IMG/VR virus record: IMGVR_UViG_3300024999_000030
Location: 248,001 to 312,000 of that record
Reading direction: 5' to 3' (one strand)
DNA: 64,000 nucleotides
From: a virus
Below are positions 1 to 64,000 of this stretch, one piece after another. Every line of letters starts with the position of its first letter. Within the stretch, counting starts at the first letter, position 1. The notes beneath the pieces were generated by a model. The model did no database searches, had not been told where the DNA came from, and saw nothing but the letters and a program-made list of their open reading frames with translations. A program made the position numbers and the translations under genes.

Positions 1-1
1 C

Positions 2-232
2 ACAAAGCTCGGTGGTGGTGGTGGCACGGACTTTCGGCCCGTGTTTGATTTCTATGAGAAGAAGAATGTGCGCCCGGCCTGTTTAGTTTACTTTACTGAC
101 GGCTATGGGACCTTCCCGAAGGAGCCTCCCGACTACGATGTTATCTGGTGCGTGGTTCCTGGTGGGGTTGGCCCCGACCAGGTTCCTTGGGGTGTTTACG
201 TCCGGACTGAATTCGACAAGGACGAAGAGTAA
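2..232 (+). CDS. VWA-like domain protein (DUF2201 type), 3' end only
   Basis: The frame is open from the window edge, so this is the C-terminal ~76 residues of a gene that starts upstream. It shows the end of a von Willebrand A fold: a glycine run, then GGTDF, whose Thr is the expected metal-site residue, and later YFTDGYG with the conserved Asp. The same two motifs end the complete VWA protein at 28032-29348 (GGTSF, VITDGYGD), which is the best guide to the missing part. It is followed directly by a terminator, so it ends a transcription unit. Its base composition is clearly more GC-rich than the rest of the window. The family call is good; its role in the phage is unknown. Confidence 0.72.
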   Translation, partial: TKLGGGGGTDFRPVFDFYEKKNVRPACLVYFTDGYGTFPKEPPDYDVIWCVVPGGVGPDQVPWGVYVRTEFDKDEE

Positions 233-240
233 GGAGATGA

Positions 241-268
241 AAGAGGCCCCAGAAATGGGGCCTCTTTA
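241..268 (+). terminator. rho-independent terminator
   Basis: A perfect 11-bp inverted repeat (AAAGAGGCCCC / GGGGCCTCTTT) with a 6-base loop starts 8 bases after the stop codon of the VWA gene. The stem is GC-rich at the loop and AT-rich at the base, but only a short T tract follows. The symmetry would let it work in both directions. Confidence 0.8.
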
Positions 269-280
269 CTGTTCCAAGAA

Positions 281-511
281 ATGAATATTAAAAATAATTG
301 GGCAACTAGATGTGGATATATACTTGAAATACCCTGGTATAAACATATATATTATTCTTTGAAAATACCCGCTACGATTGATTATGGATTTGTTTCTAAG
401 TCTACCTGGCCCGGAAACCATAATATTGGATTTTATACAGTATATTATGATGGCTGGCATTGGACTTTTCATATTTTGAATTTTTATATTTCAGCGAGTG
501 GATACGACTGA
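281..511 (+). CDS. hypothetical protein, 76 aa, aromatic-rich
   Basis: Small protein rich in Trp, Tyr and Phe, ending in a YYDGWHW...FYIS pattern that resembles small phage proteins of unknown function. No clear ribosome binding site precedes the ATG, and it lies between two GC-rich patches. The overlapping minus-strand frame looks less protein-like. Not recognised; could be non-coding. Confidence 0.4.
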   Translation: MNIKNNWATRCGYILEIPWYKHIYYSLKIPATIDYGFVSKSTWPGNHNIGFYTVYYDGWHWTFHILNFYISASGYD

Positions 512-664
512 ATTGTCTGTTAGCCGGTCCATTAACCAGAAGATGGCTATGGGGATCGCGTAGACAAAGAGGAGTCCGTTAAAGACAGGGGCGCCCCCGA
601 GGTCCTCGGACCAACCGAGCGGGTTCCGAAGCGCCAGGTCCACAAGAACGATATCCCCAGTAAT
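491..664 (-). other. GC-rich open frame, possible gene remnant
   Basis: The minus strand has an open frame of about 57 codons with no ATG; the best start is a GTG near 641. It would encode a short protein with one hydrophobic stretch (LLFVYAIPIAIFWLM) near its C-terminus. The patch is GC-rich like bases 1-240 and unlike the flanking DNA, and the plus strand is full of stops here. It could be the tail of a transferred or broken membrane-protein gene; function unknown. Confidence 0.25.
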
Positions 665-693
665 GTTTAAATTTTAGAAAGGAAAAATAAAAC

Positions 694-882
694 ATGTCTG
701 ACCGGTTTATTTATAGTTCCACAGGAGCGGTTCGATACCGCGTTTCGGACCAAGGGGGTAGTATCTTTATATACAACGCTCAAGGTCAATTGGCGTACAG
801 ATATGATAGAGCCACTGACACCACTTATGATGAGACAGGTAAGATAGCTATGCGTGGTTCTATTTTACCAGACCTAACATGA
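694..882 (+). CDS. hypothetical protein, 62 aa
   Basis: The start ATG has a good ribosome binding site (GAAAGGA) upstream. The product is a small, probably all-beta protein with repeated short motifs (YRVSDQGG, YNAQGQL, YDETGKI), reminiscent of strand-turn repeats. Its stop overlaps the next start as ATGA, so the two are probably translated together. Function unknown. Confidence 0.6.
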   Translation: MSDRFIYSSTGAVRYRVSDQGGSIFIYNAQGQLAYRYDRATDTTYDETGKIAMRGSILPDLT

Positions 883-1076
883 GAGCGATGTGGTGGGGGT
901 ATCTTCATGAAAATGGAACCATCCAAGTGAAAAGATGGTTTGGTGATAATGCGGATTATACTAAAGATTGCCAAAACAATTCCTTTGTTAAGATAGTCAT
1001 ATCTCCATTTGTGGCAGAGAGCCGAGAGAAGGCTATACAGATTGTCATTGAAAAATTAGGATTGGAGAAAAAATAA
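879..1076 (+). CDS. hypothetical protein, 65 aa
   Basis: Begins inside the stop codon of the previous gene (ATGA) and ends inside the next start (TAATG), placing it in a tightly coupled small operon. The sequence begins MWWGYLHENGTIQVKRW after a possible alternative start at 888 and ends with a helical segment rich in Glu and Lys. It looks like a small alpha/beta phage accessory protein. Not recognised further. Confidence 0.6.
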   Translation: MRAMWWGYLHENGTIQVKRWFGDNADYTKDCQNNSFVKIVISPFVAESREKAIQIVIEKLGLEKK

Positions 1077-2020
1077 TGCCTAAAACAGTAACCTGTTTTG
1101 CCTGCAAAGAATGTTTAGAAAACTATACAACTTTTAGAAAGGCAGCTAACTGTGAGAAAAAACACGCCACACAAAAAATAGCCGAACAATCTATAGAACA
1201 AGCATATAAAAATAAGCTGGCTATATCGGATGAGGTTAGACTTAATTCTTCTAGCCTTTGTGAAATAGAAATTAATTTAATTAAATGGATGGAAAAACAC
1301 CATAATCTTCGTTTATCTTTTAAACAAGGAATTGAATCCCTAACTATGGGATGGATAAGTAATTCTCATAATTTCCCCATCAATGGAAAAACTAATTGGT
1401 GCGGTGGGGAGGGGGGACCTAATGGCTACATTGGTTGGAACGGAGAAATCCGGGGTACTTTAAAATCTTTAAGTGGGAAACAATTCGAAAAATATGGTAT
1501 ATATGATATTCTTAGTGATCGTTTTGGTAACAACGAGGAAGCAACACTTAGGGGAATTAATTTAGGTTCCGGGGGCGGGTACAACGAATCTTTTACTTAT
1601 AATTGTAAAATATTTGTTGATGATTTTCCCATTTTAAAAGAAAAGGCTTCTTTAGTTATTACCCAATGGAAACTTAGAAAAAATTATAACAATGAGGTCA
1701 AAAGATTAGATGAAAGCTATCAATGTGGGGTGAAGGATTTATGTAAAATTAATCCTGATCATATGATAGCTGCAAATAGATTGGACAAAGTTGTTTATGA
1801 ACAAAAATTACTAGCCGACGAAAGAGAAAAATTGATAAATAAACTCGCTAATATTAAAGAAAATATTAAGAAACAAGTTCTTGCCGAAAATGAAAATATT
1901 TTACAACCTGACCCCAATAAATTTAAATTTCAATCAAAATTATTTGATGAACTAACTTATGACCTTAATTGTAATTATAATGTGGACTCGGCGTTGTCCG
2001 AAATTATAAGTAAACTTTAA
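1076..2020 (+). CDS. hypothetical protein with N-terminal Cys cluster, 314 aa
   Basis: Starts in the TAATG overlap with the preceding gene. The first ~30 residues carry a CFACKEC motif followed by CEKKH, which could bind a metal like a zinc finger. The middle (about 85-175) is rich in Gly, Asn and Trp (GEGGPNGYIGW, GSGGGYNES). The last third, from about 190, is charged and likely forms a coiled coil. It sits just upstream of the ligase gene. The fold and role are not recognised; DNA binding is only a guess from the Cys motif. Confidence 0.6.
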   Translation: MPKTVTCFACKECLENYTTFRKAANCEKKHATQKIAEQSIEQAYKNKLAISDEVRLNSSSLCEIEINLIKWMEKHHNLRLSFKQGIESLTMGWISNSHNFPINGKTNWCGGEGGPNGYIGWNGEIRGTLKSLSGKQFEKYGIYDILSDRFGNNEEATLRGINLGSGGGYNESFTYNCKIFVDDFPILKEKASLVITQWKLRKNYNNEVKRLDESYQCGVKDLCKINPDHMIAANRLDKVVYEQKLLADEREKLINKLANIKENIKKQVLAENENILQPDPNKFKFQSKLFDELTYDLNCNYNVDSALSEIISKL

Positions 2021-2061
2021 TTGAGCACTAGAACTAACAAATCAAAGCCAAGGAGAGATAG

Positions 2062-3198
2062 ATGAAGCTACAAACTCTATATTCACGTAGGGGTGATGAA
2101 GGTATTCAAGAGTGGACCATTGAGATTGAGAAAAATAAATATCGAACTATCTCTGGTACACAAGACGGAGAAAAGGTTGTAGCTAAGTGGACTGAATGTC
2201 AAGGTAAGAATATTGGCAGGTCTAATGAAACTACTCCTGAAAAACAAGCAGAATTAGAAGCTCAAGCTAAGTGGCAAAAGAAATGGGATAAAGGATACAG
2301 AGATTCCGTGGACAGCGTGGACTCTCATGGAATGTTCAAGCCAATGTTGGCCCATTCATATAATGATCACAAGAAAAAAGTTTTTAAGACAGGCCGAAAA
2401 GTATTTTCCGATCCCAAGCTTAATGGGATGCGGTGTATAGTTAAAGCTGATGGTATGTGGTCTCGCGGTGGTAAACCAATTGTTTCTTGTCCCCATATCT
2501 TTGAAGAGTTAAAGTCTAGGTTTGATGCTAATCCAGATTTAGTTATTGACGGAGAGCTTTACAATCATAGTCTTAGACATAAACTTAACGAACTAATGGA
2601 GCTGGTTAAGCGCACTAAATGCTCCACAGAAGATTTAGCAAACACCAAGGCTATGGTTAAGCTTTATGTGTATGATGGTGTGGGGGCTGATGGACTAGAT
2701 GAAACAAAGAATTTTTCTGTACGAAAGCCGGCAATTACTACGGCCTTACAGAACCTTAATTTCATCGTAATGGTGGAATCTAGGGAAGTAAAGAAGGTAG
2801 AGGAGTTAGACACAGCCTATAAGGATTTACTGGCAAAAGATTGGGAAGGGCAAATTATTCGTATCGATGCTGCCTATCAACATAAGCGCACTCAATTTCT
2901 ATTGAAACGCAAAGAATTTCAAGATGCAGAATATGTAGTTGCAGACATTCTTGAGGGCGAAGGTAACTGGGCTGGGGCAGCGAAGACTATTGTGTTAATT
3001 AATCCAGAGCCAGACAGACCCGAGGATGTTACTTTTAGAGCCGGTATTAAAGGAGACTTTGCTTATCTTGTTCAGGTTCTTAAAGATAAAGATAAGTACA
3101 TTCACAAAATGGCTACCATTAAATTCTTCGAACTTACTCCCTATAAAGTGCCACAATTTCCCGTGTGCATTGCTTTAGGTAGAGAGGATGGAGACTAA
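2062..3198 (+). CDS. ATP-dependent DNA ligase
   Basis: Seals nicks in DNA using ATP, joining Okazaki fragments and repair products in the cytoplasm. The nucleotidyltransferase motifs are all visible: motif I KLNGMR with the AMP-accepting Lys at residue 119, motif III DGELY at 163-167, motif IV EGQIIR at 282-287, and motif V around the lysines at 302-304, followed by an OB-fold region. About 95 N-terminal residues precede the catalytic core and end in a segment (GRSNETTPEKQAELEA) resembling WGR-type DNA-binding extensions. The start has a clear AAGGAG site. The length of 378 aa fits small phage ligases. It overlaps the next start (TAATG). Confidence 0.93.
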   Translation: MKLQTLYSRRGDEGIQEWTIEIEKNKYRTISGTQDGEKVVAKWTECQGKNIGRSNETTPEKQAELEAQAKWQKKWDKGYRDSVDSVDSHGMFKPMLAHSYNDHKKKVFKTGRKVFSDPKLNGMRCIVKADGMWSRGGKPIVSCPHIFEELKSRFDANPDLVIDGELYNHSLRHKLNELMELVKRTKCSTEDLANTKAMVKLYVYDGVGADGLDETKNFSVRKPAITTALQNLNFIVMVESREVKKVEELDTAYKDLLAKDWEGQIIRIDAAYQHKRTQFLLKRKEFQDAEYVVADILEGEGNWAGAAKTIVLINPEPDRPEDVTFRAGIKGDFAYLVQVLKDKDKYIHKMATIKFFELTPYKVPQFPVCIALGREDGD

Positions 3199-3506
3199 TG
3201 AATATAATCGGATCGTTGTTTGTTATTGCTGGTTTAATATGGGGGGCTTGTTATGCCCTTGAATCATATGCTAAGGGCGTGAATAATAAAACAGCTATTT
3301 TTATTATTCTTAATATATTCTTTTGGTGGATTGCTATACCGATAAAAATGTGTGACGGTTCTTGGTTTGAAAAAGATATGAAAGATGAATATGATTTCTC
3401 AGATGGTATTCGCGGTAAGGCTCGTGGTAAAACTAACGACATTTATATTAACGACATTTATATACCGCTAGAGGACGAGAATAATGGGCAGAAAGAAAGA
3501 GATTAA
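3198..3506 (+). CDS. small membrane protein, 102 aa
   Basis: Two hydrophobic stretches, residues ~3-20 (GSLFVIAGLIWGACYAL) and ~31-51 (TAIFIILNIFFWWIAIPI), predict a two-helix inner membrane protein with a short connecting loop and a charged C-terminal tail on one side. It overlaps the ligase stop by one base and the next gene by 23 bases. No known phage membrane family (holin, spanin) can be assigned. Confidence 0.65.
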   Translation: MNIIGSLFVIAGLIWGACYALESYAKGVNNKTAIFIILNIFFWWIAIPIKMCDGSWFEKDMKDEYDFSDGIRGKARGKTNDIYINDIYIPLEDENNGQKERD

Positions 3507-4113
3507 TAGATTCTTGGTTGTGAGGGCGGAGCCTGGTGATAAAATATATACCACCATTCATAGTGGGCCCTATGATACTATCTCCGAAGCTAAGATTGCA
3601 CAAACTAAATGGTTTTTAGAGTGGACGCAAAGTAGCCAAATAGTTCAAGTAAAAACTACTGTTTCTCATTATGATTCATCTGTTTATTTAACCGGACTTA
3701 CTAATAAACTTAATATATTTTTATCTGAACCAACTGTTTCTAATTGGAAAACTCTTCATAAGTTCGCTAAAATTTCATGTTGGGTAAGAGATAGTAGAAA
3801 ACTTTGTCAATGCCCCAATGAAACCACAGCAGGCGTGGGACTTAATTCATGGTCAAATACTGATTGCACTCGTTGTTCTTATAATATTAAAAAGAACAAC
3901 ACTATAAATGATTTTACTAATTTCTTTAATACATTTGAAGACAAAAGATTTAGACAGGTAGGAGTGGAAAATCCCATGGATTTTCCATGGTCACGGTGCA
4001 TGATTAATATTATTGCTCAGATTGATAGAGTTAATAAAAAGAATATGGGGGCCTTAGTTAAACTCGGCCTATCATTATCTAGTGTTTTACAAACGCCACC
4101 TAAGTATATCTAG
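3484..4113 (+). CDS. Cys-motif paralog family, member A
   Basis: First of five tandem genes encoding diverged relatives. Shared plan: an N-terminal strand (FLVV.A here), a central helix ending in an N/E-P turn (FLSEP), a cysteine cluster (CQC ... DCTRCSY), and a C-terminal block with a lone Cys then a hydrophobic helix ending in a Pro pair (VLQTPP). The cysteines could form a zinc site. A good AGAGGA site precedes the start, inside the membrane-protein gene. Function unknown; family membership is judged by eye from the motif order. Confidence 0.72.
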   Translation: MGRKKEINRFLVVRAEPGDKIYTTIHSGPYDTISEAKIAQTKWFLEWTQSSQIVQVKTTVSHYDSSVYLTGLTNKLNIFLSEPTVSNWKTLHKFAKISCWVRDSRKLCQCPNETTAGVGLNSWSNTDCTRCSYNIKKNNTINDFTNFFNTFEDKRFRQVGVENPMDFPWSRCMINIIAQIDRVNKKNMGALVKLGLSLSSVLQTPPKYI

Positions 4114-4121
4114 GAGGATAA

Positions 4122-4751
4122 ATGACTAGGGGTAAGGACACACATTATGTTATATTAGAGTTTTCCAATCCTGAGGCCACTTGGGTTTCAAATAGCTATA
4201 TGGTACATGGGGATGAGGCTAGAGATAAAGCTATAGAAAAACTAAAACGTAAAATTATTTGTCATTTAGTTGTCCCCATTCTTAAAAAAGATTTAAATAA
4301 TTCTATAGCTGAAAGTAGAAAAAACTTTTTTACAATATTGCAAACAACTTTAGAAAACACTATTGTTAATCCTCAAGTAAAAAACATTACTTCATTTCTA
4401 TCTGATCTTAGATATTTTGTATCTTTATATGATAATGTAAAGCGCGAGTTTATTCATTGTGAGAAGATTAATTGTAAGAATTGCACATGGAAAAACAATT
4501 CCGTGACCTCTTCTATGTGCGTGGAAATGTTAGAAAAAACTGGAAAGATCCCTGTAAATTCTTGGAATAGAAATTATGTTATTAATAATATTCAAAATAC
4601 TGGTTGCACCTTAAGTGCGATTAATTCAATGATGTTACAGTTTAAAATTAGTCGTATCAGAAAAGAACACATTAGTTTATTCTTACCAATTTTAATGTCT
4701 CTTCGTGCAACCATACAGGATAAGCCTCAAAGCTTAAAGGAGTCTAAATGA
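4122..4751 (+). CDS. Cys-motif paralog family, member B
   Basis: Second tandem paralog with a strong TAGGAGG ribosome binding site. N-terminal YVILEF strand followed by a Trp, then a helical region, the cysteine motif CEKINCKNCTW and a C-terminal hydrophobic block beginning at a single Cys (NTGC) and ending in IQDKP. The last four bases overlap the next gene's start (ATGA). Same unknown family as members A and C-E; likely a small metal-binding regulator or inhibitor, but that is inference only. Confidence 0.72.
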   Translation: MTRGKDTHYVILEFSNPEATWVSNSYMVHGDEARDKAIEKLKRKIICHLVVPILKKDLNNSIAESRKNFFTILQTTLENTIVNPQVKNITSFLSDLRYFVSLYDNVKREFIHCEKINCKNCTWKNNSVTSSMCVEMLEKTGKIPVNSWNRNYVINNIQNTGCTLSAINSMMLQFKISRIRKEHISLFLPILMSLRATIQDKPQSLKESK

Positions 4752-5443
4752 ATTCTCCAATGTTCATAGTAATTGAATTTAAAGCTCCGCGCAGTAGCTG
4801 GGTTAAACAGGTACATGGACCGATAAGTGCTGAATCAGCAAAAGCATTATGTGCTCAATTGAAGGAAAAATATATTTGGCATACAATTATTAATGTTGAT
4901 GATGTTGCTAATTCCATTCCAGGGGCGGGTATTTTCAGAGAAGAACTTATTAATTTGGTACAAACTGCTATTGATAAACCCATTCTTAATAATATTAAGG
5001 CAGTTACAAGACACCTTAGGGGCTTTAAACGTAATGATTGGGGAGATACCGGTGAAGAAATAGATATGTTAAACTGTCCAACCAAAACAAAAAATAACCC
5101 TAAAGGTATTATAGAGTTACCAGACTGTGATCATTGCTCTTATCATGACATTATGATTAGTTTTGCTCCGTCTTTAAATAGTCTAATTGATACATTTGCA
5201 CCAGCATATAAAAATCAAGGCTTAAAAGCCGTTGCACTTGGAAATGCTTATTACTGTAAGTGTTCATTACATGCGGCAAAAGTAGTGCTTGGAGACATAG
5301 GAGTTTCAAAACTTAATGCTACAAATGTGGGCCCGTTTATGGCGATGTTATTAAGTTTAAAAGTAATTTTAGATAATCCCCCAATAAGGACTTCAGAAAG
5401 TGAGGAGTCAGGTGACAGTGACGACAAAAAAATCCAAAGTTAA
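4748..5443 (+). CDS. Cys-motif paralog family, member C
   Basis: Third tandem paralog, with an AAGGAG site just upstream. N-terminal strand FIVIEF with a conserved following Trp, a helix ending in DKP, cysteine cluster LNC ... DCDHCSYHD, then CKCS and the C-terminal helix ending VILDNPP. The tail is acidic and serine-rich (SESEESGDSDD). It overlaps member D. Closest in layout to members B and D. Function unknown. Confidence 0.72.
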   Translation: MNSPMFIVIEFKAPRSSWVKQVHGPISAESAKALCAQLKEKYIWHTIINVDDVANSIPGAGIFREELINLVQTAIDKPILNNIKAVTRHLRGFKRNDWGDTGEEIDMLNCPTKTKNNPKGIIELPDCDHCSYHDIMISFAPSLNSLIDTFAPAYKNQGLKAVALGNAYYCKCSLHAAKVVLGDIGVSKLNATNVGPFMAMLLSLKVILDNPPIRTSESEESGDSDDKKIQS

Positions 5444-6254
5444 AAAGAAAATCGCACCAAAATATCCCACCAAAGCCGAAGATAGACTTATAACCCTCTG
5501 GCTAGAAGACGATGAAGAAGTAGAATATCATGAACCATACACCAAAAGTATAAACGGTGGGGTATGTGGAGCCTTTAGAATTACTGAATTTAAAAACCAA
5601 AAAGAACAAACAGAATGGTTGTCTATTTTAGATGAGCGGGGCACTTTTCATTTTGACATTCCATCTTCGTCTAATAGTATTTTAAATGTGTTTAAACGAA
5701 GTATGGACGCCTTTATTAGTAATCCTACTCCAGAAACATTAATACTTATGTCAATGGTAAATCTCAATTGGACTGAAGATAATGATACGGTTGATGACAG
5801 CCTTGTGGGGGTAAAGTTTGGATGTTTTTGTACTGCTAGGGGTGATGTAGATAAAGTCTGTAAACATTGTGACTATCGTTCTTTTTATAAATCTACTATA
5901 GCTGTGTGTACTAAAATTGGAGAAGCTTGTTATAGTGTTAGTAAAGATCTAAAGGAAATGAATTACAATGATACATTTGATTTTGATAATTGGCTTGATA
6001 TGTGTTTAGATAATTCCCTTGACTTAGGTAGTAGTTGTTCAGCTGTAATGATAGCTTTAACCATTCAAGCGTGTGCCATGGAAGTACAATGTCAGGCTTG
6101 GACGCCATCTCGTCCAATTGGAAAAAAAATAAAGAAGGGGCATCGAGACTATTTAAATAATGTAATTCCATTAGTACTACCACATATTATGTGTTTAAGA
6201 ACTCTACTTGAGAATCCCCCCTCGATGTCTATCTTCAGGCCAAAAAATGAATAA
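5412..6254 (+). CDS. Cys-motif paralog family, member D
   Basis: Fourth tandem paralog and the longest. The start is a GTG; 5400, 5412 and 5418 are all possible, with AGGAG at 5403-5407 favouring 5412 or 5418. A lysine-rich N-terminus leads to the shared pattern: a helix ending FISNP, cysteine cluster GCFC ... VCKHCDY, a second Cys-rich helix (CTKIGEACYS) and the C-terminal block ending LLENPP. It overlaps the next gene by 8 bases. Function unknown. Confidence 0.7.
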   Translation: MTVTTKKSKVKKKIAPKYPTKAEDRLITLWLEDDEEVEYHEPYTKSINGGVCGAFRITEFKNQKEQTEWLSILDERGTFHFDIPSSSNSILNVFKRSMDAFISNPTPETLILMSMVNLNWTEDNDTVDDSLVGVKFGCFCTARGDVDKVCKHCDYRSFYKSTIAVCTKIGEACYSVSKDLKEMNYNDTFDFDNWLDMCLDNSLDLGSSCSAVMIALTIQACAMEVQCQAWTPSRPIGKKIKKGHRDYLNNVIPLVLPHIMCLRTLLENPPSMSIFRPKNE

Positions 6255-6918
6255 ACAATTTTATATTGCGGAAGTGGGCAGCGATGGGATTCTTTATAGA
6301 AGTGAAGGCCCCTTCATTGAAAACGAATTAAATGAAAGAATTAATAAACTTAATGCTGAATATAAAAAATATATAGTCTTTAATTCAGATTCAATTCAAT
6401 ATCCAAAAACTATATTTAGAGAAGATTTTAAAAAAGCAATTGAATTATTTGTAGAAACGCCAGACTATAATAATGCTAGAGAAGTATTTAAATTGCTTCG
6501 GCTAACCGGAAATTTTTTATGGGGTTGGGGTGAGGATAGAAGAGAAATACTTCGTTGTGCAGGTATAAATAATGAATGTACCTCCTGTTCTTATACGATA
6601 ACAACTCCAACAATTCTATCTACACTTAAAGTTGTTATAGATCAGGTTGGAAAAAACGGAAGCAATGTAGAGTGGGATAGTGCATGGTCAGAATATGAAT
6701 ATGAAACTGACGGTGATGCTTATCGTCCTCCCTTAAGATATTGTCCTATTGCTGTAATGGCAAGAGTCGCCACCATGATTAATCTTACTAAAATTAGTAC
6801 AGATAAGCTAGGCGTTCTAATTCCTACCATGTTAATGCTTTTACCAGTATTATCTGATGACCCGTATACAATAAAGAAGGTTAGGAATAAACGTAAAGTT
6901 AAAAAGGATGTAACTTAA
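6247..6918 (+). CDS. Cys-motif paralog family, member E
   Basis: Fifth tandem paralog. The ATG at 6247 is chosen because the product then begins at the family's first strand (FYIAEV); an upstream in-frame start adds an unrelated basic stretch. It keeps the helix ending FVETP, the cysteine motif LRCAG ... ECTSCSY, the later single Cys (RYCP) and the hydrophobic C-terminal helix ending VLSDDP. The tail is Lys/Arg-rich. Function unknown. Confidence 0.7.
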   Translation: MNKQFYIAEVGSDGILYRSEGPFIENELNERINKLNAEYKKYIVFNSDSIQYPKTIFREDFKKAIELFVETPDYNNAREVFKLLRLTGNFLWGWGEDRREILRCAGINNECTSCSYTITTPTILSTLKVVIDQVGKNGSNVEWDSAWSEYEYETDGDAYRPPLRYCPIAVMARVATMINLTKISTDKLGVLIPTMLMLLPVLSDDPYTIKKVRNKRKVKKDVT

Positions 6919-6936
6919 AAGTTTAAAGGAGTATAA

Positions 6937-7188
6937 ATGAAACCTACAAAAAATCAAGAAGCTTTGGATATTGGTATTTCTTATGCTTTTAGAATGTGGC
7001 ATGATCTCGAAGAAGCTTTTAGTGAAAATACTCTATACGGAGATAAATGGACAGCAGAGAAAATTAGAGATTCCATAGCTCAAGACTTATCTTTTTCAAT
7101 GCCTTGTACTGATAGGCAGCGTAAGGTGGCAGGGTATGCTGCTTGGGTAACTTGGAAGCAATTACAAAACAAAAGGGGTGGAGCGTAA
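6937..7188 (+). CDS. hypothetical protein, 83 aa
   Basis: Small, mostly helical protein with a strong AAGGAG site. Trp and Leu spacing (FRMWHDLEEAF, GYAAWVTWKQLQ) suggests a compact helical bundle. It ends directly against the start of the AAA ATPase gene, so it may be its partner or regulator. Not recognised. Confidence 0.65.
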   Translation: MKPTKNQEALDIGISYAFRMWHDLEEAFSENTLYGDKWTAEKIRDSIAQDLSFSMPCTDRQRKVAGYAAWVTWKQLQNKRGGA

Positions 7189-8283
7189 ATGAACGGTATG
7201 GTGTTGCCAAATGAAATCGTCACCATTGACAAGAAAGACATCAAACACTGTAAGGTGCCAAAGAAAGCCACCCCGATGTTAAAAAATTATCCTAGTGATA
7301 AAGTATTTGCTAGGGTTAATTTCATTGATGAAGAGGGTATTGGTATTTTACTTATGGTTCCCATGTTAGAGGGAGAAAATGTAGTGGGAACTGTTGATAC
7401 TGGTATTCAACTCTTGGTTCCCCATAAGAAAGCGGAACGGGTGTTGGGTAAATTTTATGGTACTGATTTTGGTACTGTGGATTCTCTTCCTGATGCCATT
7501 CATATTCCCAGCCGAGATATCCCCGCCTCCGTTAAAGTACATCGCCCTGGAGATGTGAGCCTTAAATTTACTTCTTTACTCACTGAAAACATTGCCGCTG
7601 TGGCAAATCAAATTAAAAATGGCTCTAATCCTATGGCTCGTATTATGGTTTTCGGTGGAATAGGTTCTGGTAAAACAACTCTCGCAGAAACTCTTTTTAG
7701 TTCCATTGGGACTCCATATGTTATTATCAATCAACATTGGTGGGCCGCTCTTCCTTTTGAAGATTTAATCGGTGGGCTTAATTTCATGGCGGCCACCGGT
7801 GCAGAAAGAAAATTTGGAATTGTATTGGATAATCTAGATGAGCTAGTGGCTAGCACTAGTATTGGTTTAGGTCCTGATGGACACAATGTAAGTAGCGATA
7901 AAACTGCGGCCATCCTTTTACATCTATCTCGTATCTTTCGTTTATTTGAAGGTACAATTATTGTGACTACGTCTGGCATTGCTGACCTGGGACATCTTAA
8001 CACTCAGACTCAATACTTCTTCAATTTAAGTCTTAGTGAAGCAGAGCGAGCTAACTTTTGGGAAATGATATGTCCCACCGCAACTAAAATGAAAGCTGAA
8101 ATTGCAAGAGAAGATTTACCAATCAGCTTGATGTGCGCCTTACTTAAACAAGCTGAAGCTATTGGCGTTCTACATAAACGTAAGCACCCCTCTGAAGATG
8201 ACGTAAGAATTGCTCTGCAATGTTTTGGCAAAAAAGAAGAGGGGCAACAAACTGGATTCAATGCTAAGCAACATTCCGAATAG
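7189..8283 (+). CDS. AAA-family ATPase
   Basis: The N-terminal ~120 residues are unknown, followed by an AAA-type ATPase module: Walker A GGIGSGKTT near residue 155, Walker B FGIVLDNLDE near residue 210, and a sensor-like Thr/Ser strand (TIIVTTSG) near 260. A helical lid follows (about 280-350). The fold resembles small AAA ATPases or DnaC/ORC-like loaders more than MoxR, since no MoxR insert is seen. It could be a replication or remodelling ATPase; the exact substrate cannot be named. It starts immediately after the previous stop. Confidence 0.75.
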   Translation: MNGMVLPNEIVTIDKKDIKHCKVPKKATPMLKNYPSDKVFARVNFIDEEGIGILLMVPMLEGENVVGTVDTGIQLLVPHKKAERVLGKFYGTDFGTVDSLPDAIHIPSRDIPASVKVHRPGDVSLKFTSLLTENIAAVANQIKNGSNPMARIMVFGGIGSGKTTLAETLFSSIGTPYVIINQHWWAALPFEDLIGGLNFMAATGAERKFGIVLDNLDELVASTSIGLGPDGHNVSSDKTAAILLHLSRIFRLFEGTIIVTTSGIADLGHLNTQTQYFFNLSLSEAERANFWEMICPTATKMKAEIAREDLPISLMCALLKQAEAIGVLHKRKHPSEDDVRIALQCFGKKEEGQQTGFNAKQHSE

Positions 8284-8291
8284 AGAATTAA

Positions 8292-8363
8292 ATGTCAATA
8301 AAAAAGGTGTGGAAGATACTGGTTCTTCTTGTAGTGTTCGTAGAAATGGATGTTAGGAGATAA
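8292..8363 (+). CDS. possible 23-aa hydrophobic peptide
   Basis: Short frame in the gap before the next gene, encoding a peptide with a single hydrophobic segment (KILVLLVVFVEM). Its stop overlaps the ribosome binding site of the next gene. No strong ribosome binding site of its own. Could be a leader peptide or chance. Confidence 0.25.
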   Translation: MSIKKVWKILVLLVVFVEMDVRR

Positions 8364-8365
8364 AA

Positions 8366-8647
8366 ATGAAAGCTAAAAGCAGATATTTTATTAATGATTT
8401 TACGCCTTGCGTCGGAAGAATTATTACATTTAATGTAGATGTGGCTCACTCTGGACAGGACGAGGAAACCCAGAGCCCCCTTCTTTTACTGCGAGAGGTA
8501 AAAGAAACTGGCGATGGACATTTTGTTTTGGTTGGTGTAAACTTAAAAAGGATTGAAGACCTAAAAACAATGGACCATAAAACCGCTCCATTCAGATCCT
8601 TTAGAGTAGATCGTATTGAGTTTGGGTCATTAAAAGTAGTAGTATAA
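8366..8647 (+). CDS. hypothetical protein, 93 aa
   Basis: Preceded by a TTAGGAGA ribosome binding site. Predicted all-beta with strands GRIITFNVDV, HFVLVGVNL and FRVDRIEF; the last resembles the end of WYL or SH3-like small barrels, but no key residues confirm this. Overlaps the next start by one base (TAATG). Function unknown. Confidence 0.6.
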   Translation: MKAKSRYFINDFTPCVGRIITFNVDVAHSGQDEETQSPLLLLREVKETGDGHFVLVGVNLKRIEDLKTMDHKTAPFRSFRVDRIEFGSLKVVV

Positions 8648-9291
8648 TGAGCAAGAAAAAACAATTAACTGTGGATCAGTTAGAAATAAAAATTGAAGAG
8701 CTTAATACTAAAAGAAAGGAACTCTTTGAACAAAGGGACCCAATTGACAAACAACTTGTACTAACTTATAATCGAATTAAAAAACTTGAAAATGAAAGAG
8801 ATGAGTTAATACTTGCAACAAGCGCAACTCCATCCTGGCCCTTTCTTTTAGAGGAGACTGGAACTTCTTCTGGTATAAGACATGAGGCCGCCGAAAAAGA
8901 GTTTGCAAAAATTGGCTTACAAATAAGTGGTTATCATCCCACTATTAACCAACGTGGTCTGGAAATTAAAATTGGTTTTCTTAATACTAATGATGTTGAT
9001 AGTGTTTTAGTTGGATTGGAAACTATTACACCATTTCTAAAACCAATTAATAATGTATATCTGTTTGGAATTTTTGAACATACCCTCGCCGAAAACGGTG
9101 TATATAATTTAATTTTATCTACAGTTGGAGAAAAATGTAAAATTACTAAAACCACGCACGGTCATGAATCAGATGTTATGAAATTTAACACCTGGAGGAA
9201 AGCTTTAACATATGTTTCTAAAGTGTTGTGGTATGGTGGATATCCAAGTGGAAAAAACGATAACGATAACGAAGAAGATGAAGAAGATTAA
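8647..9291 (+). CDS. hypothetical coiled-coil protein, 214 aa
   Basis: Residues ~5-55 form a highly charged heptad-like coiled coil (DQLEIKIEEL, RIKKLENERDEL). The remaining alpha/beta domain has no recognised motif. The C-terminus is a run of Asp, Glu and Asn (DNDNEEDEED), an acidic tail like those of proteins that mimic or bind nucleic-acid partners. Function unknown. Confidence 0.62.
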   Translation: MSKKKQLTVDQLEIKIEELNTKRKELFEQRDPIDKQLVLTYNRIKKLENERDELILATSATPSWPFLLEETGTSSGIRHEAAEKEFAKIGLQISGYHPTINQRGLEIKIGFLNTNDVDSVLVGLETITPFLKPINNVYLFGIFEHTLAENGVYNLILSTVGEKCKITKTTHGHESDVMKFNTWRKALTYVSKVLWYGGYPSGKNDNDNEEDEED

Positions 9292-9346
9292 ATTAACGAT
9301 ATTGTAGGTTTGCTATTAACATTATCCTTTATTATTGGAGGATAAT

Positions 9347-10303
9347 ATGAGAACATTACAATATGTGAAGGAAAAAATATTAGAAAAATATAATGAAACC
9401 ATTATCTGCTTATCCACAAAATACATTAACAATAAAAGTAAACTATCGTGTCGTTGCAATACATGCCAACATAAATGGTTAATTAGTTTTAACGATTTAA
9501 GTAGTGGACATGGGTGCCCAAAATGCTCTAAGAGAATACATAAGCAACCAGAAGAAATATTAAGTCTGGTGCATAGTCGTGGTGGCCAGGTGTTATCTAT
9601 GCCAGAAAAAATTAGGCTTAATATAAAATTCTTAGTTAAATGTAAAAATGGCCACGAATTCAAAACTTCTTGTCGCGCTCTGTTTCACGATAAAACCTGG
9701 TGTCCCATTTGTAAATCTAATATTGAAGAAAATTTTTGTAGAAAGATACTTGAAACATTGTTTAAAGAAAAATTTCCAAGCGTAAGGCCTCACTGGTTAA
9801 AAAATAAAAACGGAAACACAATGCAACTTGACGGCTATTGTTGTGCTCTTAATCTAGCCTTTGAATACAATGGGGAGCAACATTATAAAAATATTAAATT
9901 TTTTAAAGAAAAGGCAGTGATGATACAGAAAAGAGACCAAGAGAAGGCTAACCTATGTTCTACATTAAACATTAAGTTAATTGTAATTCCATATACTGTG
10001 TCCAGACAAAACGTGGAAAGTTTCATAAGAATCGAATGTGAAAGGCTTGGGATTACAGTTCCCAATGATGATAAAATAGATATTAAAAATTTAAAAGTAT
10101 ATTCCACTAAATTAAAAGAATTTCAGCAGCTATGCCTTGCACACAATGTAGAATGTAAATCTACTCAATATATTGGGGCCTTTAAACATATGAATCTAAA
10201 ATGTCTTAAGTGTGAGAATGAATGGGTTTCATCTCCCATTAATTTCAAGAAACATCCCAACTGCTCAAAATGTCAAAAGAGAAAGGAAACAAATGGAACT
10301 TAA
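9347..10303 (+). CDS. zinc-ribbon plus VSR/PD-(D/E)XK-like endonuclease, possible homing enzyme
   Basis: Start placed at 9347 because GGAGGA lies 4-9 bases upstream. The N-terminal ~110 residues hold two zinc-ribbon or treble-clef units (CRCNTCQHKW ... CPKC, then CKNGHEF ... CPIC). Next comes a nuclease-like core (about 120-230) with LDGYC, EYNGEQHY, a QxRDxEK segment and IPY, the order expected for VSR-like free-standing endonucleases. A last zinc ribbon (CLKCENEW ... CSKC) ends it. Such proteins usually cut DNA to spread themselves in phage genomes. It is inserted between unrelated genes. The nuclease class is inferred from motifs. Confidence 0.68.
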   Translation: MRTLQYVKEKILEKYNETIICLSTKYINNKSKLSCRCNTCQHKWLISFNDLSSGHGCPKCSKRIHKQPEEILSLVHSRGGQVLSMPEKIRLNIKFLVKCKNGHEFKTSCRALFHDKTWCPICKSNIEENFCRKILETLFKEKFPSVRPHWLKNKNGNTMQLDGYCCALNLAFEYNGEQHYKNIKFFKEKAVMIQKRDQEKANLCSTLNIKLIVIPYTVSRQNVESFIRIECERLGITVPNDDKIDIKNLKVYSTKLKEFQQLCLAHNVECKSTQYIGAFKHMNLKCLKCENEWVSSPINFKKHPNCSKCQKRKETNGT

Positions 10304-11816
10304 AAAGCTTGGTATTTACGGATGTGAGGCAATTGAGGATTTAGTGTCGGCTGCACTTTTAACTGGTGACTCCGCTCTTTTTGTTGGAGCAGCTGGAAGC
10401 GGCAAAACTTTTATGTTAGAGAGAGTTGCCCAAACGCTCAATTTAAAATTCATTGCATACAATTGTTCCTCGGCTAATTTTGACGACATATGTGGATTTC
10501 CTATTTTAAACACAGAAAAAACTGAAATGAACTTTATCTCTACTCCGACTTCTATTTGGGGAGTCAACCTTGTGTTGTTGGATGAAATTAACAGAGCAAG
10601 GCTTGATATTCAAAATAACTATTTTCAGCTCATTAGAAACCGTAGTGTGCAGGGTAAGCGTGTAGATACATTGAAGTGGGTTTTTGCCGCCATGAACCCA
10701 TTGAGTTATGCTGGAACTCAGCCTTTAGATCAGGCTCTTGCAGATAGATTTGCATGGGTGATTAGAACTCCAGCATTTCATATTATTAATGAAGAAGACA
10801 GACATAATATCATCGGGAACATTACTGGTGATGATGCCCCTGCGATGAATCACTGGGGATTTTCTAAATCTTATCACCGCGATGAACAACTTACCGTGGG
10901 GCTTAAATCTTTCTTTGGTGCGGCGGCGGCTATATATAATGACTACCTTAATAACTGTAATGATGTTGTTAGTTATGTGGATGATTTTGTAATCTCAGTT
11001 AATAATTCTAGTGGATACTCTGGAGCAATTGAAGGTCGAAGAGCTGGTATTCTTCTTCGTAATATTCTATCTCTTGCTGCGGTGCGTGATGCTAGTGGTC
11101 TTCCTGGTGGCCTAGAGGCTGCTGCAGGTAAAGCAATTTTTCATTCATTTGTAAATGAAGCCATCGACCAGCCAATCCCAAATAAAATTTTAGAAACGGC
11201 TCATGAAAAAGCTAAAGTTTATTTGAGGAAATCGGCATCTTCTATTATGGAAACTATTGAACGATTGCCATTTTCCATTCAGAAAATTTCTAAGGGTATG
11301 GAACATAATATTGACCCCGTCGTTCTTGGTGGTTATGTGAACACCCATCTCACGGAAATTAATAAAGATGCGCCATTAACAGCGGCCTTTGCACTTGCTG
11401 TGTGGCCATATCTTAAAAATTCCAACGTGACTAACGATGCCTTGGCATCTGTGGCTGAGATTTTATCTGTTGCTCTGTCTAATCATAATTCTGATTTCTA
11501 TCGTTGCCCCGTTCTGTATGATATGCTTAATCCTAACTTACATTCTTTTACTGGTTTAAATGAAGTTATTAAATCTATTACTCCTGTTCCTGGACAAAAA
11601 TTTAATAACGTAACAGAGTTGTTAAAATCTGGTGACGCATTAGATAGCGTAGCTAAAAAGCTTGATCTTAATTTCCGTTATTATTATAATGATGCCCGGC
11701 TATTATCAGACTCTGCAAGGGCCATTAAAGCTTTGAAGGCTTATATGCGTATTTTATCTAATAATAATAAATTTACTCCGGCTAAGTTTGCCACTTCTCA
11801 ACAGAAGGGAGAATAA
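10293..11816 (+). CDS. MoxR-type AAA+ ATPase
   Basis: Start at 10293 (AAGGA site) since translation from earlier codons only reads through the preceding gene. Residues ~25-190 form an AAA+ core: Walker A GAAGSGKTF, Walker B LVLLDEINRA, and the MoxR/AAA_5 sensor region FAAMNP followed by ALADRFAW. The C-terminal ~300 residues are helical and unmatched. MoxR ATPases remodel protein complexes with a VWA-domain partner, and such a partner is encoded two genes downstream (12652). A second copy of this pair sits at 26.6-29.3 kb. Substrate in this phage unknown. Confidence 0.85.
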   Translation: MELKKLGIYGCEAIEDLVSAALLTGDSALFVGAAGSGKTFMLERVAQTLNLKFIAYNCSSANFDDICGFPILNTEKTEMNFISTPTSIWGVNLVLLDEINRARLDIQNNYFQLIRNRSVQGKRVDTLKWVFAAMNPLSYAGTQPLDQALADRFAWVIRTPAFHIINEEDRHNIIGNITGDDAPAMNHWGFSKSYHRDEQLTVGLKSFFGAAAAIYNDYLNNCNDVVSYVDDFVISVNNSSGYSGAIEGRRAGILLRNILSLAAVRDASGLPGGLEAAAGKAIFHSFVNEAIDQPIPNKILETAHEKAKVYLRKSASSIMETIERLPFSIQKISKGMEHNIDPVVLGGYVNTHLTEINKDAPLTAAFALAVWPYLKNSNVTNDALASVAEILSVALSNHNSDFYRCPVLYDMLNPNLHSFTGLNEVIKSITPVPGQKFNNVTELLKSGDALDSVAKKLDLNFRYYYNDARLLSDSARAIKALKAYMRILSNNNKFTPAKFATSQQKGE

Positions 11817-11819
11817 AAA

Positions 11820-12644
11820 ATGGTAAAAATTACTTGCTTTACTACTGATAAGCTTCGAGCAACTCTTGAACCAGTTTTAATGATTTTAAGTGATGGAGAC
11901 GAAGCCGTTAATAAACTAATAGTTCTTAGGGAATTTGAAGATTCTGGTGACCCAAAATGCAGTGGGTGGGTTGTTAGTGATCAGGTTGGTCTTGATAAGG
12001 TTAAAGCCATCGTGGAAAAAAAGAAACTTAAGGACTCTTTTATTGTAACTGGTAGTGATTCTAAAAATTTTAATGTTGTTGATAATATTATGCGTAAGAC
12101 TGTATTTCCAGGTAAATTTCAACAGATGGTTGGTATTTCTGTTTCTGCAGATTTCTGGAACGCTGCTCGACTTAATGCCAACCGTCCCCCCAGCCATGGC
12201 GAAAATTCTGATGTGTTTACTTTTGAGGCTCTCAAGGAAATGTGGCGAGCCATTGGCAAAGGAGGTTTTAGTAGCAAAAGTAAGACAGACCTATATGAAG
12301 GGTTTGCTGAATCAGCTAGTGAAATGGCTACTGGACCAGAGAGTACTATCTGTGATAAACTACCAGCAAAAATGATTAAACTTGAAAGTTCTTATAATAC
12401 AACTAAACTTAAGACTAACTTTATAGCAAAAAATGCAGCTCAAGTTCTTGCGCTTACCTCTAGAACGTCTGGAAAAGTTCTTTATAATAAAGAATCTTCA
12501 CCAGAAATTACCAATGATACTATTCGAGTGAGCCATGTTTTGGTTGATATTGTTGATTTTTATGGAGACCCATCAATTGAAGATGGATTTTCTACCGACC
12601 AGGAGGCTCTTGAGGTTTTAAAGCCCGTTGTGGATAAAGGATAA
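11820..12644 (+). CDS. hypothetical protein between AAA+ and VWA genes, 274 aa
   Basis: Three bases after the MoxR-type ATPase stop, with its own GGGAG site. Alpha/beta N-terminal half (~1-100) and a helical Lys/Ser-rich middle; no motif recognised. Its position between the ATPase and the VWA gene suggests it is the third component or a target adaptor of that module. The second AAA+/VWA pair has no such gene. Confidence 0.62.
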   Translation: MVKITCFTTDKLRATLEPVLMILSDGDEAVNKLIVLREFEDSGDPKCSGWVVSDQVGLDKVKAIVEKKKLKDSFIVTGSDSKNFNVVDNIMRKTVFPGKFQQMVGISVSADFWNAARLNANRPPSHGENSDVFTFEALKEMWRAIGKGGFSSKSKTDLYEGFAESASEMATGPESTICDKLPAKMIKLESSYNTTKLKTNFIAKNAAQVLALTSRTSGKVLYNKESSPEITNDTIRVSHVLVDIVDFYGDPSIEDGFSTDQEALEVLKPVVDKG

Positions 12645-12651
12645 ATAATAA

Positions 12652-14067
12652 ATGCCTGACAAAAAAGCGTTCGAGCCAGATGAATTTCGTAAAGATGTTA
12701 TCAATGCTATGGGTGCAAACGCTATGGCTATGTCTAACTTTGTACGTGTGTCGGATATTCAATTCGATACTATGGTTTCTACAGCTTGTATTACTCTGGA
12801 TGGTTTACCCACCATCCACGTTAATCCTGATTTTGTTGAGAAATATGCCACCACTCCAGAACATAGATTTGTTTTAATCTATCACGAACTTTTACATATG
12901 ATTTTGGGACACGGAACTAAGATTAGGGACACTGAAGATAATATTATTGCTGATGCTCTTATTAACGCAATGATTTGTTGCCAATATCCTCAGGCTAGAT
13001 ATACTCGGTTCTTTACTAATTTTTATGATGCTAAGGAATTTCCACAAAATATTTTAAGACCATATTCTAAATTTCAAAAGTTTACTCATCGGCAAAAATA
13101 TAGAAAGCTTTATTCTTTTGCTGGTATGTCGTGGGTGGATTTGAAGAGATGGTATAATGAGAATGCTAAAGAGCAAGAAGAAGATATTCAATCTCCTATT
13201 CTGCTAGGCTCTCATGGTAATATTAAGTCTTCAGATAGTGGTAGTGAAACTCTTCTTCCTATTGCAGAGGGGATTCAGGGCTCTATTAAAAGATCCATTC
13301 AAGAGGACGTTAAGAGACAACAGGAAAAAATTAGAAAGAAATATTATAGTCGCAACTCTCACAACTGGGATAAAATGAATGAAGAGCTTAAAGAATGTGA
13401 AAGTCAAGGCTTTAATGATAACGTATTTCTTCGCGCTATTACTCGTATGACGGAGTCCATAAAAAAGAAAAGCGTTATTGAAAAGGCTTTGCTTGAACAG
13501 TCAAAACAGAGTCTCTCGTCTCAAATTGAAACTACTATTAGAGGAATGTTTCCTAAAATTCCTGTCATGACCCCCATTCCTAATTTTAGAGATAGGTATG
13601 CCATTGCGGCCCAGCAAGCTGGGGTATACCGCCCATTCTATAAAAACCCATTAATTCCCAAAGACTATGGTGTATGTAATATTTATGTTGACGTCTCTGG
13701 AAGTATGGGAAATTATGTGAAGTTAGTATATAAAGTAGCCGTTGATTGTAAGGACTACCTTGATGATAAAATTTTCTTATTTTCAAATGTCATTGAGCCA
13801 ATCACTAAGGATGAACTATTAAAGGGCGTAATGAAGACCACCGGAGGAACGGATTTTGATATTATTGTTGATCATATGAAAAAAAATAATATTAAGAAAG
13901 CCGTTTTATTTACCGATGGGTGCGCTAGTATTAATGCAACTAGCTTAAGAACTATTGAAAAAAATGGACTAAGTATAATTTGTGTATTAACTCCCGGTGG
14001 AGATAGTAGAGTGGTTAATAAAATGTCTAAAAAAATTATAAATATTGAAAGAGGAGATGTGAAATAA
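12652..14067 (+). CDS. VWA-domain protein with putative metallopeptidase domain (DUF2201 type)
   Basis: The N-terminal ~100 residues carry HELLHMILGH at about 81-90, an HExxHxxxGH zinc-metallopeptidase motif. A charged helical middle (about 140-290) leads to a VWA domain with the metal-site DVSGSM near residue 348, TGGTDF and LFTDG. This matches two-domain phage and bacterial proteins that work with MoxR ATPases, here encoded at 10293. Whether it cleaves peptides is unproven, but the metal ligands are intact. It overlaps the next start by one base. Confidence 0.83.
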   Translation: MPDKKAFEPDEFRKDVINAMGANAMAMSNFVRVSDIQFDTMVSTACITLDGLPTIHVNPDFVEKYATTPEHRFVLIYHELLHMILGHGTKIRDTEDNIIADALINAMICCQYPQARYTRFFTNFYDAKEFPQNILRPYSKFQKFTHRQKYRKLYSFAGMSWVDLKRWYNENAKEQEEDIQSPILLGSHGNIKSSDSGSETLLPIAEGIQGSIKRSIQEDVKRQQEKIRKKYYSRNSHNWDKMNEELKECESQGFNDNVFLRAITRMTESIKKKSVIEKALLEQSKQSLSSQIETTIRGMFPKIPVMTPIPNFRDRYAIAAQQAGVYRPFYKNPLIPKDYGVCNIYVDVSGSMGNYVKLVYKVAVDCKDYLDDKIFLFSNVIEPITKDELLKGVMKTTGGTDFDIIVDHMKKNNIKKAVLFTDGCASINATSLRTIEKNGLSIICVLTPGGDSRVVNKMSKKIINIERGDVK

Positions 14068-14861
14068 TGAAAACTAAAGTTACTATTCCAATTTTAGGTG
14101 ACAATAAAGATACTGATTTTGATCCGGCCAATGACATGATGGTAATGGTTATTGCCACCACTTCAAAAGGGAATGACGAAAAATGGAAAGTAAGAGTTGG
14201 ACGCAAGATTCATAAGGGAATGGGAACCTTAGCTACATCTCGGGGGTGTTATGGGTCTGGGTACACTACTAATAGTAATGCTGGCATTGTAGAATCTTTT
14301 GATTATAGAAAAAATATTGGAACTGGTTGTGTTGTTATGATTAATGGTATTGCTCGTCATGTTCAACTTCCCCCAGAATATAATGCTCCTAAAGAATATG
14401 CTCTTGACTATGATGATAGTTGTGTAGATATCATTGCGGTGGAATCTGAAGATCAAATTACGGATTTTTCTAAGGGCAACCTCACATATATTGGTGGATG
14501 TATTATCAATATAAAAAATCAAAACTTTGCCAGTGGTTCAATAAACATTATTGAAGACGCTGGATTTATAAATGAAAATATATTCCAATTGGCTTTTTCT
14601 CCTTCTAATTCAGAAAAAGAATATAACGATCTTATTTGTTTAAATACTAATTTAACTTGCGTAGAGGGAGTTGAAGTTTGCTTAAAACCTTCTTTGTTAT
14701 TTATTTCTTATAAAGTTTCACATACAACTATTTCAAACGTTTTAACTTGTTATTTAGAAAAATATATTGACAAAAGTAAGAAGGAGTATTATATTGGGTG
14801 TAGTGGTATAAAAGAAAATAAACTAAACGCTAGTATTATGTTAAATGTAGGAGACAATTAA
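14067..14861 (+). CDS. hypothetical protein, 264 aa
   Basis: Starts in the stop codon of the VWA gene, so likely part of the same transcription unit. Mixed beta-rich sequence with scattered cysteines (RGCYGSGY, GTGCVVM, DLICLN, LTCVEGVEVC) that do not form a recognised metal motif. Ends in the overlap with the radical-SAM-like gene. Function unknown. Confidence 0.58.
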   Translation: MKTKVTIPILGDNKDTDFDPANDMMVMVIATTSKGNDEKWKVRVGRKIHKGMGTLATSRGCYGSGYTTNSNAGIVESFDYRKNIGTGCVVMINGIARHVQLPPEYNAPKEYALDYDDSCVDIIAVESEDQITDFSKGNLTYIGGCIINIKNQNFASGSINIIEDAGFINENIFQLAFSPSNSEKEYNDLICLNTNLTCVEGVEVCLKPSLLFISYKVSHTTISNVLTCYLEKYIDKSKKEYYIGCSGIKENKLNASIMLNVGDN

Positions 14862-15649
14862 TGCGGGACTATAAGGCGTTTACAATAGAATTGTCTGGAA
14901 ACAGGAAGACAAAATATATTGTGGACGTTACTAAAGGTTGTGTTGGGGCAAAGGTTATTGATGGAGGGTGTTATAGTTCTTGTTTCTCATTAAAAATGGC
15001 AAGGATGGCGGGGGTTAATTTTACCCACACCATAGTAGGGACCCTCAATGAAGAGCTTTTAAAGAAACAATTAAATAAAACAGTGGATCAAAATTATATT
15101 CGGATTGGTGTTACTGGAGACCCATCTGAAGCGTGGCCTCTAACCGTTCGCGTTGCTCAATTAATAAGGGAGGCTAATATTGCGCCAATCGTAACCACTA
15201 AAGCGTGGAGAGTTCCAACTGTAAAACAAATAAAGGATATGGTTGATGCGGAAACATTTCTTCATGTATCTTGTTCTGGTTTAGATACTAGGGGACAAAC
15301 CGTACGCAGATTAAACGTATTGGATTCGTTTTGGAGGGCGAAGGGAAATGCTGTAATGCGTATTGTTTCTGCTCCTTTTGTATTTGGAACTAAAGAATAT
15401 ATTTCACAGGAATATCTTATTGGATTTGCTAATTCAAGAAATATTCCAATTTTAGAAACCCCTCTGCGTATGTTTAAAAACGTACCATTTTTTAAAACCA
15501 TAGATGAAACGAAGCTTTCACATCACGTTTCTATTTTTACTGGGAAGCCTGATTCTCAGTTGACCGCAGGGTTTATATTAACTACTAATCCCCAAAATAT
15601 GTGCCACAAATGTGAGGAGTGTGCAAATGAGTGTCAACCGAAAAGCTAA
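14861..15649 (+). CDS. radical-SAM-like protein with atypical cysteine motif
   Basis: The overall pattern fits a radical SAM TIM barrel: an early cysteine group followed by IRIGVTGDPSEAW, then PIVTTKAWR and FLHVSCSGLD, resembling the GGEP-like, strand and ribose-binding positions of that fold. The cluster cysteines are spaced TKGC-x9-C-x3-C (GGCYSSCF) rather than the usual CxxxCxxC. The C-terminus adds a second group (CHKCEECANEC) that could bind another iron-sulfur cluster or zinc. If active it would modify a small molecule, peptide or nucleic acid; the substrate is unknown. AGGAG ribosome binding site. Confidence 0.55.
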   Translation: MRDYKAFTIELSGNRKTKYIVDVTKGCVGAKVIDGGCYSSCFSLKMARMAGVNFTHTIVGTLNEELLKKQLNKTVDQNYIRIGVTGDPSEAWPLTVRVAQLIREANIAPIVTTKAWRVPTVKQIKDMVDAETFLHVSCSGLDTRGQTVRRLNVLDSFWRAKGNAVMRIVSAPFVFGTKEYISQEYLIGFANSRNIPILETPLRMFKNVPFFKTIDETKLSHHVSIFTGKPDSQLTAGFILTTNPQNMCHKCEECANECQPKS

Positions 15650-15995
15650 AACTAAAAACCTTAAGAAGTATGAAGAGTATCGTACGGCTCTAAGTGGATT
15701 TATTGCTAATCCCTCTAAAGAGACCCTATCTAAATTACGCGGAATAGAGTATACACAGAATGCGTGTTGCCCTAAAAATGCTTATGATACTCCATCTGAC
15801 CCTACGGCAAACTGTGACAAGTGTCTTGTAAAACAACCTATTGATAACATGGAAGCGATGTGTTTGCTTTGTTATATTGACGATGCCGATATTGAGAATA
15901 AAGCAGATCCAATTGCCGCAGCTCTTGTTGCCGCTTTAATGCTTCAACCCCTGTTTGAATCGGAGGAGTCGGAACCTCGGGCTAAAGATGTATAA
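15627..15995 (+). CDS. Cys-motif paralog family, member F (short)
   Basis: Start at 15627, seven bases after AGGAG and inside the previous gene. A shorter relative of the 3.5-6.9 kb tandem family: helix ending FIANPSKETL, cysteines ACCPK ... NCDKC, then MCLLC and an Ala/Leu-rich C-terminal helix. It lacks the N-terminal strand domain. Its separation from the other members suggests repeated duplication and movement. Function unknown. Confidence 0.65.
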   Translation: MSVNRKAKTKNLKKYEEYRTALSGFIANPSKETLSKLRGIEYTQNACCPKNAYDTPSDPTANCDKCLVKQPIDNMEAMCLLCYIDDADIENKADPIAAALVAALMLQPLFESEESEPRAKDV

Positions 15996-16045
15996 GTAAA
16001 TGAATTTTTAAGCCACGACTATAGAAATATATTTAGGAGAATATA

Positions 16046-17230
16046 ATGATACAGTGGACAAAAGAAAGTAAGATTCCGATTAAAAGCTGGTGCCTCAATA
16101 TCGAAGGGGAAGCCCTTAAGCAGGCAATTGATTTATCTCTATTGTCCGTGGCTAAGCACCATGTTGCATTGATGCCAGATTGTCATAGTGGATTTGGTAT
16201 GCCTATTGGTGGGGTGGTGGCGTTGGAAGACGCCATCGCCCCTAATTTAGTGGGGGTGGATATTGGTTGTGGTATGGGAGCTATTAGAACTAATATTAAA
16301 GCTGGTTTAGTTTCAAAGGCCGATATCGAAGAGGTAATTGAAAGACTAGGTAAGTTAATTCCTGTTGGATTTAATTCTCATGACCATCGTATTGAGTGGA
16401 CAAGTTTTGATAATACCCCATATAAGACTTCGGTGAAAAATACATTTGTTTCAGAAGAAGAAATTAATAAAGCTAAGTATCAATTAGGAACTCTTGGAGG
16501 TGGTAATCACTTTTTAGAATTAGATAAAGATACTGATGGAAAAGTGTGGTTGCTTTTACATTCTGGTTCCCGTAATTTCGGATATGGTATTGCTAAGCGC
16601 TATCATGAAAAAGCAATTAAATATTGTGAAGATAATAAATTAGATTTACCAAATAAGGGGCTTGCATATTTTCATTTATCGTCCGACGAGGGTCAAGATT
16701 ATTTTAACGCAATGACTCTGGCTTTAGATTTTGCAAAAGAAAATCGACGTATTATGATGGAAGCCTTTAAAAAGGTAGTTAATAAAGTTTTTAAACATGT
16801 TGAATTTTTAGATGAATTTAATATTCACCATAATTATGCTGCTATTGAAAATCATTTTGGTTCTAATTTAATAGTTCATCGTAAGGGCGCCGTCGATGCT
16901 TCTATCGGAAGTAAGGGCTTGGTTCCGGGTTCGATGGGAACCTCTTCTTATATCGTTGAGGGACTTGGTAACGATGAGTCTTTTAGATCTTGCTCTCATG
17001 GAGCTGGAAGAAAGATGGCAAGAGGAGCGGCAAATAGAACTATTGATAAAGCGGAGGCAGATCGTCTGATGCATGGCATTGTTCATCAATGGGGAAAAGA
17101 TAGAAAAGGAAGTTTAGATTTATCTGAAGCCCCTCAGGCTTATAAAGACATTGATGTTGTAATGGAGGCTCAATCTGATTTAGCTAAACCAATTCATTCT
17201 TTAACACCTATGGGCGTTTTGAAAGGCTAA
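16046..17230 (+). CDS. rtcB: RtcB RNA ligase
   Basis: Joins RNA 2',3'-cyclic phosphate or 3'-phosphate ends to 5'-hydroxyl ends using GTP and Mn2+, as in tRNA repair and splicing. The metal and catalytic residues are in place: DCHSGFGMPIGG, VGVDIGCGMG with Asp72 and Cys75, GGGNHFLEL with His155, LHSGSRNFG with His172, HHNYAAIEN near 262 and SCSHGAGRKM with the GMP-accepting His318. The length of 394 aa is a little under the bacterial norm. A strong TTAGGAG site precedes it. In a phage it could reseal host tRNAs cut by defence nucleases. Confidence 0.93.
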   Translation: MIQWTKESKIPIKSWCLNIEGEALKQAIDLSLLSVAKHHVALMPDCHSGFGMPIGGVVALEDAIAPNLVGVDIGCGMGAIRTNIKAGLVSKADIEEVIERLGKLIPVGFNSHDHRIEWTSFDNTPYKTSVKNTFVSEEEINKAKYQLGTLGGGNHFLELDKDTDGKVWLLLHSGSRNFGYGIAKRYHEKAIKYCEDNKLDLPNKGLAYFHLSSDEGQDYFNAMTLALDFAKENRRIMMEAFKKVVNKVFKHVEFLDEFNIHHNYAAIENHFGSNLIVHRKGAVDASIGSKGLVPGSMGTSSYIVEGLGNDESFRSCSHGAGRKMARGAANRTIDKAEADRLMHGIVHQWGKDRKGSLDLSEAPQAYKDIDVVMEAQSDLAKPIHSLTPMGVLKG

Positions 17231-17231
17231 A

Positions 17232-17396
17232 ATGACTAATGATATTTTTAATACTTATTTATCGGTTGAAGATTTCCAAAAAACACATGAACTAAGCATT
17301 AAGAGTACCTGGAAAATATATGAATTAAACATATCGGAAGATCCAAATCTATATACTTTTGGTGCTATGATGAAACGGATTATTAAATGTCCTTAA
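17232..17396 (+). CDS. hypothetical protein, 54 aa
   Basis: Starts one base after the RtcB stop and overlaps the next gene by 10 bases, filling the gap exactly. Sequence includes YLSVEDFQKTHELS and ends in a basic, Met-rich helix. No clear ribosome binding site; translation could follow from RtcB termination. Function unknown. Confidence 0.5.
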   Translation: MTNDIFNTYLSVEDFQKTHELSIKSTWKIYELNISEDPNLYTFGAMMKRIIKCP

Positions 17397-17860
17397 GTCT
17401 TAAGGGGGCCGAGTCAGAAGCTATGTTTGCATATGTGTCCCTAAAACAGAAATGGGAAATTTCAGAACCCGTTCATCATTCTCCATATGCATATGATTTT
17501 GTGATTCGAAGACATAGTAAAAAGTGGGAAACGGTACAAGTTAAAACAGCTTGGGCCGCAAAAACAAAGTCTAATAAAAAAGAAATTAGAATTACGCTCA
17601 GAAAAACAAATGGAAAGGGTAAGGTTTCCAAATATGAAATGGGCGATTTTGATTTATTATGTGTTATTTATTATGACGATATGTGGTTAATCCCATGGAA
17701 TCAAATACAATCTCAAACCACTGTGGTTGTTTCTTGTGAAAAGTATGATGGATATAAGGTAGACACTAATCGAGGAATAAAACCTAAGACCACTATCCTG
17801 AGGAATAAAAATGTCAAACTTAAAAATGTTAAAATTAAAGGGGTTAAACCCAGGAAATAG
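17387..17860 (+). CDS. PD-(D/E)XK-family endonuclease
   Basis: Residues 1-70 show the motif order of the PDDEXK_5 / archaeal Hjc-like fold: KGAESEAMFAYVSL with the first acidic residue, YAYDFVI with the catalytic Asp, and WETVQVKTAW with the E/Q-x-K strand. The C-terminal part is lysine-rich and likely binds DNA (ending NVKIKGVKPRK). It may cut branched DNA or specific sites; members of this group include group-I-intron endonucleases. It overlaps the frameshifted family member that follows. Confidence 0.7.
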   Translation: MSLSLKGAESEAMFAYVSLKQKWEISEPVHHSPYAYDFVIRRHSKKWETVQVKTAWAAKTKSNKKEIRITLRKTNGKGKVSKYEMGDFDLLCVIYYDDMWLIPWNQIQSQTTVVVSCEKYDGYKVDTNRGIKPKTTILRNKNVKLKNVKIKGVKPRK

Positions 17861-18123
17861 TCATCCAATAGATTTTCTTGCAAATCTTAAACGCTTTGTA
17901 AATAATCCCACAAATGGAAATTGGAAACGGTTATGTGTTAAAAGGCCCCCATGCGGTTTAAACATGGGGGGGGTTTTGTCTTCATAGCTCTTGTTCATCT
18001 CGATGTCATTTAATGTATGACTATTCTACTTTATCTATGAAAATAATTAATGCAGTAGAGATGATTGCTAAGATAGAGATATGGAAAAATGAACACTACC
18101 TTGGAGAAGAATATGACAAATAA
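17811..18123 (+). pseudogene. Cys-motif paralog family, member G, frameshifted at a G8 run
   Basis: Starts with a good GAGGA site inside the nuclease gene. The first frame gives FLANLKRFVNNP and then reaches a stop at about 17987. If one G is removed from the run of eight G at about 17975-17982, the frame continues through CGLNMGGFCLHSSCSSRC, the family's cysteine cluster, to a stop at 18121-18123. That stop overlaps the next gene's start (18113) in the usual coupled fashion, which argues the long frame is the ancestral one. Either a true inactivation or phase switch, or a sequencing error in the homopolymer. Confidence 0.7.
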
Positions 18124-18346
18124 CAGTATGCAAGTCGGTGATCGTGTCTGTTTATCTAACTATGAATCTGTCAGAGGTTTTGTTGAATCTATAGATGGCA
18201 ATGTAGCAACGATTAGATTGGATTCCGGTTATAGTATTATTGTAACAATTAATTCTTTAGAAAAAGTTATTCTATATACTGCTCATAGTGTTGATTGGTT
18301 AAAATCGCTTGACCCCTGCGATTCCAGAAAACCAAGATTAGAATGA
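18113..18346 (+). CDS. hypothetical small beta-barrel protein, 77 aa
   Basis: Start chosen at 18113 because TTGGAGAAG lies directly upstream. The central part (QVGDRVCLSNYESVRGFV, then GNVATIRLDSG) looks like a small KOW or SH3-like barrel as in RNA- or ribosome-binding proteins, but this is only a shape judgement. It overlaps the next start (ATGA). Confidence 0.55.
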   Translation: MTNNSMQVGDRVCLSNYESVRGFVESIDGNVATIRLDSGYSIIVTINSLEKVILYTAHSVDWLKSLDPCDSRKPRLE

Positions 18347-18572
18347 ATAATTTTGATATTATTAAATGGTTGATTGTTAAGGCAGAAAAAGATCAATCTA
18401 AAAACTCAACTTCAATTCATCTGACATTGAAAGTATTCTTCGAGAAATATCAAATGACCAAAGTCATTTTGAATATAATCCTAGTGCTATTCCAGTAGAG
18501 GGGTGTAAAGTTATACATTATCGTATTACTATAGAACCCATTAATATGTCTGATAGTACTTTTTCAGGATAA
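18343..18572 (+). pseudogene. small gene frameshifted at an A5 run, ~76 aa if repaired
   Basis: ATG overlaps the previous stop. The first frame (MNNFDIIKWLIVKAEKDQSK) stops at about 18498 as read. Adding one A to the AAAAA at about 18400-18404 joins it to a longer, protein-like frame (SSDIESILREISNDQSHFEY ... VIHYRITIEP) ending at 18570-18572. The hydrophilic alpha/beta product is not recognised. True decay or sequencing error cannot be told apart here. Confidence 0.5.
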
Positions 18573-18578
18573 ATAGCG

Positions 18579-18872
18579 ATGTCCTCCTTGTTTATTTTGG
18601 AAAGGGCTCTTGATATAGGATTTAATTCCTATAAGGCTCCACATTCAAAATAAAAGATTAATTAATAAAAGATATCACTCAAGTCTTCTTCTCGGATTGT
18701 GGAGGCTATTAGAGAGTCTGGAGGGGTAATGAACCATAGAGGTATTAGTATTTCATTCACTTGGAGTAGGTGGAAGAGAAATAAAAAACTCATTTGGGTA
18801 CGTAAACTTATTGAATCTTTTAGAAATGAACAGCTGTTAGTTATAAATACAAATGGAGATAAGTATGAATAA
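18579..18872 (+). pseudogene. degraded small gene, two apparent frameshifts
   Basis: Three short frames follow each other with protein-like composition: MSSLFILERALDIGFNSYK from 18579, then NKRLINKRYHSS in the second frame, then RIVEAIRESGGVMNHRG to a stop at 18870. They would join into one ~95-residue basic protein if an A were removed near 18645 and one base added near 18690. The last part alone could be translated from ATG 18729 (47 aa). Function unknown. Confidence 0.35.
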
Positions 18873-19224
18873 TAAGGATAATCTATTATTTCTTCTCCAG
18901 ATTAATTCTATTGTGGCTTTATCTGGTCTTGCCTGTGTTGTTGGAGGGTTTGTAGAATTAATTTGGCCAGGATTAATATGGTTAATATCACTAATATGGG
19001 ACTGTTTGGTTTTTTGGTTTTCAATTGAAGCTAGCTCCTGGTGGGTTGCAATGAATACAATAATTATAGGTTGTATAATTATACCCACTTGTTTTTTTAT
19101 TGAATCTAAATTAAATCCAAAATACGAAGAGGCTTTAGCTAAATTTAAACCTACAAGTAAAATTTGGCAAGGAAGTTCTGCTCGACAAATATCAATAAGG
19201 AATAAAAGAAAGTGGGGTAGGTGA
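18865..19224 (+). CDS. small membrane protein, ~119 aa
   Basis: GGAG lies six bases before ATG 18865 (18853 is an alternative). Two long hydrophobic segments are evident, about residues 8-43 (IVALSGLACVVGGFVELI and on) and 50-75 (WWVAMNTIIIGCIIIPTCFF), with a basic C-terminal tail. Probably an inner-membrane protein with the tail in the cytoplasm. No holin or exclusion family recognised. Confidence 0.6.
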   Translation: MNNKDNLLFLLQINSIVALSGLACVVGGFVELIWPGLIWLISLIWDCLVFWFSIEASSWWVAMNTIIIGCIIIPTCFFIESKLNPKYEEALAKFKPTSKIWQGSSARQISIRNKRKWGR

Positions 19225-19226
19225 TT

Positions 19227-19412
19227 ATGAAATATAGAGTTTATTTAATGGTAAAGCAATTATGTCCTCAGCCGTATCCATTGAAGCTGACAGTGAGGAA
19301 GAGGCTAAAAAATAAAGCTTTGGAAATTGCTGATCATGGAAACGTTGTTTGGGATTATATGGGTTTGGTAGATGGATTTCCTATAGAAGTGGATAAAATC
19401 CGAGGAGAATAA
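19227..19412 (+). pseudogene. small gene with two compensating frameshifts
   Basis: As read, 61 codons are open, but the middle (codons ~9-28) is basic and odd, while another frame there reads FNGKAIMSSAVSIEADSEE. That segment joins perfectly to MKYRVY at the start and to KALEIADHGNVVWDY after, giving the common layout of small phage proteins with an acidic EADSEEEA segment. It needs one base added near 19246 and one A removed from the A6 run near 19303-19308. Function unknown. Confidence 0.6.
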
Positions 19413-19413
19413 T

Positions 19414-19677
19414 ATGAATAATAAAAAAGTTAGTGGCATGACTCTTAATATCGCTAGAGATAAAATGTTTAAAGTGAGTAAAGATTTTGAAAAATTAACT
19501 AAGGAGCTTAGTTCTATTACCGCTTTTTTAGAGGAAAGGGGTAATCAAATTGAGAACCAACAGGATGTGGAAATTATGCGGGCTGCGGTTGAATCATTTA
19601 AAAGCTTATCTCAGGCAGTAGAGGCGGCTAGTTCGTGGATAAATTTCCTAGATCAATATGGCCCGACATCAGATTAA
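19414..19677 (+). CDS. hypothetical helical protein, 87 aa
   Basis: Strong GAGGAG site. Almost entirely helical with heptad-like spacing (VSKDFEKLTKELSSITAFLEE, then a second helix ending FLDQYG), suggesting a coiled-coil dimer. Reading frame intact, unlike the genes just before it. Function unknown. Confidence 0.6.
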   Translation: MNNKKVSGMTLNIARDKMFKVSKDFEKLTKELSSITAFLEERGNQIENQQDVEIMRAAVESFKSLSQAVEAASSWINFLDQYGPTSD

Positions 19678-19810
19678 TTTTCAGGGGGAGAATAAAGACA
19701 TTAGCTCTGATTTGCTACCTAAAACTATTTTTGATACTTGGTTAGCCTATGAGATTGATAATCTTGAATTTAATGAATTGGTTCGTCAGATGCTAGGAGT
19801 TGAACCCTAG
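19658..19810 (+). CDS. hypothetical protein, 50 aa
   Basis: Overlaps the previous gene by 20 bases and ends inside the following terminator hairpin. The acidic product (LPKTIFDTWLAYEIDNLEFNE) is well formed for a short helical protein. No strong ribosome binding site. Function unknown. Confidence 0.45.
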   Translation: MARHQINFQGENKDISSDLLPKTIFDTWLAYEIDNLEFNELVRQMLGVEP

Positions 19811-19818
19811 CATCTGAC
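19785..19818. terminator. bidirectional terminator between convergent genes
   Basis: A perfect 13-bp inverted repeat (GTCAGATGCTAGG / CCTAGCATCTGAC) with an 8-base loop, followed by a T-rich stretch. It lies exactly where the + strand gene series meets the minus-strand gene, as expected for a shared terminator. Confidence 0.8.
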
Positions 19819-19830
19819 ACTTTATTTACT

Positions 19831-20187
19831 TTACTCGGGAATATTAATTACGTAATCAATCTTAGATAGATCAGTCATAGTCATTTCATAATTTACAGGC
19901 AGATCAAATTTTTGAATATCAATTTCTACCTCTTCATCTAGGACCGCATTAATTTCAGAAAAATAAGAAGTCTCATTTTCTGTTTCAATTACTATTTCGC
20001 CCTTTTCTTTCTTCGTGCCATATTTATCAAATAGTTCTTTGCGTTTATCTTCAAAGAGTTTAATGGCCACCTCAAGTTCTGCATAGTTCTTACGAAGCTT
20101 AAATAAAGTTGAGAGAGGGAATTTTTGCAGACTGAGTGCCCTAAGAGCCTCAACTGACTCAAGAATCTTACTAACCTTTACCTTCAT
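19831..20187 (-). CDS. DUF1617-like small phage protein
   Basis: The only convincing minus-strand gene. It has a strong AGGAGG site and a textbook promoter upstream (20219-20247). The first half (LQKFPLSTLFKLRKNYAELE, then FEDKRKELFDKYG) matches the helical pattern of DUF1617-type phage proteins; the second half is acidic and beta-rich. No biochemical role is known for that family. Being isolated on the opposite strand with its own promoter and terminator suggests independent, perhaps early, expression. It could also be a regulator. Confidence 0.72.
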   Translation of the reverse strand: MKVKVSKILESVEALRALSLQKFPLSTLFKLRKNYAELEVAIKLFEDKRKELFDKYGTKKEKGEIVIETENETSYFSEINAVLDEEVEIDIQKFDLPVNYEMTMTDLSKIDYVINIPE

Positions 20188-20218
20188 TTTAAAATCCTCC
20201 TAGCTTGTTTGCTAACCA

Positions 20219-20247
20219 AATATAATTTATTAATTAGAAAAAGTCAA
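20219..20247 (-). promoter_or_regulatory. sigma-70-type promoter for the minus-strand gene
   Basis: On the minus strand, -35 TTGACT (20242-20247) and -10 TATATT (20219-20224) are separated by exactly 17 bases. The same pair with the same spacing occurs five times on the + strand in this window. Confidence 0.8.
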
Positions 20248-20311
20248 GTTAAACCGTAAAAGTTATTTTTTAATAACAATTAATGAAGTTAATAATCAAC
20301 ATGGAGACTTT

Positions 20312-20506
20312 ATGTGGAAAATAAAATGTACTAAATGTAATAGCATATTAAATGAAAAACAAGTTAATGAGAGAAACGGTAATTGTACTGAGTGCCATGA
20401 GTTTAAACTTTGTCTTAAAATGATTTGTCCAATATGTGGACATCGTTTAATGCGAAAAGAAATTAAAAACGTTTTTATGATGTGGAGGCTAAAACAATTA
20501 TGTTAG
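20312..20506 (+). CDS. small zinc-ribbon protein, 64 aa
   Basis: Carries KCTKCNS, GNCTEC and CPICGHR, i.e. three CxxC-type knuckles; one pair probably folds as a zinc ribbon, the third may pair with a partner. A GGAG site lies upstream, and the gene overlaps the FtsK-like ATPase start by 7 bases. Probably a small DNA- or RNA-polymerase-binding accessory protein, by inference only. Confidence 0.62.
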   Translation: MWKIKCTKCNSILNEKQVNERNGNCTECHEFKLCLKMICPICGHRLMRKEIKNVFMMWRLKQLC

Positions 20507-21576
20507 ATAAAGTAAAAGAATTTATTAAATCCACAGATAATGTTTTAGTAGAAGCTATAGAGGCTAGGGAAGGTACATTGAGTACTGAAATTATTTTAAA
20601 ATTACTTGATTATAAAAAAGTAAATCATGTAGAAAAAAGCTTAGATGGTTTGCCATTTTTTCTAAAGGCTCCAGCACATATTTTAATTCCAGATACCCTG
20701 TGTGGTGGATTTAGATTAGTTATTCCACGCGAGAATATAGAAACTGTTCCATTTCGAGTGGGTAAGATTATTAAACCTACTCAAATTTTCCTTGGCATTA
20801 ATGATAAGGGAGAAGATTTAATACTTAATCTTAATGAAATAACACATACTATTATTGCTGGGGCCACTGGAGCCGGCAAATCAATGTGCATTCATACCAT
20901 TCTCCATTCCCTTTTAGTTAAGAGTGGGGTTGATATTATATATTTGGACCCTAAAAAAGTAGAAAGCCAATTATATAGTGGTTTAATTAGTTCTAATGGA
21001 ATTAACTTAGCTTCTAATTCCAGAGACATTTTAAATGAATTGAATCATATTCACAATTGGATGGAAGATAGATATAAATATATGGCCCAGCAACGTGTGC
21101 GTGATGCTATGACATCGTGGCTTACTGTTGGGGACCCTAAACTTAAACCAATGGTGTTGGTTTGTGATGAAGTTGGTGATATGATTTCTGAATCACCAGA
21201 GGTAAGAAACATTTTACTTTCTTTGTCGTCTAAATCTAGAGCCGCAGGTTTAAGAATTTTTCTAGCTACTCAACGCCCTGACGTTAAAATTATTGACGGA
21301 GCAATCAAAGCTAATTTTACCACTAGAATTTGTTTTAAAACTAGTTCTCGTGTAGACTCTTCCATCATATTAGGTTTTGGTGGTGGCGAACATTTAAGAG
21401 GAAAGGGCCATGGGATTTTACTTAAATCAGATGGTACTGTTATTACTTTTAAAGGGGCGATGGTTGATCAAGTTAGACTTAATAAATATAGTATATCTTC
21501 GGTACCAGAAGCAAATATTCCAACTCTGTTGAATTCTTCCATGGAGAGATTAAACCAATTAAAGAAATTAAAATAG
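20500..21576 (+). CDS. FtsK/SpoIIIE-like DNA translocase ATPase
   Basis: Start at 20500 preceded by TGGAGG. The motor domain is clear: Walker A GATGAGKS at 121-128, a following LDPKKVE strand, Walker B MVLVCDE at 218-224, and the FtsK-type FLATQRPD near 255-262 followed by RICFKTSSRVDS. At 358 aa it lacks the membrane segments and the gamma DNA-reading domain of cellular FtsK. A soluble hexameric DNA pump could act in genome segregation, dimer resolution or packaging. Function within the phage is inference. Confidence 0.85.
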   Translation: MLDKVKEFIKSTDNVLVEAIEAREGTLSTEIILKLLDYKKVNHVEKSLDGLPFFLKAPAHILIPDTLCGGFRLVIPRENIETVPFRVGKIIKPTQIFLGINDKGEDLILNLNEITHTIIAGATGAGKSMCIHTILHSLLVKSGVDIIYLDPKKVESQLYSGLISSNGINLASNSRDILNELNHIHNWMEDRYKYMAQQRVRDAMTSWLTVGDPKLKPMVLVCDEVGDMISESPEVRNILLSLSSKSRAAGLRIFLATQRPDVKIIDGAIKANFTTRICFKTSSRVDSSIILGFGGGEHLRGKGHGILLKSDGTVITFKGAMVDQVRLNKYSISSVPEANIPTLLNSSMERLNQLKKLK

Positions 21577-21584
21577 GAGCAAAC

Positions 21585-22811
21585 ATGTGGTCAATATTTA
21601 AACAAGCAAAACCTGTTTCAAGAAATTTACCTGATTGGTGTTTTATAGAATATCCCAAACAACTATGTGAAACTTTACATCGCCTATACGTGAGAGCTTA
21701 TGATAGTCAAATTCTTTCTGGTATGAATCCCAATGCATTTGTTGATAACATTGGTAAGTTGGGAAGGCTTGAAATTTTACCAAGCCAAAATATAATTTCA
21801 TCTATCGAAAAATCAGCATATATATATGCGTCTCTTTTTGGAAATCGAGGTATAGATATACATCCTAATATTCTTAATTTTTTAAATTCTCCAGAACACA
21901 TTGACACATATGTTCTTAATACTCTTTTTAGAAAGTTATCTGGAACTCGTAATAATTCTGGAACCCATCTTTTTAGAAGCGGCATAGCTCAAAACTTACT
22001 AGCTGATAATATAGCTATGTGCGTATCTGGATTAAATACTAATGTGATTGACACTATTCCAAATGAAACATTTAATGGTCCATATTCGTCAATCAAAAAA
22101 GAACTTAGTGTGTGGTCTATGGCTGTATTACCTTTAGTATATGAATATTTTGATGCGATGAAAATTGCAGATGAATATATAAGAGTAAGAGCTTTAGAAT
22201 CAGAAGTTCCAGCATTATGTGTTCACCCTATGTGTTTAAAAACTTTTAAAATAGATAAACGTATTGTTGATTTATTTAAGTTCTATGTTGTAGATGGCAA
22301 TAAAATGATTGCTACTTTCTGTTGTGATGCTCACGCTACTGCCGCTAAAGATAATGGCATTAATTATTTAACTGAACACGTTAATTTTGTATCCGGTCTT
22401 AATAAAAATACTAATATTAAATTTGGGCGCATTAATAAAAACATGTTTTCTGTGGGCTGGGATAAATGGAAAGAACGAGATTGTATTGTTACATATATAG
22501 AATACCCATTATGTCGTCAACCATTTGTAGCGGAATTAAATAATATTATTGCTTCGGTGTGTGATGATAATAAATGTAGTCCATATTACCCTAGGCTTTA
22601 CACTCCATTGGAGATTTATAACACAATTTCTCAATGCACTGTAGCTGAATTATCTAGTTGGCGAGAGTTCTTCATGGCCCATGGTTTAAGCGTTGATGTT
22701 GTTGCGTCTAAAAATGAGCGTGAAATATTACAGAGAATGAGAGAAACATGGGCTCAAGATAAAGACTTTGGGTTCTTTTCTATGGATGAAAAATTTAAGA
22801 AAAACTATTAA
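21585..22811 (+). CDS. hypothetical protein, 408 aa, with Cys/His cluster
   Basis: AGGAG site just upstream; directly follows the FtsK-like gene, so it may be its partner. Mostly helical, with a possible metal site in the middle (LCVHPMCLKTF ... TFCCDAHA, about residues 210-255) and further cysteines (YPLCRQP, SVCDDNKCSP). No family recognised. The Cys/His grouping suggests a structural zinc. Confidence 0.6.
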   Translation: MWSIFKQAKPVSRNLPDWCFIEYPKQLCETLHRLYVRAYDSQILSGMNPNAFVDNIGKLGRLEILPSQNIISSIEKSAYIYASLFGNRGIDIHPNILNFLNSPEHIDTYVLNTLFRKLSGTRNNSGTHLFRSGIAQNLLADNIAMCVSGLNTNVIDTIPNETFNGPYSSIKKELSVWSMAVLPLVYEYFDAMKIADEYIRVRALESEVPALCVHPMCLKTFKIDKRIVDLFKFYVVDGNKMIATFCCDAHATAAKDNGINYLTEHVNFVSGLNKNTNIKFGRINKNMFSVGWDKWKERDCIVTYIEYPLCRQPFVAELNNIIASVCDDNKCSPYYPRLYTPLEIYNTISQCTVAELSSWREFFMAHGLSVDVVASKNEREILQRMRETWAQDKDFGFFSMDEKFKKNY

Positions 22812-22837
22812 TAAAACTGTATAATGTAGGAGGAAAG

Positions 22838-23656
22838 ATGGCTGGAGATTCCCTTTCTAAACTGGTTGAACAATATTCGCAAGTCTATGGCAGAAAACGC
22901 CTTACTAATCAGGAAATGTTCGACAAGATCAAAGAGTTTCAGGCTACTGAAGATGAAGCGGCTATGATTGAAATGATTGGTGCTAATATTGGTCTCATAA
23001 TTAAAGACACCTATAGTATTGTTAAGGATTACACTCAAGTTGAATCGTATATTGGTAGTGCCATCATTGGCTTTATCGAAGGTGTTAAACATTTTGATGT
23101 TGCTAAAAGTGCAGGTTTAACTAATCCAAATGGTTATATTTTTGAATGGGTTAGAGCGATGATTCATAAAGATTTTTATAAGGATAAGGCATTTTTATCT
23201 GGTCTCACTGGTAAAAATAAAATGATTGTTAATGCTCTTATCCAGGCAGAGAAGTCTGGGACTCTTTCTACGCCGGATCTTATCGAATCTGTGGCAACTC
23301 AATTAAACGAGGATAAGAAAACCGTAACCACCGTTCATGCCACCATTGGATCTAAAATTAGTTTGTCTCATATGGACGGTAATGACGTAGTTGATATTCA
23401 TTATGTTGAACATAATCCAATGGCTGCTGTTAACATGGCTCATATTAAAACTTCTTTGATGCCTGTTCTTAAAGAAATTTTAACTGAGAGGGAGTTTGAT
23501 ACTGTTCTGTCGCGTATTATGGACGATGAAACTTTAGAGACCATTGGTAAGCGTTATGGTGTGTCCAAAGAGGCTGTTCGAATTTATGAAAAGACTGCGT
23601 TTAAGAAGCTTCGTGGTGACCATCGGGTCAAGGCGTTTTTCAATGCCCTGGATTAA
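22838..23656 (+). CDS. sigma-70 family RNA polymerase sigma factor
   Basis: Directs RNA polymerase to promoters. Region 2 is seen around residues 65-110 (GSAIIGFIEGVKHFD, then GYIFEWVRAMIHKDF, the -10 recognising helix). A region-3-like helical part with a helix-turn-helix follows (about 125-165). Region 4 lies at about 210-265 (LTEREFDTVLSRI, then LETIGKRYGVSKEAVRIYEKTAFKKLR, a -35-binding helix-turn-helix). No region 1.1. Strong TAGGAGG site. It probably serves later phage genes, since the promoters visible here look like host-type ones. Confidence 0.85.
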   Translation: MAGDSLSKLVEQYSQVYGRKRLTNQEMFDKIKEFQATEDEAAMIEMIGANIGLIIKDTYSIVKDYTQVESYIGSAIIGFIEGVKHFDVAKSAGLTNPNGYIFEWVRAMIHKDFYKDKAFLSGLTGKNKMIVNALIQAEKSGTLSTPDLIESVATQLNEDKKTVTTVHATIGSKISLSHMDGNDVVDIHYVEHNPMAAVNMAHIKTSLMPVLKEILTEREFDTVLSRIMDDETLETIGKRYGVSKEAVRIYEKTAFKKLRGDHRVKAFFNALD

Positions 23657-23668
23657 ATAATGAAAAAG

Positions 23669-23728
23669 ATATATAGTTCATGTGGGTTAAGTAAACCATT
23701 ATCATGCTTAACTCGCATGACTATATAT
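23669..23728 (+). other. long stem-loop between sigma and PhoH genes
   Basis: Two arms of about 22 bases (23669-23691 and 23707-23728, beginning ATATATAGT and ending ACTATATAT) pair with one bulge and one or two mismatches, around a 15-base loop. No T tract follows, so a simple terminator is doubtful; an RNA processing site or protein-binding structure is possible. Confidence 0.5.
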
Positions 23729-23828
23729 CGAATCATAAATAAAATTAAAATAGGAGGTTATATCTTACGAAAAGAAACCTCAAAGAAAGATAAAATAATA
23801 AAATAAATTTACCTAGAGGGGTACTCTT

Positions 23829-25082
23829 ATGCCTACTTATGTTGTTGACACTTCCGTCCTACTTGAAGATCAATCTGTACTTAATGACATGCAAGATTCA
23901 GAGCTTATTATCCCATTAGCTGTACTTCAGGAGTTAGATAATCATAAATGTGATTTAGGATTAGTTGGATATAACGCTCGAACTTTCGTTAAACAACTTG
24001 AAAAACTAAGACAAAATGCTTGCTTGACGGATGGTGTATCATTCGGTTCTTCATGTTCTTTAAAAGTGGACGTTACAGAGTTTCCCAATGCCACAGCCGA
24101 TCAAAAAATTATAGCCCTATGTGAGTCCCTAAAAAAAGAAGCCAAAGATAAAATATTCTTATTGTCTGAAGATATATCTTTGAGGTTAATTGCTGAAGCA
24201 AAAGGAATATCTGCTAAATCTGGAATGTATATGCAAGATGAAAGTTTATATAAAGGTGTTAGAGAAATTAGTCTTGAAAAGAATGAAATAGATTCTTTCT
24301 TCAAAACAAAACGGGCGCCTATTGATTTTGCATACCCTAATGAATATTTTATTATGAGGGGAAATGGAAATGGTGGTGCTGTTGGAAAATATAAACAGAA
24401 GTCTGGATGCATAGTTCCACTGGGAGATGTTGATATTGTAAATGATTTTGTGCGTGCTAGAAATGCAAACCAAAGGTTTCTTGTTGATGCTATTCTCGAT
24501 CCGGATATTTCGATAGTAATGGCGGCATCTAAAGCTGGTTGTGGAAAAACTATTCTATCTCTTGGGGCAGCTTTATATCTCACTAGACACGCTAAAAGTT
24601 ATCAACAGGTTGTAATTACCAAGGCCGTGACTCCCGTTGGAGGAAAAGATTCCATTGGTTTTCTTCCAGGTTCTTTCGACGAGAAAATGCGTTTCTGGAC
24701 TTTAAATTTTACTGATAATTTATCGGTGGTTTCTGATGAAAAGGGTGGTTATGGTTCAGATATTTTTACCTCAGATGACATTGAAGTTTGTTCTTTAATG
24801 CATATGAGGGGAAGGTCACTTCATCATGCGATTATTATTGTAGATGAATTTCAAAACCTCACTCCAAAAGAAGCAAAGACAATTATCACGAGAGTGGGTG
24901 AGGGATCAAAAATTATTTGCTTAGGAGATATAACTCAAATTGACGTATCGTATTTAAATGAATATAATAATGGCTTAACTTATATTACTAATAAATTTAA
25001 AGAACATGATATTGCAGCTAGCGTATATCTAGATAAAAATGAAAGATCTCGTCTGTCTAATTTAGCCGCAGAGATTCTGTAA
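23829..25082 (+). CDS. phoH2: PIN domain-PhoH ATPase
   Basis: The N-terminal PIN nuclease domain (1-~130) has Asp7 in VVDTSVL and Glu35 in VLQELD, the usual metal ligands, and a later acidic pair (LSEDISLRL). After a linker the PhoH ATPase begins about residue 215: Walker A ASKAGCGKT near 233-241, TPVGGKDSIGFLPG, then Walker B HAIIIVDEFQNLTP. This PIN-PhoH layout is that of PhoH2 proteins, RNA helicases with RNase activity. PhoH is common in phages, but its role there is unsettled. GAGGGG site before the start. Confidence 0.88.
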   Translation: MPTYVVDTSVLLEDQSVLNDMQDSELIIPLAVLQELDNHKCDLGLVGYNARTFVKQLEKLRQNACLTDGVSFGSSCSLKVDVTEFPNATADQKIIALCESLKKEAKDKIFLLSEDISLRLIAEAKGISAKSGMYMQDESLYKGVREISLEKNEIDSFFKTKRAPIDFAYPNEYFIMRGNGNGGAVGKYKQKSGCIVPLGDVDIVNDFVRARNANQRFLVDAILDPDISIVMAASKAGCGKTILSLGAALYLTRHAKSYQQVVITKAVTPVGGKDSIGFLPGSFDEKMRFWTLNFTDNLSVVSDEKGGYGSDIFTSDDIEVCSLMHMRGRSLHHAIIIVDEFQNLTPKEAKTIITRVGEGSKIICLGDITQIDVSYLNEYNNGLTYITNKFKEHDIAASVYLDKNERSRLSNLAAEIL

Positions 25083-25104
25083 AATAAATTACTTAGTTAA
25101 GTTG

Positions 25105-25134
25105 CTACTGCATGGTTATTTTATCATGCAGTAG
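25105..25134 (+). terminator. stem-loop terminator after phoH
   Basis: Perfect 10-bp inverted repeat (CTACTGCATG / CATGCAGTAG) around a 10-base AT-rich loop, 22 bases after the PhoH stop and followed by TGTCTTAATTT. Weak T tract, so termination may be partial. Confidence 0.6.
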
Positions 25135-25155
25135 TGTCTTAATTTGGAGGCACAT

Positions 25156-25545
25156 ATGATAAGTACTGAAGACAGTGTAAGAACATTTTTGGAATGTATT
25201 TCTATACAGCCCACTGGAGATGTGGAACAAGACGCTAAGATTAAAGAAATACTTAAGAAAAGCATTTATGATTTATGTTTTGTTATGGTTCCCGATGTAG
25301 ATTCTTTAGTTGATGATCGGGGTGTGTTTAAACCAAGCTCTCCAGAACATGCCGCTGTAATGAAAGCCTTTCTAGGAGAGCAACGTAAAGTTATTTTTTC
25401 TGTATTTAGTGGAATAGCTAAACTCAAAGAAGAAGATGAAAACACAAAATCTGAGCTAAAGGCTGAAATTAAAGAACTTAAATTAGATATGAATAAAATT
25501 ATGACTAGACTTAAAGGTATTATGAAAAATCAACTCACTTCTTAA
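25156..25545 (+). CDS. hypothetical protein, 129 aa, C-terminal coiled coil
   Basis: Start at 25156 follows TTGGAGG. N-terminal helical domain and a strongly charged coiled coil at about 90-125 (EEDENTKSELKAEIKELKLD). It stands just before the non-coding repeat region, so a replication or partition role is worth considering, but nothing in the sequence names it. Confidence 0.6.
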   Translation: MISTEDSVRTFLECISIQPTGDVEQDAKIKEILKKSIYDLCFVMVPDVDSLVDDRGVFKPSSPEHAAVMKAFLGEQRKVIFSVFSGIAKLKEEDENTKSELKAEIKELKLDMNKIMTRLKGIMKNQLTS

Positions 25546-25571
25546 TTTTTTTAATTGGCATGGAAGTTGCT

Positions 25572-25587
25572 ACGCGCGTGCGCGCGT
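25572..25587. repeat. alternating CG palindrome
   Basis: ACGCGCGTGCGCGCGT is self-complementary in its arms and alternates purine and pyrimidine throughout, so it could form a tight hairpin (stem ACGCGC/GCGCGT, four-base loop) or left-handed DNA. It stands out in this AT-rich genome. A terminator for the gene ending at 25545 is a simpler reading. Confidence 0.6.
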
Positions 25588-25630
25588 ATTATTTAGTATT
25601 ATTATATTATTATAATAATAAAACAATACG

Positions 25631-25723
25631 CCTCAATTGAGGACCACTATTGAGGGGCTCATATGAGGACATCATATGAGGTAAACATATTGAGGCAAAC
25701 ATAATGCGGCGAATATATTGAGA
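25631..25723. repeat. seven iteron-like direct repeats, 13-14 bp period
   Basis: A core close to ATATTGAGG recurs with its last base at 25642, 25655, 25668, 25681, 25695, 25709 and 25723, i.e. spacings of 13, 13, 13, 14, 14 and 14. Copies 1 (CCTCAATTGAGG) and 3 (CTCATATGAG) are also palindromic. Copies 6 and 7 are degenerate (ATAATGCGG, TATTGAGA). Such phased repeats bind replication initiators or repressors. Confidence 0.75.
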
Positions 25724-25916
25724 CAAATAATTAAATTATTAAATTATTCGTCTCATTTATGGTCTCATTATTCTATTGTCTTTGCTAAATAAGGGAGTAT
25801 TATAGTTATATGTATTATATAATAATTTCTTTAAATAATTTCTTTATAAGAATGTTTTAAAGACATTACGGGAATCTTAAAAGTGTATTTGAAATACAGA
25901 GTAAGTTGGAGGAAAT

Positions 25917-26246
25917 ATGATAGTGCTAGCAATTCTTCTTGGGGCAATAGCAACTGAAGCTACTGTAAAAGTTCTTTTACGTGGATCTATATTTGAATCT
26001 CCTAGAAATTGGATTTATTCAAAAATATCTGATCAAAAATTTATTGGCAAATTAATTCGTTGTCCTTATTGCTTATCGTTTTGGGTATCAATGTTGATAC
26101 TTATATCAGCATTACATTTACCTAGTTGGTTCTTGGTTTATGTTTCATGGATGTCTATATGTAGACTTAGCAATATAATTCATGACATCTCTGATAAGAT
26201 TTATTATACGCAATATGGAACTGGAATCTCCCAGGATTCAAAATAA
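25917..26246 (+). CDS. DUF1360 membrane protein
   Basis: GGAGG site. Short N-terminal hydrophobic segment (IVLAILLGAIATEA), then the DUF1360 signature IRCPYCLSFWVSML with its CxxC-SFW motif, followed by a second hydrophobic stretch (ILISALHLPSWFLVYVSW). These are small membrane proteins of unknown function found in phages and Gram-positive bacteria. First gene after the putative origin. Confidence 0.75.
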   Translation: MIVLAILLGAIATEATVKVLLRGSIFESPRNWIYSKISDQKFIGKLIRCPYCLSFWVSMLILISALHLPSWFLVYVSWMSICRLSNIIHDISDKIYYTQYGTGISQDSK

Positions 26247-26260
26247 GAAAGAAGGCTGAC

Positions 26261-26542
26261 ATGCAACAAACTGAAATCAATATAACATTTCCTGTAATTA
26301 TTGGAGCCCAAGACTATCATGAGTTTATGGATTATAGAGATGTTTTAAAAGATATTACTGGTGAACCTATTAAATACATTGAAATACAATCGGAACTTTA
26401 TGAAATAGAAAACTTTACAGGAAACAAAACAGATAAAGATAAACTTATATTTGAACTTACAAATAAATTATCTGGATTAGTAGATATCAAAAAACTTCTT
26501 AAAAGAAACCATACTCCATATTGTGCTGTGTTTTATATTTAA
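26261..26542 (+). CDS. hypothetical protein, 93 aa
   Basis: AGAAGG site upstream. Predicted alpha/beta, with INITFPVIIGAQDYHE at the start and a charged helix (NKTDKDKLIFELTNKLS) near residue 65. Ends just before a promoter. Not recognised. Confidence 0.55.
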   Translation: MQQTEINITFPVIIGAQDYHEFMDYRDVLKDITGEPIKYIEIQSELYEIENFTGNKTDKDKLIFELTNKLSGLVDIKKLLKRNHTPYCAVFYI

Positions 26543-26554
26543 CACTATTCTTGA

Positions 26555-26583
26555 TTGACTTTTTAATTTATGTATATTATATT
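26555..26583 (+). promoter_or_regulatory. sigma-70-type promoter for the second AAA+/VWA module
   Basis: -35 TTGACT at 26555-26560, 17-base spacer, -10 TATATT at 26578-26583; the AAA+ gene starts 29 bases downstream. Same sequence and spacing as five other promoters in the window. Confidence 0.8.
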
Positions 26584-26611
26584 TTATAAGCAATAAAAAG
26601 AAAGGACTAAA

Positions 26612-28039
26612 ATGATAAGTGAAAGCAAATTAAAGTTTTGGATTGAAAACAATCAAAACGTTTTGTTCGTTGGTAAGCACGGAGTGGGTAAGACCGCTAG
26701 AGTTTTAAATGCCTTTGAGGAATCAAAACTTAAATGGTTATATTTTAGTGCTTCCACTCTAGATCCATGGGTGGATTTTATTGGCATTCCAAAAGAAGTA
26801 AAAGATGCAAATGGCAATAGTTACATAGACTTAGTCCGTCCAAAGGCTTTTGCTGAAGACGATGTAGAGGCTATTTTCTTGGACGAATATAACAGAAGTC
26901 CTAAAAAAGTTAGAAATGCAGTAATGGAACTCATACAATTCAAATCTATTAACGGTAAGAAATTTAAAAACCTTAGAATTATTTGGGCTGCTATTAACCC
27001 AGACGAAGAAGGAGATGGAGAAGAAGGTTATGATGTGGAAAAACTCGATCCTGCTCAAAGAGATAGGTTTCATGTAATCGTGGATGTTCCATATAAACCA
27101 GATCGTGGATATTTTGTGTCTAAATATGGAAAGGAAATTTCAGAAGATGCTATTGGGTGGTGGACTGATTTAGATAAAGTTTCTCAAAATAGTGTGTCTC
27201 CTAGACGATTAGACTATGCATTAGATTTGTATGTTAAAAAAGGAGATCTTAGAGACGTCTTACCAAGCAATGTTAACGTAACTAAACTCATACAAGAACT
27301 AGGAGGAAGAAGTACAAAGAAGGCTATAGCTGATTTATATTCCTCTCAAGACGTAGATAAGTCAAAAATCTTTTTATCGTCTAGAAATAATGTGGATGCT
27401 ATTACTAAACTATTGAATATAAATGAGGGTTATAGAAAATTCTTTTTGCCTTTAATTGGAGAAGAAGATCTTGCTAGACTTATGTCAACTAGCAATATCA
27501 TTTATGAAAACGTTATTCAAGATAGTAAGTATGAAAGTATTATACAGGAAATTAAGAAAACAAAATCTTCATTAGCTAAAAGACTAATGAAAGATGTGCC
27601 ACAAAAAATTAAAGGATATACTTTTTCTTCTGTGTCTTTAGATAATCCACCTAATGCAAAGCGTTCAAAAAAGTTTACTATAAAAACAGGGGTAGCTATA
27701 AGTTACGTTTTATCTAGCAAACGTAGTTCATTATATGGAACGTACGATAGAGTATGTGCTATTAATTATATAATTCATAATATAAAATCAACAGATGATA
27801 TTAAAACTTTTAAAGAATCAATTGAAATTATGAAAACATTATTCGAGAGATCTAATTTTACTACAATAAATAAAATAACTCACATAGATCATATTTTTGG
27901 TTTTGTTATTAAAAAATTAAGTTTACTGAATGGTAGAGATGCAGGTAAAGAACTTTCAATCTTTAATGCTAGCCTATCGGCTATTGGCAAAAATAAATTA
28001 AACTTATTCTTAGTAAGTAGGGGCATTATGTATGTTTAA
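26612..28039 (+). CDS. MoxR-type AAA+ ATPase, second module
   Basis: AAA+ core at residues ~15-175: Walker A GKHGVGKTA at about 21-29, Walker B AIFLDEYNRSP near 90, then AAINPDE and DPAQRDRFHV with the Arg-finger region. The last ~290 residues are helical and unmatched. Preceded by its own promoter and AAAGGA site, and overlapping the VWA gene by 8 bases, so ATPase and VWA are made together. A diverged relative of the 10293 gene. Probably remodels a protein complex through its VWA partner. Confidence 0.84.
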   Translation: MISESKLKFWIENNQNVLFVGKHGVGKTARVLNAFEESKLKWLYFSASTLDPWVDFIGIPKEVKDANGNSYIDLVRPKAFAEDDVEAIFLDEYNRSPKKVRNAVMELIQFKSINGKKFKNLRIIWAAINPDEEGDGEEGYDVEKLDPAQRDRFHVIVDVPYKPDRGYFVSKYGKEISEDAIGWWTDLDKVSQNSVSPRRLDYALDLYVKKGDLRDVLPSNVNVTKLIQELGGRSTKKAIADLYSSQDVDKSKIFLSSRNNVDAITKLLNINEGYRKFFLPLIGEEDLARLMSTSNIIYENVIQDSKYESIIQEIKKTKSSLAKRLMKDVPQKIKGYTFSSVSLDNPPNAKRSKKFTIKTGVAISYVLSSKRSSLYGTYDRVCAINYIIHNIKSTDDIKTFKESIEIMKTLFERSNFTTINKITHIDHIFGFVIKKLSLLNGRDAGKELSIFNASLSAIGKNKLNLFLVSRGIMYV

Positions 28040-29348
28040 TACAAAAGATGAAATCAGTTTATCTAACGAAGAATTTTCTACTATAGCTAGAGGATTAGAT
28101 TCTCATCACGCTGTATTTTCTACTTTGTGGAATTTAGGGAAACCAACATTCACAAACTTAACAGATACAGCAATGGTGTCTTTTGAAGACAACAATGAAA
28201 ACCGTGTTAACTTTTATTTTAATCCTTCCTTTTGGAATGAGCTAACAGAATATGAAAGGAATTTTGTAATATGTCATGAATGTCTCCATGTTATTCTTGG
28301 GCATGGAGCAAGATTAAAATCTTTATTGAATGGTAAATCTAATGCTAGTATAGCTGCGAATGCTAATATAGCTGCGGATATAGTAGTTAATCATATGCTT
28401 ACTGGGTCTATGGGATTTGATAGAACTAAGTTAGTTAAACTAAATAAGAATGGATGTTGGGTCGATATAGTTTTTAAAGAAACAGATAAGATTGAAAAGG
28501 ATAGGTGTCTAGAATATTATTATAACCTTCTAAATAAATTAGATGAACAAAGTGAAAAAACAACCATAGACGATCATTCTAATCTTAGTGGAACCAATAT
28601 AGACGGATCAAATAATAATCTTATTGAAGATTTAGTAGACGATGTCATCAGGGATTTAAGCCAGGATGATATGAAGTCATTCTCTGATATGGTAGGCCAA
28701 AATAAAGAAGAGTCTAATTCTCAACAGCGCGGAACTATTGCTGGTAATATTACTCAAGTTATAAAACTTACAAAAGTAATTACCAAAAAGAAATGGGAAA
28801 CAGTTATTAATAAATGGGCACAAAAACAAATTAAAGATTCTAATAAAGACCACGAACAATGGGCTAGAACCAACAGAAGATTTAATGAGATATCTTTACT
28901 TTCAAATCTATTTCTTCCATCCGAAATGGAAGTGGATGAGAGGGAACAAGAAGAAACTAAGATAAAAGTTGTATTCTTTCAGGACACCTCTGGATCTTGC
29001 CGGGGGTTTGCTAAGAGATTTTTTACTGCAGCCGCCAGTCTTCCTAAAGATAAATTTGATATAGATCTTTATTGTTTCGATACTCAAGTATATAAAACAT
29101 CTTTGGAAAGCGGTAAACTTTATGGTTTTGGCGGAACGTCTTTTTCGATATTAGAAAGTTATGTTTGGAATAATATAGCTCAGCGCGATGAAAAGAAATA
29201 TCCCAAAGCTATTTTTGTAATTACAGATGGATATGGAGATAATATTAATCCGAGAATACCTAAGAAATGGTATTGGTTTTTGTCTTCGTCTTATAGAAGT
29301 TGTATATCAAATAAGTGTAATATTTTCAAATTATCTGATTTTGAATGA
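28032..29348 (+). CDS. VWA-domain protein with putative metallopeptidase domain, second module
   Basis: N-terminal domain with CHECLHVILGH (HExxHxxxGH) near residues 80-90, then a Ser/Asp-rich linker (~170-235), then a VWA fold with FFQDTSGSC at the metal site, GGTSF and VITDGYGD. The DxSGS motif ends in Cys rather than Met, a small departure. Its end aligns by motif with the partial gene at the window start. Works by context with the ATPase at 26612. Confidence 0.83.
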   Translation: MFNTKDEISLSNEEFSTIARGLDSHHAVFSTLWNLGKPTFTNLTDTAMVSFEDNNENRVNFYFNPSFWNELTEYERNFVICHECLHVILGHGARLKSLLNGKSNASIAANANIAADIVVNHMLTGSMGFDRTKLVKLNKNGCWVDIVFKETDKIEKDRCLEYYYNLLNKLDEQSEKTTIDDHSNLSGTNIDGSNNNLIEDLVDDVIRDLSQDDMKSFSDMVGQNKEESNSQQRGTIAGNITQVIKLTKVITKKKWETVINKWAQKQIKDSNKDHEQWARTNRRFNEISLLSNLFLPSEMEVDEREQEETKIKVVFFQDTSGSCRGFAKRFFTAAASLPKDKFDIDLYCFDTQVYKTSLESGKLYGFGGTSFSILESYVWNNIAQRDEKKYPKAIFVITDGYGDNINPRIPKKWYWFLSSSYRSCISNKCNIFKLSDFE

Positions 29349-29349
29349 T

Positions 29350-29378
29350 TTGACTTTTTAACATAATAATCTTATATT
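29350..29378 (+). promoter_or_regulatory. sigma-70-type promoter for the bS21 gene
   Basis: -35 TTGACT at 29350-29355, 17-base spacer, -10 TATATT at 29373-29378, beginning right after the VWA stop and 22 bases before the bS21 start. Gives bS21 and the replication genes behind it independent transcription. Confidence 0.82.
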
Positions 29379-29399
29379 ATATAGGAGGAGTAAAAAGAT

Positions 29400-29621
29400 A
29401 TGGCTAAAGTGTATGTAAGAGATGGTGAGCCGATTGATAGAGCGTTAAAGCGTTTTACTAATGCAGTATCTAAAGATGGGATTCTTCGTGAGCTTAAGAT
29501 GAGGGAATATTTTCTCACTGCAACTCAAAAGAAGAGAATTAAAAAAGAAGAAGCTAGAAAACGTTTCATGAAAAATCTTAAAAAGAAGTTTTCTAAGGAA
29601 GACTCACTAAGTAAACGCTAA
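29400..29621 (+). CDS. rpsU: ribosomal protein bS21 homologue
   Basis: bS21 sits on the small ribosomal subunit near the anti-Shine-Dalgarno end of 16S rRNA and affects start-site choice. The product has the family's length (73 aa) and pattern: KVYVRDGEPIDRALKRF, then KDGILRELKMREYF, then a strongly basic tail (KKEEARKRFMKNLKKKF). It has a very strong AGGAGG site and its own promoter. Phage-encoded bS21 is documented in metagenomic and cultured phages. It may replace the host copy to favour phage mRNAs; that effect is inference. Confidence 0.88.
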   Translation: MAKVYVRDGEPIDRALKRFTNAVSKDGILRELKMREYFLTATQKKRIKKEEARKRFMKNLKKKFSKEDSLSKR

Positions 29622-29794
29622 TGGTTGATAATCATATTGACGAAGTCAAACTTAAATTTGCTAATATAAGACAGGCTATCAAAAACTTACCAATCGATGA
29701 AGAAGTTAAGGAACAGCTAAATAAAATTTTATTTTCTCAGCTAAGGACAATCATAGCATATGTCGGATCAACCGAAGAAAAGCAAACTAGATAA
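29621..29794 (+). CDS. hypothetical protein, 57 aa
   Basis: TAATG overlap with the bS21 stop suggests coupled translation. Entirely helical, charged (VDNHIDEVKLKFANIRQAIK, then DEEVKEQLNKILFSQLR). It overlaps the primase zinc-domain gene by 35 bases. No family recognised; could form a helical hairpin with a ribosomal or primase partner. Confidence 0.5.
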   Translation: MVDNHIDEVKLKFANIRQAIKNLPIDEEVKEQLNKILFSQLRTIIAYVGSTEEKQTR

Positions 29795-30425
29795 AAAATT
29801 AGTAGACGAAATAAAAAAAGAAACAGATATCCTCAAGCTTGTAGAAGACTTGGGGCTTAGTGTTATTAAGTCTGCGGGTGATCGATGGATTACCCATTGT
29901 TTATTTCATGACGAACGGACTCCCAGTATGACCCTATACAGGGAGTCAAATAGTTTTTATTGTTATGGGTGCACAGAAAGTGGTGATGTAATATCTTTAC
30001 TGCAAAAAGCAAAGAACCTCTCATTTATGAATGCTGTTAAATTTTTAGCCGAGAGAGGCGGCATAGATTTAGAATTCTCTAAAAAAGCCACGTTCAATTG
30101 GGACGGATACGGCGAATACTCTGAAGAGCCCGGTACCGCGCTCGACTACGAAGACATGTTTACTTTTGTTGCCATAGAAACTCGCAAGCTCATACAGCAA
30201 ATCAAACAGACTTTCACAGAAGAATCTGTGGAGTTTAGCGAGGCTATGTCTTCGATGGAGAGTATTTACCAGAAGTTTGACAACGCCGATATGATTGGTG
30301 TAAAGACGATGGCACTCTCTCAGCTTGAAGACTTAGCAAACGAGCTAAGGGAGATATTAAATGAAAGTGGGAGTAATCGGGGACATTCACCTCGGGGCAT
30401 CGTATCACTTCGGACACACTCTTAA
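29760..30425 (+). CDS. primase zinc-binding domain protein (DnaG CHC2 type)
   Basis: Residues ~15-105 match the DnaG N-terminal domain: HCLFHDERTPSMTL with Cys-x2-His, FYCYGCTESGDVISLL with Cys-x2-Cys, and a trailing AVKFLAERGGIDL. The polymerase/TOPRIM part of primase is absent and is found instead at 52.2 kb. The rest (~110-221) is acidic and helical with no match. It would recognise the template start site and work in trans with the other primase subunit. Overlaps the SbcD gene by 65 bases. Confidence 0.82.
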   Translation: MSDQPKKSKLDKKLVDEIKKETDILKLVEDLGLSVIKSAGDRWITHCLFHDERTPSMTLYRESNSFYCYGCTESGDVISLLQKAKNLSFMNAVKFLAERGGIDLEFSKKATFNWDGYGEYSEEPGTALDYEDMFTFVAIETRKLIQQIKQTFTEESVEFSEAMSSMESIYQKFDNADMIGVKTMALSQLEDLANELREILNESGSNRGHSPRGIVSLRTHS

Positions 30426-31542
30426 AGATGGACTTAATTCCAGATTAACGGATTTCCGAAAAACTTTGGCGTTTTGTATCGATAAGGCTGGTGAGTTTGA
30501 AGCGAAGATAGTGGTTCTTGCAGGTGACTTATTTAGAAATTCTAAACCAGGAACATTTGAACAAGATGCTTTGTGGGAAGAATTAAAACGTGGATACAAA
30601 GTGTATGGAATACAATATGTTATCGTGGCGGGTAATCATGATATGCCATCATATTGTCGTAAAACAATTAGCACCGTAGCTCACAACATCAATGATAATA
30701 GTTATATTACAGCTGTTGATACAATCCAATCAATTGATTTTATAGATGACTTTAGTATTGTTGCTATTCCATTTTATAACAAAGTAACTGAAAAAATGAG
30801 TAGTACAGAAGATGTATTAGCAAAAATAAAATCAGAGTTATCTATTTTAAAAACAAACAAGAAAACATTAGCAATATGGCATTGTATCTCAGAGGGAACT
30901 ATGTTGGGTGATTTTGTTGGTATGGAAGTTGATGCCCTCAATGAACCAGTAATTCCACTAACCCTTAGTAAACAATACGATATTTCTGTCTTTGGACATG
31001 TGCATAGACATAGTGTTATAGCGAAGGGAAAGAAGTTTGTAATTAATATTGGATCCATGGAAGTTAATGATTTTACTGATTCAGATCAAAATAAGTGGAT
31101 GATATTATTAGATACGACAGACATGAAACCACAGTTTGTTCAGCTTCCAGTAATTAAAGCAACCACTTTACATCTTACATCTTTTGCTTCTATTCTTCCA
31201 GATATGGAAGAAACAATTAAAAAAGAGGACGTAGAAAATAAAATAGTTAGAATTATAATAGAAACTAATGAAGACGCCCTTAGAACATATAGTGAACAGT
31301 TAGCTAAAGAACACATAGAGACACAATTAGGTGCATATAAATATATGGGGGCTACATTTAAAATAAAATCAGAAGATGAAAAAAATATCAATGTAGATGT
31401 TTCTTCGACCCTATCTGCTAGTGGCTCTATATTGTCTCACATAAGAACGTTCTTGGAGGGCCATGATAAAGAACTTATTGATGAGACTATTTCTTATGTT
31501 AAAGGCATCCTATCTCAAATTGAAACTCTAAACGAGGACTAA
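30361..31542 (+). CDS. sbcD: SbcD/Mre11-like nuclease subunit
   Basis: Metallophosphoesterase with all five expected motifs: GDIHLG, AGDLFR, AGNHDMP, WHCIS and FGHVHRHS, within residues 1-~240; the rest is the capping domain. With SbcC (next gene) it opens and trims DNA ends for recombination, like T4 gp47. The GGGAG site precedes the start. Ends one base before the sbcC start. Confidence 0.92.
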   Translation: MKVGVIGDIHLGASYHFGHTLKDGLNSRLTDFRKTLAFCIDKAGEFEAKIVVLAGDLFRNSKPGTFEQDALWEELKRGYKVYGIQYVIVAGNHDMPSYCRKTISTVAHNINDNSYITAVDTIQSIDFIDDFSIVAIPFYNKVTEKMSSTEDVLAKIKSELSILKTNKKTLAIWHCISEGTMLGDFVGMEVDALNEPVIPLTLSKQYDISVFGHVHRHSVIAKGKKFVINIGSMEVNDFTDSDQNKWMILLDTTDMKPQFVQLPVIKATTLHLTSFASILPDMEETIKKEDVENKIVRIIIETNEDALRTYSEQLAKEHIETQLGAYKYMGATFKIKSEDEKNINVDVSSTLSASGSILSHIRTFLEGHDKELIDETISYVKGILSQIETLNED

Positions 31543-31543
31543 C

Positions 31544-33694
31544 ATGAGACTAATATATCTTGAAATGACAGACTTTATGGCCTATCACCAGCAAAAAATA
31601 ACATTCAATGAAAACGGATGCTATGTTATTTTAGGCAGGAATGTAGACCGATATGGAAAATCAAACGGCGTGGGTAAGAGTGCCATCTTTGTGGCTATCT
31701 ATGCCGCATTATATAATCAGATTCGTGGTAAAACTTTAGCTCAGGCTATTCACGCAGGTGCAAAGGGATATAAACTTGAGTTGGTATTACAATCTACAGA
31801 TGGAACATATTATCAGATTCTTAGAAGTCGTAGAAAGGATGGAACTTCTACAACATTTTTATTTTCGGATAAAACTGGGGAGTTCAAAGAAGACATAAGA
31901 ATAGACTTAACGTGCCACGATCAAGATGATACACAAGAAAGAATAAATTCTTTATTAAAAATGAATGCAAAGTCTTTTAGTCATTCAGTATATTTTAAAG
32001 AGGATATGGCCTCAGCTTTTGCAAGGGCTAAAAAGGGAGAAAGATTTGAACTAATAAAAAATTCATTACAGATCGATCAATATGATAAGATAGTTAAAAT
32101 AGCTAAGGTTGAATTAGATAAAATCAATATCAGCGTGTCAGAAATATCAAGTTATGTTGTTGCTGCTGAATCTGGTTTAGCTGATATAGATAATAAACTC
32201 ATTCAACAAAACATCCACAAAAACGATTTAGATACATATTATGCTAGCCTTTCAGAAATAGATTCTAAGTTAGCTGAAATTGCTGCTATAAAAATTGGAG
32301 TATCTGATTTAGAACAAATGAGGGTGACATGTACTAATAAAGTAAAAGCAGCTCAAACAAATTTAGAATCCTCAAATAATAGATTCAATGATTTAAATAG
32401 AAAAATTAATGAAGCCAATATTAAATTAGAAGAATATAGAGGGGACCTTGCTAAACTTAGAATACATTATAAGACATTGTTTGATAATAAGAAAACTATT
32501 TCAATTCTTCCAGATGAAGAAGTTTCTAAATTAAATGAAGCAATTGCAGTATGTAAGGCTGATATCAAACAGAATCAGGGGACAATAGAATCTTCCAATG
32601 AAATGATTATAGCTTTAGGAAAAACCAAAGGAACCTGTTGCCCTACATGTACAAGTACATTAGATAATAAAAAAAGAAATATACTGATTGATATTGCTAA
32701 TAAAAATATAGAATCAGCTCATATGTCAAATGCAGTTTCAAATAAGAAAATGAATGACTATAACATATTAATTCACGGCAACAATATAAATCTTGGTAAA
32801 CTTAATGATACTATTAAACAACTTGATCAACTCACTGCAAAAGGTAATTCCATTAAAGAAGCCGGAGAGGGATTAAAGAGTATTATATCTTCCCTTCAAC
32901 CAGAATTAAATGTGGCAGCAAAGCATGTTCAAGATTATACAGAACAACTTACAAATGCTACAATTGAGTCGACGGGTGTTGAACAACAAATATCTTTAAA
33001 ATATGACGATAAGATAGAATCACTTTTAAGTACACAGAAGCAGGAACTACTATCTCACATAGCCACTAGCAATCAAAAGATGGGTATTCTTGTGGAGTCT
33101 ATTAGGGGTATTAGGGAATCCACTAAAGACATTGGTGCCAAGCAAGAAGCTTTATCAGCATTAAACACAAAGAAAATTGTTGTGGAAAATGTAATCGATA
33201 GTTGTTCTAAGAAAGGAGGTATACCATCCATACTAATTGGTCAAGCATTAAAAGAAATTGAAAAATATGCGAATCAAGCTTTATCAAGTTTTGATGATTA
33301 TGATACTTTATCTATTAAGTTTATAACATCTAAACCAGATGAAATAGACATTATGGTTAGAAAGGACCCAGAGTCTGACTTCAGAGAGTTTGATACATTT
33401 TCTGGAGCCGAAAGGTTTATTGTTTCATTTGCGATAAGAATGGCTATGTCTGAAATTCTATCACATAAATATGGCTCAGACCTTAAATTTATTTTATTAG
33501 ATGAGGCAGGAACAGCTTTAGATGAATACAACATGGGTTTGTTTGCTAATATGCTTAAGAGAATGTCTACAGATAAGTTAGTGTTATGTATCACACACCA
33601 AAGAGAGCTTAAAGATCATATTCCACAAACGATTTTAGTTAAAAGAAGTGGGGGTAAATCAGAGATAGTGGTCAACAATAAGGAGGAAGTTTAA
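31544..33694 (+). CDS. sbcC: SbcC/Rad50-like ATPase subunit
   Basis: SMC-type ATPase, partner of the upstream SbcD. Walker A GKSNGVGKSA near residues 42-51, long coiled coils on both sides of a zinc hook (TCCPTC, about residue 365), ABC signature FSGAERF near 623 and Walker B KFILLDEAGTALDE near 648, followed by the switch His (ITHQ). Length 716 aa is short compared with cellular SbcC, as in T4 gp46. Tethers and processes DNA ends. Confidence 0.93.
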   Translation: MRLIYLEMTDFMAYHQQKITFNENGCYVILGRNVDRYGKSNGVGKSAIFVAIYAALYNQIRGKTLAQAIHAGAKGYKLELVLQSTDGTYYQILRSRRKDGTSTTFLFSDKTGEFKEDIRIDLTCHDQDDTQERINSLLKMNAKSFSHSVYFKEDMASAFARAKKGERFELIKNSLQIDQYDKIVKIAKVELDKINISVSEISSYVVAAESGLADIDNKLIQQNIHKNDLDTYYASLSEIDSKLAEIAAIKIGVSDLEQMRVTCTNKVKAAQTNLESSNNRFNDLNRKINEANIKLEEYRGDLAKLRIHYKTLFDNKKTISILPDEEVSKLNEAIAVCKADIKQNQGTIESSNEMIIALGKTKGTCCPTCTSTLDNKKRNILIDIANKNIESAHMSNAVSNKKMNDYNILIHGNNINLGKLNDTIKQLDQLTAKGNSIKEAGEGLKSIISSLQPELNVAAKHVQDYTEQLTNATIESTGVEQQISLKYDDKIESLLSTQKQELLSHIATSNQKMGILVESIRGIRESTKDIGAKQEALSALNTKKIVVENVIDSCSKKGGIPSILIGQALKEIEKYANQALSSFDDYDTLSIKFITSKPDEIDIMVRKDPESDFREFDTFSGAERFIVSFAIRMAMSEILSHKYGSDLKFILLDEAGTALDEYNMGLFANMLKRMSTDKLVLCITHQRELKDHIPQTILVKRSGGKSEIVVNNKEEV

Positions 33695-33750
33695 TTGACT
33701 ATTAATAAAGTTTCCTCCATATGGCGTATCACTATGCCTGAGGAGATACT

Positions 33751-34359
33751 ATGACAATCTATATTTCTAGAATCCCTCTTACTGATGAAGAGATAGAAGA
33801 GAGAAGGACAGAAGAGGCCGCGTTAGCGGGGGTAAGAAGCCAGCACTGTGCTTGTGCTTCTCCTAAACCAGATGCCTGTGATGTAGCTTATGACGCCTGT
33901 GGAACCCCATTGTATACGATTACCGCTACCGAAAGAGATCCATATTACATAGATGATTTAGCTAAAGCAGTTCAAAATGGAAATGGCAGAAATACAATCA
34001 GAGTTACTGTAGATGGAAACATTCCCATTATTAGAAATGTGGGGCACAAAGGATTTGTTTATCCAGGATATGACGGCATTCCAGATAGTGTTAGGAGTGA
34101 TCACGCATTTAGATATTTAGCAGACGAGCCTGTAAACGTAGTGTCCACAATACCACAATACGACGGACTTAAGAGAGTGGTTGGGGTGATAGAAAGATCA
34201 CAAGAATTTGCTAGGTGGTTTATTATTGAATCAGAAATTCAAAGCACACCACCTCCAGCTAGATTAACACCCGCGTATTTCCCAAGAGGGAGAGGAGCAG
34301 CACCGTGGTGGAAGACCCAGTATCCTAACGGGTCACCGTCATCGGGCACAACAACATGA
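33751..34359 (+). CDS. hypothetical protein, 202 aa
   Basis: GAGGAGA site. An acidic N-terminus (PLTDEEIEERRTEE) leads to a Cys-rich stretch (HCACASPKPDACDVAYDACG), an alpha/beta middle and a Pro/Gly-rich C-terminus. It sits between sbcC and a Cas4-like nuclease, overlapping the latter by 4 bases. Not recognised; perhaps a nuclease accessory. Confidence 0.6.
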   Translation: MTIYISRIPLTDEEIEERRTEEAALAGVRSQHCACASPKPDACDVAYDACGTPLYTITATERDPYYIDDLAKAVQNGNGRNTIRVTVDGNIPIIRNVGHKGFVYPGYDGIPDSVRSDHAFRYLADEPVNVVSTIPQYDGLKRVVGVIERSQEFARWFIIESEIQSTPPPARLTPAYFPRGRGAAPWWKTQYPNGSPSSGTTT

Positions 34360-35171
34360 TTGATAAAATTAAGAAAGAAAGATTATCATACTCAAAGATA
34401 GATTGTTATAAACAATGTCCTTTTAAATATAAAAAGATACACATTGATAAGGATGTACCATTTAAAGAATCTATTGCCGTTAGATATGGACAATTTTTAC
34501 ATGGTATTCTTGAGGACTTAGGTAAGGCAATCAAGGACAATGATAATGAGTTTCCAGATAATGTAAATGATATAGTATCTAAGTCTTGGAAAAAATATAA
34601 GTCGGCACAGAAGATTTTTGATGGTGCATTAATTAAAGAGGCTGTAGATATCATACATAACGTTGGTAAAAAATTTAGAGCTACGCCTGATGAAAAAATA
34701 GTTGAAGTCGAAAAATCATTCAAAATGGATTTGGATGATAAATATTATATCCAGGGTAAAATTGATCAGGTTCTTAAAGTGGGAGATAGGTATTTAATTA
34801 GGGATTATAAAACAAATGCAGATACTAAATACTTATTAGCTGATCAATTACAACTTAAAATATATGCTATGGCATATAGTAGATTAAATAATATCCCGGC
34901 AGATAAGATTGATTGCAGTTATCTTATGTTAAGAATTGATTGCCAGGAACCTAAATCTAGTTTTGAACAAAAAGATATCGATGAAACAGAAATTTATTTA
35001 AAAACAATTATTAGGGAAATGGAAGTATCTAGATCCACAGGGACATATAAATGTGTAACTGGGGGTTTATGTCCATGGTGTCCTGTATTTGAAAACTGTC
35101 CTACAGCTAGTAAAAATCCTAGGTTCTTAACTAAGCGAGCTGAATTAAGGAGCCTTGGTAAGGTAGATTAA
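34356..35171 (+). CDS. Cas4/RecB-like PD-(D/E)XK exonuclease with Fe-S cluster
   Basis: Starts with LSYSKIDCYKQCPFKYK, the typical first helix and Cys of RecB-like nucleases. Next comes GQFLHGILE with the motif His, then EVEKSFKM, GKIDQVLKVG with the catalytic Asp, RDYKTN with the D-x-K pair, and QLQLKIYAMAY (motif QxxxY). The C-terminus has GLCPWCPVFENC, giving with the first Cys the four ligands of a 4Fe-4S cluster. It probably trims DNA ends with SbcCD and RecA. No CRISPR genes are nearby. Confidence 0.85.
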   Translation: MIDKIKKERLSYSKIDCYKQCPFKYKKIHIDKDVPFKESIAVRYGQFLHGILEDLGKAIKDNDNEFPDNVNDIVSKSWKKYKSAQKIFDGALIKEAVDIIHNVGKKFRATPDEKIVEVEKSFKMDLDDKYYIQGKIDQVLKVGDRYLIRDYKTNADTKYLLADQLQLKIYAMAYSRLNNIPADKIDCSYLMLRIDCQEPKSSFEQKDIDETEIYLKTIIREMEVSRSTGTYKCVTGGLCPWCPVFENCPTASKNPRFLTKRAELRSLGKVD

Positions 35172-38101
35172 TGAGACTCTACAAGTATTCCGATGATAAC
35201 AAAAATGTTAATGAAGAAACTAAAGATGGTCTAGAAGAATCAAAACCTCAATCTTCATCAACAATCCCAGAGATAGAGCCTGGGGAAAATGATGAAATGA
35301 TTGGGATACTTGTAGAGAGTTTTGCCGATACTCTTATATCTTCTTTATGGTCAGATGATTTTCCAATTCCACTATCGGAATTGACGCATCACATAGGACA
35401 ATTAGGAGAAAATAATTTTATAAGGTCCATGGAAAATATTAGGACCTTTTTAAGTAAAATTGGGGCTTTTAAATATGAGGTGCCAATCAACAACAAGGAA
35501 GATGCCCTCCAATATATACAATCGTTTTCCCCTCAGATTAAAGATTTAGGTAAGTCACATGCGATGGCACTGTTACAATTACTTGGTATTAGCGGAAGTA
35601 GACCAGAGGAAATCTCATTAGAAACCCCTATTGGTAGCCCATCAGCTAAAGGCGAAGAAGGTCGTCCAACTCTAGGTGGGACACTTACAGATAAAAATAC
35701 ACCTCTTAGTGAGTTATTAGATAAAGAAACCTATGTAGATAATTTATCTAGGATAAAAGATGTTTATGAAGAAATAGAAAATTTAGATCAGTTGTCACCA
35801 GAGGAAGCAGATACAAAACGCGGTCAATTACTTACACAATTAAAATCAATTGAAAAATCTTTTTCAGCTTTTGATGTGCCAGAACAAGTAGAAAAAAAAG
35901 TAGAACAGCTGTCTATTAAATTACAATCGTCAAACGCTTTTCAAAGTAGAGTAGAAGAACTTAAGGATAAATATGGTTTAGTGGATATGAAAGATCCTAA
36001 AATTTTAGCGTATGCTGCTCAGTTAGATAGGATGCCACCGATTAAACCAGGTGAGTTTAAAGAGGGGTTTCCAGTTGTTGACTTGTCTACTATTCCAGAT
36101 ATAGCTAAGACTGGCGCCAGCGACATAGCAAAGTTTTTATTGATAGCTAGATTATCAGAGTCTAAAGTCTTCTTAACGAGAAATCAAAATTCTGGTAGTC
36201 CGGTTGGTGGAGGAATGGCCACAAAGTGGCCCACTACTATATCTGGAACAGATACATTTATGGACCATAGATTTTCATCTAAGAAAGCATTCGTGAATTA
36301 TTCTGGAAATATTAGCTCATTAAGTTCAGAAGAGTTTAGTAAAATATTAGATAAATATTTAGGGGGGGCAGAGAAAGCCGGTTCGGGTAGACAAACTTCT
36401 TATACATGGCCCATGGTGTTTAGTCAGGCCTTAGGGTCCTTTATAGGTATGCCCGAAGAAGCTATGTTAAACCTTGGTGCAGAATTAGCAGACGCAATAG
36501 AGACTGAAGATAAATCTCAAATTAAAGCTGTGTTATCAAAATATAAATATAATTCATATGGAGTATTAACAGATACTTCTCATGACTCTTTATCTAAAAA
36601 TAATTATACTTTTAGTTCTATTTGTACTCCAACTCAAATGGTAAAGTCTTTAGCGGAAGCTAAGGGAACTAATGCTGAAACAATCCATGAAGAAATGAAA
36701 GGTCTTTTACCGAATAGTAAAACGCTTCAGGGGGCTATAGGACAACCAGTATTTGATAATAGAATGCCAATCATTCCAATGCCCCCAGAGGCACTAGTGG
36801 CCATTGCTTTCTATGTTGTGAGGTTATTTATAGCCACATGTAGAGCTAATGTAATATCAACAATAGAAGAATATAATTCTAATGAAAAAGTTCAATCAGA
36901 TATAGAATCTGTTATTAATAATTTAATGGATAATTTAAATTCATCTTTAGATTCATCTGGCGATTTTCGTTTATCTGGTGTGACTAAAGCATTTACGAGA
37001 CCTATTATACAAACCACTAAGCTTCAAAATTTTGGGGTATCGGTGGATAAACTTAAATCATTAGCAATGGAAGGTATTAAATTATCATTGCAAAGTGGAG
37101 CATTATTATCTTCATCGGAAGCCTCATTCGATTTTAAAAAACAGTCGTCATTTAATAGAGAGGCAATTTATAATATTGCCACTACTTTATCTAAAGCCAC
37201 ATTAGATAGTATCCAAGTTGGGGATAAAACCATCCCGACCAATATGACTAGTGTAACTTCTGGAACTCGTCTTACGGATTTTAGTTCCAGAAGATTATTA
37301 GATGTAGAAAAAGCCGAACAGCATGGTAGATATTCATTATCTCAGCCCGAGCAAATTAAAGCAAGCACATCTGAAACTGTTCGTAGATCTATGGGTAGAA
37401 TGTCAAGTCTTGTTGATAATTGTAATCTAGTATCTATCATTGGAGTGGAACAAAGCGAAGATGCCACTGTATTTGCCATTCGGTCTAACTCTAGTCCCGT
37501 AATACAAAATGGCGGTAAGGGAGCAAAGATTACTATCTATACAAATACGGATGGAAAAAGAGAAGAGGTATTATCTTCCACAACTGATAGAATTTCAGTT
37601 AAACCATCAATTGGGGACGATAGTGGTAGGCTGGCATACAAGTTGTTTATATCACCAGCAGTTGATTTTTCTATGGAAGACTTTGATTATGAGCTTAGTA
37701 TAGGTCAAGAAATTATGTATCAAGCTAGATTAGCCACTGAGAAAAACACTCTTGATGTTTGGATTAGAGAAGTTAACAAAGAATTATTTAAGTTTAATGA
37801 AATGAAGTCTGAAATGATTCAAGCTATTTCTTCTAATAATTTATCAAGGGCTATGGAAGTTATGAGAATTAATGAGCTATCTTTAAGGGTGGACCTAAAT
37901 AGATTTAAAACACTTAATTCAGATTACAAATCTATTGTAGATTCTGTAATGAATAAAATTAAAGATAAAGAAGACGTAGATGCATATTCTATTTTTATAA
38001 AAGATTATGTATTTAAATGTATAGTGGCTATTAATCAAATCAGAACTCAAATTGTTGATTTTAAAAAACAAGCAGCTATTATTCTTGGGGTGGGTAAATG
38101 A
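35171..38101 (+). CDS. large hypothetical protein, 976 aa
   Basis: Starts in the TAATG overlap with the Cas4-like gene and ends in the ATGA overlap with the nucleotidyltransferase gene. The N-terminal ~50 residues are acidic and disordered (SKPQSSSTIPEIEPGEND). Residues ~185-275 form coiled coils. The middle is rich in Ser and Gly, and one hydrophobic stretch (ALVAIAFYVVRLFIATC) appears near residue 540. The end is again helical. No enzyme motifs. Length and composition would suit a virion or large scaffold protein, though its neighbours are nucleic-acid enzymes. Confidence 0.6.
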   Translation: MRLYKYSDDNKNVNEETKDGLEESKPQSSSTIPEIEPGENDEMIGILVESFADTLISSLWSDDFPIPLSELTHHIGQLGENNFIRSMENIRTFLSKIGAFKYEVPINNKEDALQYIQSFSPQIKDLGKSHAMALLQLLGISGSRPEEISLETPIGSPSAKGEEGRPTLGGTLTDKNTPLSELLDKETYVDNLSRIKDVYEEIENLDQLSPEEADTKRGQLLTQLKSIEKSFSAFDVPEQVEKKVEQLSIKLQSSNAFQSRVEELKDKYGLVDMKDPKILAYAAQLDRMPPIKPGEFKEGFPVVDLSTIPDIAKTGASDIAKFLLIARLSESKVFLTRNQNSGSPVGGGMATKWPTTISGTDTFMDHRFSSKKAFVNYSGNISSLSSEEFSKILDKYLGGAEKAGSGRQTSYTWPMVFSQALGSFIGMPEEAMLNLGAELADAIETEDKSQIKAVLSKYKYNSYGVLTDTSHDSLSKNNYTFSSICTPTQMVKSLAEAKGTNAETIHEEMKGLLPNSKTLQGAIGQPVFDNRMPIIPMPPEALVAIAFYVVRLFIATCRANVISTIEEYNSNEKVQSDIESVINNLMDNLNSSLDSSGDFRLSGVTKAFTRPIIQTTKLQNFGVSVDKLKSLAMEGIKLSLQSGALLSSSEASFDFKKQSSFNREAIYNIATTLSKATLDSIQVGDKTIPTNMTSVTSGTRLTDFSSRRLLDVEKAEQHGRYSLSQPEQIKASTSETVRRSMGRMSSLVDNCNLVSIIGVEQSEDATVFAIRSNSSPVIQNGGKGAKITIYTNTDGKREEVLSSTTDRISVKPSIGDDSGRLAYKLFISPAVDFSMEDFDYELSIGQEIMYQARLATEKNTLDVWIREVNKELFKFNEMKSEMIQAISSNNLSRAMEVMRINELSLRVDLNRFKTLNSDYKSIVDSVMNKIKDKEDVDAYSIFIKDYVFKCIVAINQIRTQIVDFKKQAAIILGVGK

Positions 38102-38790
38102 AAGAGTTTGCATATGTAGTTTCCAGACTCAAAACAGCCGCTCAACAAACCGGTGAAACTTGCTATATAGTTGGTGGAGCCGTGAGAGATATAATATCTC
38201 TTAAGAAGATTAAGGATGTTGATACGGTGGTGGCAATAAATCCTGAAAAATTTGCCTCAGCATTAGCCTCTACAACGGAGGGAGCAACCGCAGAAGAGGT
38301 TCATGCTCCATTTCCATTGTGGTCAGTGGATATTAGCGACGTGTCTGTAGATGTAGTTGGGTTAAGAGGAAAGAGTCTTCAAGAAGATATTCAACATAGA
38401 AATTTTACTATCAATACAATATACTATGACGTAGTAAGAGATAGGTTTGAAGATCCAACTGGAAAAGGGTTTACTGATCTTTATAATGGAGTAATTAATA
38501 CTGTTACTCCAGATTCTTTTGTTTTTTTTAGTTCTAGTCCACATGAAATTAATAGCATATTTATAGCAATAAGATTAGTAGCGGATTCCGGATTTAAATT
38601 AAGTGAACAATTAAAAAGCGGAATTAGGAAAGCCTTAGAGCATGGCCTCATTCCCGCTGAGTTATCTAAGAGATCTAAAAAGGAAATACTAAGAACTAGG
38701 CTTTCACATAATTTTAAGACCAAAGCTCTCCCCATAATTGAAGAGCTTGGTTTGGAGCATTTTTATGAAGCTGCCGCTGTTTCTCCATAA
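38098..38790 (+). CDS. CCA-adding-enzyme-like nucleotidyltransferase (small copy)
   Basis: Class II tRNA nucleotidyltransferase head domain: YIVGGAVRDII, then KDVDTVVAI with the D-x-D metal pair, DVVGLRGKSLQEDIQHRNFTINTIYY, and a following helical part. At 230 aa it stops before the neck, body and tail of CCA enzymes, and the EDPxR motif is replaced (SSPHEINSIFIAIRLV). It overlaps the next, larger nucleotidyltransferase by 26 bases. The two may form a pair, with this one catalytic or regulatory. It could also modify another RNA or small molecule. Confidence 0.78.
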   Translation: MKEFAYVVSRLKTAAQQTGETCYIVGGAVRDIISLKKIKDVDTVVAINPEKFASALASTTEGATAEEVHAPFPLWSVDISDVSVDVVGLRGKSLQEDIQHRNFTINTIYYDVVRDRFEDPTGKGFTDLYNGVINTVTPDSFVFFSSSPHEINSIFIAIRLVADSGFKLSEQLKSGIRKALEHGLIPAELSKRSKKEILRTRLSHNFKTKALPIIEELGLEHFYEAAAVSP

Positions 38791-41700
38791 AACCGCCCAG
38801 GCGGGATTAAATCAAGCTGTATTTAATATGGTAGCAGCCGCCACTGATGCAGGATTTAATGCACCAATCTATTTAGCTGGTGGTGCCGCTAGAGATATCA
38901 TTCTTGGAAAGTCTCCTAATGACCTAGATGTTATGATAGAAAAAGAAAATGGAGCTGAAGAATTTGGAAAAATTTATTTAAACTATTGTGAAAAAAATAA
39001 CATTAAAGTTTCTACTCCAGGTAAAGCTGTGGGTGCTAATTTTGGTGTATATAAATTTAGGCACGATGGTTTAGAATTAGATTTTGCTACTTCGCGTACC
39101 GATACTTATACTGAAGATTCTAGGAAGCCTACAGTTGAATCTGCAAGCCTTAATGAAGATGCGGAGAGAAGAGACTTCAGTATTAATGCTATGTATGTTT
39201 GTATATACGGCACTCCCTCTGTTCAACCAGATGACAAGGTTGATATTGGAGGAAGAGAGTTTGGAGTTTATGACCCAACTCATAAAGGAATTAAAGATTT
39301 AAAAAATGGAGTTATTAGTTTTGTAAATGATGATCATGATTTTACTTTAAGCGAGGACCCCATTAGGGCTCTTAGGGCAGTAAAATTTTCTGGTAGAAAG
39401 TTTGGAGAAAAAACTTTTACAATTGAACCAGAGACATCTAAAAGTATTAAAGATTTTTTAAATTCAGAAAAAGGTAAAGAGCTATATCTTAAAAAGGTTA
39501 AACCGGAGAGGCCCTGGAAAGAATTAAAAGATATTCTAACTGCTCAGAATTTAAAAGAAGCTATGAAACAGTTTAAGGAAACTGGAGTCAGGGACTTTAT
39601 TTTTGATTTACCAAAAGAAGAATTTAATAGTTGGGACATGGATCAACTTAACAAACATCATAATCTTAATTTATATGATCACACAATCTTTGCTATGGAA
39701 AATCTTGGAGAAGGACTTCATACTATGGGGGAAAATGGCCTTCCCATTTCCAAAGACACTGAAGCCACTATACAACTAGCAATGTTATTACATGATGTGG
39801 GAAAAAGACATAAAGAATTTAAACCTAGAGAAGATGGAACAGTTAAATATTTAAAGCATGAAAATAAATCTACAGATGTTTTAAAAAAATATGTTTGGCC
39901 GAAGCTGGCACAGTTACCACCAAAAACTCAAGAGATTGTTAATTACTTTGTGAAGAGTCATATGGATTTTCATAAGTATCCCAAGAAGGATGAGGGAGAT
40001 ATTAGATTTTTAAAGCAGATGATTTATAATCTATTGCCTAAAACTTTTGGTGGTTCTCTTGGAGCAGATAAAGAAAAACAGATGGAGATAATGTCTTATG
40101 TTGTGAGTTTCTTTGGTAGCGCAGATTCTTCTGCAAAACAATTAGAGGATGAAGAAAAAAATAAACTAACAAAAGACTACGAAGACTTTGGTAATAGACT
40201 TAGATTGTCTAAACCAAGGAACCTTTTGTTTAATGTTGCTGCTCCAATCATCAAAGAAATATTGACTAATCATGGAGTTCAAATTTATAATAGTGCAATC
40301 GGATCTATATATGAATACTTAAATGTTTATATTATTAACGTTTCAGAAGAACCAAAAGATATAATTCAATTTGTATCTAAGCAGACAGAACAAATTCTAA
40401 CCAATGTAAAAAATTTTGTTAAAGAATTTATAAATGAGCATGAAGGAACAAATGAACAAGAGGCGCTTGATAAATATCTTGCCAATGCTCATAAGTTTTC
40501 TGGATCAATTAAACATAGGTTTAAAAAAGATGCAATCTTTGAAGTGTTGTCGGATTTATATAAAGATAAAAAAATAAATGGAGATGTAAAAATGCCTAAG
40601 CTCGTTATTGCTAAATATAAATCTAAAAAGAAACTCGATACCGGTACAGTTGTATATGAGTATGGAGAAGCCGATAAAAAGAAACGAGCTAAAAAAAAGG
40701 CACGTCAAGTGAGAAAGGTGTTTCAAAATATTAATAAAATTAAAAAATCTTTTGAAAAAGATCTAAAGTCCGATGATAAAAAAATACAAATGACGGCTTT
40801 AGCTGTGGGAATTATTTATCATATTTATGAGCGGGTAGGCGATAGAGCTAATGTAGGAACAGGCGTTACTTCATTTAGAAAGAAACATATTACAGTAAAA
40901 GGAAATAAAGTACAGTTTAAATATGTGGGAAAATCACATATGAAACAAGATAAAACATTAACAGATTCAACTATAGCCAAAATCATTAAGGAGAATTTAG
41001 AAGGTAAAAGTAGTAATGCATATCTGTTTGACTATACAGATGAAAATGGTAAAAAATTTGATGTATATTCCAGTGACATTAATGAATATCTTAAATCTTT
41101 TAACATTACCGCTAAAGATTTAAGGGCCCACGCAGCTAATGATATTTTAATTGCTAAACTTAAATCAGCTGGAAAAGCTAAAGGTGAATCTCCAGAAGAA
41201 AAAGAAAAATGGCGTAAAGAAAAACTCAAAGAATTAATTGAAGAAACAGCTGATGAAATTGGTCATACTCCCGGCATTTGCAAATCATCATATATAGACC
41301 CATCTCTTATGGATGAATATATAGCCAGTGGTAAAATTATTAAATTAGCTGCTGATTTTGATTTGACAGTAATAATTAAACTTGCGGATATTTCTGTTAA
41401 TCCAAAGATTAAAGAGTTAATGGATAGAGAATTCACACCAGAAGAACAATCAATCATTTCAAATCCACATGATGTAAGATCTACAATTAATGATGAAGTG
41501 TTCTTACAGGCCTTAAGTAAAGCTAAACAACAAGGAACTTTATCTGGTTTATTAGAAATAGTAGAAGATAATGACCCTTCTGCTTTTGGAGTTACCCCGG
41601 TTATAGTTGGTGGTAAAGCTATTCCCATTATTGGGCTCAATGTTAATAAAATTAAAGAAGAGGCAGCCCAGAAAGGTAAATCGATTGAAGAGGTGTTGTC

Positions 41701-42295
41701 AGAACAGGTTAAACAATTTTTAGGAGTCATGGCCCATGAGAAAGAACATGTCGAAGGCAAAGGTGAACCTGAAGCTGAAAGAGTACAAAAAGATGAAGTG
41801 TCTAAACAAACTTCTCAAGAAGGGTCATCATCTAAGCTAACAATGGGCTCTCTTAAGTTGGCATCTACAGATAAATCTCTTTTTCAAAAACTTGGTATTA
41901 GAGATATTAGTAATGATACCTTATTAAAAGTATCCAATAATGTTTTAAAAATTCTTGGAATCCCAAATACCAATCTTAATATAGGACTATTGTCTCTTGG
42001 GTATCTTGTTATGCTTGGTAATCACCCCTATAGGTCAGAATGGAATATTAGACAAGCTACGGGTTTATCTGAACCAATTAATATTAAGGAAGCACAGACC
42101 CTATATAATATTTTAGATAACGCAATAGATGAGAAACCTATTGAAGAAGATAAGGCAAAAGAATATTATTCTTTTTCCGATGAAGATAAAATGAATCTAG
42201 GTGAACTACAATCACTTAAGTGGGAATCTGAACCATCCTATGCGGCTGGAACAGGTATGGGATTTTATCCTCAAACACATCCTTTTAATTACTAA
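38765..42295 (+). CDS. fusion: tRNA nucleotidyltransferase + HD domain + DNA topoisomerase IB + HExxH region
   Basis: Start at 38765 (GGAG seven bases before). Residues ~15-225 form a CCA-enzyme-type head: LAGGAARDII, NDLDVM, RRDFSINAM and SEDPIRALRAVKF. Then an HD domain, with LLHDVGKRH near 342. Residues ~610-850 match a topoisomerase IB catalytic domain, with all five active-site residues placed: Arg690 (YERVGD), Lys723 (YVGKSH), Arg787 (TAKDLRAH), His834 (IGHTPG) and Tyr843 (SSYIDP). Near 991 lies HEKEH, an HExxH metal motif followed by acidic residues. The C-terminal ~170 residues are unknown. Topoisomerase IB would relax supercoils during replication. The joining of RNA-tailing and topoisomerase parts is unusual. 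Confidence 0.85.
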   Translation: MKLPLFLHKTAQAGLNQAVFNMVAAATDAGFNAPIYLAGGAARDIILGKSPNDLDVMIEKENGAEEFGKIYLNYCEKNNIKVSTPGKAVGANFGVYKFRHDGLELDFATSRTDTYTEDSRKPTVESASLNEDAERRDFSINAMYVCIYGTPSVQPDDKVDIGGREFGVYDPTHKGIKDLKNGVISFVNDDHDFTLSEDPIRALRAVKFSGRKFGEKTFTIEPETSKSIKDFLNSEKGKELYLKKVKPERPWKELKDILTAQNLKEAMKQFKETGVRDFIFDLPKEEFNSWDMDQLNKHHNLNLYDHTIFAMENLGEGLHTMGENGLPISKDTEATIQLAMLLHDVGKRHKEFKPREDGTVKYLKHENKSTDVLKKYVWPKLAQLPPKTQEIVNYFVKSHMDFHKYPKKDEGDIRFLKQMIYNLLPKTFGGSLGADKEKQMEIMSYVVSFFGSADSSAKQLEDEEKNKLTKDYEDFGNRLRLSKPRNLLFNVAAPIIKEILTNHGVQIYNSAIGSIYEYLNVYIINVSEEPKDIIQFVSKQTEQILTNVKNFVKEFINEHEGTNEQEALDKYLANAHKFSGSIKHRFKKDAIFEVLSDLYKDKKINGDVKMPKLVIAKYKSKKKLDTGTVVYEYGEADKKKRAKKKARQVRKVFQNINKIKKSFEKDLKSDDKKIQMTALAVGIIYHIYERVGDRANVGTGVTSFRKKHITVKGNKVQFKYVGKSHMKQDKTLTDSTIAKIIKENLEGKSSNAYLFDYTDENGKKFDVYSSDINEYLKSFNITAKDLRAHAANDILIAKLKSAGKAKGESPEEKEKWRKEKLKELIEETADEIGHTPGICKSSYIDPSLMDEYIASGKIIKLAADFDLTVIIKLADISVNPKIKELMDREFTPEEQSIISNPHDVRSTINDEVFLQALSKAKQQGTLSGLLEIVEDNDPSAFGVTPVIVGGKAIPIIGLNVNKIKEEAAQKGKSIEEVLSEQVKQFLGVMAHEKEHVEGKGEPEAERVQKDEVSKQTSQEGSSSKLTMGSLKLASTDKSLFQKLGIRDISNDTLLKVSNNVLKILGIPNTNLNIGLLSLGYLVMLGNHPYRSEWNIRQATGLSEPINIKEAQTLYNILDNAIDEKPIEEDKAKEYYSFSDEDKMNLGELQSLKWESEPSYAAGTGMGFYPQTHPFNY

Positions 42296-42301
42296 TTATA
42301 T

Positions 42302-42338
42302 AAGTCAACACCATGTATGCTATTTATGGTGTTGACTT
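42302..42338 (+). terminator. terminator whose right arm carries a promoter -35 box
   Basis: Perfect 13-bp inverted repeat (AAGTCAACACCAT / ATGGTGTTGACTT), 11-base loop, immediately followed by TTT. It ends transcription of the topoisomerase fusion gene 7 bases after its stop. Its right arm contains the TTGACT of the next promoter. Confidence 0.8.
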
Positions 42339-42360
42339 TTTCTATTATAATAATTATATT
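42332..42360 (+). promoter_or_regulatory. sigma-70-type promoter
   Basis: -35 TTGACT at 42332-42337, 17-base spacer, -10 TATATT at 42355-42360. The -35 box is embedded in the terminator stem. Drives the gene at 42382 and probably the FmdB-like and chaperone genes after it. Confidence 0.8.
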
Positions 42361-42381
42361 TATCTTAGACGGGAGGAAAGA

Positions 42382-42732
42382 ATGAATAAACTTATTTGTA
42401 GGGGTGGTAAAACCTCTAATGTGGCTTTAGTAGCTGATGATATTCCTTATGGAAACTTAATTGATTTTAAGTGGACTATTTCCGTAGCTGATCAATATTC
42501 TAATTTTTTTGCTCAAGCAGAAAATAATCAAGATAGTGCTCCATACGTATGGATTGAAGGTCCCAATTGTGAATTAGAATATGAAAGTACCCATGGCCTA
42601 TGGAAGGTTGTTAGTAATGGAACACCAGCGGGTACAGCAGTATATTTCAATGGGTCTAAATTAGATAACATGTTAATTCAAGTTTTAATTGTAGCGTACG
42701 GATTGTCAGCTGAGGTATCTCCTGGGTCTTAA
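42382..42732 (+). CDS. hypothetical protein, 116 aa
   Basis: The start at 42382 follows GGGAGG and lies 22 bases after the -10 box, so upstream in-frame starts are excluded. Likely all-beta (WTISVADQYSNFFAQ, YVWIEGPNCELEYE, TAVYFNGSK), compatible with an immunoglobulin-like or jelly-roll fold. First gene of a promoter-driven unit. Not recognised. Confidence 0.65.
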   Translation: MNKLICRGGKTSNVALVADDIPYGNLIDFKWTISVADQYSNFFAQAENNQDSAPYVWIEGPNCELEYESTHGLWKVVSNGTPAGTAVYFNGSKLDNMLIQVLIVAYGLSAEVSPGS

Positions 42733-42761
42733 TGAATTCATTTTAATAATAGAGGATAGTC

Positions 42762-43046
42762 ATGCCAATTTATGAGTTTGAATGTCAACACTGTCACGAA
42801 GTAACAGAAAAAATTTGTTCTTACACGGAGGCTTCATCTATGGAAGGGGCCCCCTGTGAAAAATGTTTGGAAGGACAAATAAAAAAGAAAGCTAGTGTGC
42901 CAGCATTAAAATTTGTTGGTGGTGGCTTTTATGAAACGGAATACGCAAGAAAAGATAGAGAGAATGCTAGAATAAGAAAAGACTTAGATACCGCCAGAGT
43001 CAATATTGACGAACAGGAAAGAGAAAAGAAAAAGAAATTAGGGTGA
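42762..43046 (+). CDS. FmdB-type zinc-ribbon protein
   Basis: Begins MPIYEFECQHCHEVTE and has a second knuckle PCEKC, the zinc-ribbon arrangement of FmdB regulators, then a basic coiled tail (ARKDRENARIRKDL ... EREKKKKLG). These small proteins are common in phages and are thought to bind DNA, RNA or protein partners. Placed between a promoter-proximal gene and the chaperone gene. Role unproven. Confidence 0.8.
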   Translation: MPIYEFECQHCHEVTEKICSYTEASSMEGAPCEKCLEGQIKKKASVPALKFVGGGFYETEYARKDRENARIRKDLDTARVNIDEQEREKKKKLG

Positions 43047-43094
43047 TAATCTAGGAAGATTAATAAAACAAAATATTGATACAGGAGAGTAATT

Positions 43095-44378
43095 ATGAAT
43101 GTAATGCACCACGCTATGGCTCAGCCCCATAAGGTAATTGTAGTAATGGACGACAAGGAAGTTAAGACAGCCATCCATGATTTTTGGGCAGTTAATGGGG
43201 CCACTCTAATGAAAGACACCCCTGGCTCATGGACCAAAGCTACTGCCTTGAGGGAATATTTGGAAAAACAAAAGGGCAGTAAATTATATTGGGACATGAT
43301 GTGGGAGTGGATTAGTGATGGTATTAAGAAAGTACCATTGAAGGTTTATAGAATTTCATCTGTTAGTGTGGACAAATGGGACGAAAAGACTGGAGCAATT
43401 CTTTCTGTTGTTGTCGACATAATTCCCAAAGTAAAACTTGGAGACTATAAAAATATTAAGTTACAGATGCCATCATTTAAAGCCCAACCCAAAGAGGTTG
43501 AAGGACAAATCCTGTTAGCGCTTAATCATTCACCGTTAGCTACTACCGAACAACTTCATAAGGTAATTGAAGCTGGAGACACAGTAGAGATGTCTTACTC
43601 TTTAACTAGAGTGGACAACAATGAAGTGCTTCAAACTAATGTTCGTGATATGGTCCATCTTAGTTCAGGCGCATATGCACCACAATTTGTTTCCGCTATT
43701 ATTGGGGAGTCTGCTCCAGATAAATTCAATAAAACTATTATTTTTCCTGAAGACTATATTCACGAATCTTTACGTGGAGTAGAGGTTAATCTTCAAGTAG
43801 AGACCACTGGAGTAATAAAACGTACACTACCCACTGAGGAAGCTGAAGCAGTTAGAGAGGGGATGTCGCTGGAAGATTGGCGAGCTAGGTTTGTTATGGA
43901 GATTGAAAAAAATAAAAAAGAGACATTTGAAATTAAAAAAAGAGATTTTATTAGAGCAGAAGCAGAAAAAATTCTGTTAGCTACTTCTGAAATAGATCCA
44001 ATTCCAGATAGTATGGTAGAGTCAGAAGCGGAGGCCCTTATGCAAAATCTAGCTAAATCTAAAAATATGACAGTAGATGAATATGCAGCAGAGATGAAGG
44101 TGAGTAAAGAATCTTTGTTTGCGGAGCTAGCATATCTAGCTGTAAGGCGACTTATGGTTAGGTTTGTTGTGGATGCTATCTGTGAAATGGAAGATTTTAA
44201 AGCAGATGAAAATAAGACTGAAGAATTTTTAATTAAATATGCAGCCGAAGCTGGCGAATCAGTAGAAAAAATAAAGACAGATGTTGGAGAAAAAGATATT
44301 TCTTTCTTAGTTAAATCTTATATGGTAGATGAATTTATTAATCAACATGTGGTTCTAGTGGAACCATCAGTTAGTTGA
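43095..44378 (+). CDS. tig: trigger-factor-like ribosome-associated chaperone
   Basis: Trigger factor binds the ribosome exit site and shields new chains. The layout matches: an N-terminal domain (1-~125) ending in PKVKLGDYKNIKL, as in trigger factor; an FKBP-like domain (about 155-240; AGDTVEMSYSL, FVSAIIG, KTIIFPEDY); and a helical C-terminal arm (about 255-400; PIPDSMVESEAEALMQNL, then YAAEMKVSKESLFAELA). The length of 427 aa is that of cellular trigger factor. The ribosome-docking signature (GFRxGxxP) is not seen; the matching place reads TPGSWTKATAL. AGGAGAG site. Probably helps fold phage proteins; docking may be altered. Confidence 0.78.
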   Translation: MNVMHHAMAQPHKVIVVMDDKEVKTAIHDFWAVNGATLMKDTPGSWTKATALREYLEKQKGSKLYWDMMWEWISDGIKKVPLKVYRISSVSVDKWDEKTGAILSVVVDIIPKVKLGDYKNIKLQMPSFKAQPKEVEGQILLALNHSPLATTEQLHKVIEAGDTVEMSYSLTRVDNNEVLQTNVRDMVHLSSGAYAPQFVSAIIGESAPDKFNKTIIFPEDYIHESLRGVEVNLQVETTGVIKRTLPTEEAEAVREGMSLEDWRARFVMEIEKNKKETFEIKKRDFIRAEAEKILLATSEIDPIPDSMVESEAEALMQNLAKSKNMTVDEYAAEMKVSKESLFAELAYLAVRRLMVRFVVDAICEMEDFKADENKTEEFLIKYAAEAGESVEKIKTDVGEKDISFLVKSYMVDEFINQHVVLVEPSVS

Positions 44379-44385
44379 TTCTTTA

Positions 44386-44414
44386 TTGACTTCTGACATA
44401 AAACTATTTATATT
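44386..44414 (+). promoter_or_regulatory. sigma-70-type promoter for DNA polymerase genes
   Basis: -35 TTGACT at 44386-44391, 17-base spacer, -10 TATATT at 44409-44414; the PHP-domain gene starts 27 bases on, after a GGAGG site. Confidence 0.82.
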
Positions 44415-44440
44415 GTAACTGAATGGAGGCGTAGATGTAG

Positions 44441-45340
44441 ATGTTTGCAAACTTACATACTCATACCGATTATTCTGTATTAGATGGAATGATGACGGTA
44501 GATAAGGCTTTTGAAAAAGCCAAGCAGAATGGATACTCCGCTCTAGCAATTACAGAACACGCAAATATGGCGTCTTTATTTGTTGCTTTAAAGGCGGCTG
44601 AAAAATATGATGTAAAATTTATTCCTGGTATAGAATTTAATTTTGCAGATGACACGGGCGACGAGAAGGAATATCATCTCGTCGCTTTAGCTTCAACCCA
44701 CAATGGACTTAAGTCTATTATGAAAGTTTCCTATGGGGCTTATTTTAAAGACTATAAGAATCCATATATCACATGGCAAGATCTAGATGAACTAGATAAA
44801 GATGGGGTATATCTTTTATCTGGATGTGAGGCAGGACTATTAGCAAGAAAAGCTTTATTTTTTGGCTCTTCTCGCGGAGGCCAAGTGTTAGATAGATTTT
44901 CATCTATGTTTGGTGATAGGTTCTTTGTTGAATTAAATGCCCCTTACAATGATAGGCAAAAAGATATCAATAGTATTTTATTAGATTTATCTAAACAAAA
45001 AAGTGTTCCAGCAATTATGACATTAGATAGTCATTATGCTAATGAAGCTGATGCGGAATTATTTCCAGTTTTTCAAGCAGTTCAATCTAAACGCACTATC
45101 TTTGATAAAGATAAATTTTACGATAGAAGTTCTTTAATCTCTGAGTCAGCGTTAAGAAATATGTGCGAGTCAGAATTTTCTTCCTCTATAGATAACGCCG
45201 CCGTATTAGCTTCTAGATGTCAGGACCCTAGGGAATATTTAAAAATTAGTGGCTCCTTTCTTATGCCAAAATTTGATGTGAGTTCAACGGACGACTATGA
45301 AGGATTTAAGAAGTGGAGGAAGGAAAACTATGGAGTATAA
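44441..45340 (+). CDS. dnaE: DNA polymerase III alpha, PHP-domain subunit (split gene)
   Basis: The N-terminal third of a bacterial replicative polymerase as its own 299-aa protein. PHP metal motifs are kept: NLHTHTDYSVLDG (His6, His8), AITEHANMA, IPGIEFNF, and LDSHYANEADAELF. These ligands suggest a working proofreading-type phosphoesterase rather than a dead domain. It ends (GFKKWRKENYGV) where a normal alpha subunit continues into the palm domain, 11 bases inside the next gene. The following start has its own strong ribosome binding site, so the split is real rather than a read error. Confidence 0.88.
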   Translation: MFANLHTHTDYSVLDGMMTVDKAFEKAKQNGYSALAITEHANMASLFVALKAAEKYDVKFIPGIEFNFADDTGDEKEYHLVALASTHNGLKSIMKVSYGAYFKDYKNPYITWQDLDELDKDGVYLLSGCEAGLLARKALFFGSSRGGQVLDRFSSMFGDRFFVELNAPYNDRQKDINSILLDLSKQKSVPAIMTLDSHYANEADAELFPVFQAVQSKRTIFDKDKFYDRSSLISESALRNMCESEFSSSIDNAAVLASRCQDPREYLKISGSFLMPKFDVSSTDDYEGFKKWRKENYGV

Positions 45341-47852
45341 TGAAAGTCATGAATATTTGACTTATCTATGTGTGAAGGGTTGGGATAAAAAACTAGTTCC
45401 CTTAAACTTATCTGAAAATAAAAACATAGAATATGCACAAAGACTTAAGCATGAATTACAAATGATTAATATGGCTAACTTAGATGATTATTTTTTAATT
45501 GTTTATGATATCATGAGATATTGTGATGAACAAGGAATTCAAAGGGGACCCGGGAGAGGGAGTTCAGGAGGATGTTTAGTCGCATATCTAACCAATATTA
45601 CTCATGTAGATAGTATAAAATATGAATGTTTGTTTTCTAGGTTCTTTAATATTGGTAGACTTCAAACGGGAAATCTTGCAGATATCGATGTGGATATTGA
45701 TCCTAGATATATTAATGATGTAATTGGATATATTAAAAATAAATATGGAGCAGATAAAGTCGCTGCCATTTCCACTGTTGTAAAGCTATTTGGTAAGTCT
45801 GCAATTAAAGATGTGTCCAGAGCGCTGGCAATTGGAGAAAACGGAACAGGTAAAGCCGAAAACAAGAAAGAGATATTCTCTTTAAGTAATCGTATTACTT
45901 CTTTCTTTCCTGATGATCCTAAAGCTACGGTGGCATCATCCGTATCAACATCCAGTGAGCTTAAGAAATATCAAGAACAGTTTCCAGAACTTTTCGATAA
46001 AGCTATTAAATTGGAGGGATTGGTTCGCTCCAACTCTATTCATGCATGTGGGATGACTATTTCTAGTGTACCCTTAATTGAACATCTACCTATGAAACTT
46101 TGTAAAATTAAAGGCGATGAAGATTCAGAGGAAGAAGATAATAGTTATGGTCAACAGGTACAACTCCGAGAAGTTGTAGACGTGGACATGAAGGTATTAG
46201 AGTCTAGGAAATTTTTGAAGTTTGACTTTCTTAAATTAAAAACTTTGTCCGTGGTTAGAGACACCTTAGATATGATTAAACAAAATCATGACGTTGATAT
46301 AAAGCTTCAAGATATTAACCTTGAAGATGAAAAAGTATATGAATATATGTGGAAGGCTCCTAATTTATTAGGTATTTTCCAGTTTGAAAGCTCTGGAATG
46401 AGAGATTTAGTCAGAGCAGTAAAACCTAGAAGTATTGAAGAGTTGGCGCACTGTAATGCTTTATATCGCCCAGGCCCAATCGATTCTGGTATATTAGCTC
46501 AGTATATTAAAAGACGACAGGGCAGAGAGATGATAGCATATGATCACGTAGCTCTTAAACCTATATTAGAAAATACATATGGGCTACCGGTGTTTCAAGA
46601 GCAAAATATGAAGATTGCTCAAACTATCGCGGGCTTTTCAGAACAAGAAGCTGACATTTTAAGAGCAGCTATGGGTAAAAAAGATAAAGATAAAATGGCC
46701 TCTCTTCAATCTAAATTTTTAGATGGGGCTGCATCCAAGGGATATAATAGGGACTTAGCGGAATATCTATTTGATGCTATTGAAAAATCCAGTAGATATG
46801 CATTTAATAAACCACACTCTGTGGCATATTCTATTATGGCTTATTATACCCTATGGCTTAAATTTTATTATCCTACTGAATTTATTACTGCCAGTATTAA
46901 TAATGAAAAAGATTGGGAAAAGATTTCTTTATTTGTTTTTGACGCACAAGAACATAATATTAAAGTTCTTCCAGTGGATGTATCTAAATCTCAAATTGAA
47001 TACACCGTTGCAGGTGATAAACAAATTCTTACAGGCTTTAAATCTATTAAGGGAGTGGGGGCAATAGCTCCTCAGATTATCGTCGCCCGTGCCCCATACG
47101 TAGATTTTGTTGATTTTTTAATTAGAACCCATGAGAAGGGTTCTAAGGTAAGCAGTGCAGTTGTTGATGCAGCTAATGCGGTAGGTGGATTTGAGTCTTT
47201 AGGTTTAAACAGGGCTACAGTAGAAGCTCATTATGATAAAGTAGCAAGCCTACTTAGGGTTGAATATTTAACTAAGGAAAATAAAATTACGGAGATGGTG
47301 ACAAAATACACTAAAGGCAATGAAACTATTGATATAGTGAAAGTTGTACAAGAATTAATTTCTAATTCCCCCACAGTTAGTTATGAGTTCGATAAGAGGC
47401 AAATGAGATATATTACTAAGGCTCTTTCCGCTGTATATCCAGAGAAGAAAGATACTGTGTCTGGAGTCCCTATCGAAGACCTACCAGATTGGCCTATGCT
47501 CAAAAAATGTAAACTTGAAAAAGCATACCTTGGATATTTTGTAAGTGGCCACCCCACTAAAGACGTTGCTATAAAACCCAAGAATCACCTTGGCTATGTG
47601 AGTAGTATGAATAACGGCGATAAAGTTGAAATCGTTGTTTTTATAGAAAGATTAGTAGTAGATAAAATTGTGTCTGGTGGCAAAAGAATGTGTAAGTTTG
47701 AAATTTCAGACGCCAGTGGCTCTACAGACTTAGCGGTGTTTATGAAATCTCATGAGATGTGTCCGATTATAGTTGGGTCAGTATGTCATCTTTTATGTGC
47801 GGTCAACGTATTTAACGGCAGAACCTCACTACAGTTTGTAAAGGTTTTATAG
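45330..47852 (+). CDS. dnaE: DNA polymerase III alpha, polymerase subunit (split gene)
   Basis: Replicates phage DNA. Start at 45330, with GGAGGA nine bases upstream. Residues follow the C-family polymerase: ELQMINMANLDDYFLIVYD, then GPGRGSSGG, ADIDVDID with the catalytic aspartates, and KFDFLKLKTL with the third. The fingers follow (ALYRPGPI, VFQEQNM, ILRAAMGKKD, FNKPHSVAYSIMAYYTLWLK), then helix-hairpin-helix and an OB fold near the end (EIVVFIERL ... KRMCKFEISD). At 840 aa plus the 299-aa PHP protein, it equals one DnaE. The two proteins must assemble. No epsilon or beta clamp gene is seen in the window. Confidence 0.93.
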   Translation: MEYNESHEYLTYLCVKGWDKKLVPLNLSENKNIEYAQRLKHELQMINMANLDDYFLIVYDIMRYCDEQGIQRGPGRGSSGGCLVAYLTNITHVDSIKYECLFSRFFNIGRLQTGNLADIDVDIDPRYINDVIGYIKNKYGADKVAAISTVVKLFGKSAIKDVSRALAIGENGTGKAENKKEIFSLSNRITSFFPDDPKATVASSVSTSSELKKYQEQFPELFDKAIKLEGLVRSNSIHACGMTISSVPLIEHLPMKLCKIKGDEDSEEEDNSYGQQVQLREVVDVDMKVLESRKFLKFDFLKLKTLSVVRDTLDMIKQNHDVDIKLQDINLEDEKVYEYMWKAPNLLGIFQFESSGMRDLVRAVKPRSIEELAHCNALYRPGPIDSGILAQYIKRRQGREMIAYDHVALKPILENTYGLPVFQEQNMKIAQTIAGFSEQEADILRAAMGKKDKDKMASLQSKFLDGAASKGYNRDLAEYLFDAIEKSSRYAFNKPHSVAYSIMAYYTLWLKFYYPTEFITASINNEKDWEKISLFVFDAQEHNIKVLPVDVSKSQIEYTVAGDKQILTGFKSIKGVGAIAPQIIVARAPYVDFVDFLIRTHEKGSKVSSAVVDAANAVGGFESLGLNRATVEAHYDKVASLLRVEYLTKENKITEMVTKYTKGNETIDIVKVVQELISNSPTVSYEFDKRQMRYITKALSAVYPEKKDTVSGVPIEDLPDWPMLKKCKLEKAYLGYFVSGHPTKDVAIKPKNHLGYVSSMNNGDKVEIVVFIERLVVDKIVSGGKRMCKFEISDASGSTDLAVFMKSHEMCPIIVGSVCHLLCAVNVFNGRTSLQFVKVL

Positions 47853-47853
47853 G

Positions 47854-47882
47854 TTGACTTTTAGAATACTTTGAGCTATATT
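47854..47882 (+). promoter_or_regulatory. sigma-70-type promoter for the HU-recombination gene series
   Basis: -35 TTGACT at 47854-47859, 17-base spacer, -10 TATATT at 47877-47882, beginning just past the polymerase stop and 22 bases before the HU-like gene. Probably drives genes to about 53.6 kb. Confidence 0.82.
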
Positions 47883-47903
47883 GTTATAGGATGAGAGGTA
47901 TAA

Positions 47904-48260
47904 ATGAGGACAACTAAGAAATATTTTATTGATAAGATTCTTCATGATCCGAGACAGCGCTTTTATATGAAGAGATCTGAATGTGCAATTATCTTAGAAA
48001 TTATAATGGAAGCAATTAAGGAATCAATTTTAAATCAACAGGTGGTAGAATTAAGAGGAATAGGTTCTATTGGTATTAAAGACGTTGGCCCAAAGAGTGT
48101 TTATGATTTTAAAGATAATAATACGTACACTAAGGAACATATATTGAAGTTAAAATTTTCAGCTTCGCCAGTAATTAAAGAGGAAATTAGAAAATTAAAT
48201 TCAGAATTAGATTCTGAGGATAAGATTAAAAGCGACTCAGGAGATGACAATGCAGTGTAA
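47904..48260 (+). CDS. HU/IHF-family DNA-bending protein
   Basis: Small nucleoid-type protein. Two N-terminal helices are followed by VELRGIGSIGIKDVGPKSVYDF, the HU beta-arm entry, and LKLKFSASPVIKEEIRKLN, the HU C-terminal strand and helix. An acidic tail (SEDKIKSDSGDD) is extra compared with host HU. It would bend and compact DNA or aid replication start. First gene after its promoter. Confidence 0.85.
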   Translation: MRTTKKYFIDKILHDPRQRFYMKRSECAIILEIIMEAIKESILNQQVVELRGIGSIGIKDVGPKSVYDFKDNNTYTKEHILKLKFSASPVIKEEIRKLNSELDSEDKIKSDSGDDNAV

Positions 48261-48849
48261 TAATTGTAAACATGATATTCCACTAAATATGGCCTTTGCT
48301 TATTCAAAGGGAGCCTGTCCATTTTGCGGTTCAGAATTTTTATCTGATTCAAAAGGATTAGCAATTCAACAGTTTTATAATAAACTATTTGAATGTTTTG
48401 GAACTAATCTGGAAATTGATAAAACTTTTACTATTCTTGGTTTTCTTTATAGTCCCGGCTCAGAAATAATTATAGAATCTTTAAAGAATTATGGTGACGC
48501 TTTTAATGAAATTAGCAAAGAAATATCTATTTCGTCAGCTTCCACAGTTGTTGATGTCCCGATAGCTGCCGATGAAGCCAAGGCTTCACCTCCAAATTCA
48601 TTTAAGCCCCCTAAGCCCCCAGTAAAGAAAGTCATTAGGCGCTCTGATTCTTCTGAAGATGATTCAAATATCCCATCGGCACCAATGTCTAATACTGGAA
48701 AAGATTATTCTATTCCAGAATCAGAAATTATAGATTTACCAGAACAATTACAGTCCTTAGCTCGTAATGTAAAAACTAAAGCTGATTATGATTTACTGAT
48801 GAAGATGGTGGCTGAAACAATGGTGCTGGGAGATCGTAGTGGCAATTGA
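48250..48849 (+). CDS. hypothetical protein with N-terminal zinc ribbon, ~199 aa
   Basis: AGGAG lies just before ATG 48250 (48244 is an alternative). An N-terminal zinc ribbon (CNNCKHD ... CPFCGSEF) is followed by a helical part, a long Ser/Pro-rich linker (SPPNSFKPPKPPVKKV) and a final helix. Sits between HU and the SSB-like protein; likely a replication or recombination accessory, not identified. Confidence 0.62.
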   Translation: MQCNNCKHDIPLNMAFAYSKGACPFCGSEFLSDSKGLAIQQFYNKLFECFGTNLEIDKTFTILGFLYSPGSEIIIESLKNYGDAFNEISKEISISSASTVVDVPIAADEAKASPPNSFKPPKPPVKKVIRRSDSSEDDSNIPSAPMSNTGKDYSIPESEIIDLPEQLQSLARNVKTKADYDLLMKMVAETMVLGDRSGN

Positions 48850-49339
48850 ATTTATTAAAGAAGTTTTATCAGCTATAGGTGGAATAAATGAAACTTCATT
48901 CCTAGATAAATACACATATATAGATGAGGTTATTAATCGTATTCCAATGTATAGTTGCATAGATCATAATGTGGCTAAGGAACTGGCGGCTATGTCATTA
49001 GCTGGGGCTAATATTTGTTCTGATTTAATTGGAGAGTTAACCCAAAGATATCAAATGTTAAATATTCTAATGAAAGAAGAGGAGGGAAAAGCTGGATTAT
49101 TGAGAAGTGGTAAGGGCACAGCTGCAGCACAAAAAATGTTTGCCCAAACAGATAAGGGTTTCATTGATGCGGTTACTAAAAAAGCAAACGCAGAAACAAT
49201 GTTAGAGGCATTAAAAAGAAAATATGATGTACTAATGGCTTTACATTATTTGAGTCGAGATATAGTAAAAAGTTTAGCCAAAGCTCCGTCATCGGAATCT
49301 TATGATGCGGCAAGCGAAGGTTCTTACGCAAGGCTATGA
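48839..49339 (+). CDS. hypothetical helical protein, 166 aa
   Basis: GTG start with GGGAG just upstream, 11 bases inside the previous gene. Largely helical; the middle (LIGELTQRYQMLNILMKEEEG) and the 105-140 segment look like coiled coil. Position directly before the SSB-like gene would suit a helicase loader or recombination mediator, but no motif proves it. Confidence 0.6.
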   Translation: MAIEFIKEVLSAIGGINETSFLDKYTYIDEVINRIPMYSCIDHNVAKELAAMSLAGANICSDLIGELTQRYQMLNILMKEEEGKAGLLRSGKGTAAAQKMFAQTDKGFIDAVTKKANAETMLEALKRKYDVLMALHYLSRDIVKSLAKAPSSESYDAASEGSYARL

Positions 49340-49364
49340 GCCTAAAATAAAAGGAGAAAACAAA

Positions 49365-50204
49365 ATGAGTAATATTTGGGATGAGTTTGAAAAATCTAGC
49401 ACTGGAGCCGCTAATGGTTCTCAGGGATCTGCCTCCGTAAAAGACAAGCGTATTGAGTTCAATAAGCCGTCTACTCAGGTTAGATTACTATCCAACAAAG
49501 AAGGTTTGAAACGTATGTTTCATTTCATTCGTGCCGCTGGAACAAAAGGGCGCTCTGTAGTTTGTTGTGGGGAGGGTTGTCCAGTGTGTGCAGTTGGCGA
49601 TATTCCACAACCTAAGTGGCTTATGGTTGCCCTAGAGAGGGAAACTCTACGAGTTGGAGTTGTTCAACTTACTAGGGGAATGATGAAGGGAATCTCGGCT
49701 CTCCGTAAATTGCAACCTTTTGGCCCAGACATGACGTCGTACGATCTTCTCGTTATTAAGAGCACTGAAAGAAATAAAGATGGAAAGGATCAGACGTCTT
49801 ATATGGTACATGGTCTACCACAGGGAACCGTTCCTCAGGTAGACGAAGCGACTCGTAACCGCGTAATTGCGGAAGCTAAAGAGCTAATGGACCACCTTGA
49901 TGATTTTGCTAAAATTTATTCTCCAGATCAAACGCTACGGTATCTTGGTTGGGCCACTCCAGGACAAACGGGACCCTCGACTAGTGTTCCCCAGCCATCT
50001 AAAGTCACCGTTGCCACTTCCACCTCGGCTCAGGTAACCCCTCCAACTTTTACACCAGCTACATCAGAAGCGTTCAGTGTTTCCAGCTTCCTATCTAAAC
50101 CAGAGCCGGAAGCAGATAATACCTTTAAAGTTGATCCTAAAATTGCCGAGGCTGCGCCATCTGTTGAGCCGGAAGATGAGGATACTCCGCAGTTTAAGCT
50201 ATGA
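49365..50204 (+). CDS. probable single-stranded-DNA-binding protein
   Basis: Start at 49365 after AAGGAG. The core (about 20-190) has strands with KPSTQVRLLSNKEGLKRMFHF and a Cys pair pattern VCCGEGCPVC that could hold zinc as in T4 gp32. A flexible Thr/Ser/Pro-rich linker leads to a strongly acidic tip (VEPEDEDTPQF), the hallmark tail of SSB proteins that recruits partners. Directly followed by RuvC and RecA genes. The SSB call rests on layout and context more than on a clear family match. Confidence 0.68.
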   Translation: MSNIWDEFEKSSTGAANGSQGSASVKDKRIEFNKPSTQVRLLSNKEGLKRMFHFIRAAGTKGRSVVCCGEGCPVCAVGDIPQPKWLMVALERETLRVGVVQLTRGMMKGISALRKLQPFGPDMTSYDLLVIKSTERNKDGKDQTSYMVHGLPQGTVPQVDEATRNRVIAEAKELMDHLDDFAKIYSPDQTLRYLGWATPGQTGPSTSVPQPSKVTVATSTSAQVTPPTFTPATSEAFSVSSFLSKPEPEADNTFKVDPKIAEAAPSVEPEDEDTPQFKL

Positions 50205-50731
50205 TTGTTTTAGCTTTAGATGTTTCATCTATTAGTACGGGTTGGGCCAACTTAGCCATATTAAAGGCAAAGAAAGCCAAAGCTCCATTGGCCAAGGTTA
50301 AAGGCTTCGGTTGTATTATGCCGAAGTCTTCCTTGTCCACTGAAAGACTTATTATGTTTGAAAGTCAATTGAAGAGTTTAATTTATGAAGTCAAACCAGA
50401 TATATGTGTTATCGAAGATCTAAATCATTTGAGAAATATGGATGTTGTTAAAGTCTTAGCTTCTTTTTTAGGTACAGCTAAAAAAGTGTGTTACGAATAT
50501 CATAAACAAGAACCCATTTTGATTAGAAGATCTCACGTTCTTAAGCAAACTGTTGGCAATGGGGATGCTTCCAAAGAAGAAGTAGTTAAATATATTGAAA
50601 AATTATTTAATCTTACCTTACCTGAAATTGGGAAGGAAGATATTGCCGATGCCATTGTTACTGGTTATTGTTATGTTATTGAAGCTGGAAAAATCCCAAC
50701 AACAGAAGGAGATGGTAATGGCAAAAATTAA
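50201..50731 (+). CDS. ruvC: RuvC-like Holliday junction resolvase
   Basis: RNase-H-fold nuclease: ALDVSSISTGWA with Asp7, CVIEDLNHL with the Glu, and EDIADAIVTGYCY with the final acidic pair. Length 176 aa is normal. It cuts four-way junctions left by recombination and replication fork collapse. Overlaps the SSB-like gene (ATGA) and the RecA gene by 14 bases. Confidence 0.88.
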   Translation: MIVLALDVSSISTGWANLAILKAKKAKAPLAKVKGFGCIMPKSSLSTERLIMFESQLKSLIYEVKPDICVIEDLNHLRNMDVVKVLASFLGTAKKVCYEYHKQEPILIRRSHVLKQTVGNGDASKEEVVKYIEKLFNLTLPEIGKEDIADAIVTGYCYVIEAGKIPTTEGDGNGKN

Positions 50732-51857
50732 AGAGAAAGAGGACAATCCCTTTTCTGATACTAAACGCACTGGTATTCTTAAAAAGTTTTTCGAAGAAGC
50801 AGCATGGAATGAAGATAGAGATGCCAAAATTACGGTTGTTCCAACATCTTCATTTGCATTGAATTATATTTTAGGAGTGGGTGGCCTTCCTCTTGGCCGT
50901 ATTGTCCAACTTGCTGGAGCTGAATCTTCTGGGAAGACTACTCTCTGCATGGACCTCATGCGACATGCAGAGGATATGGGATACAGTTTTTTGTTTTTTG
51001 ACGTAGAACAAACATATAGTGCTGATCTTGCAAACAAAATTGGTATTAAGACTCCTCCCTCTGAGTATATGGTTAAGGAGTCTAGGGCCGCTGTTATTTG
51101 GTCTAAGCTGATTGGGCCACATAAGGGACTTAAAAAACAAGAAGGAATTTTATGTCCAGATAGTGAAATTGGAAATTATTTCTTAAAGGAAAAAAATCTT
51201 AAACTTATTTTTATAGACAGTTTAAATTCTTTAATCGTTCCTAGGGTCGAAAATTCAGATTTAGGCACTCAACAAGTTGGAGCATTATCTTCTTTCTTAT
51301 CTCAAAATCTTCCTTTGCTAGTGCCTAAGTTAGCCTTTGCTGGCGTTACCCTTGTTGGAATTCAACAGTTGCGCAGTAAGATTGGTGTAATGTATGGGGA
51401 CCCCACAACAACTTCTGGAGGTCGTGCCTGGAAACACGATGTATCTGTTTCAATTAACTTGACACCAAGTGAAGCTAAAGACAATAAAATCTTTGATGGC
51501 GAGGGTGCGGTTATAGGTACATCAGTTACCGCTTATATTTCTAAATCTAAAGTTTCTAGACCATATATGAAGGGCCATTATAAAGTAATTTTTGGCCAAG
51601 GGGTTGTTGAGCAAGAGCGTGAGGTTTTTGATATTGCACTTCGTCGTAGGGTAATAACTAAACCAAACACTCAAAGTTATGAATTTGAAGGAGCAACGTG
51701 GCGAGGAGAAAAAGCAATTCTGGAATCAATTGCAACAGATGAATCTTTGCGTAATAAAATTATTGCTAGTATTTATGCTCGCCGTTATGAAACTCTAGAT
51801 GGTGAATTTGATGTAGCTCCACCAGAGGGTATGATTTCAGATGATCAAGATGTTTAA
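50718..51857 (+). CDS. recA: RecA/UvsX-like recombinase
   Basis: Start at 50718, after GGAG. RecA core: Walker A GAESSGKTT at 67-75, FFDVEQTYS near 93, Walker B LKLIFIDSLNSL near 170, loop L1/L2 region with LVGIQQLRSKIG and the L2-like TTTSGGRAWKHDVSV. 379 aa, between UvsX and bacterial RecA in size. It pairs and exchanges DNA strands, needed for recombination-dependent replication. Forms a clear unit with SSB-like and RuvC genes. Confidence 0.92.
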   Translation: MAKIKEKEDNPFSDTKRTGILKKFFEEAAWNEDRDAKITVVPTSSFALNYILGVGGLPLGRIVQLAGAESSGKTTLCMDLMRHAEDMGYSFLFFDVEQTYSADLANKIGIKTPPSEYMVKESRAAVIWSKLIGPHKGLKKQEGILCPDSEIGNYFLKEKNLKLIFIDSLNSLIVPRVENSDLGTQQVGALSSFLSQNLPLLVPKLAFAGVTLVGIQQLRSKIGVMYGDPTTTSGGRAWKHDVSVSINLTPSEAKDNKIFDGEGAVIGTSVTAYISKSKVSRPYMKGHYKVIFGQGVVEQEREVFDIALRRRVITKPNTQSYEFEGATWRGEKAILESIATDESLRNKIIASIYARRYETLDGEFDVAPPEGMISDDQDV

Positions 51858-51872
51858 ATCCAGGAGGATAAA

Positions 51873-52298
51873 ATGTTAACTACTTGTAATAAGTGCGGCT
51901 CACAAAAAGAAGTAAGGCTTAGAAAAAGTGACAATAAACCAGTGTGTATTGAATGTGGAGCAGAAGTGCCCCTCTCCAATATTATGATTGAAAATATGAA
52001 GAGGACTAACGATTATATTACCGCTTCAGATAATAAAGTACCATTTGGATGTAAGTGTGATAAGTGCGGAGCTATTGCTGAACTTATTTTTAACTCAACA
52101 ACTAATAAAGCTGAGTGTACCATTTGCCATAAGACCATGGACATTACACCGTTTATGATTAAAGCACTTCAGATTTCTGGTCATTATAATCCATCTAAAG
52201 ATTCAGTGGTTTCTCTCGAAGAGAAAGAAGAGGTTAAAAAGAATGTGCCTGGACCCAATAAGCAAACTCGTGGAGCTGTGTCACGCAAATCTAAGTAA
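51873..52298 (+). CDS. double zinc-ribbon protein, 141 aa
   Basis: Strong AGGAGG site. Two similar halves, each with two CxxC knuckles: CNKCGSQ ... CIECGAE and CDKCGAI ... CTICHKT, followed each time by a similar helix (NIMIENMKRTNDY, FMIKALQISGHY). This looks like an internal duplication. A Lys/Arg tail ends it. It overlaps the primase TOPRIM gene by 56 bases, so it may act with primase as an extra template-reading module. Confidence 0.72.
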   Translation: MLTTCNKCGSQKEVRLRKSDNKPVCIECGAEVPLSNIMIENMKRTNDYITASDNKVPFGCKCDKCGAIAELIFNSTTNKAECTICHKTMDITPFMIKALQISGHYNPSKDSVVSLEEKEEVKKNVPGPNKQTRGAVSRKSK

Positions 52299-53040
52299 CC
52301 TTCATAGAGATTATTTTATGAGACGTGGGTATAGTTCTGACGCTATGGATTCTTTTAGTGTCGGAACTTTTCCCTTAGATTTAATTGTTGCCTCATTAAA
52401 CTGTAATCAGTTAATTAATCTTAAGATTTTATACGCACCTAAGCCAGGTTCCACATTATATTATTCGGAGTTCAGGGATAGAATTATTATTCCAGTACAT
52501 GATGCATATGGTAAGGTAGTGGGTATTACTGGGAGATTGTTAACAGAGGATCCAAATAGAGGTAAATATTACAACAGCGATTACCCAAAGGTATCTACAT
52601 TATTTAATTTACATAGAGCTAAAAATGAAATTATAAAATCTGGATATGCCGTAGTAGTAGAGGGTAATTTAGATGTGGTGGCTATGTGGGATGCCGGAAT
52701 TAAAAATGTTGTGGCCTGTACTGGGGCATTTATTACTCCAAAGCAAGTTCGTAAGTTACTTAGGTATACCGATAAAGTTTTAGTGGCAACTGATAACGAT
52801 AATGCAGGTCACGCTTCTTATACTAAGTTTCTTAAAAATTCAGCGTATTATATTGAAAACAAATCGCTTAGCTCTATTAGAATTATTCCTCCATTCGGCT
52901 TAAAAGATCCAGATGATTTTATTAAAAAATATGGAGCTAACACATGTCGGGAGTGGGTTGCCGCAGGCGCCCGGCATCTCACATGCAACGATGGCAACGA
53001 TACTACTAGCTTCAAAGGAGTGTGGAATGTCTGTAAATAA
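52243..53040 (+). CDS. DnaG-type primase TOPRIM subunit (split gene)
   Basis: RNA-polymerase core of bacterial primase without the zinc domain. Order: HRDYFMRRGYSSDAMDSF, then RDRIIIPVHDAYGKVVGITGRLL, KYYNSDYPKVSTLFN, the TOPRIM Glu in VVVEGNLDVVAMW, and the Asp pair in VATDNDNAGHAS. The C-terminal helicase-binding domain is absent. The zinc domain is encoded 22 kb upstream (29760). The ATG at 52243 with GAGG before it is preferred; the overlap with the upstream gene is 56 bases. Confidence 0.87.
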   Translation: MCLDPISKLVELCHANLSNLHRDYFMRRGYSSDAMDSFSVGTFPLDLIVASLNCNQLINLKILYAPKPGSTLYYSEFRDRIIIPVHDAYGKVVGITGRLLTEDPNRGKYYNSDYPKVSTLFNLHRAKNEIIKSGYAVVVEGNLDVVAMWDAGIKNVVACTGAFITPKQVRKLLRYTDKVLVATDNDNAGHASYTKFLKNSAYYIENKSLSSIRIIPPFGLKDPDDFIKKYGANTCREWVAAGARHLTCNDGNDTTSFKGVWNVCK

Positions 53041-53617
53041 AGGACGCAGTAAGCGTTATCAATATAAGTTTAGAGAAATACCAGTGGAATCTATGGATGT
53101 TTTTTCCGATAACATGGCCCTTCACAATGCAGAAAATATATCTAGTGCACAAAAACAAAAGCAAAAAGAAGGAATTCTAGGTGCTATTTTTGAAATAGCA
53201 GACGAACAATTAACACAAAGACAAAAAGATATTTTGTATTGTAGATATGTTTTGGGCTTAACTCAGGTTGAAATAGGTAAGCGACTCGGAATTACTCAGA
53301 GTTGTGTTTCCCTTCAAATTAATGGTATTCCTAATTATACTTATTCTAAGAAACATGGTGGAATTTTACCTAAGCTTAAGAAAATGTGTGTTGGAGAAGC
53401 GGCTGTTGCCTCTGGGTCGGCTACAACTGAAGAGACAGACGCCCTTCTTAAAACAATCAAGAGTAGAATTAAAAAAGCTCATCCCGAATATACAGAAATA
53501 GATTTAACTAGAAAGGCAGTAGAGAGCTTATCAAACATGGGGAAAATATCAGATTTATTTGAAATGTTAGTTAAAGATGACATTGAGTATGACGAAGAGG
53601 ATCTTTCTCACACATAA
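53027..53617 (+). CDS. sigma-region-4-like helix-turn-helix regulator
   Basis: Start at 53027 after AAGGAG; earlier in-frame starts lie inside the primase gene. Residues ~45-105 form a sigma-4 type domain: EQLTQRQKDILYCRYVLGLTQ, then EIGKRLGITQSCVSLQING. No region 2 is present, so it cannot replace a full sigma factor. It might bind RNA polymerase or DNA as a co-regulator, like T4 late-gene or anti-sigma proteins. The C-terminal 90 residues are helical and acidic. Confidence 0.72.
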   Translation: MSVNKGRSKRYQYKFREIPVESMDVFSDNMALHNAENISSAQKQKQKEGILGAIFEIADEQLTQRQKDILYCRYVLGLTQVEIGKRLGITQSCVSLQINGIPNYTYSKKHGGILPKLKKMCVGEAAVASGSATTEETDALLKTIKSRIKKAHPEYTEIDLTRKAVESLSNMGKISDLFEMLVKDDIEYDEEDLSHT

Positions 53618-53678
53618 TCTTCCTATTAATAATTAAGTATACCATTGGCGTGAGCCATATTCTTTTGTGGAGGACACA

Positions 53679-54167
53679 ATGGGCTACTGGGAAGAGTTAG
53701 ATAAAATTGTAAAAAGAAGTACTGACAGGCAGGTAGAAGGGGGCCCTATTAATTTAAAGATTGGGTCTGAACTACCTGTCGATCAGTTTAATCTATATTT
53801 TGTTAAGACTGCTTTTGATCTTTGGCAGCTTGATCCAAACGTACAAATGGACGATGCATACTGGCGACTAGATAAGGATCGTGGTTGCTTTGTAAAGCTT
53901 TATGAGGGCCAAGCAGAATCACACGATCACCGCTGGAGTGTATATGCGGACAATGATAATGATAAGATTTCTGTAGCATACAAGGGTGATGCCATTGCCA
54001 CCATGGAGCTTAAGAGTTTTGGTTTCGGCGCGGGCATCGATTTAATTACTATTAAACGCAGTCTACTTAAATTATTAAGCACTAAAGAGGGACAGGATTC
54101 TGTTCTTAGTCTTGTAGCAGAAACTGAGCGTAAATTAATTACTCGCAAATATCCTGAGTTGTCATAA
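53679..54167 (+). CDS. hypothetical protein, 162 aa
   Basis: The start at 53679 has TGGAGG ahead. Begins MGYWEELDKIVKRS; the middle is beta-rich with repeated Asp, Trp and Tyr (AYWRLDKDRGCFVKLYEG, HRWSVYADNDNDKIS) and the end helical. It opens the long run of unknown genes to the window end. Fold not recognised. Confidence 0.62.
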   Translation: MGYWEELDKIVKRSTDRQVEGGPINLKIGSELPVDQFNLYFVKTAFDLWQLDPNVQMDDAYWRLDKDRGCFVKLYEGQAESHDHRWSVYADNDNDKISVAYKGDAIATMELKSFGFGAGIDLITIKRSLLKLLSTKEGQDSVLSLVAETERKLITRKYPELS

Positions 54168-54175
54168 GAGATGAT

Positions 54176-55006
54176 ATGAGATTAACCACAGCTGAAACTA
54201 AAGCAGATATTTTTTTATTCCCCAGACTACAGCTTATTGCTGCTAATTTAGAATTACAGGGATTATTACAAGATTTATTACAAGTGGCTTTAGATAATGA
54301 AGTGGAAGCTGAGGTAGAGGTTCCAGAAGAGGAAGCGGTTATGTCGGAAGAAAATACAATTCCCAATGAAAAAGCTCCCACTGAAACTAAATCTGAGACC
54401 TCTTCTGATTTATTAAACGTTCCCTCTTCTGAACCTTCGATTATGGAAAACAAGAGTGCCACCATTCAGGGTAAAATTAAAACAGCTGTTCAAATGGAAT
54501 CAGCTTCTAAAGCTGAAGCAACAGATGCTTTAGCCAATGTGATAGTAAAATTAGCTAATTTATCAAAACAAATTGTTAGAGTTGTAGACGGGGCATCTGA
54601 AATAACATCTACCTTGGGACTAGAAGACGATGAAGAGTTTTCAAATAAAATGTTAAAAATTCTTATATCTGGTCTTTCTTCAAAGGGAAATAATACAGCT
54701 GTAAAGAATTTTCTTAATCTTAAGGATGCTCCTAACTCTGTTCCATCAGATTTATATATTGTTATCGATGATGTAATTAAACAATATTTTGAAAAATCTG
54801 ATCATAAAAAAGAAATTACGGGCCCCATTAGACAAATATTACAAAATGGATCAGCCCGAGCCCCCTCTGCTAGAGCCCTACATCAGCATTGGTTTTTGGT
54901 GAAACTTCAATCTGAACTTAGGAAAGTTATTAAATGGACACCATCCACTACACCAACTGAGGTAGCTCCAGAGAAGAAACCAGAAGTACTTGAGGGCAAT
55001 ATATGA
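54176..55006 (+). CDS. hypothetical protein, 276 aa, acidic linker
   Basis: A helical N-terminus (LIAANLELQGLLQDLLQ) is followed by a long Glu/Ser/Thr-rich linker (~45-95), then a helical domain. Pattern and neighbours suggest a structural or scaffold-type protein. It overlaps the next start (ATGA). Not recognised. Confidence 0.58.
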   Translation: MRLTTAETKADIFLFPRLQLIAANLELQGLLQDLLQVALDNEVEAEVEVPEEEAVMSEENTIPNEKAPTETKSETSSDLLNVPSSEPSIMENKSATIQGKIKTAVQMESASKAEATDALANVIVKLANLSKQIVRVVDGASEITSTLGLEDDEEFSNKMLKILISGLSSKGNNTAVKNFLNLKDAPNSVPSDLYIVIDDVIKQYFEKSDHKKEITGPIRQILQNGSARAPSARALHQHWFLVKLQSELRKVIKWTPSTTPTEVAPEKKPEVLEGNI

Positions 55007-55944
55007 AATACGATAAATTAATTAAGTTGTCTTTTTTATCTAGAAAGCTAGAGTTATTAAAATTAGCGGAACCAATGCCCGCAGTGTCGGCTACCCCTCC
55101 ACCTAAAAAAAATCCACAACTAACAGTCAAATTAATGCAAGCATTTAGTATGTTAAGTAGTTTGGCCGCCGGTGAGGATTTGAAAATTATTGAGCAGGGT
55201 ATAGCTAAAAACCCCACTTTAAAAGAGTCGTGGGATAGAGTTAAAGGCATGCAATCTAAAATGTCGGGCAGACCAGAAATAATGAAAGATATAGAAGAGG
55301 CTAATCGCTTAGCTGTAATTTTTTGGCAAGCATTAAATAATCTTGAAACTTTATCTGAAAAAGATGTAACTGCTAGAACAAATAAAATTAAAGACTCCGT
55401 AGAGGCTTTAAAGAAAAGTGTTAATGAAATTTTAAAAAAATCTGATACTAATTCTGCTGACAACAATGCTACCCTATCAATTATGTCAATACCAGCAACC
55501 CGTAAAACGTTGCAAGATATGGCGAAGATTTTAAATGCTAGTGGGGCGTTGGAAGATACTAGAACTAATGTTCTTAATGTCGTAGCTAAACCAGAATCTA
55601 AAACGGCGTTGGCTAACATTGCCACTGGAATAACGGCCACTGATATATTATCAAAAATTGAATCAGTGGATAAGCCATTGGAAAGAAAACCGATAAGCAC
55701 TAGAGTTCCAAGCTCTCGTACAAGAACAGAGGCAGAACCAAGAGCAAAATATAAATTTAAAGGAAAGGCGGCAGCAGCCCTTAATAATATATCTAAATGG
55801 TTTGATAATTATGCAAATTTAATTGCATCTAGTATTAGATCTAGTCAAACAGATAAACTTGTAAGAAGTGGGCTTGCCTCTAAGATAGGAGAGAATCAAG
55901 TCGACGCAGTTAAAAAAGAAATCAAAAAATTAACTGGCAAATAA
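55003..55944 (+). CDS. hypothetical helical protein, 313 aa
   Basis: The first 35 residues carry SFLSRKLELLKLAEPMP, one of several K-L/T-A motifs seen in this gene block. A Pro-rich hinge (TPPPKKNPQ) leads to a long, almost purely helical, Lys/Ala/Asn-rich region. A 250-codon antisense open frame overlaps it but is an artefact of composition. Possibly a virion or scaffold protein. Confidence 0.58.
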   Translation: MKYDKLIKLSFLSRKLELLKLAEPMPAVSATPPPKKNPQLTVKLMQAFSMLSSLAAGEDLKIIEQGIAKNPTLKESWDRVKGMQSKMSGRPEIMKDIEEANRLAVIFWQALNNLETLSEKDVTARTNKIKDSVEALKKSVNEILKKSDTNSADNNATLSIMSIPATRKTLQDMAKILNASGALEDTRTNVLNVVAKPESKTALANIATGITATDILSKIESVDKPLERKPISTRVPSSRTRTEAEPRAKYKFKGKAAAALNNISKWFDNYANLIASSIRSSQTDKLVRSGLASKIGENQVDAVKKEIKKLTGK

Positions 55945-55957
55945 AATGGAGGATTAC

Positions 55958-57088
55958 ATGAGTAACAATATTTTTAGATTAGCTAGTAAACTGGCGGCGG
56001 CGTATAAGGAAATTCCTTATTCTGTCTTGAATCGCTTTCTATTAGAAAAGACAGCACAGTTCCCGCAAGATAGAGTTCTACAACACGCTGGCGCAATTAT
56101 TGAACGTCGCACAGCCAGTCAGCCTTTTGGGGTTATTACTGTTAAAGATTTAGATACTTTAATTGGTGAGTTGGCATCGTTTGGAGATACAAATCATACA
56201 CGTAATCTTTTTAGTGTATATTTAACCGAAGGGCCAGCTAACGCCCCTGCTCGTGCTGGTGAGGTTTTTACTGATGACACAAGAGAGATGAAAAATTCCA
56301 ATAAAGAAGTAGAAGATATTGCTCCTGTTGCTGGAGTAGATCCAAAAGAAATTTTTTCTGAATATACAATATCTCGCAAATATGATGCCCAGACCATAGC
56401 TAAGGGAGCGGATGTTGTTATGAGATCTGTTCAGGCTTCCTTTGGAGCAGTTCCAACTTCTATTAAATTTGCCAAGGATACAGAAAAGGGTGTTTCTTAT
56501 TTTGTTAAAGTTACGGCCAAAGTGGGTAAAATGGAAATTGAGGTCCCTATCGAGAAAACAACTATGGGATTTCATAAACCTATTTCTTTTTTATGTAAGT
56601 CCGCAGCAGAAGAGGTTATAGAATATACTCTTAATGCCGATGGCGCCGAGAAGGCCACTAATATTATCGAGCAACAAGCCTCTTTTACTTTTGATGCTTC
56701 TTGGTTGAAAATGAATTTTGCTGAATTACGTAGTGAAATGTTGAAGTCTGCCATAAAGAAAGATTATAAACAAGCAGAAGAAGCTATTCGTCTTATTGGT
56801 TCTAAATTTCCTACTATGATGAAAGCTATTCTTGATGATTTTCAACATGTCTTAGTGGCTTTTCAAAAAGCCGAGAATACTCATTTTTGCAATAAGTGTT
56901 CCTTTTATCAGCCAGCTGGGGTTAAGTCAGCCAGTGTTGATAATTACTGTGCAAGGCTAAGAGCTTCCACTAAGCAAATTGTGAAGTCCGCTAATCCAGA
57001 AGAATGTGAAATGCTAGGAGCTTCTATGAAGCGCACTATCCCTGGGTTTGAGGGAACAATAAGCACAAGCAATATCAAGCTTACTTAA
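55958..57088 (+). CDS. hypothetical protein, 376 aa, possible C-terminal zinc site
   Basis: Start at 55958 after GGAGG. The N-terminus has FRLASKLAAAYK and LLEKTAQFP, again K-[LT]-A motifs. The middle (~130-230) is alpha/beta (TSIKFAKDTEKGVSYFVKVTA). Near the end come FCNKCSFYQP, YCARLR and ECEML, a Cys group that may bind metal. Unknown; perhaps a virion protein, by neighbourhood. Confidence 0.6.
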   Translation: MSNNIFRLASKLAAAYKEIPYSVLNRFLLEKTAQFPQDRVLQHAGAIIERRTASQPFGVITVKDLDTLIGELASFGDTNHTRNLFSVYLTEGPANAPARAGEVFTDDTREMKNSNKEVEDIAPVAGVDPKEIFSEYTISRKYDAQTIAKGADVVMRSVQASFGAVPTSIKFAKDTEKGVSYFVKVTAKVGKMEIEVPIEKTTMGFHKPISFLCKSAAEEVIEYTLNADGAEKATNIIEQQASFTFDASWLKMNFAELRSEMLKSAIKKDYKQAEEAIRLIGSKFPTMMKAILDDFQHVLVAFQKAENTHFCNKCSFYQPAGVKSASVDNYCARLRASTKQIVKSANPEECEMLGASMKRTIPGFEGTISTSNIKLT

Positions 57089-57100
57089 GTGGGAGCCGTT

Positions 57101-57421
57101 ATGAATAGTAAATTAGTGGTTGCCACTTTTATAATGGCTAATGAAGTTCCAGCTCCAGGAGAACTGGAGCATGATATGATTTATGGTCCCACTTCGGTTC
57201 AAACCAGAAACTGTCCAGATATGCATGGGGTTCCTATGCAATATATAGGAGAGGGAACATATGTAAATCCTATAACTGGCCAGGTATATGATTTTAAAAA
57301 TGGTTTTAGATTAGGAGATGAAATAATATCGCCAGCCAGTATAGAGGAACAACATATAGTGGATAATCCTTTTACTAATGGTGTCCCACATGACGTATAT
57401 ACATTTAGGAGACAGATGTAA
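57101..57421 (+). CDS. hypothetical zinc-ribbon-like protein, 106 aa
   Basis: Start at 57101 after GGGAG. Contains CPDMHGVPMQYIGEGTYVNPITGQVYD, in which later CxxC positions of a ribbon are replaced (VNPIT), so the fold may be kept without metal. One-base overlap with the next gene. Role unknown. Confidence 0.55.
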   Translation: MNSKLVVATFIMANEVPAPGELEHDMIYGPTSVQTRNCPDMHGVPMQYIGEGTYVNPITGQVYDFKNGFRLGDEIISPASIEEQHIVDNPFTNGVPHDVYTFRRQM

Positions 57422-58182
57422 TGCGAGGCGCAAGTGTTGCTAGACATCCCGACATAGATCATATAATAAGGTTAGTTAAAGCCGGTCAAGGTGCACGCAA
57501 CATTACGAGTATTATTAATCGTAAATATGTAGCGGCTCCTAGATATCAAGTCAATTGGATTACCGTAAATGATTTTATTAAAAATTACTTACATTTAGAT
57601 AAAAAACAAAGAGAAGTTCTCCGGGCCGAAGCTAAGGCAAATGGAATGGTGGTCTCTAGTGGTCAAATGAAAGAATTAGCCATTCAATCAACCCTGAATC
57701 AAAAGACTGATATATTAGATATACAAGAGATATTAGCTGAGCGTGAGTTAGATGTTAAAGAAGAACTAGAAAAACTTTACGGTACAGCTCTTTCTGAAAT
57801 AGATTCGATTAATGCTAAAGTTACTTCAATGGGAGATAGGGATTTTGTTGCTGGTAAGGCCACTTTAATAGCAGCTATTGATCAGGTGCGAAAAATTATT
57901 GCGGATGTTAGAACTGATCAGTTGGAAGCTAAGCTATCTAAACATAATGACAATAATCAGGTTGTCTTAAATTTTAATCAAGTTAATGCTCACGTAGATG
58001 CTATTAAGCAAGCAGTGGTAGAAACATTTAGGGAGCAAGGTATGTTACAACAATTGCCAGATTTTCTTAATAAATTATCTGGTAAACTATCTAAGTTGAG
58101 CGAAGTTAAGGTTACAACGGCAACGGGAGAAACGGTTACAATTCAACGACAGAGTTTATCCAATGGAGGGCACGATGAATAA
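57421..58182 (+). CDS. hypothetical protein with N-terminal helix-turn-helix-like region, 253 aa
   Basis: Residues ~10-60 (HIIRLVKAGQGARNITSIIN, then ITVNDFIKNYL) resemble a winged or helix-turn-helix DNA-binding domain. The rest is helical, with a heptad stretch (EILAERELDVKEELEKLYG) and a short beta end. A small terminase subunit has a similar layout, but no large subunit gene was found nearby, so this is a guess. Confidence 0.55.
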   Translation: MRGASVARHPDIDHIIRLVKAGQGARNITSIINRKYVAAPRYQVNWITVNDFIKNYLHLDKKQREVLRAEAKANGMVVSSGQMKELAIQSTLNQKTDILDIQEILAERELDVKEELEKLYGTALSEIDSINAKVTSMGDRDFVAGKATLIAAIDQVRKIIADVRTDQLEAKLSKHNDNNQVVLNFNQVNAHVDAIKQAVVETFREQGMLQQLPDFLNKLSGKLSKLSEVKVTTATGETVTIQRQSLSNGGHDE

Positions 58183-59032
58183 AGCTGGGTATCCTCAGCC
58201 GACTACATATAATATGAATGAGTTTACAACTCAACCCACAGATTTAGAAAGATGGTCTGTGGCATATAAAAACATATGGAGGTTGGTTGAAATTACAGGC
58301 ACTCCGTTAGGACAAGCTAAGTCTATTATTTTGCGTGGATGGAAAGATACTGAGATTTCTAGATTTTCATCTTGGATGTCTTATTATGAAAATAAAGATG
58401 ACATTAAATATAAAAATGTAGATAAATTGAGTTATTTAGATTGTGATTTCAATATGATAAAACAGGCCGCGCTCAAGGTTGCTGATAACCAAAAATTGTC
58501 TACAGAAATGATTAGTCGTATTAAAGAAGCTAAAACAGTCCAAACTGTTGTTGATTTAATTTATGTGATGAAAAAAGATAAAGTAAAAACTGCAGCCGAA
58601 GAAGGCCCGCATAATAAAGAAAGAATGATGAAAATTTTTAATGTAGTTAGAGATGTTAATAATGAAGTGGCAAGAAAAAAGATAGTGCGTAACTTAGCTC
58701 GTGTCTTGTCAATGGATACAGAGGGTTTGTTTCCAGAAATTCCACAAGCGCTTTCTAAGCTTATTGATGCTTATTCATATTCCGCATCTCGAATTCAAGA
58801 TGTAATGAATAGACTTGGATTACAAATTAGTATGATTCCATCTGAAGACGATGGCGAAGAGGGAGAAAAAATTTCACCCGAGGAAGCTAAAGAGAGTTTT
58901 TTAGCTCCTAAAGAAAACAAAGAAAAGGCGAAACCATCTTCCGCTCCAACTCCCGCCATCGCCCCTTTAAATAAACCTTCAACGAAACCAGAAACGCCAA
59001 TTATTCCCAGACCAGAGAATAGAGGGGTATAA
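58175..59032 (+). CDS. hypothetical protein, 285 aa
   Basis: Start at 58175, preceded by GGAGGG. N-terminal Trp- and Tyr-rich domain (ERWSVAYKNIWRLVEIT, GWKDTEISRFSSWMSYY), helical middle, and a Pro/Lys/Ala-rich disordered tail (SSAPTPAIAPLNKPSTKP). Such tails are common in phage scaffold or connector proteins; no family matched. Confidence 0.58.
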   Translation: MNKAGYPQPTTYNMNEFTTQPTDLERWSVAYKNIWRLVEITGTPLGQAKSIILRGWKDTEISRFSSWMSYYENKDDIKYKNVDKLSYLDCDFNMIKQAALKVADNQKLSTEMISRIKEAKTVQTVVDLIYVMKKDKVKTAAEEGPHNKERMMKIFNVVRDVNNEVARKKIVRNLARVLSMDTEGLFPEIPQALSKLIDAYSYSASRIQDVMNRLGLQISMIPSEDDGEEGEKISPEEAKESFLAPKENKEKAKPSSAPTPAIAPLNKPSTKPETPIIPRPENRGV

Positions 59033-60684
59033 TGAAAGACGATATTAAAGGGCCCATGGATATAGACATTAATGACGCATCAAATTCTCCCCCAATTGCG
59101 GACACCACAATGATTGGGGGTGGCGATGATAATGTTCTTCCGTTGGACACTGACGTGAGAAAGTTAAAAATAAAACTACGAAAGATGGCAGAAGCGGATG
59201 AACCATCAAAGAAAACATCTGTATTAGGTGACGATTTATTATATGCTAAAATATATGCTCCCTTTGATGATATGGTATCTAAAACTGTTATTTTTTTCTC
59301 TTCAGACAGATTCAAAAATATTATAGATAATGATATATCATTATCTAATCACATAAGAGAAACATATGAAACTATAGAAAAAATTAGAAAACCTCAAGCC
59401 CAAAACGCAGACGTGTCTAAGTATTGGTTTATGGGGACAATAAGTAAGGTATTTAAAGCCTATGTTGATTCGGTAGATGTTAAATCTAAATCTATGTTTT
59501 CAAATGCTAATATAGCAAGTGGTATGTTGTCAACTCTTATTGAAAAACATCATGACCCCGAAGCAGGAAGTTTATATGCGGGGGGAATGGAGGAGAATGC
59601 AATCGGGTCAGCTAAGCATGTTCTTGAATTGATTAAAGATCTTAATCCACAAGAACTTGTTCAAAATGCTTTATTACATCACGCCTTTGCTAGATTATTA
59701 TATATTTATGTAACGTATCAGTGGTTCAGTTCACTTAAACGTTTGGAAGGTGGGCTATCATCTATCTATCCTACGGCTACTTTAATGTCAGTTAAATCAA
59801 AAAGAAAAATTATTTCCACTATTCAAATGGCGCTTGACTCTGCCGGATTTCTACGCCCACCTAAACCCTGGCCCTCTTCAGTGTCAGACGTTAGAATTAT
59901 ATCCTCTAAAGCTTATGAAGTTTTGGGAGATTTTCCATTTTTAGGTGTTGCTATTGATAATGATGTAGCGGTGGCCCTTGAGCGTGCTTCTAAAATTAAA
60001 GCCATAGAATTTCTTCAAAGTAATTATGATAACATTATACTAGAAAGAAAAGACAGAAAAGGAAAAGTAATATATGATAAATCTTTTTTTGACGATGTTA
60101 GTCAAATAGAAGAGATTAAAAAACAAGATAAACTTTTAATATATATGAAAATAGTAAATCAAATTTTAGCAATAAAATTACCAGAACTGTTAGATATCAA
60201 TAGATATAATTTTAAAGAAAGTCGCCTCGCTCCTAGGGCACATACCCTGAGCACTATGAAGGCTATTTCCACATTACTTTCAGCGGTTAAAACTCGTCCC
60301 CTCGCGGAAAATAAAATTGACGAGTATTCCACGTTTATTATGCAATTGATATGGGCAAAAATCCAATATGATTGGCGTACCTCTATGCAAGATTCTGATA
60401 TAATTGATTCTCCTGTGTTTGTTTCTTTAGATAAAGCTGTTTATCACGAATCTAAAGCCAGTCGAGCTAGATTTAATTTCTTTTTTAATCAACAAACAGC
60501 CCCTAAGCAAGACAAAACCATAGACACGGAGTGGTCAAAAACAGTTGTATACTCAGATAGAACAGATAAATCTTTTAATACAGCGGCAACCTGGAAGGAG
60601 ACACATCCCCTAAAACCAGAAATAAAAATACAAGATGTGGACTTAGTCGGATTGTTTAATTCAATGCTGAAAGAATTGAGGTGA
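59032..60684 (+). CDS. hypothetical protein, 550 aa
   Basis: One-base overlap with the previous gene. Acidic start with a Gly run (MIGGGDDN), a KMAEADEPSKKTS segment, then a large mostly helical body with no enzyme motif. The C-terminal ~50 residues contain FFNQQTAPKQDKT and a final helix. Part of the unknown block; possibly virion-related. Confidence 0.6.
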   Translation: MKDDIKGPMDIDINDASNSPPIADTTMIGGGDDNVLPLDTDVRKLKIKLRKMAEADEPSKKTSVLGDDLLYAKIYAPFDDMVSKTVIFFSSDRFKNIIDNDISLSNHIRETYETIEKIRKPQAQNADVSKYWFMGTISKVFKAYVDSVDVKSKSMFSNANIASGMLSTLIEKHHDPEAGSLYAGGMEENAIGSAKHVLELIKDLNPQELVQNALLHHAFARLLYIYVTYQWFSSLKRLEGGLSSIYPTATLMSVKSKRKIISTIQMALDSAGFLRPPKPWPSSVSDVRIISSKAYEVLGDFPFLGVAIDNDVAVALERASKIKAIEFLQSNYDNIILERKDRKGKVIYDKSFFDDVSQIEEIKKQDKLLIYMKIVNQILAIKLPELLDINRYNFKESRLAPRAHTLSTMKAISTLLSAVKTRPLAENKIDEYSTFIMQLIWAKIQYDWRTSMQDSDIIDSPVFVSLDKAVYHESKASRARFNFFFNQQTAPKQDKTIDTEWSKTVVYSDRTDKSFNTAATWKETHPLKPEIKIQDVDLVGLFNSMLKELR

Positions 60685-60687
60685 TAA

Positions 60688-63195
60688 ATGTCTAATATTT
60701 TAATTGCTGAGGATAAAACCGCTCCCTCGTATGTAGAACAATTTAATTCTAAGATTGCTATAGATGTAGATCAAGCAGGACAATATAGTGGACTTAAGGT
60801 TTTATCTTCTGGTAAAGATTATTTTATTATGACTCGCTCATCTAGATCGGAAGATATAACCGTTAATCTTATTTTAACAATAATGTCTGGAAATTTTAGC
60901 GGCTCCTCAATTAAAAGAATGGAAAGAGTTTCTCCAATGGTCCCCGGGACCCAACGTCTATCAGACCAAAAAATAGACACAACTTCAACCAATGTGTTTA
61001 AATCTACAGTAGGTGTGGCCCTGAATGATATTTATATGAGGGCAATTGGAATGCATAAGGTTTTATCTGGAGAAGATGTAAACCTTTCTCCTCTTGGTGG
61101 TAAATCTATAAAAGATGAAATTGAGGAATCAAGAAGAGAGGTATCACAATTATTACAAAGTTATCTTCAAATATATAATAAACCATTAGGTTCAGTTTCA
61201 ATTGATGTTAATGAAATTTTATCTTTTGCAATGGCTAAGTATGCAATTGAATTGGAAAATTTAGCTATGCAAAATCTCAATAGTTTAATGATGCCAATTA
61301 TGAGTAATGTTATAATTCCAGAAGCAAAAAAACTCACTAAAGATTTAGTTAACAAAACAATTCAAGAGTGGAAAGATGGTATTAAATCTGGAGATCCAAG
61401 AGAGATTTTGGGATCATCAGACTATCAAGCTTTAAGTTCCAATCTCTTTAAGCCCCTAGAGAACATGTATAGAGATATGGTAGTATCAGCTAACAAATCT
61501 GCGGATGTTATGATTAGTGTTGTTGAAAGAGTAACGGATGGATATAGCAAAGCTTTAGATAGCGTAATTAAAGAAGGTATTGATAATTATTTTATTTCTT
61601 CGACTCTTAAATTAGCCACAGATTCTGCATTACAACCAAGTGTTATACATATGGTTTCTCAATATTCATCGATAAATGCAGTAGCACAGGCAATTCCCCG
61701 AGCAGCTAAGGTTTTTTTCCATGCCATAGATGACAAAGTAAAAAACACTTCTGGCGAAAATAAATCGTGGAATGTTGTTAATATAGCTCCACATTTGATT
61801 CAAACAAAACCAATGGATACTTTTCAGGATAGGGCTATGGCTGCTTCTCCATCGGTAAACTTATTATCATTAACTAAAACAGCTGCCCTTGAACTTATGG
61901 CTAATGGAAAAATTAATGATGCTTTGGTGGTTACTAAAATAGCAGCGAATTTATCCCGAGCTGATAATTTCAGTACAGATAATCTTAATTTACTTTATTT
62001 TGCTTTACAGGCAGTGGATAGTATAAGTACGGGAGAGGGAGGAAGAGCTATTAAATTGACGGGTATTGTTTCTGGTCGTGCTAAAATAGGAGACTCTATT
62101 CGCAAAATAGCTTTTCCATTAACTAAAAACATTCCTATTCTACAAGACAATCTGAGAGTTATGACGAGTATAGATAAAGTAGTTTTAATGTTGGAAGTAA
62201 AAGATGAAATGCTTAAAGAATACAGTGAGGCTATAATGGCCACCCTTGACTTAGACTCAGTTAGAAAGAAAGAATTAAGTCAATTTGGGGAGTGGGGACA
62301 ATTTGGTAAAGATGGAATAATGCTTAGAACTTGTCAGTCTGTAGCGGATATTATAGAGGTTTTACAAGAGTTATTTATTATATCTACGGCCATTGCTGTG
62401 GGACCATATGGTAAAGATTTATTGATTTCTTTATCTGCTGCTAAACAGATGGAAGATTTAGATGAAAGAAGACAAAGTTTAGCTACTGAAGTTAAAAAAT
62501 CTATAGATTGGTATAGTGCAACAGTTCAAAAACATAAGGGTCAACTTCCTCAATCAGCTTATACAAAAGACTGGATGAGTCAATTAAGGGCCCACACGAT
62601 TACTTCTATGCGGGATATAGATGATTACTATAATAGTGTATATATACCTTCCCTTGAGGCTGTGAGAGAGGCTGGCGCCTACATGGGACAGCTTATGAGG
62701 TCTGGTAATTTACCAAATAGTTTTGCTCAATTGGTGTATGCAAAAGTTAGGTCTCAAACATTCGACTCTTGCCCATTCGGTTTAATAATTCCAAAGGGGT
62801 GTCAGTCGGCTGGGAGATTTATTGATAAATTAGATCCTGTTTTGCAAAATGATAAAGAGGAAGAGGCTGCTAAAAAAGAAGCAAGTAATAGATATAAATT
62901 ACATGAAGCAATAGAGGACAGTAAAATTGAACCTTGTAAATGTAAATATTTACGTTCCCTTATGGAAGAACATAATGTACCCTCAGTGGTGTGTAATTGG
63001 GGAGAGGGGGACGGATTAGGACACGATTCAATCGATTTTACTGAAGGTTTAGGAGCATACTATCCGAACACCTTCATGAGTGGCTTGTTCAGTTTGCCGT
63101 CTGCTTTGGGCCCAGAGGGTCGTGAATCTTGGTTTGCTAGGTCACCCGGCACCACCCCATTTGGGCAGACCTCATGGACGACTCCCGGCCTATAG
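60688..63195 (+). CDS. large hypothetical protein, 835 aa
   Basis: Begins three bases after the previous stop. Long and helical with beta segments at the N-terminus (SGLKVLSSGKDYFIMTRSS). It carries LTKTAALELMANGK and VTKIAANLSRADN motifs near residues 395 and 415. A possible metal site lies near the end (IEPCKCKYLRS ... VVCNWGEGDG). The last 50 residues are Gly/Pro/Phe-rich. Size and composition suit a tail or baseplate protein, but no such family is recognised. Confidence 0.6.
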   Translation: MSNILIAEDKTAPSYVEQFNSKIAIDVDQAGQYSGLKVLSSGKDYFIMTRSSRSEDITVNLILTIMSGNFSGSSIKRMERVSPMVPGTQRLSDQKIDTTSTNVFKSTVGVALNDIYMRAIGMHKVLSGEDVNLSPLGGKSIKDEIEESRREVSQLLQSYLQIYNKPLGSVSIDVNEILSFAMAKYAIELENLAMQNLNSLMMPIMSNVIIPEAKKLTKDLVNKTIQEWKDGIKSGDPREILGSSDYQALSSNLFKPLENMYRDMVVSANKSADVMISVVERVTDGYSKALDSVIKEGIDNYFISSTLKLATDSALQPSVIHMVSQYSSINAVAQAIPRAAKVFFHAIDDKVKNTSGENKSWNVVNIAPHLIQTKPMDTFQDRAMAASPSVNLLSLTKTAALELMANGKINDALVVTKIAANLSRADNFSTDNLNLLYFALQAVDSISTGEGGRAIKLTGIVSGRAKIGDSIRKIAFPLTKNIPILQDNLRVMTSIDKVVLMLEVKDEMLKEYSEAIMATLDLDSVRKKELSQFGEWGQFGKDGIMLRTCQSVADIIEVLQELFIISTAIAVGPYGKDLLISLSAAKQMEDLDERRQSLATEVKKSIDWYSATVQKHKGQLPQSAYTKDWMSQLRAHTITSMRDIDDYYNSVYIPSLEAVREAGAYMGQLMRSGNLPNSFAQLVYAKVRSQTFDSCPFGLIIPKGCQSAGRFIDKLDPVLQNDKEEEAAKKEASNRYKLHEAIEDSKIEPCKCKYLRSLMEEHNVPSVVCNWGEGDGLGHDSIDFTEGLGAYYPNTFMSGLFSLPSALGPEGRESWFARSPGTTPFGQTSWTTPGL

Positions 63196-63240
63196 TATAT
63201 TAATAAGTTTATATCTAAATTGCAATGTTGGAGGAGTAAA

Positions 63241-63981
63241 ATGAAATATGAGATTGCCACTGATCTTCAGGTAAAGAGCGAAGCTAAAGAGCCTGTTGTC
63301 GCAGCAGAACTTTCTATTAACGATAAAATAAAGAAAGAAGCTTCTGGCCGCCACGTTTATGATGTAGACTCTGCTAGTGGGAAAGAGGCATACGGTAGAA
63401 GTCTTGATTCCGCTATTGAATTTCTGTGGGAAAAGGTAAATCGTAGTGTTGACGTGAGGGCAGATAATAAACTCTCTATTCAACGTGCAGCTAGCTATTA
63501 TGGTGAAATTGATAAGGCTATTTCTACCATCGTTCGTTCTGATGTAGCTGGTATAATGTCTAATGAAGATCTATCTAAGTTTGAAGAAATCCGCATTGCT
63601 ATTAATAAAAAACATGAGGATGTTCTTAAAACCGCATTAGCAGTACACAACAAACCATCTAACGATGAGTGTTTGGAATGTGGTACGTTACTATATGGCG
63701 GTAAATGCATTGCCTGTGAGGGTGATGGCGATATGGTTAAAGAGGCAGGTTCCCCCGCATTACAATTCTTTGAGAGTGGTTTTATTGTTGGAGTTGCCAC
63801 CGACATTATGAATTATGTTGTTACTTCAGGTATGAACTTAACTGATGCGGTTAACACTGCCAAAGAATCATTCGGACTTACAAAACGTGAGGAATATCGT
63901 TTGCGTAAATATCTTAACTATATGGGAATGGTTGCGCCGCAAATGATTTGGCTTCCTCCTTCGGAAACTAGATTTTCTTAA
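63241..63981 (+). CDS. hypothetical protein with central zinc knuckle pair, 246 aa
   Basis: Start at 63241 after GGAGGAG. Helical N-terminal two thirds; at about residues 145-160 CLECGTLLYGGKCIACEG forms a compact CxxC-x8-CxxC zinc ribbon. The C-terminal domain (FIVGVATDIMNYVVTSG, then SFGLTKREEYRLRKYL) is helical. Ends 19 bases before the window edge. Not recognised. Confidence 0.62.
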   Translation: MKYEIATDLQVKSEAKEPVVAAELSINDKIKKEASGRHVYDVDSASGKEAYGRSLDSAIEFLWEKVNRSVDVRADNKLSIQRAASYYGEIDKAISTIVRSDVAGIMSNEDLSKFEEIRIAINKKHEDVLKTALAVHNKPSNDECLECGTLLYGGKCIACEGDGDMVKEAGSPALQFFESGFIVGVATDIMNYVVTSGMNLTDAVNTAKESFGLTKREEYRLRKYLNYMGMVAPQMIWLPPSETRFS

Positions 63982-64000
63982 AAATGGGGGCTCTCACATA

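Follow-up and report, generated by a model that had tools for sequence, protein, structure and literature searches.

Gene content and domain architecture of the locus

The DNA analysed here (hereafter the window) is a 64,000-nt stretch, positions 248,001 to 312,000, of a 332,730-bp phage record (IMG/VR IMGVR_UViG_3300024999_000030). It carries a gene in which a CCA-type nucleotidyltransferase (NTase), an RNA-binding region, an HD domain, a helical linker, a topoisomerase IB (TopIB), an HExxH region and a C-terminal helical domain follow one another in a single frame, running from ATG to TAA with no internal stop. An alternative upstream start (TTG 38738) would make the fused protein 9 aa longer. 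The neighbouring genes encode SbcCD, a PD-(D/E)XK exonuclease, trigger factor, PHP and DnaE, SSB, RecA and primase, and homologues of portal and protease genes lie about 36 kb from the fused gene. The features of the locus are:

38098..38790, + strand: upstream NTase of the same superfamily, 230 aa (PF01743, 9.7e-18)
38765..42295, + strand: fused gene, 1176 aa (single open frame and family matches)
38867..39316, + strand: class II CCA/poly(A) polymerase head domain with motifs A-C, residues 35-184 (PF01743, 9.2e-21)
39353..39604, + strand: motif D EDPIRALRA (197-205) and RNA-binding region with motif E ERPWKEL (from motifs)
39680..39973, + strand: HD domain with metal motifs H306, HD343-344, H365 and H399/H403 (aligned to the L108 CCA enzyme)
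40205..40591, + strand: helical linker between CCA enzyme and TopIB, about residues 481-609 (low-confidence helices)
40568..40574, + strand: A7 run where the two parts join, keeping the frame (from sequence)
40580..40594, + strand: retained Shine-Dalgarno (GGAG) and internal TopIB start, ATG 40592 (14/15 nt match to the L002 leader)
40592..41341, + strand: virus-specific TopIB core, residues 610-859, with R690, K723, R787, H834 and Y843
41666..41830, + strand: HExxH region, HEKEH 991-995 and Glu helix GEPEAE 1000-1005 (low-confidence model)
41912..42133, + strand: C-terminal helical domain, about residues 1050-1123 (model pLDDT about 80)

The upstream NTase overlaps the start of the fusion by 26 nt; in the alignment it keeps DxD and is without motif D. 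In the fused protein, motifs A-E of CCA-type NTases are all intact, including the DxD, RRDFxxN, DxxxG and EDxxR motifs of the class II CCA-adding enzyme head, and the RNA-binding region (residues 218-280) matches PF12627 (PolyA_pol_RNAbd) at 2.1e-5. The protein also matches the PHROG tRNA nucleotidyltransferase family (6.6e-45) and, over residues 15-409 with the HD domain included, NCBIfam tRNA_CCA_actino (TIGR02692; 2.2e-31), with a score of 109 bits that lies below the curated equivalog cutoff of 438.8. The TopIB core matches PF01028 (Topoisom_I) at 1e-21 (77.8 bits, cutoff 23.7), and its five catalytic residues (R, K, R, H, Y) are invariant across a 31-row alignment. Matches in the PDB are to CCA-adding enzymes and to the TopIBs of Deinococcus, variola and vaccinia. 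A PHROG Holliday-junction match at residues 687-766 (E 0.016) was treated as distant or due to chance.

An earlier note, made from the sequence alone, had described these domains in this order with complete active sites, and the PolyA_pol and Topoisom_I matches together with the fold matches bear it out: profiles for the CCA and TopIB segments both matched far beyond chance. The motifs lie exactly where that note had placed them (GGAARD 39-44, RRDFSINAM 135-143, EDPIRALRA 197-205, HDVGK 343-347, Arg690, Lys723, Arg787, His834, Tyr843 and HEKEH 991-995). The HD assignment stands in part. The H-HD-H-H metal motif of HD phosphohydrolases is present in the alignment with the L108 CCA enzyme, which itself matches PF01966 at 2.4e-8, and the NCBIfam match spans the domain; PF01966 taken by itself matches the fused protein only at 0.022, with 15.5 bits against a cutoff of 22. 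The linker (about residues 481-609) gave no match to a known family other than a weak NA37 match below the cutoff.

Predicted structures

Structures were predicted as two separate models, one for the NTase part and one for the TopIB part of the chain. The NTase head is modelled with a pLDDT of about 90, and the predicted fold finds its best matches among tRNA CCA enzymes (E 1e-13). Likewise, the TopIB residues are modelled with high confidence and the fold matches 3m4a, 2f4q and 3igc (E 5e-12). Model confidence is low for the HD and linker regions.

The HExxH region is predicted as a helix, three strands, the HEKEH helix and then a Glu-bearing helix (pLDDT about 40-70), which is the topology given for the zincins of polyvalent proteins (PMC5512222). 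We therefore describe the region as putatively zincin-like, by topology only; searches of Pfam, the PDB and the phage collection gave no family match for it. The earlier suggestions of a polyprotein cut after translation and of a real protease at HEKEH find no clear support, given this lack of a family match and the low confidence of the model. The nearest relative, the sister phage L002, keeps the HExxH and the following Glu residues, and the C-terminal helical domain is conserved in L002 only.

The joint and how the fusion arose

L002 is 72% identical over what is common to both. In it, a small NTase gene (228 aa) precedes a 564-aa gene of its own for TopIB plus HExxH, and the CCA/HD part is absent from the corresponding place, with synteny otherwise preserved from SbcC through DnaE. 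The separate TopIB gene, standing there without the CCA part, shows how the fusion arose: the L002 TopIB start corresponds to ATG 40592 of the window, i.e., to the old gene boundary. Stand-alone TopIB genes are also found in the closest TopIB relatives of the window (L058, L067, L082, L103 and L108), among which L108 has a complete CCA plus HD gene and the L058 record a 491-aa NTase frame. On these comparisons, the fusion came about by the joining of two genes within this lineage only.

The TopIB leader reads GGAGATGTAAAAATG in the window and GGAGACGTAAAAATG in L002 (consensus GGAGAyGTAAAAATG, 14/15 identical), whereas only 32% of the 4-fold degenerate sites of the window gene are identical to those of L002. 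This contrast shows that the internal ribosome-binding site (RBS) and start have survived the joining. Just upstream lies the A7 run. With A6 in its place, the CCA frame would end at a TAA immediately before the TopIB Shine-Dalgarno and ATG. A second contig (L001) shows zero differences from the window over 24,132 nt, A7 and join included; being identical, it repeats the join and does not provide an independent or diverged allele of the fused state. The joining of two genes, the presence of TopIB's own RBS and start in frame, and the single A7 base that separates fused from split forms were not foreseen in the earlier note.

An assembly chimera of unrelated DNA was rejected as a general explanation, the single-base A7 question aside, because synteny with L002 holds for the neighbouring genes on either flank and the pairing turns up again in unrelated contigs.

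A virus-specific TopIB family

Viral contigs were searched with the window and two relatives as queries, and then with 14 TopIBs. The family is present in at least 148 viral contigs; the 80 that were retained gave 67 distinct proteins of 272-2806 aa. Among about 85,000 prokaryote genomes there were three family loci, every one in a metagenome-assembled bin, and only six records in the phage collection have a similar TopIB. The family is nearly confined to viruses.

A CCA-type NTase precedes TopIB in 10 of the 67 distinct proteins, and L144, a contig from a metagenome-assembled genome, carries a further NTase-TopIB fusion. A 2H phosphoesterase is present in 12/67 proteins and a HAD_SAK ("Swiss Army Knife") domain in 5/67, with PAP2, InPase and zincin/LPD1 domains in smaller numbers. 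In addition, unfused NTase ORFs adjoin TopIB in L072, L091, L095, L100, L109, L110 and L118; some of these overlap TopIB by 4 to 224 nt, and some are themselves fused to 2H, HAD_SAK or InPase. As read from gene content, members of this viral TopIB family recurrently have RNA-end-processing and polyvalent-protein domains fused to them or next to them.

The strength of the NTase-TopIB link was assessed in 21 large contigs, 12 of which have one NTase match. This single NTase is fused to TopIB or lies within 7 kb of it in 5/12 contigs, or in 4/11 once a near-duplicate is removed; random placement would give about 3.5% (binomial P about 4e-4, with a target of 14 kb). Since the remaining seven NTases lie elsewhere, the link is common and not obligatory.

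Genes for terminase, portal or protease lie near TopIB in 41 of the 67 family loci. Long N-terminal extensions are enriched at such head-gene loci (27/33 vs 14/34, Fisher P 0.001), and nine of the ten NTase fusions have a head-gene context, the exception being that of the window.

One or several origins of the NTase-TopIB fusions

The TopIB tree pairs the window with L053 (the L002 contig) at a support of 100 and groups the two with stand-alone TopIBs at 95; the other NTase fusions are placed elsewhere. Seven other fused NTases come together in the NTase tree as a strongly supported clade (100/100) that leaves out the window's NTase; a single clade of all fused NTases is not rejected by this tree (AU p 0.35). 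A common origin with the giant NTase-TopIB fusions is disfavoured by the TopIB tree, by the sister phage without the CCA part and by the different layout. With moderate confidence, the window's fusion would have arisen separately from the others, and apparently separate joinings in related giant phages suggest that the pairing is useful to them.

Comparison with known systems

Phage TopIBs (known from Motura, RSL1, Lu11 and PaBG; PMC7824862), phage CCA enzymes and polyvalent proteins (PMC5512222) have each been described already. For a fusion of CCA enzyme and TopIB, or a TopIB-centred domain set, no description was found in the literature searched, chiefly openly accessible journal papers; this agrees with the earlier note, whose author knew of no described fusion.

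Class II CCA-adding enzymes (Thermotoga 3h37, actinobacterial TIGR02692, phage PHROG 2244) have motifs A-E, the RNA-binding region, the HD domain and the fold in common with the NTase half. The window's enzyme differs in being connected to TopIB by a linker of roughly 130 residues, in falling below the NCBIfam equivalog cutoffs, and in occurring in a phage whose tRNAs already encode CCA. The catalytic core and the R-K-R-H-Y set are shared with the bacterial and poxviral TopIBs (Deinococcus 2f4q/3m4a, variola 3igc) and with those of the four phages named above, but the virus-specific family to which the window's TopIB belongs has large N- and C-terminal extensions.

Within this family, the HAD_SAK_1-TopIB of huge phage LR745208 (L026/L034) likewise has an N-terminal domain of RNA-repair type, but here a HAD phosphatase replaces the CCA enzyme and the gene lies just downstream of the portal gene. 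The NTase-2H/PAP2-TopIB giants (L065, L070, L073, L080, L088, L102, L122 and others) also have a CCA-type NTase ahead of TopIB. They differ in their length (1700-2800 aa), in their position in the head-gene cluster and in that no HD domain was found in them; their NTases belong to a different clade, and they have no C-terminus in common with the window's protein.

As in the polyvalent proteins of Iyer et al. 2017 (PMC5512222), the fused protein combines several unrelated enzymatic domains in one chain with an HExxH region, and its TopIB relatives share LPD1, InPase and 2H domains with that group. Unlike genes for polyvalent proteins, the window's gene lies outside the head cluster, at neither a structural (portal/terminase) nor a conjugation locus. 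In the text of PMC5512222 TopIB is absent, "topoisomerase" occurring only in a reference title, and pol-beta NTases appear only in proteins of conjugative elements.

Proposed function and alternative explanations

The explanation that we favour, and consider somewhat probable as a whole, is a real fusion in which the phage's own TopIB-plus-HExxH protein has gained, in frame, a complete class II CCA-type enzyme. The TopIB half would relax supercoils during replication and packaging of the 330-kb genome, the CCA/HD half would mend tRNA 3' ends damaged when host defences cut them, and the internal start would give free TopIB alongside the fusion; that the HExxH region may release the parts is only a guess. 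The phage has 29 tRNA genes, and a need to add CCA to these was rejected as an explanation, CCA being encoded in 29/29. For the same reason, tRNA repair fits better than tRNA maturation. A gene for RtcB RNA ligase is present in the same phage genome. The two activities follow from the families to which the domains belong; that they are coupled, and that the internal start is used, we infer. The product would be a bifunctional protein for DNA relaxation and RNA-end repair, polyvalent in style, and free TopIB is probably made as well. The coupling of DNA relaxation to RNA-end handling proposed in the earlier note gains support, in that NTases and other RNA-end-processing domains recur as fusion partners or neighbours of related phage TopIBs.

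Rather than one gene, the locus may operate as two, with the single frame owed to one base of A7, changed recently or misread in sequencing; mostly CCA enzyme and TopIB from its own RBS would then be made, and slippage at A7 could give both forms. The boundary that A6 would create, a TAA directly before GGAG and ATG 40592, is a textbook one, and TopIB is separate in L002 and the other closest relatives. However, stops in alternative frames arise easily in AT-rich spacers, nine other family members have in-frame NTase-TopIB fusions, and A7 is found in both contigs that cover the join, though these are not independent alleles. We consider the two-gene explanation unlikely. It is also conceivable, and somewhat less doubtful, that the protein is polyvalent in the sense of Iyer et al. 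2017, i.e., a virion component that is injected along with the DNA and then cleaved into separate effectors by its own zincin. The LPD1, InPase and 2H domains of its relatives are typical of polyvalent proteins, many of the family loci adjoin head genes and are enriched there in long N-extensions, and the window's protein has an HExxH motif. Nevertheless, the protein is without an LPD domain, its protease is a candidate only, and its gene stands among those for SbcCD, DnaE, RecA and primase, far from the portal. This polyvalent reading has appeal for the relatives, less so for the window.

A further explanation, which we regard as quite improbable, is that the NTase half is no tRNA enzyme and acts with TopIB on the same nucleic acid, e.g., by adding tails to, or healing, 3' ends where TopIB has left a nick or a ribonucleotide site, with HD, 2H, HAD and PAP2 clearing terminal phosphates. 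The repeated partners of this TopIB family are indeed 3'-end- and phosphate-processing enzymes (NTase, 2H, HAD_SAK, PAP2, HD), but the CCA-type motifs A-E, EDxxR among them, are all preserved, and among known folds the closest are those of tRNA CCA enzymes.

The fusion favoured above links the relaxing of DNA with the mending of RNA ends, activities that textbooks keep apart, and the pairing belongs to a protein family spread through huge phages, not to a single odd gene. Should the link prove functional, it would provide a testable case of phages combining genome topology with the countering of RNA damage inflicted by host defences, and topoisomerase IB would join the kinds of enzymes known in polyvalent-style phage proteins. 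More tentatively, the virus-specific TopIB might work in physical contact with 3'-end healing enzymes as a conserved functional module of huge phages, with tRNA, RNA within DNA or the incoming genome as substrate. Such a module would have undergone fusion more than once and would, in most lineages, be a late and probably virion-borne polyprotein. Candidate healing partners in such a module are CCA-NTase, 2H, HAD_SAK, PAP2 or HD.

Nucleotidyltransferases and inteins

The gene encoding the CCA-TopIB protein is accompanied in tandem by a short second nucleotidyltransferase (NTase), and inteins interrupt NTase motif B (RREFTFN/C...VVVHN/TLMW) in three viral loci, as follows.

Window 38098-38790: short NTase, DxD kept, motif D (EDxxR) missing
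L002 (sister-phage contig) 9947-10633: short NTase, DxD present, without motif D
L063 ORF, residues about 735-1180: intein in motif B
L080 (giant NTase-TopIB fusion), residues about 155-610: intein in motif B; splicing domain 1.7e-12, LAGLIDADG 6.1e-13
L100 (unfused NTase ORF adjoining TopIB): intein in motif B

It is possible that nucleotide choice is altered in the two short NTases. A portal homologue (L017:14562-17378) consists of two matching parts separated by an insert of roughly 1 kb, which is probably also an intein, with a weak intein-splicing match (0.0047).

Recurrent short peptides

Short peptides resembling RYLTA, RVAxRY and AAKY are repeated at gene starts and at domain joints within giant proteins, and were located at such borders or starts in L042, L044, L041, L091 and other loci. 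KLA-type motifs occur in the CCA-TopIB protein at residues 857-864 and 1028-1034. All of these might represent targeting or cleavage signals.

Other genes and co-occurring phages

The phage that carries the CCA-TopIB gene also encodes an RtcB-type RNA ligase (window 16046-17230; 1.9e-107), consistent with an RNA-repair set, and a DnaE-type polymerase divided between two genes, PHP and polymerase, that overlap by 44 nt (window 44441-47852). The phage tRNA cluster includes a tRNA with a CTA anticodon, called as Pyl (L004:14708-14783; G000 14708-14783), which could possibly act as an amber suppressor; TAG is a minor stop codon in this genome. A contig from the LR745208-like phage that has the HAD_SAK-TopIB fusion (L033/L078, IMGVR 3300025015_000257) was found in the same sample as the window's twin contig.
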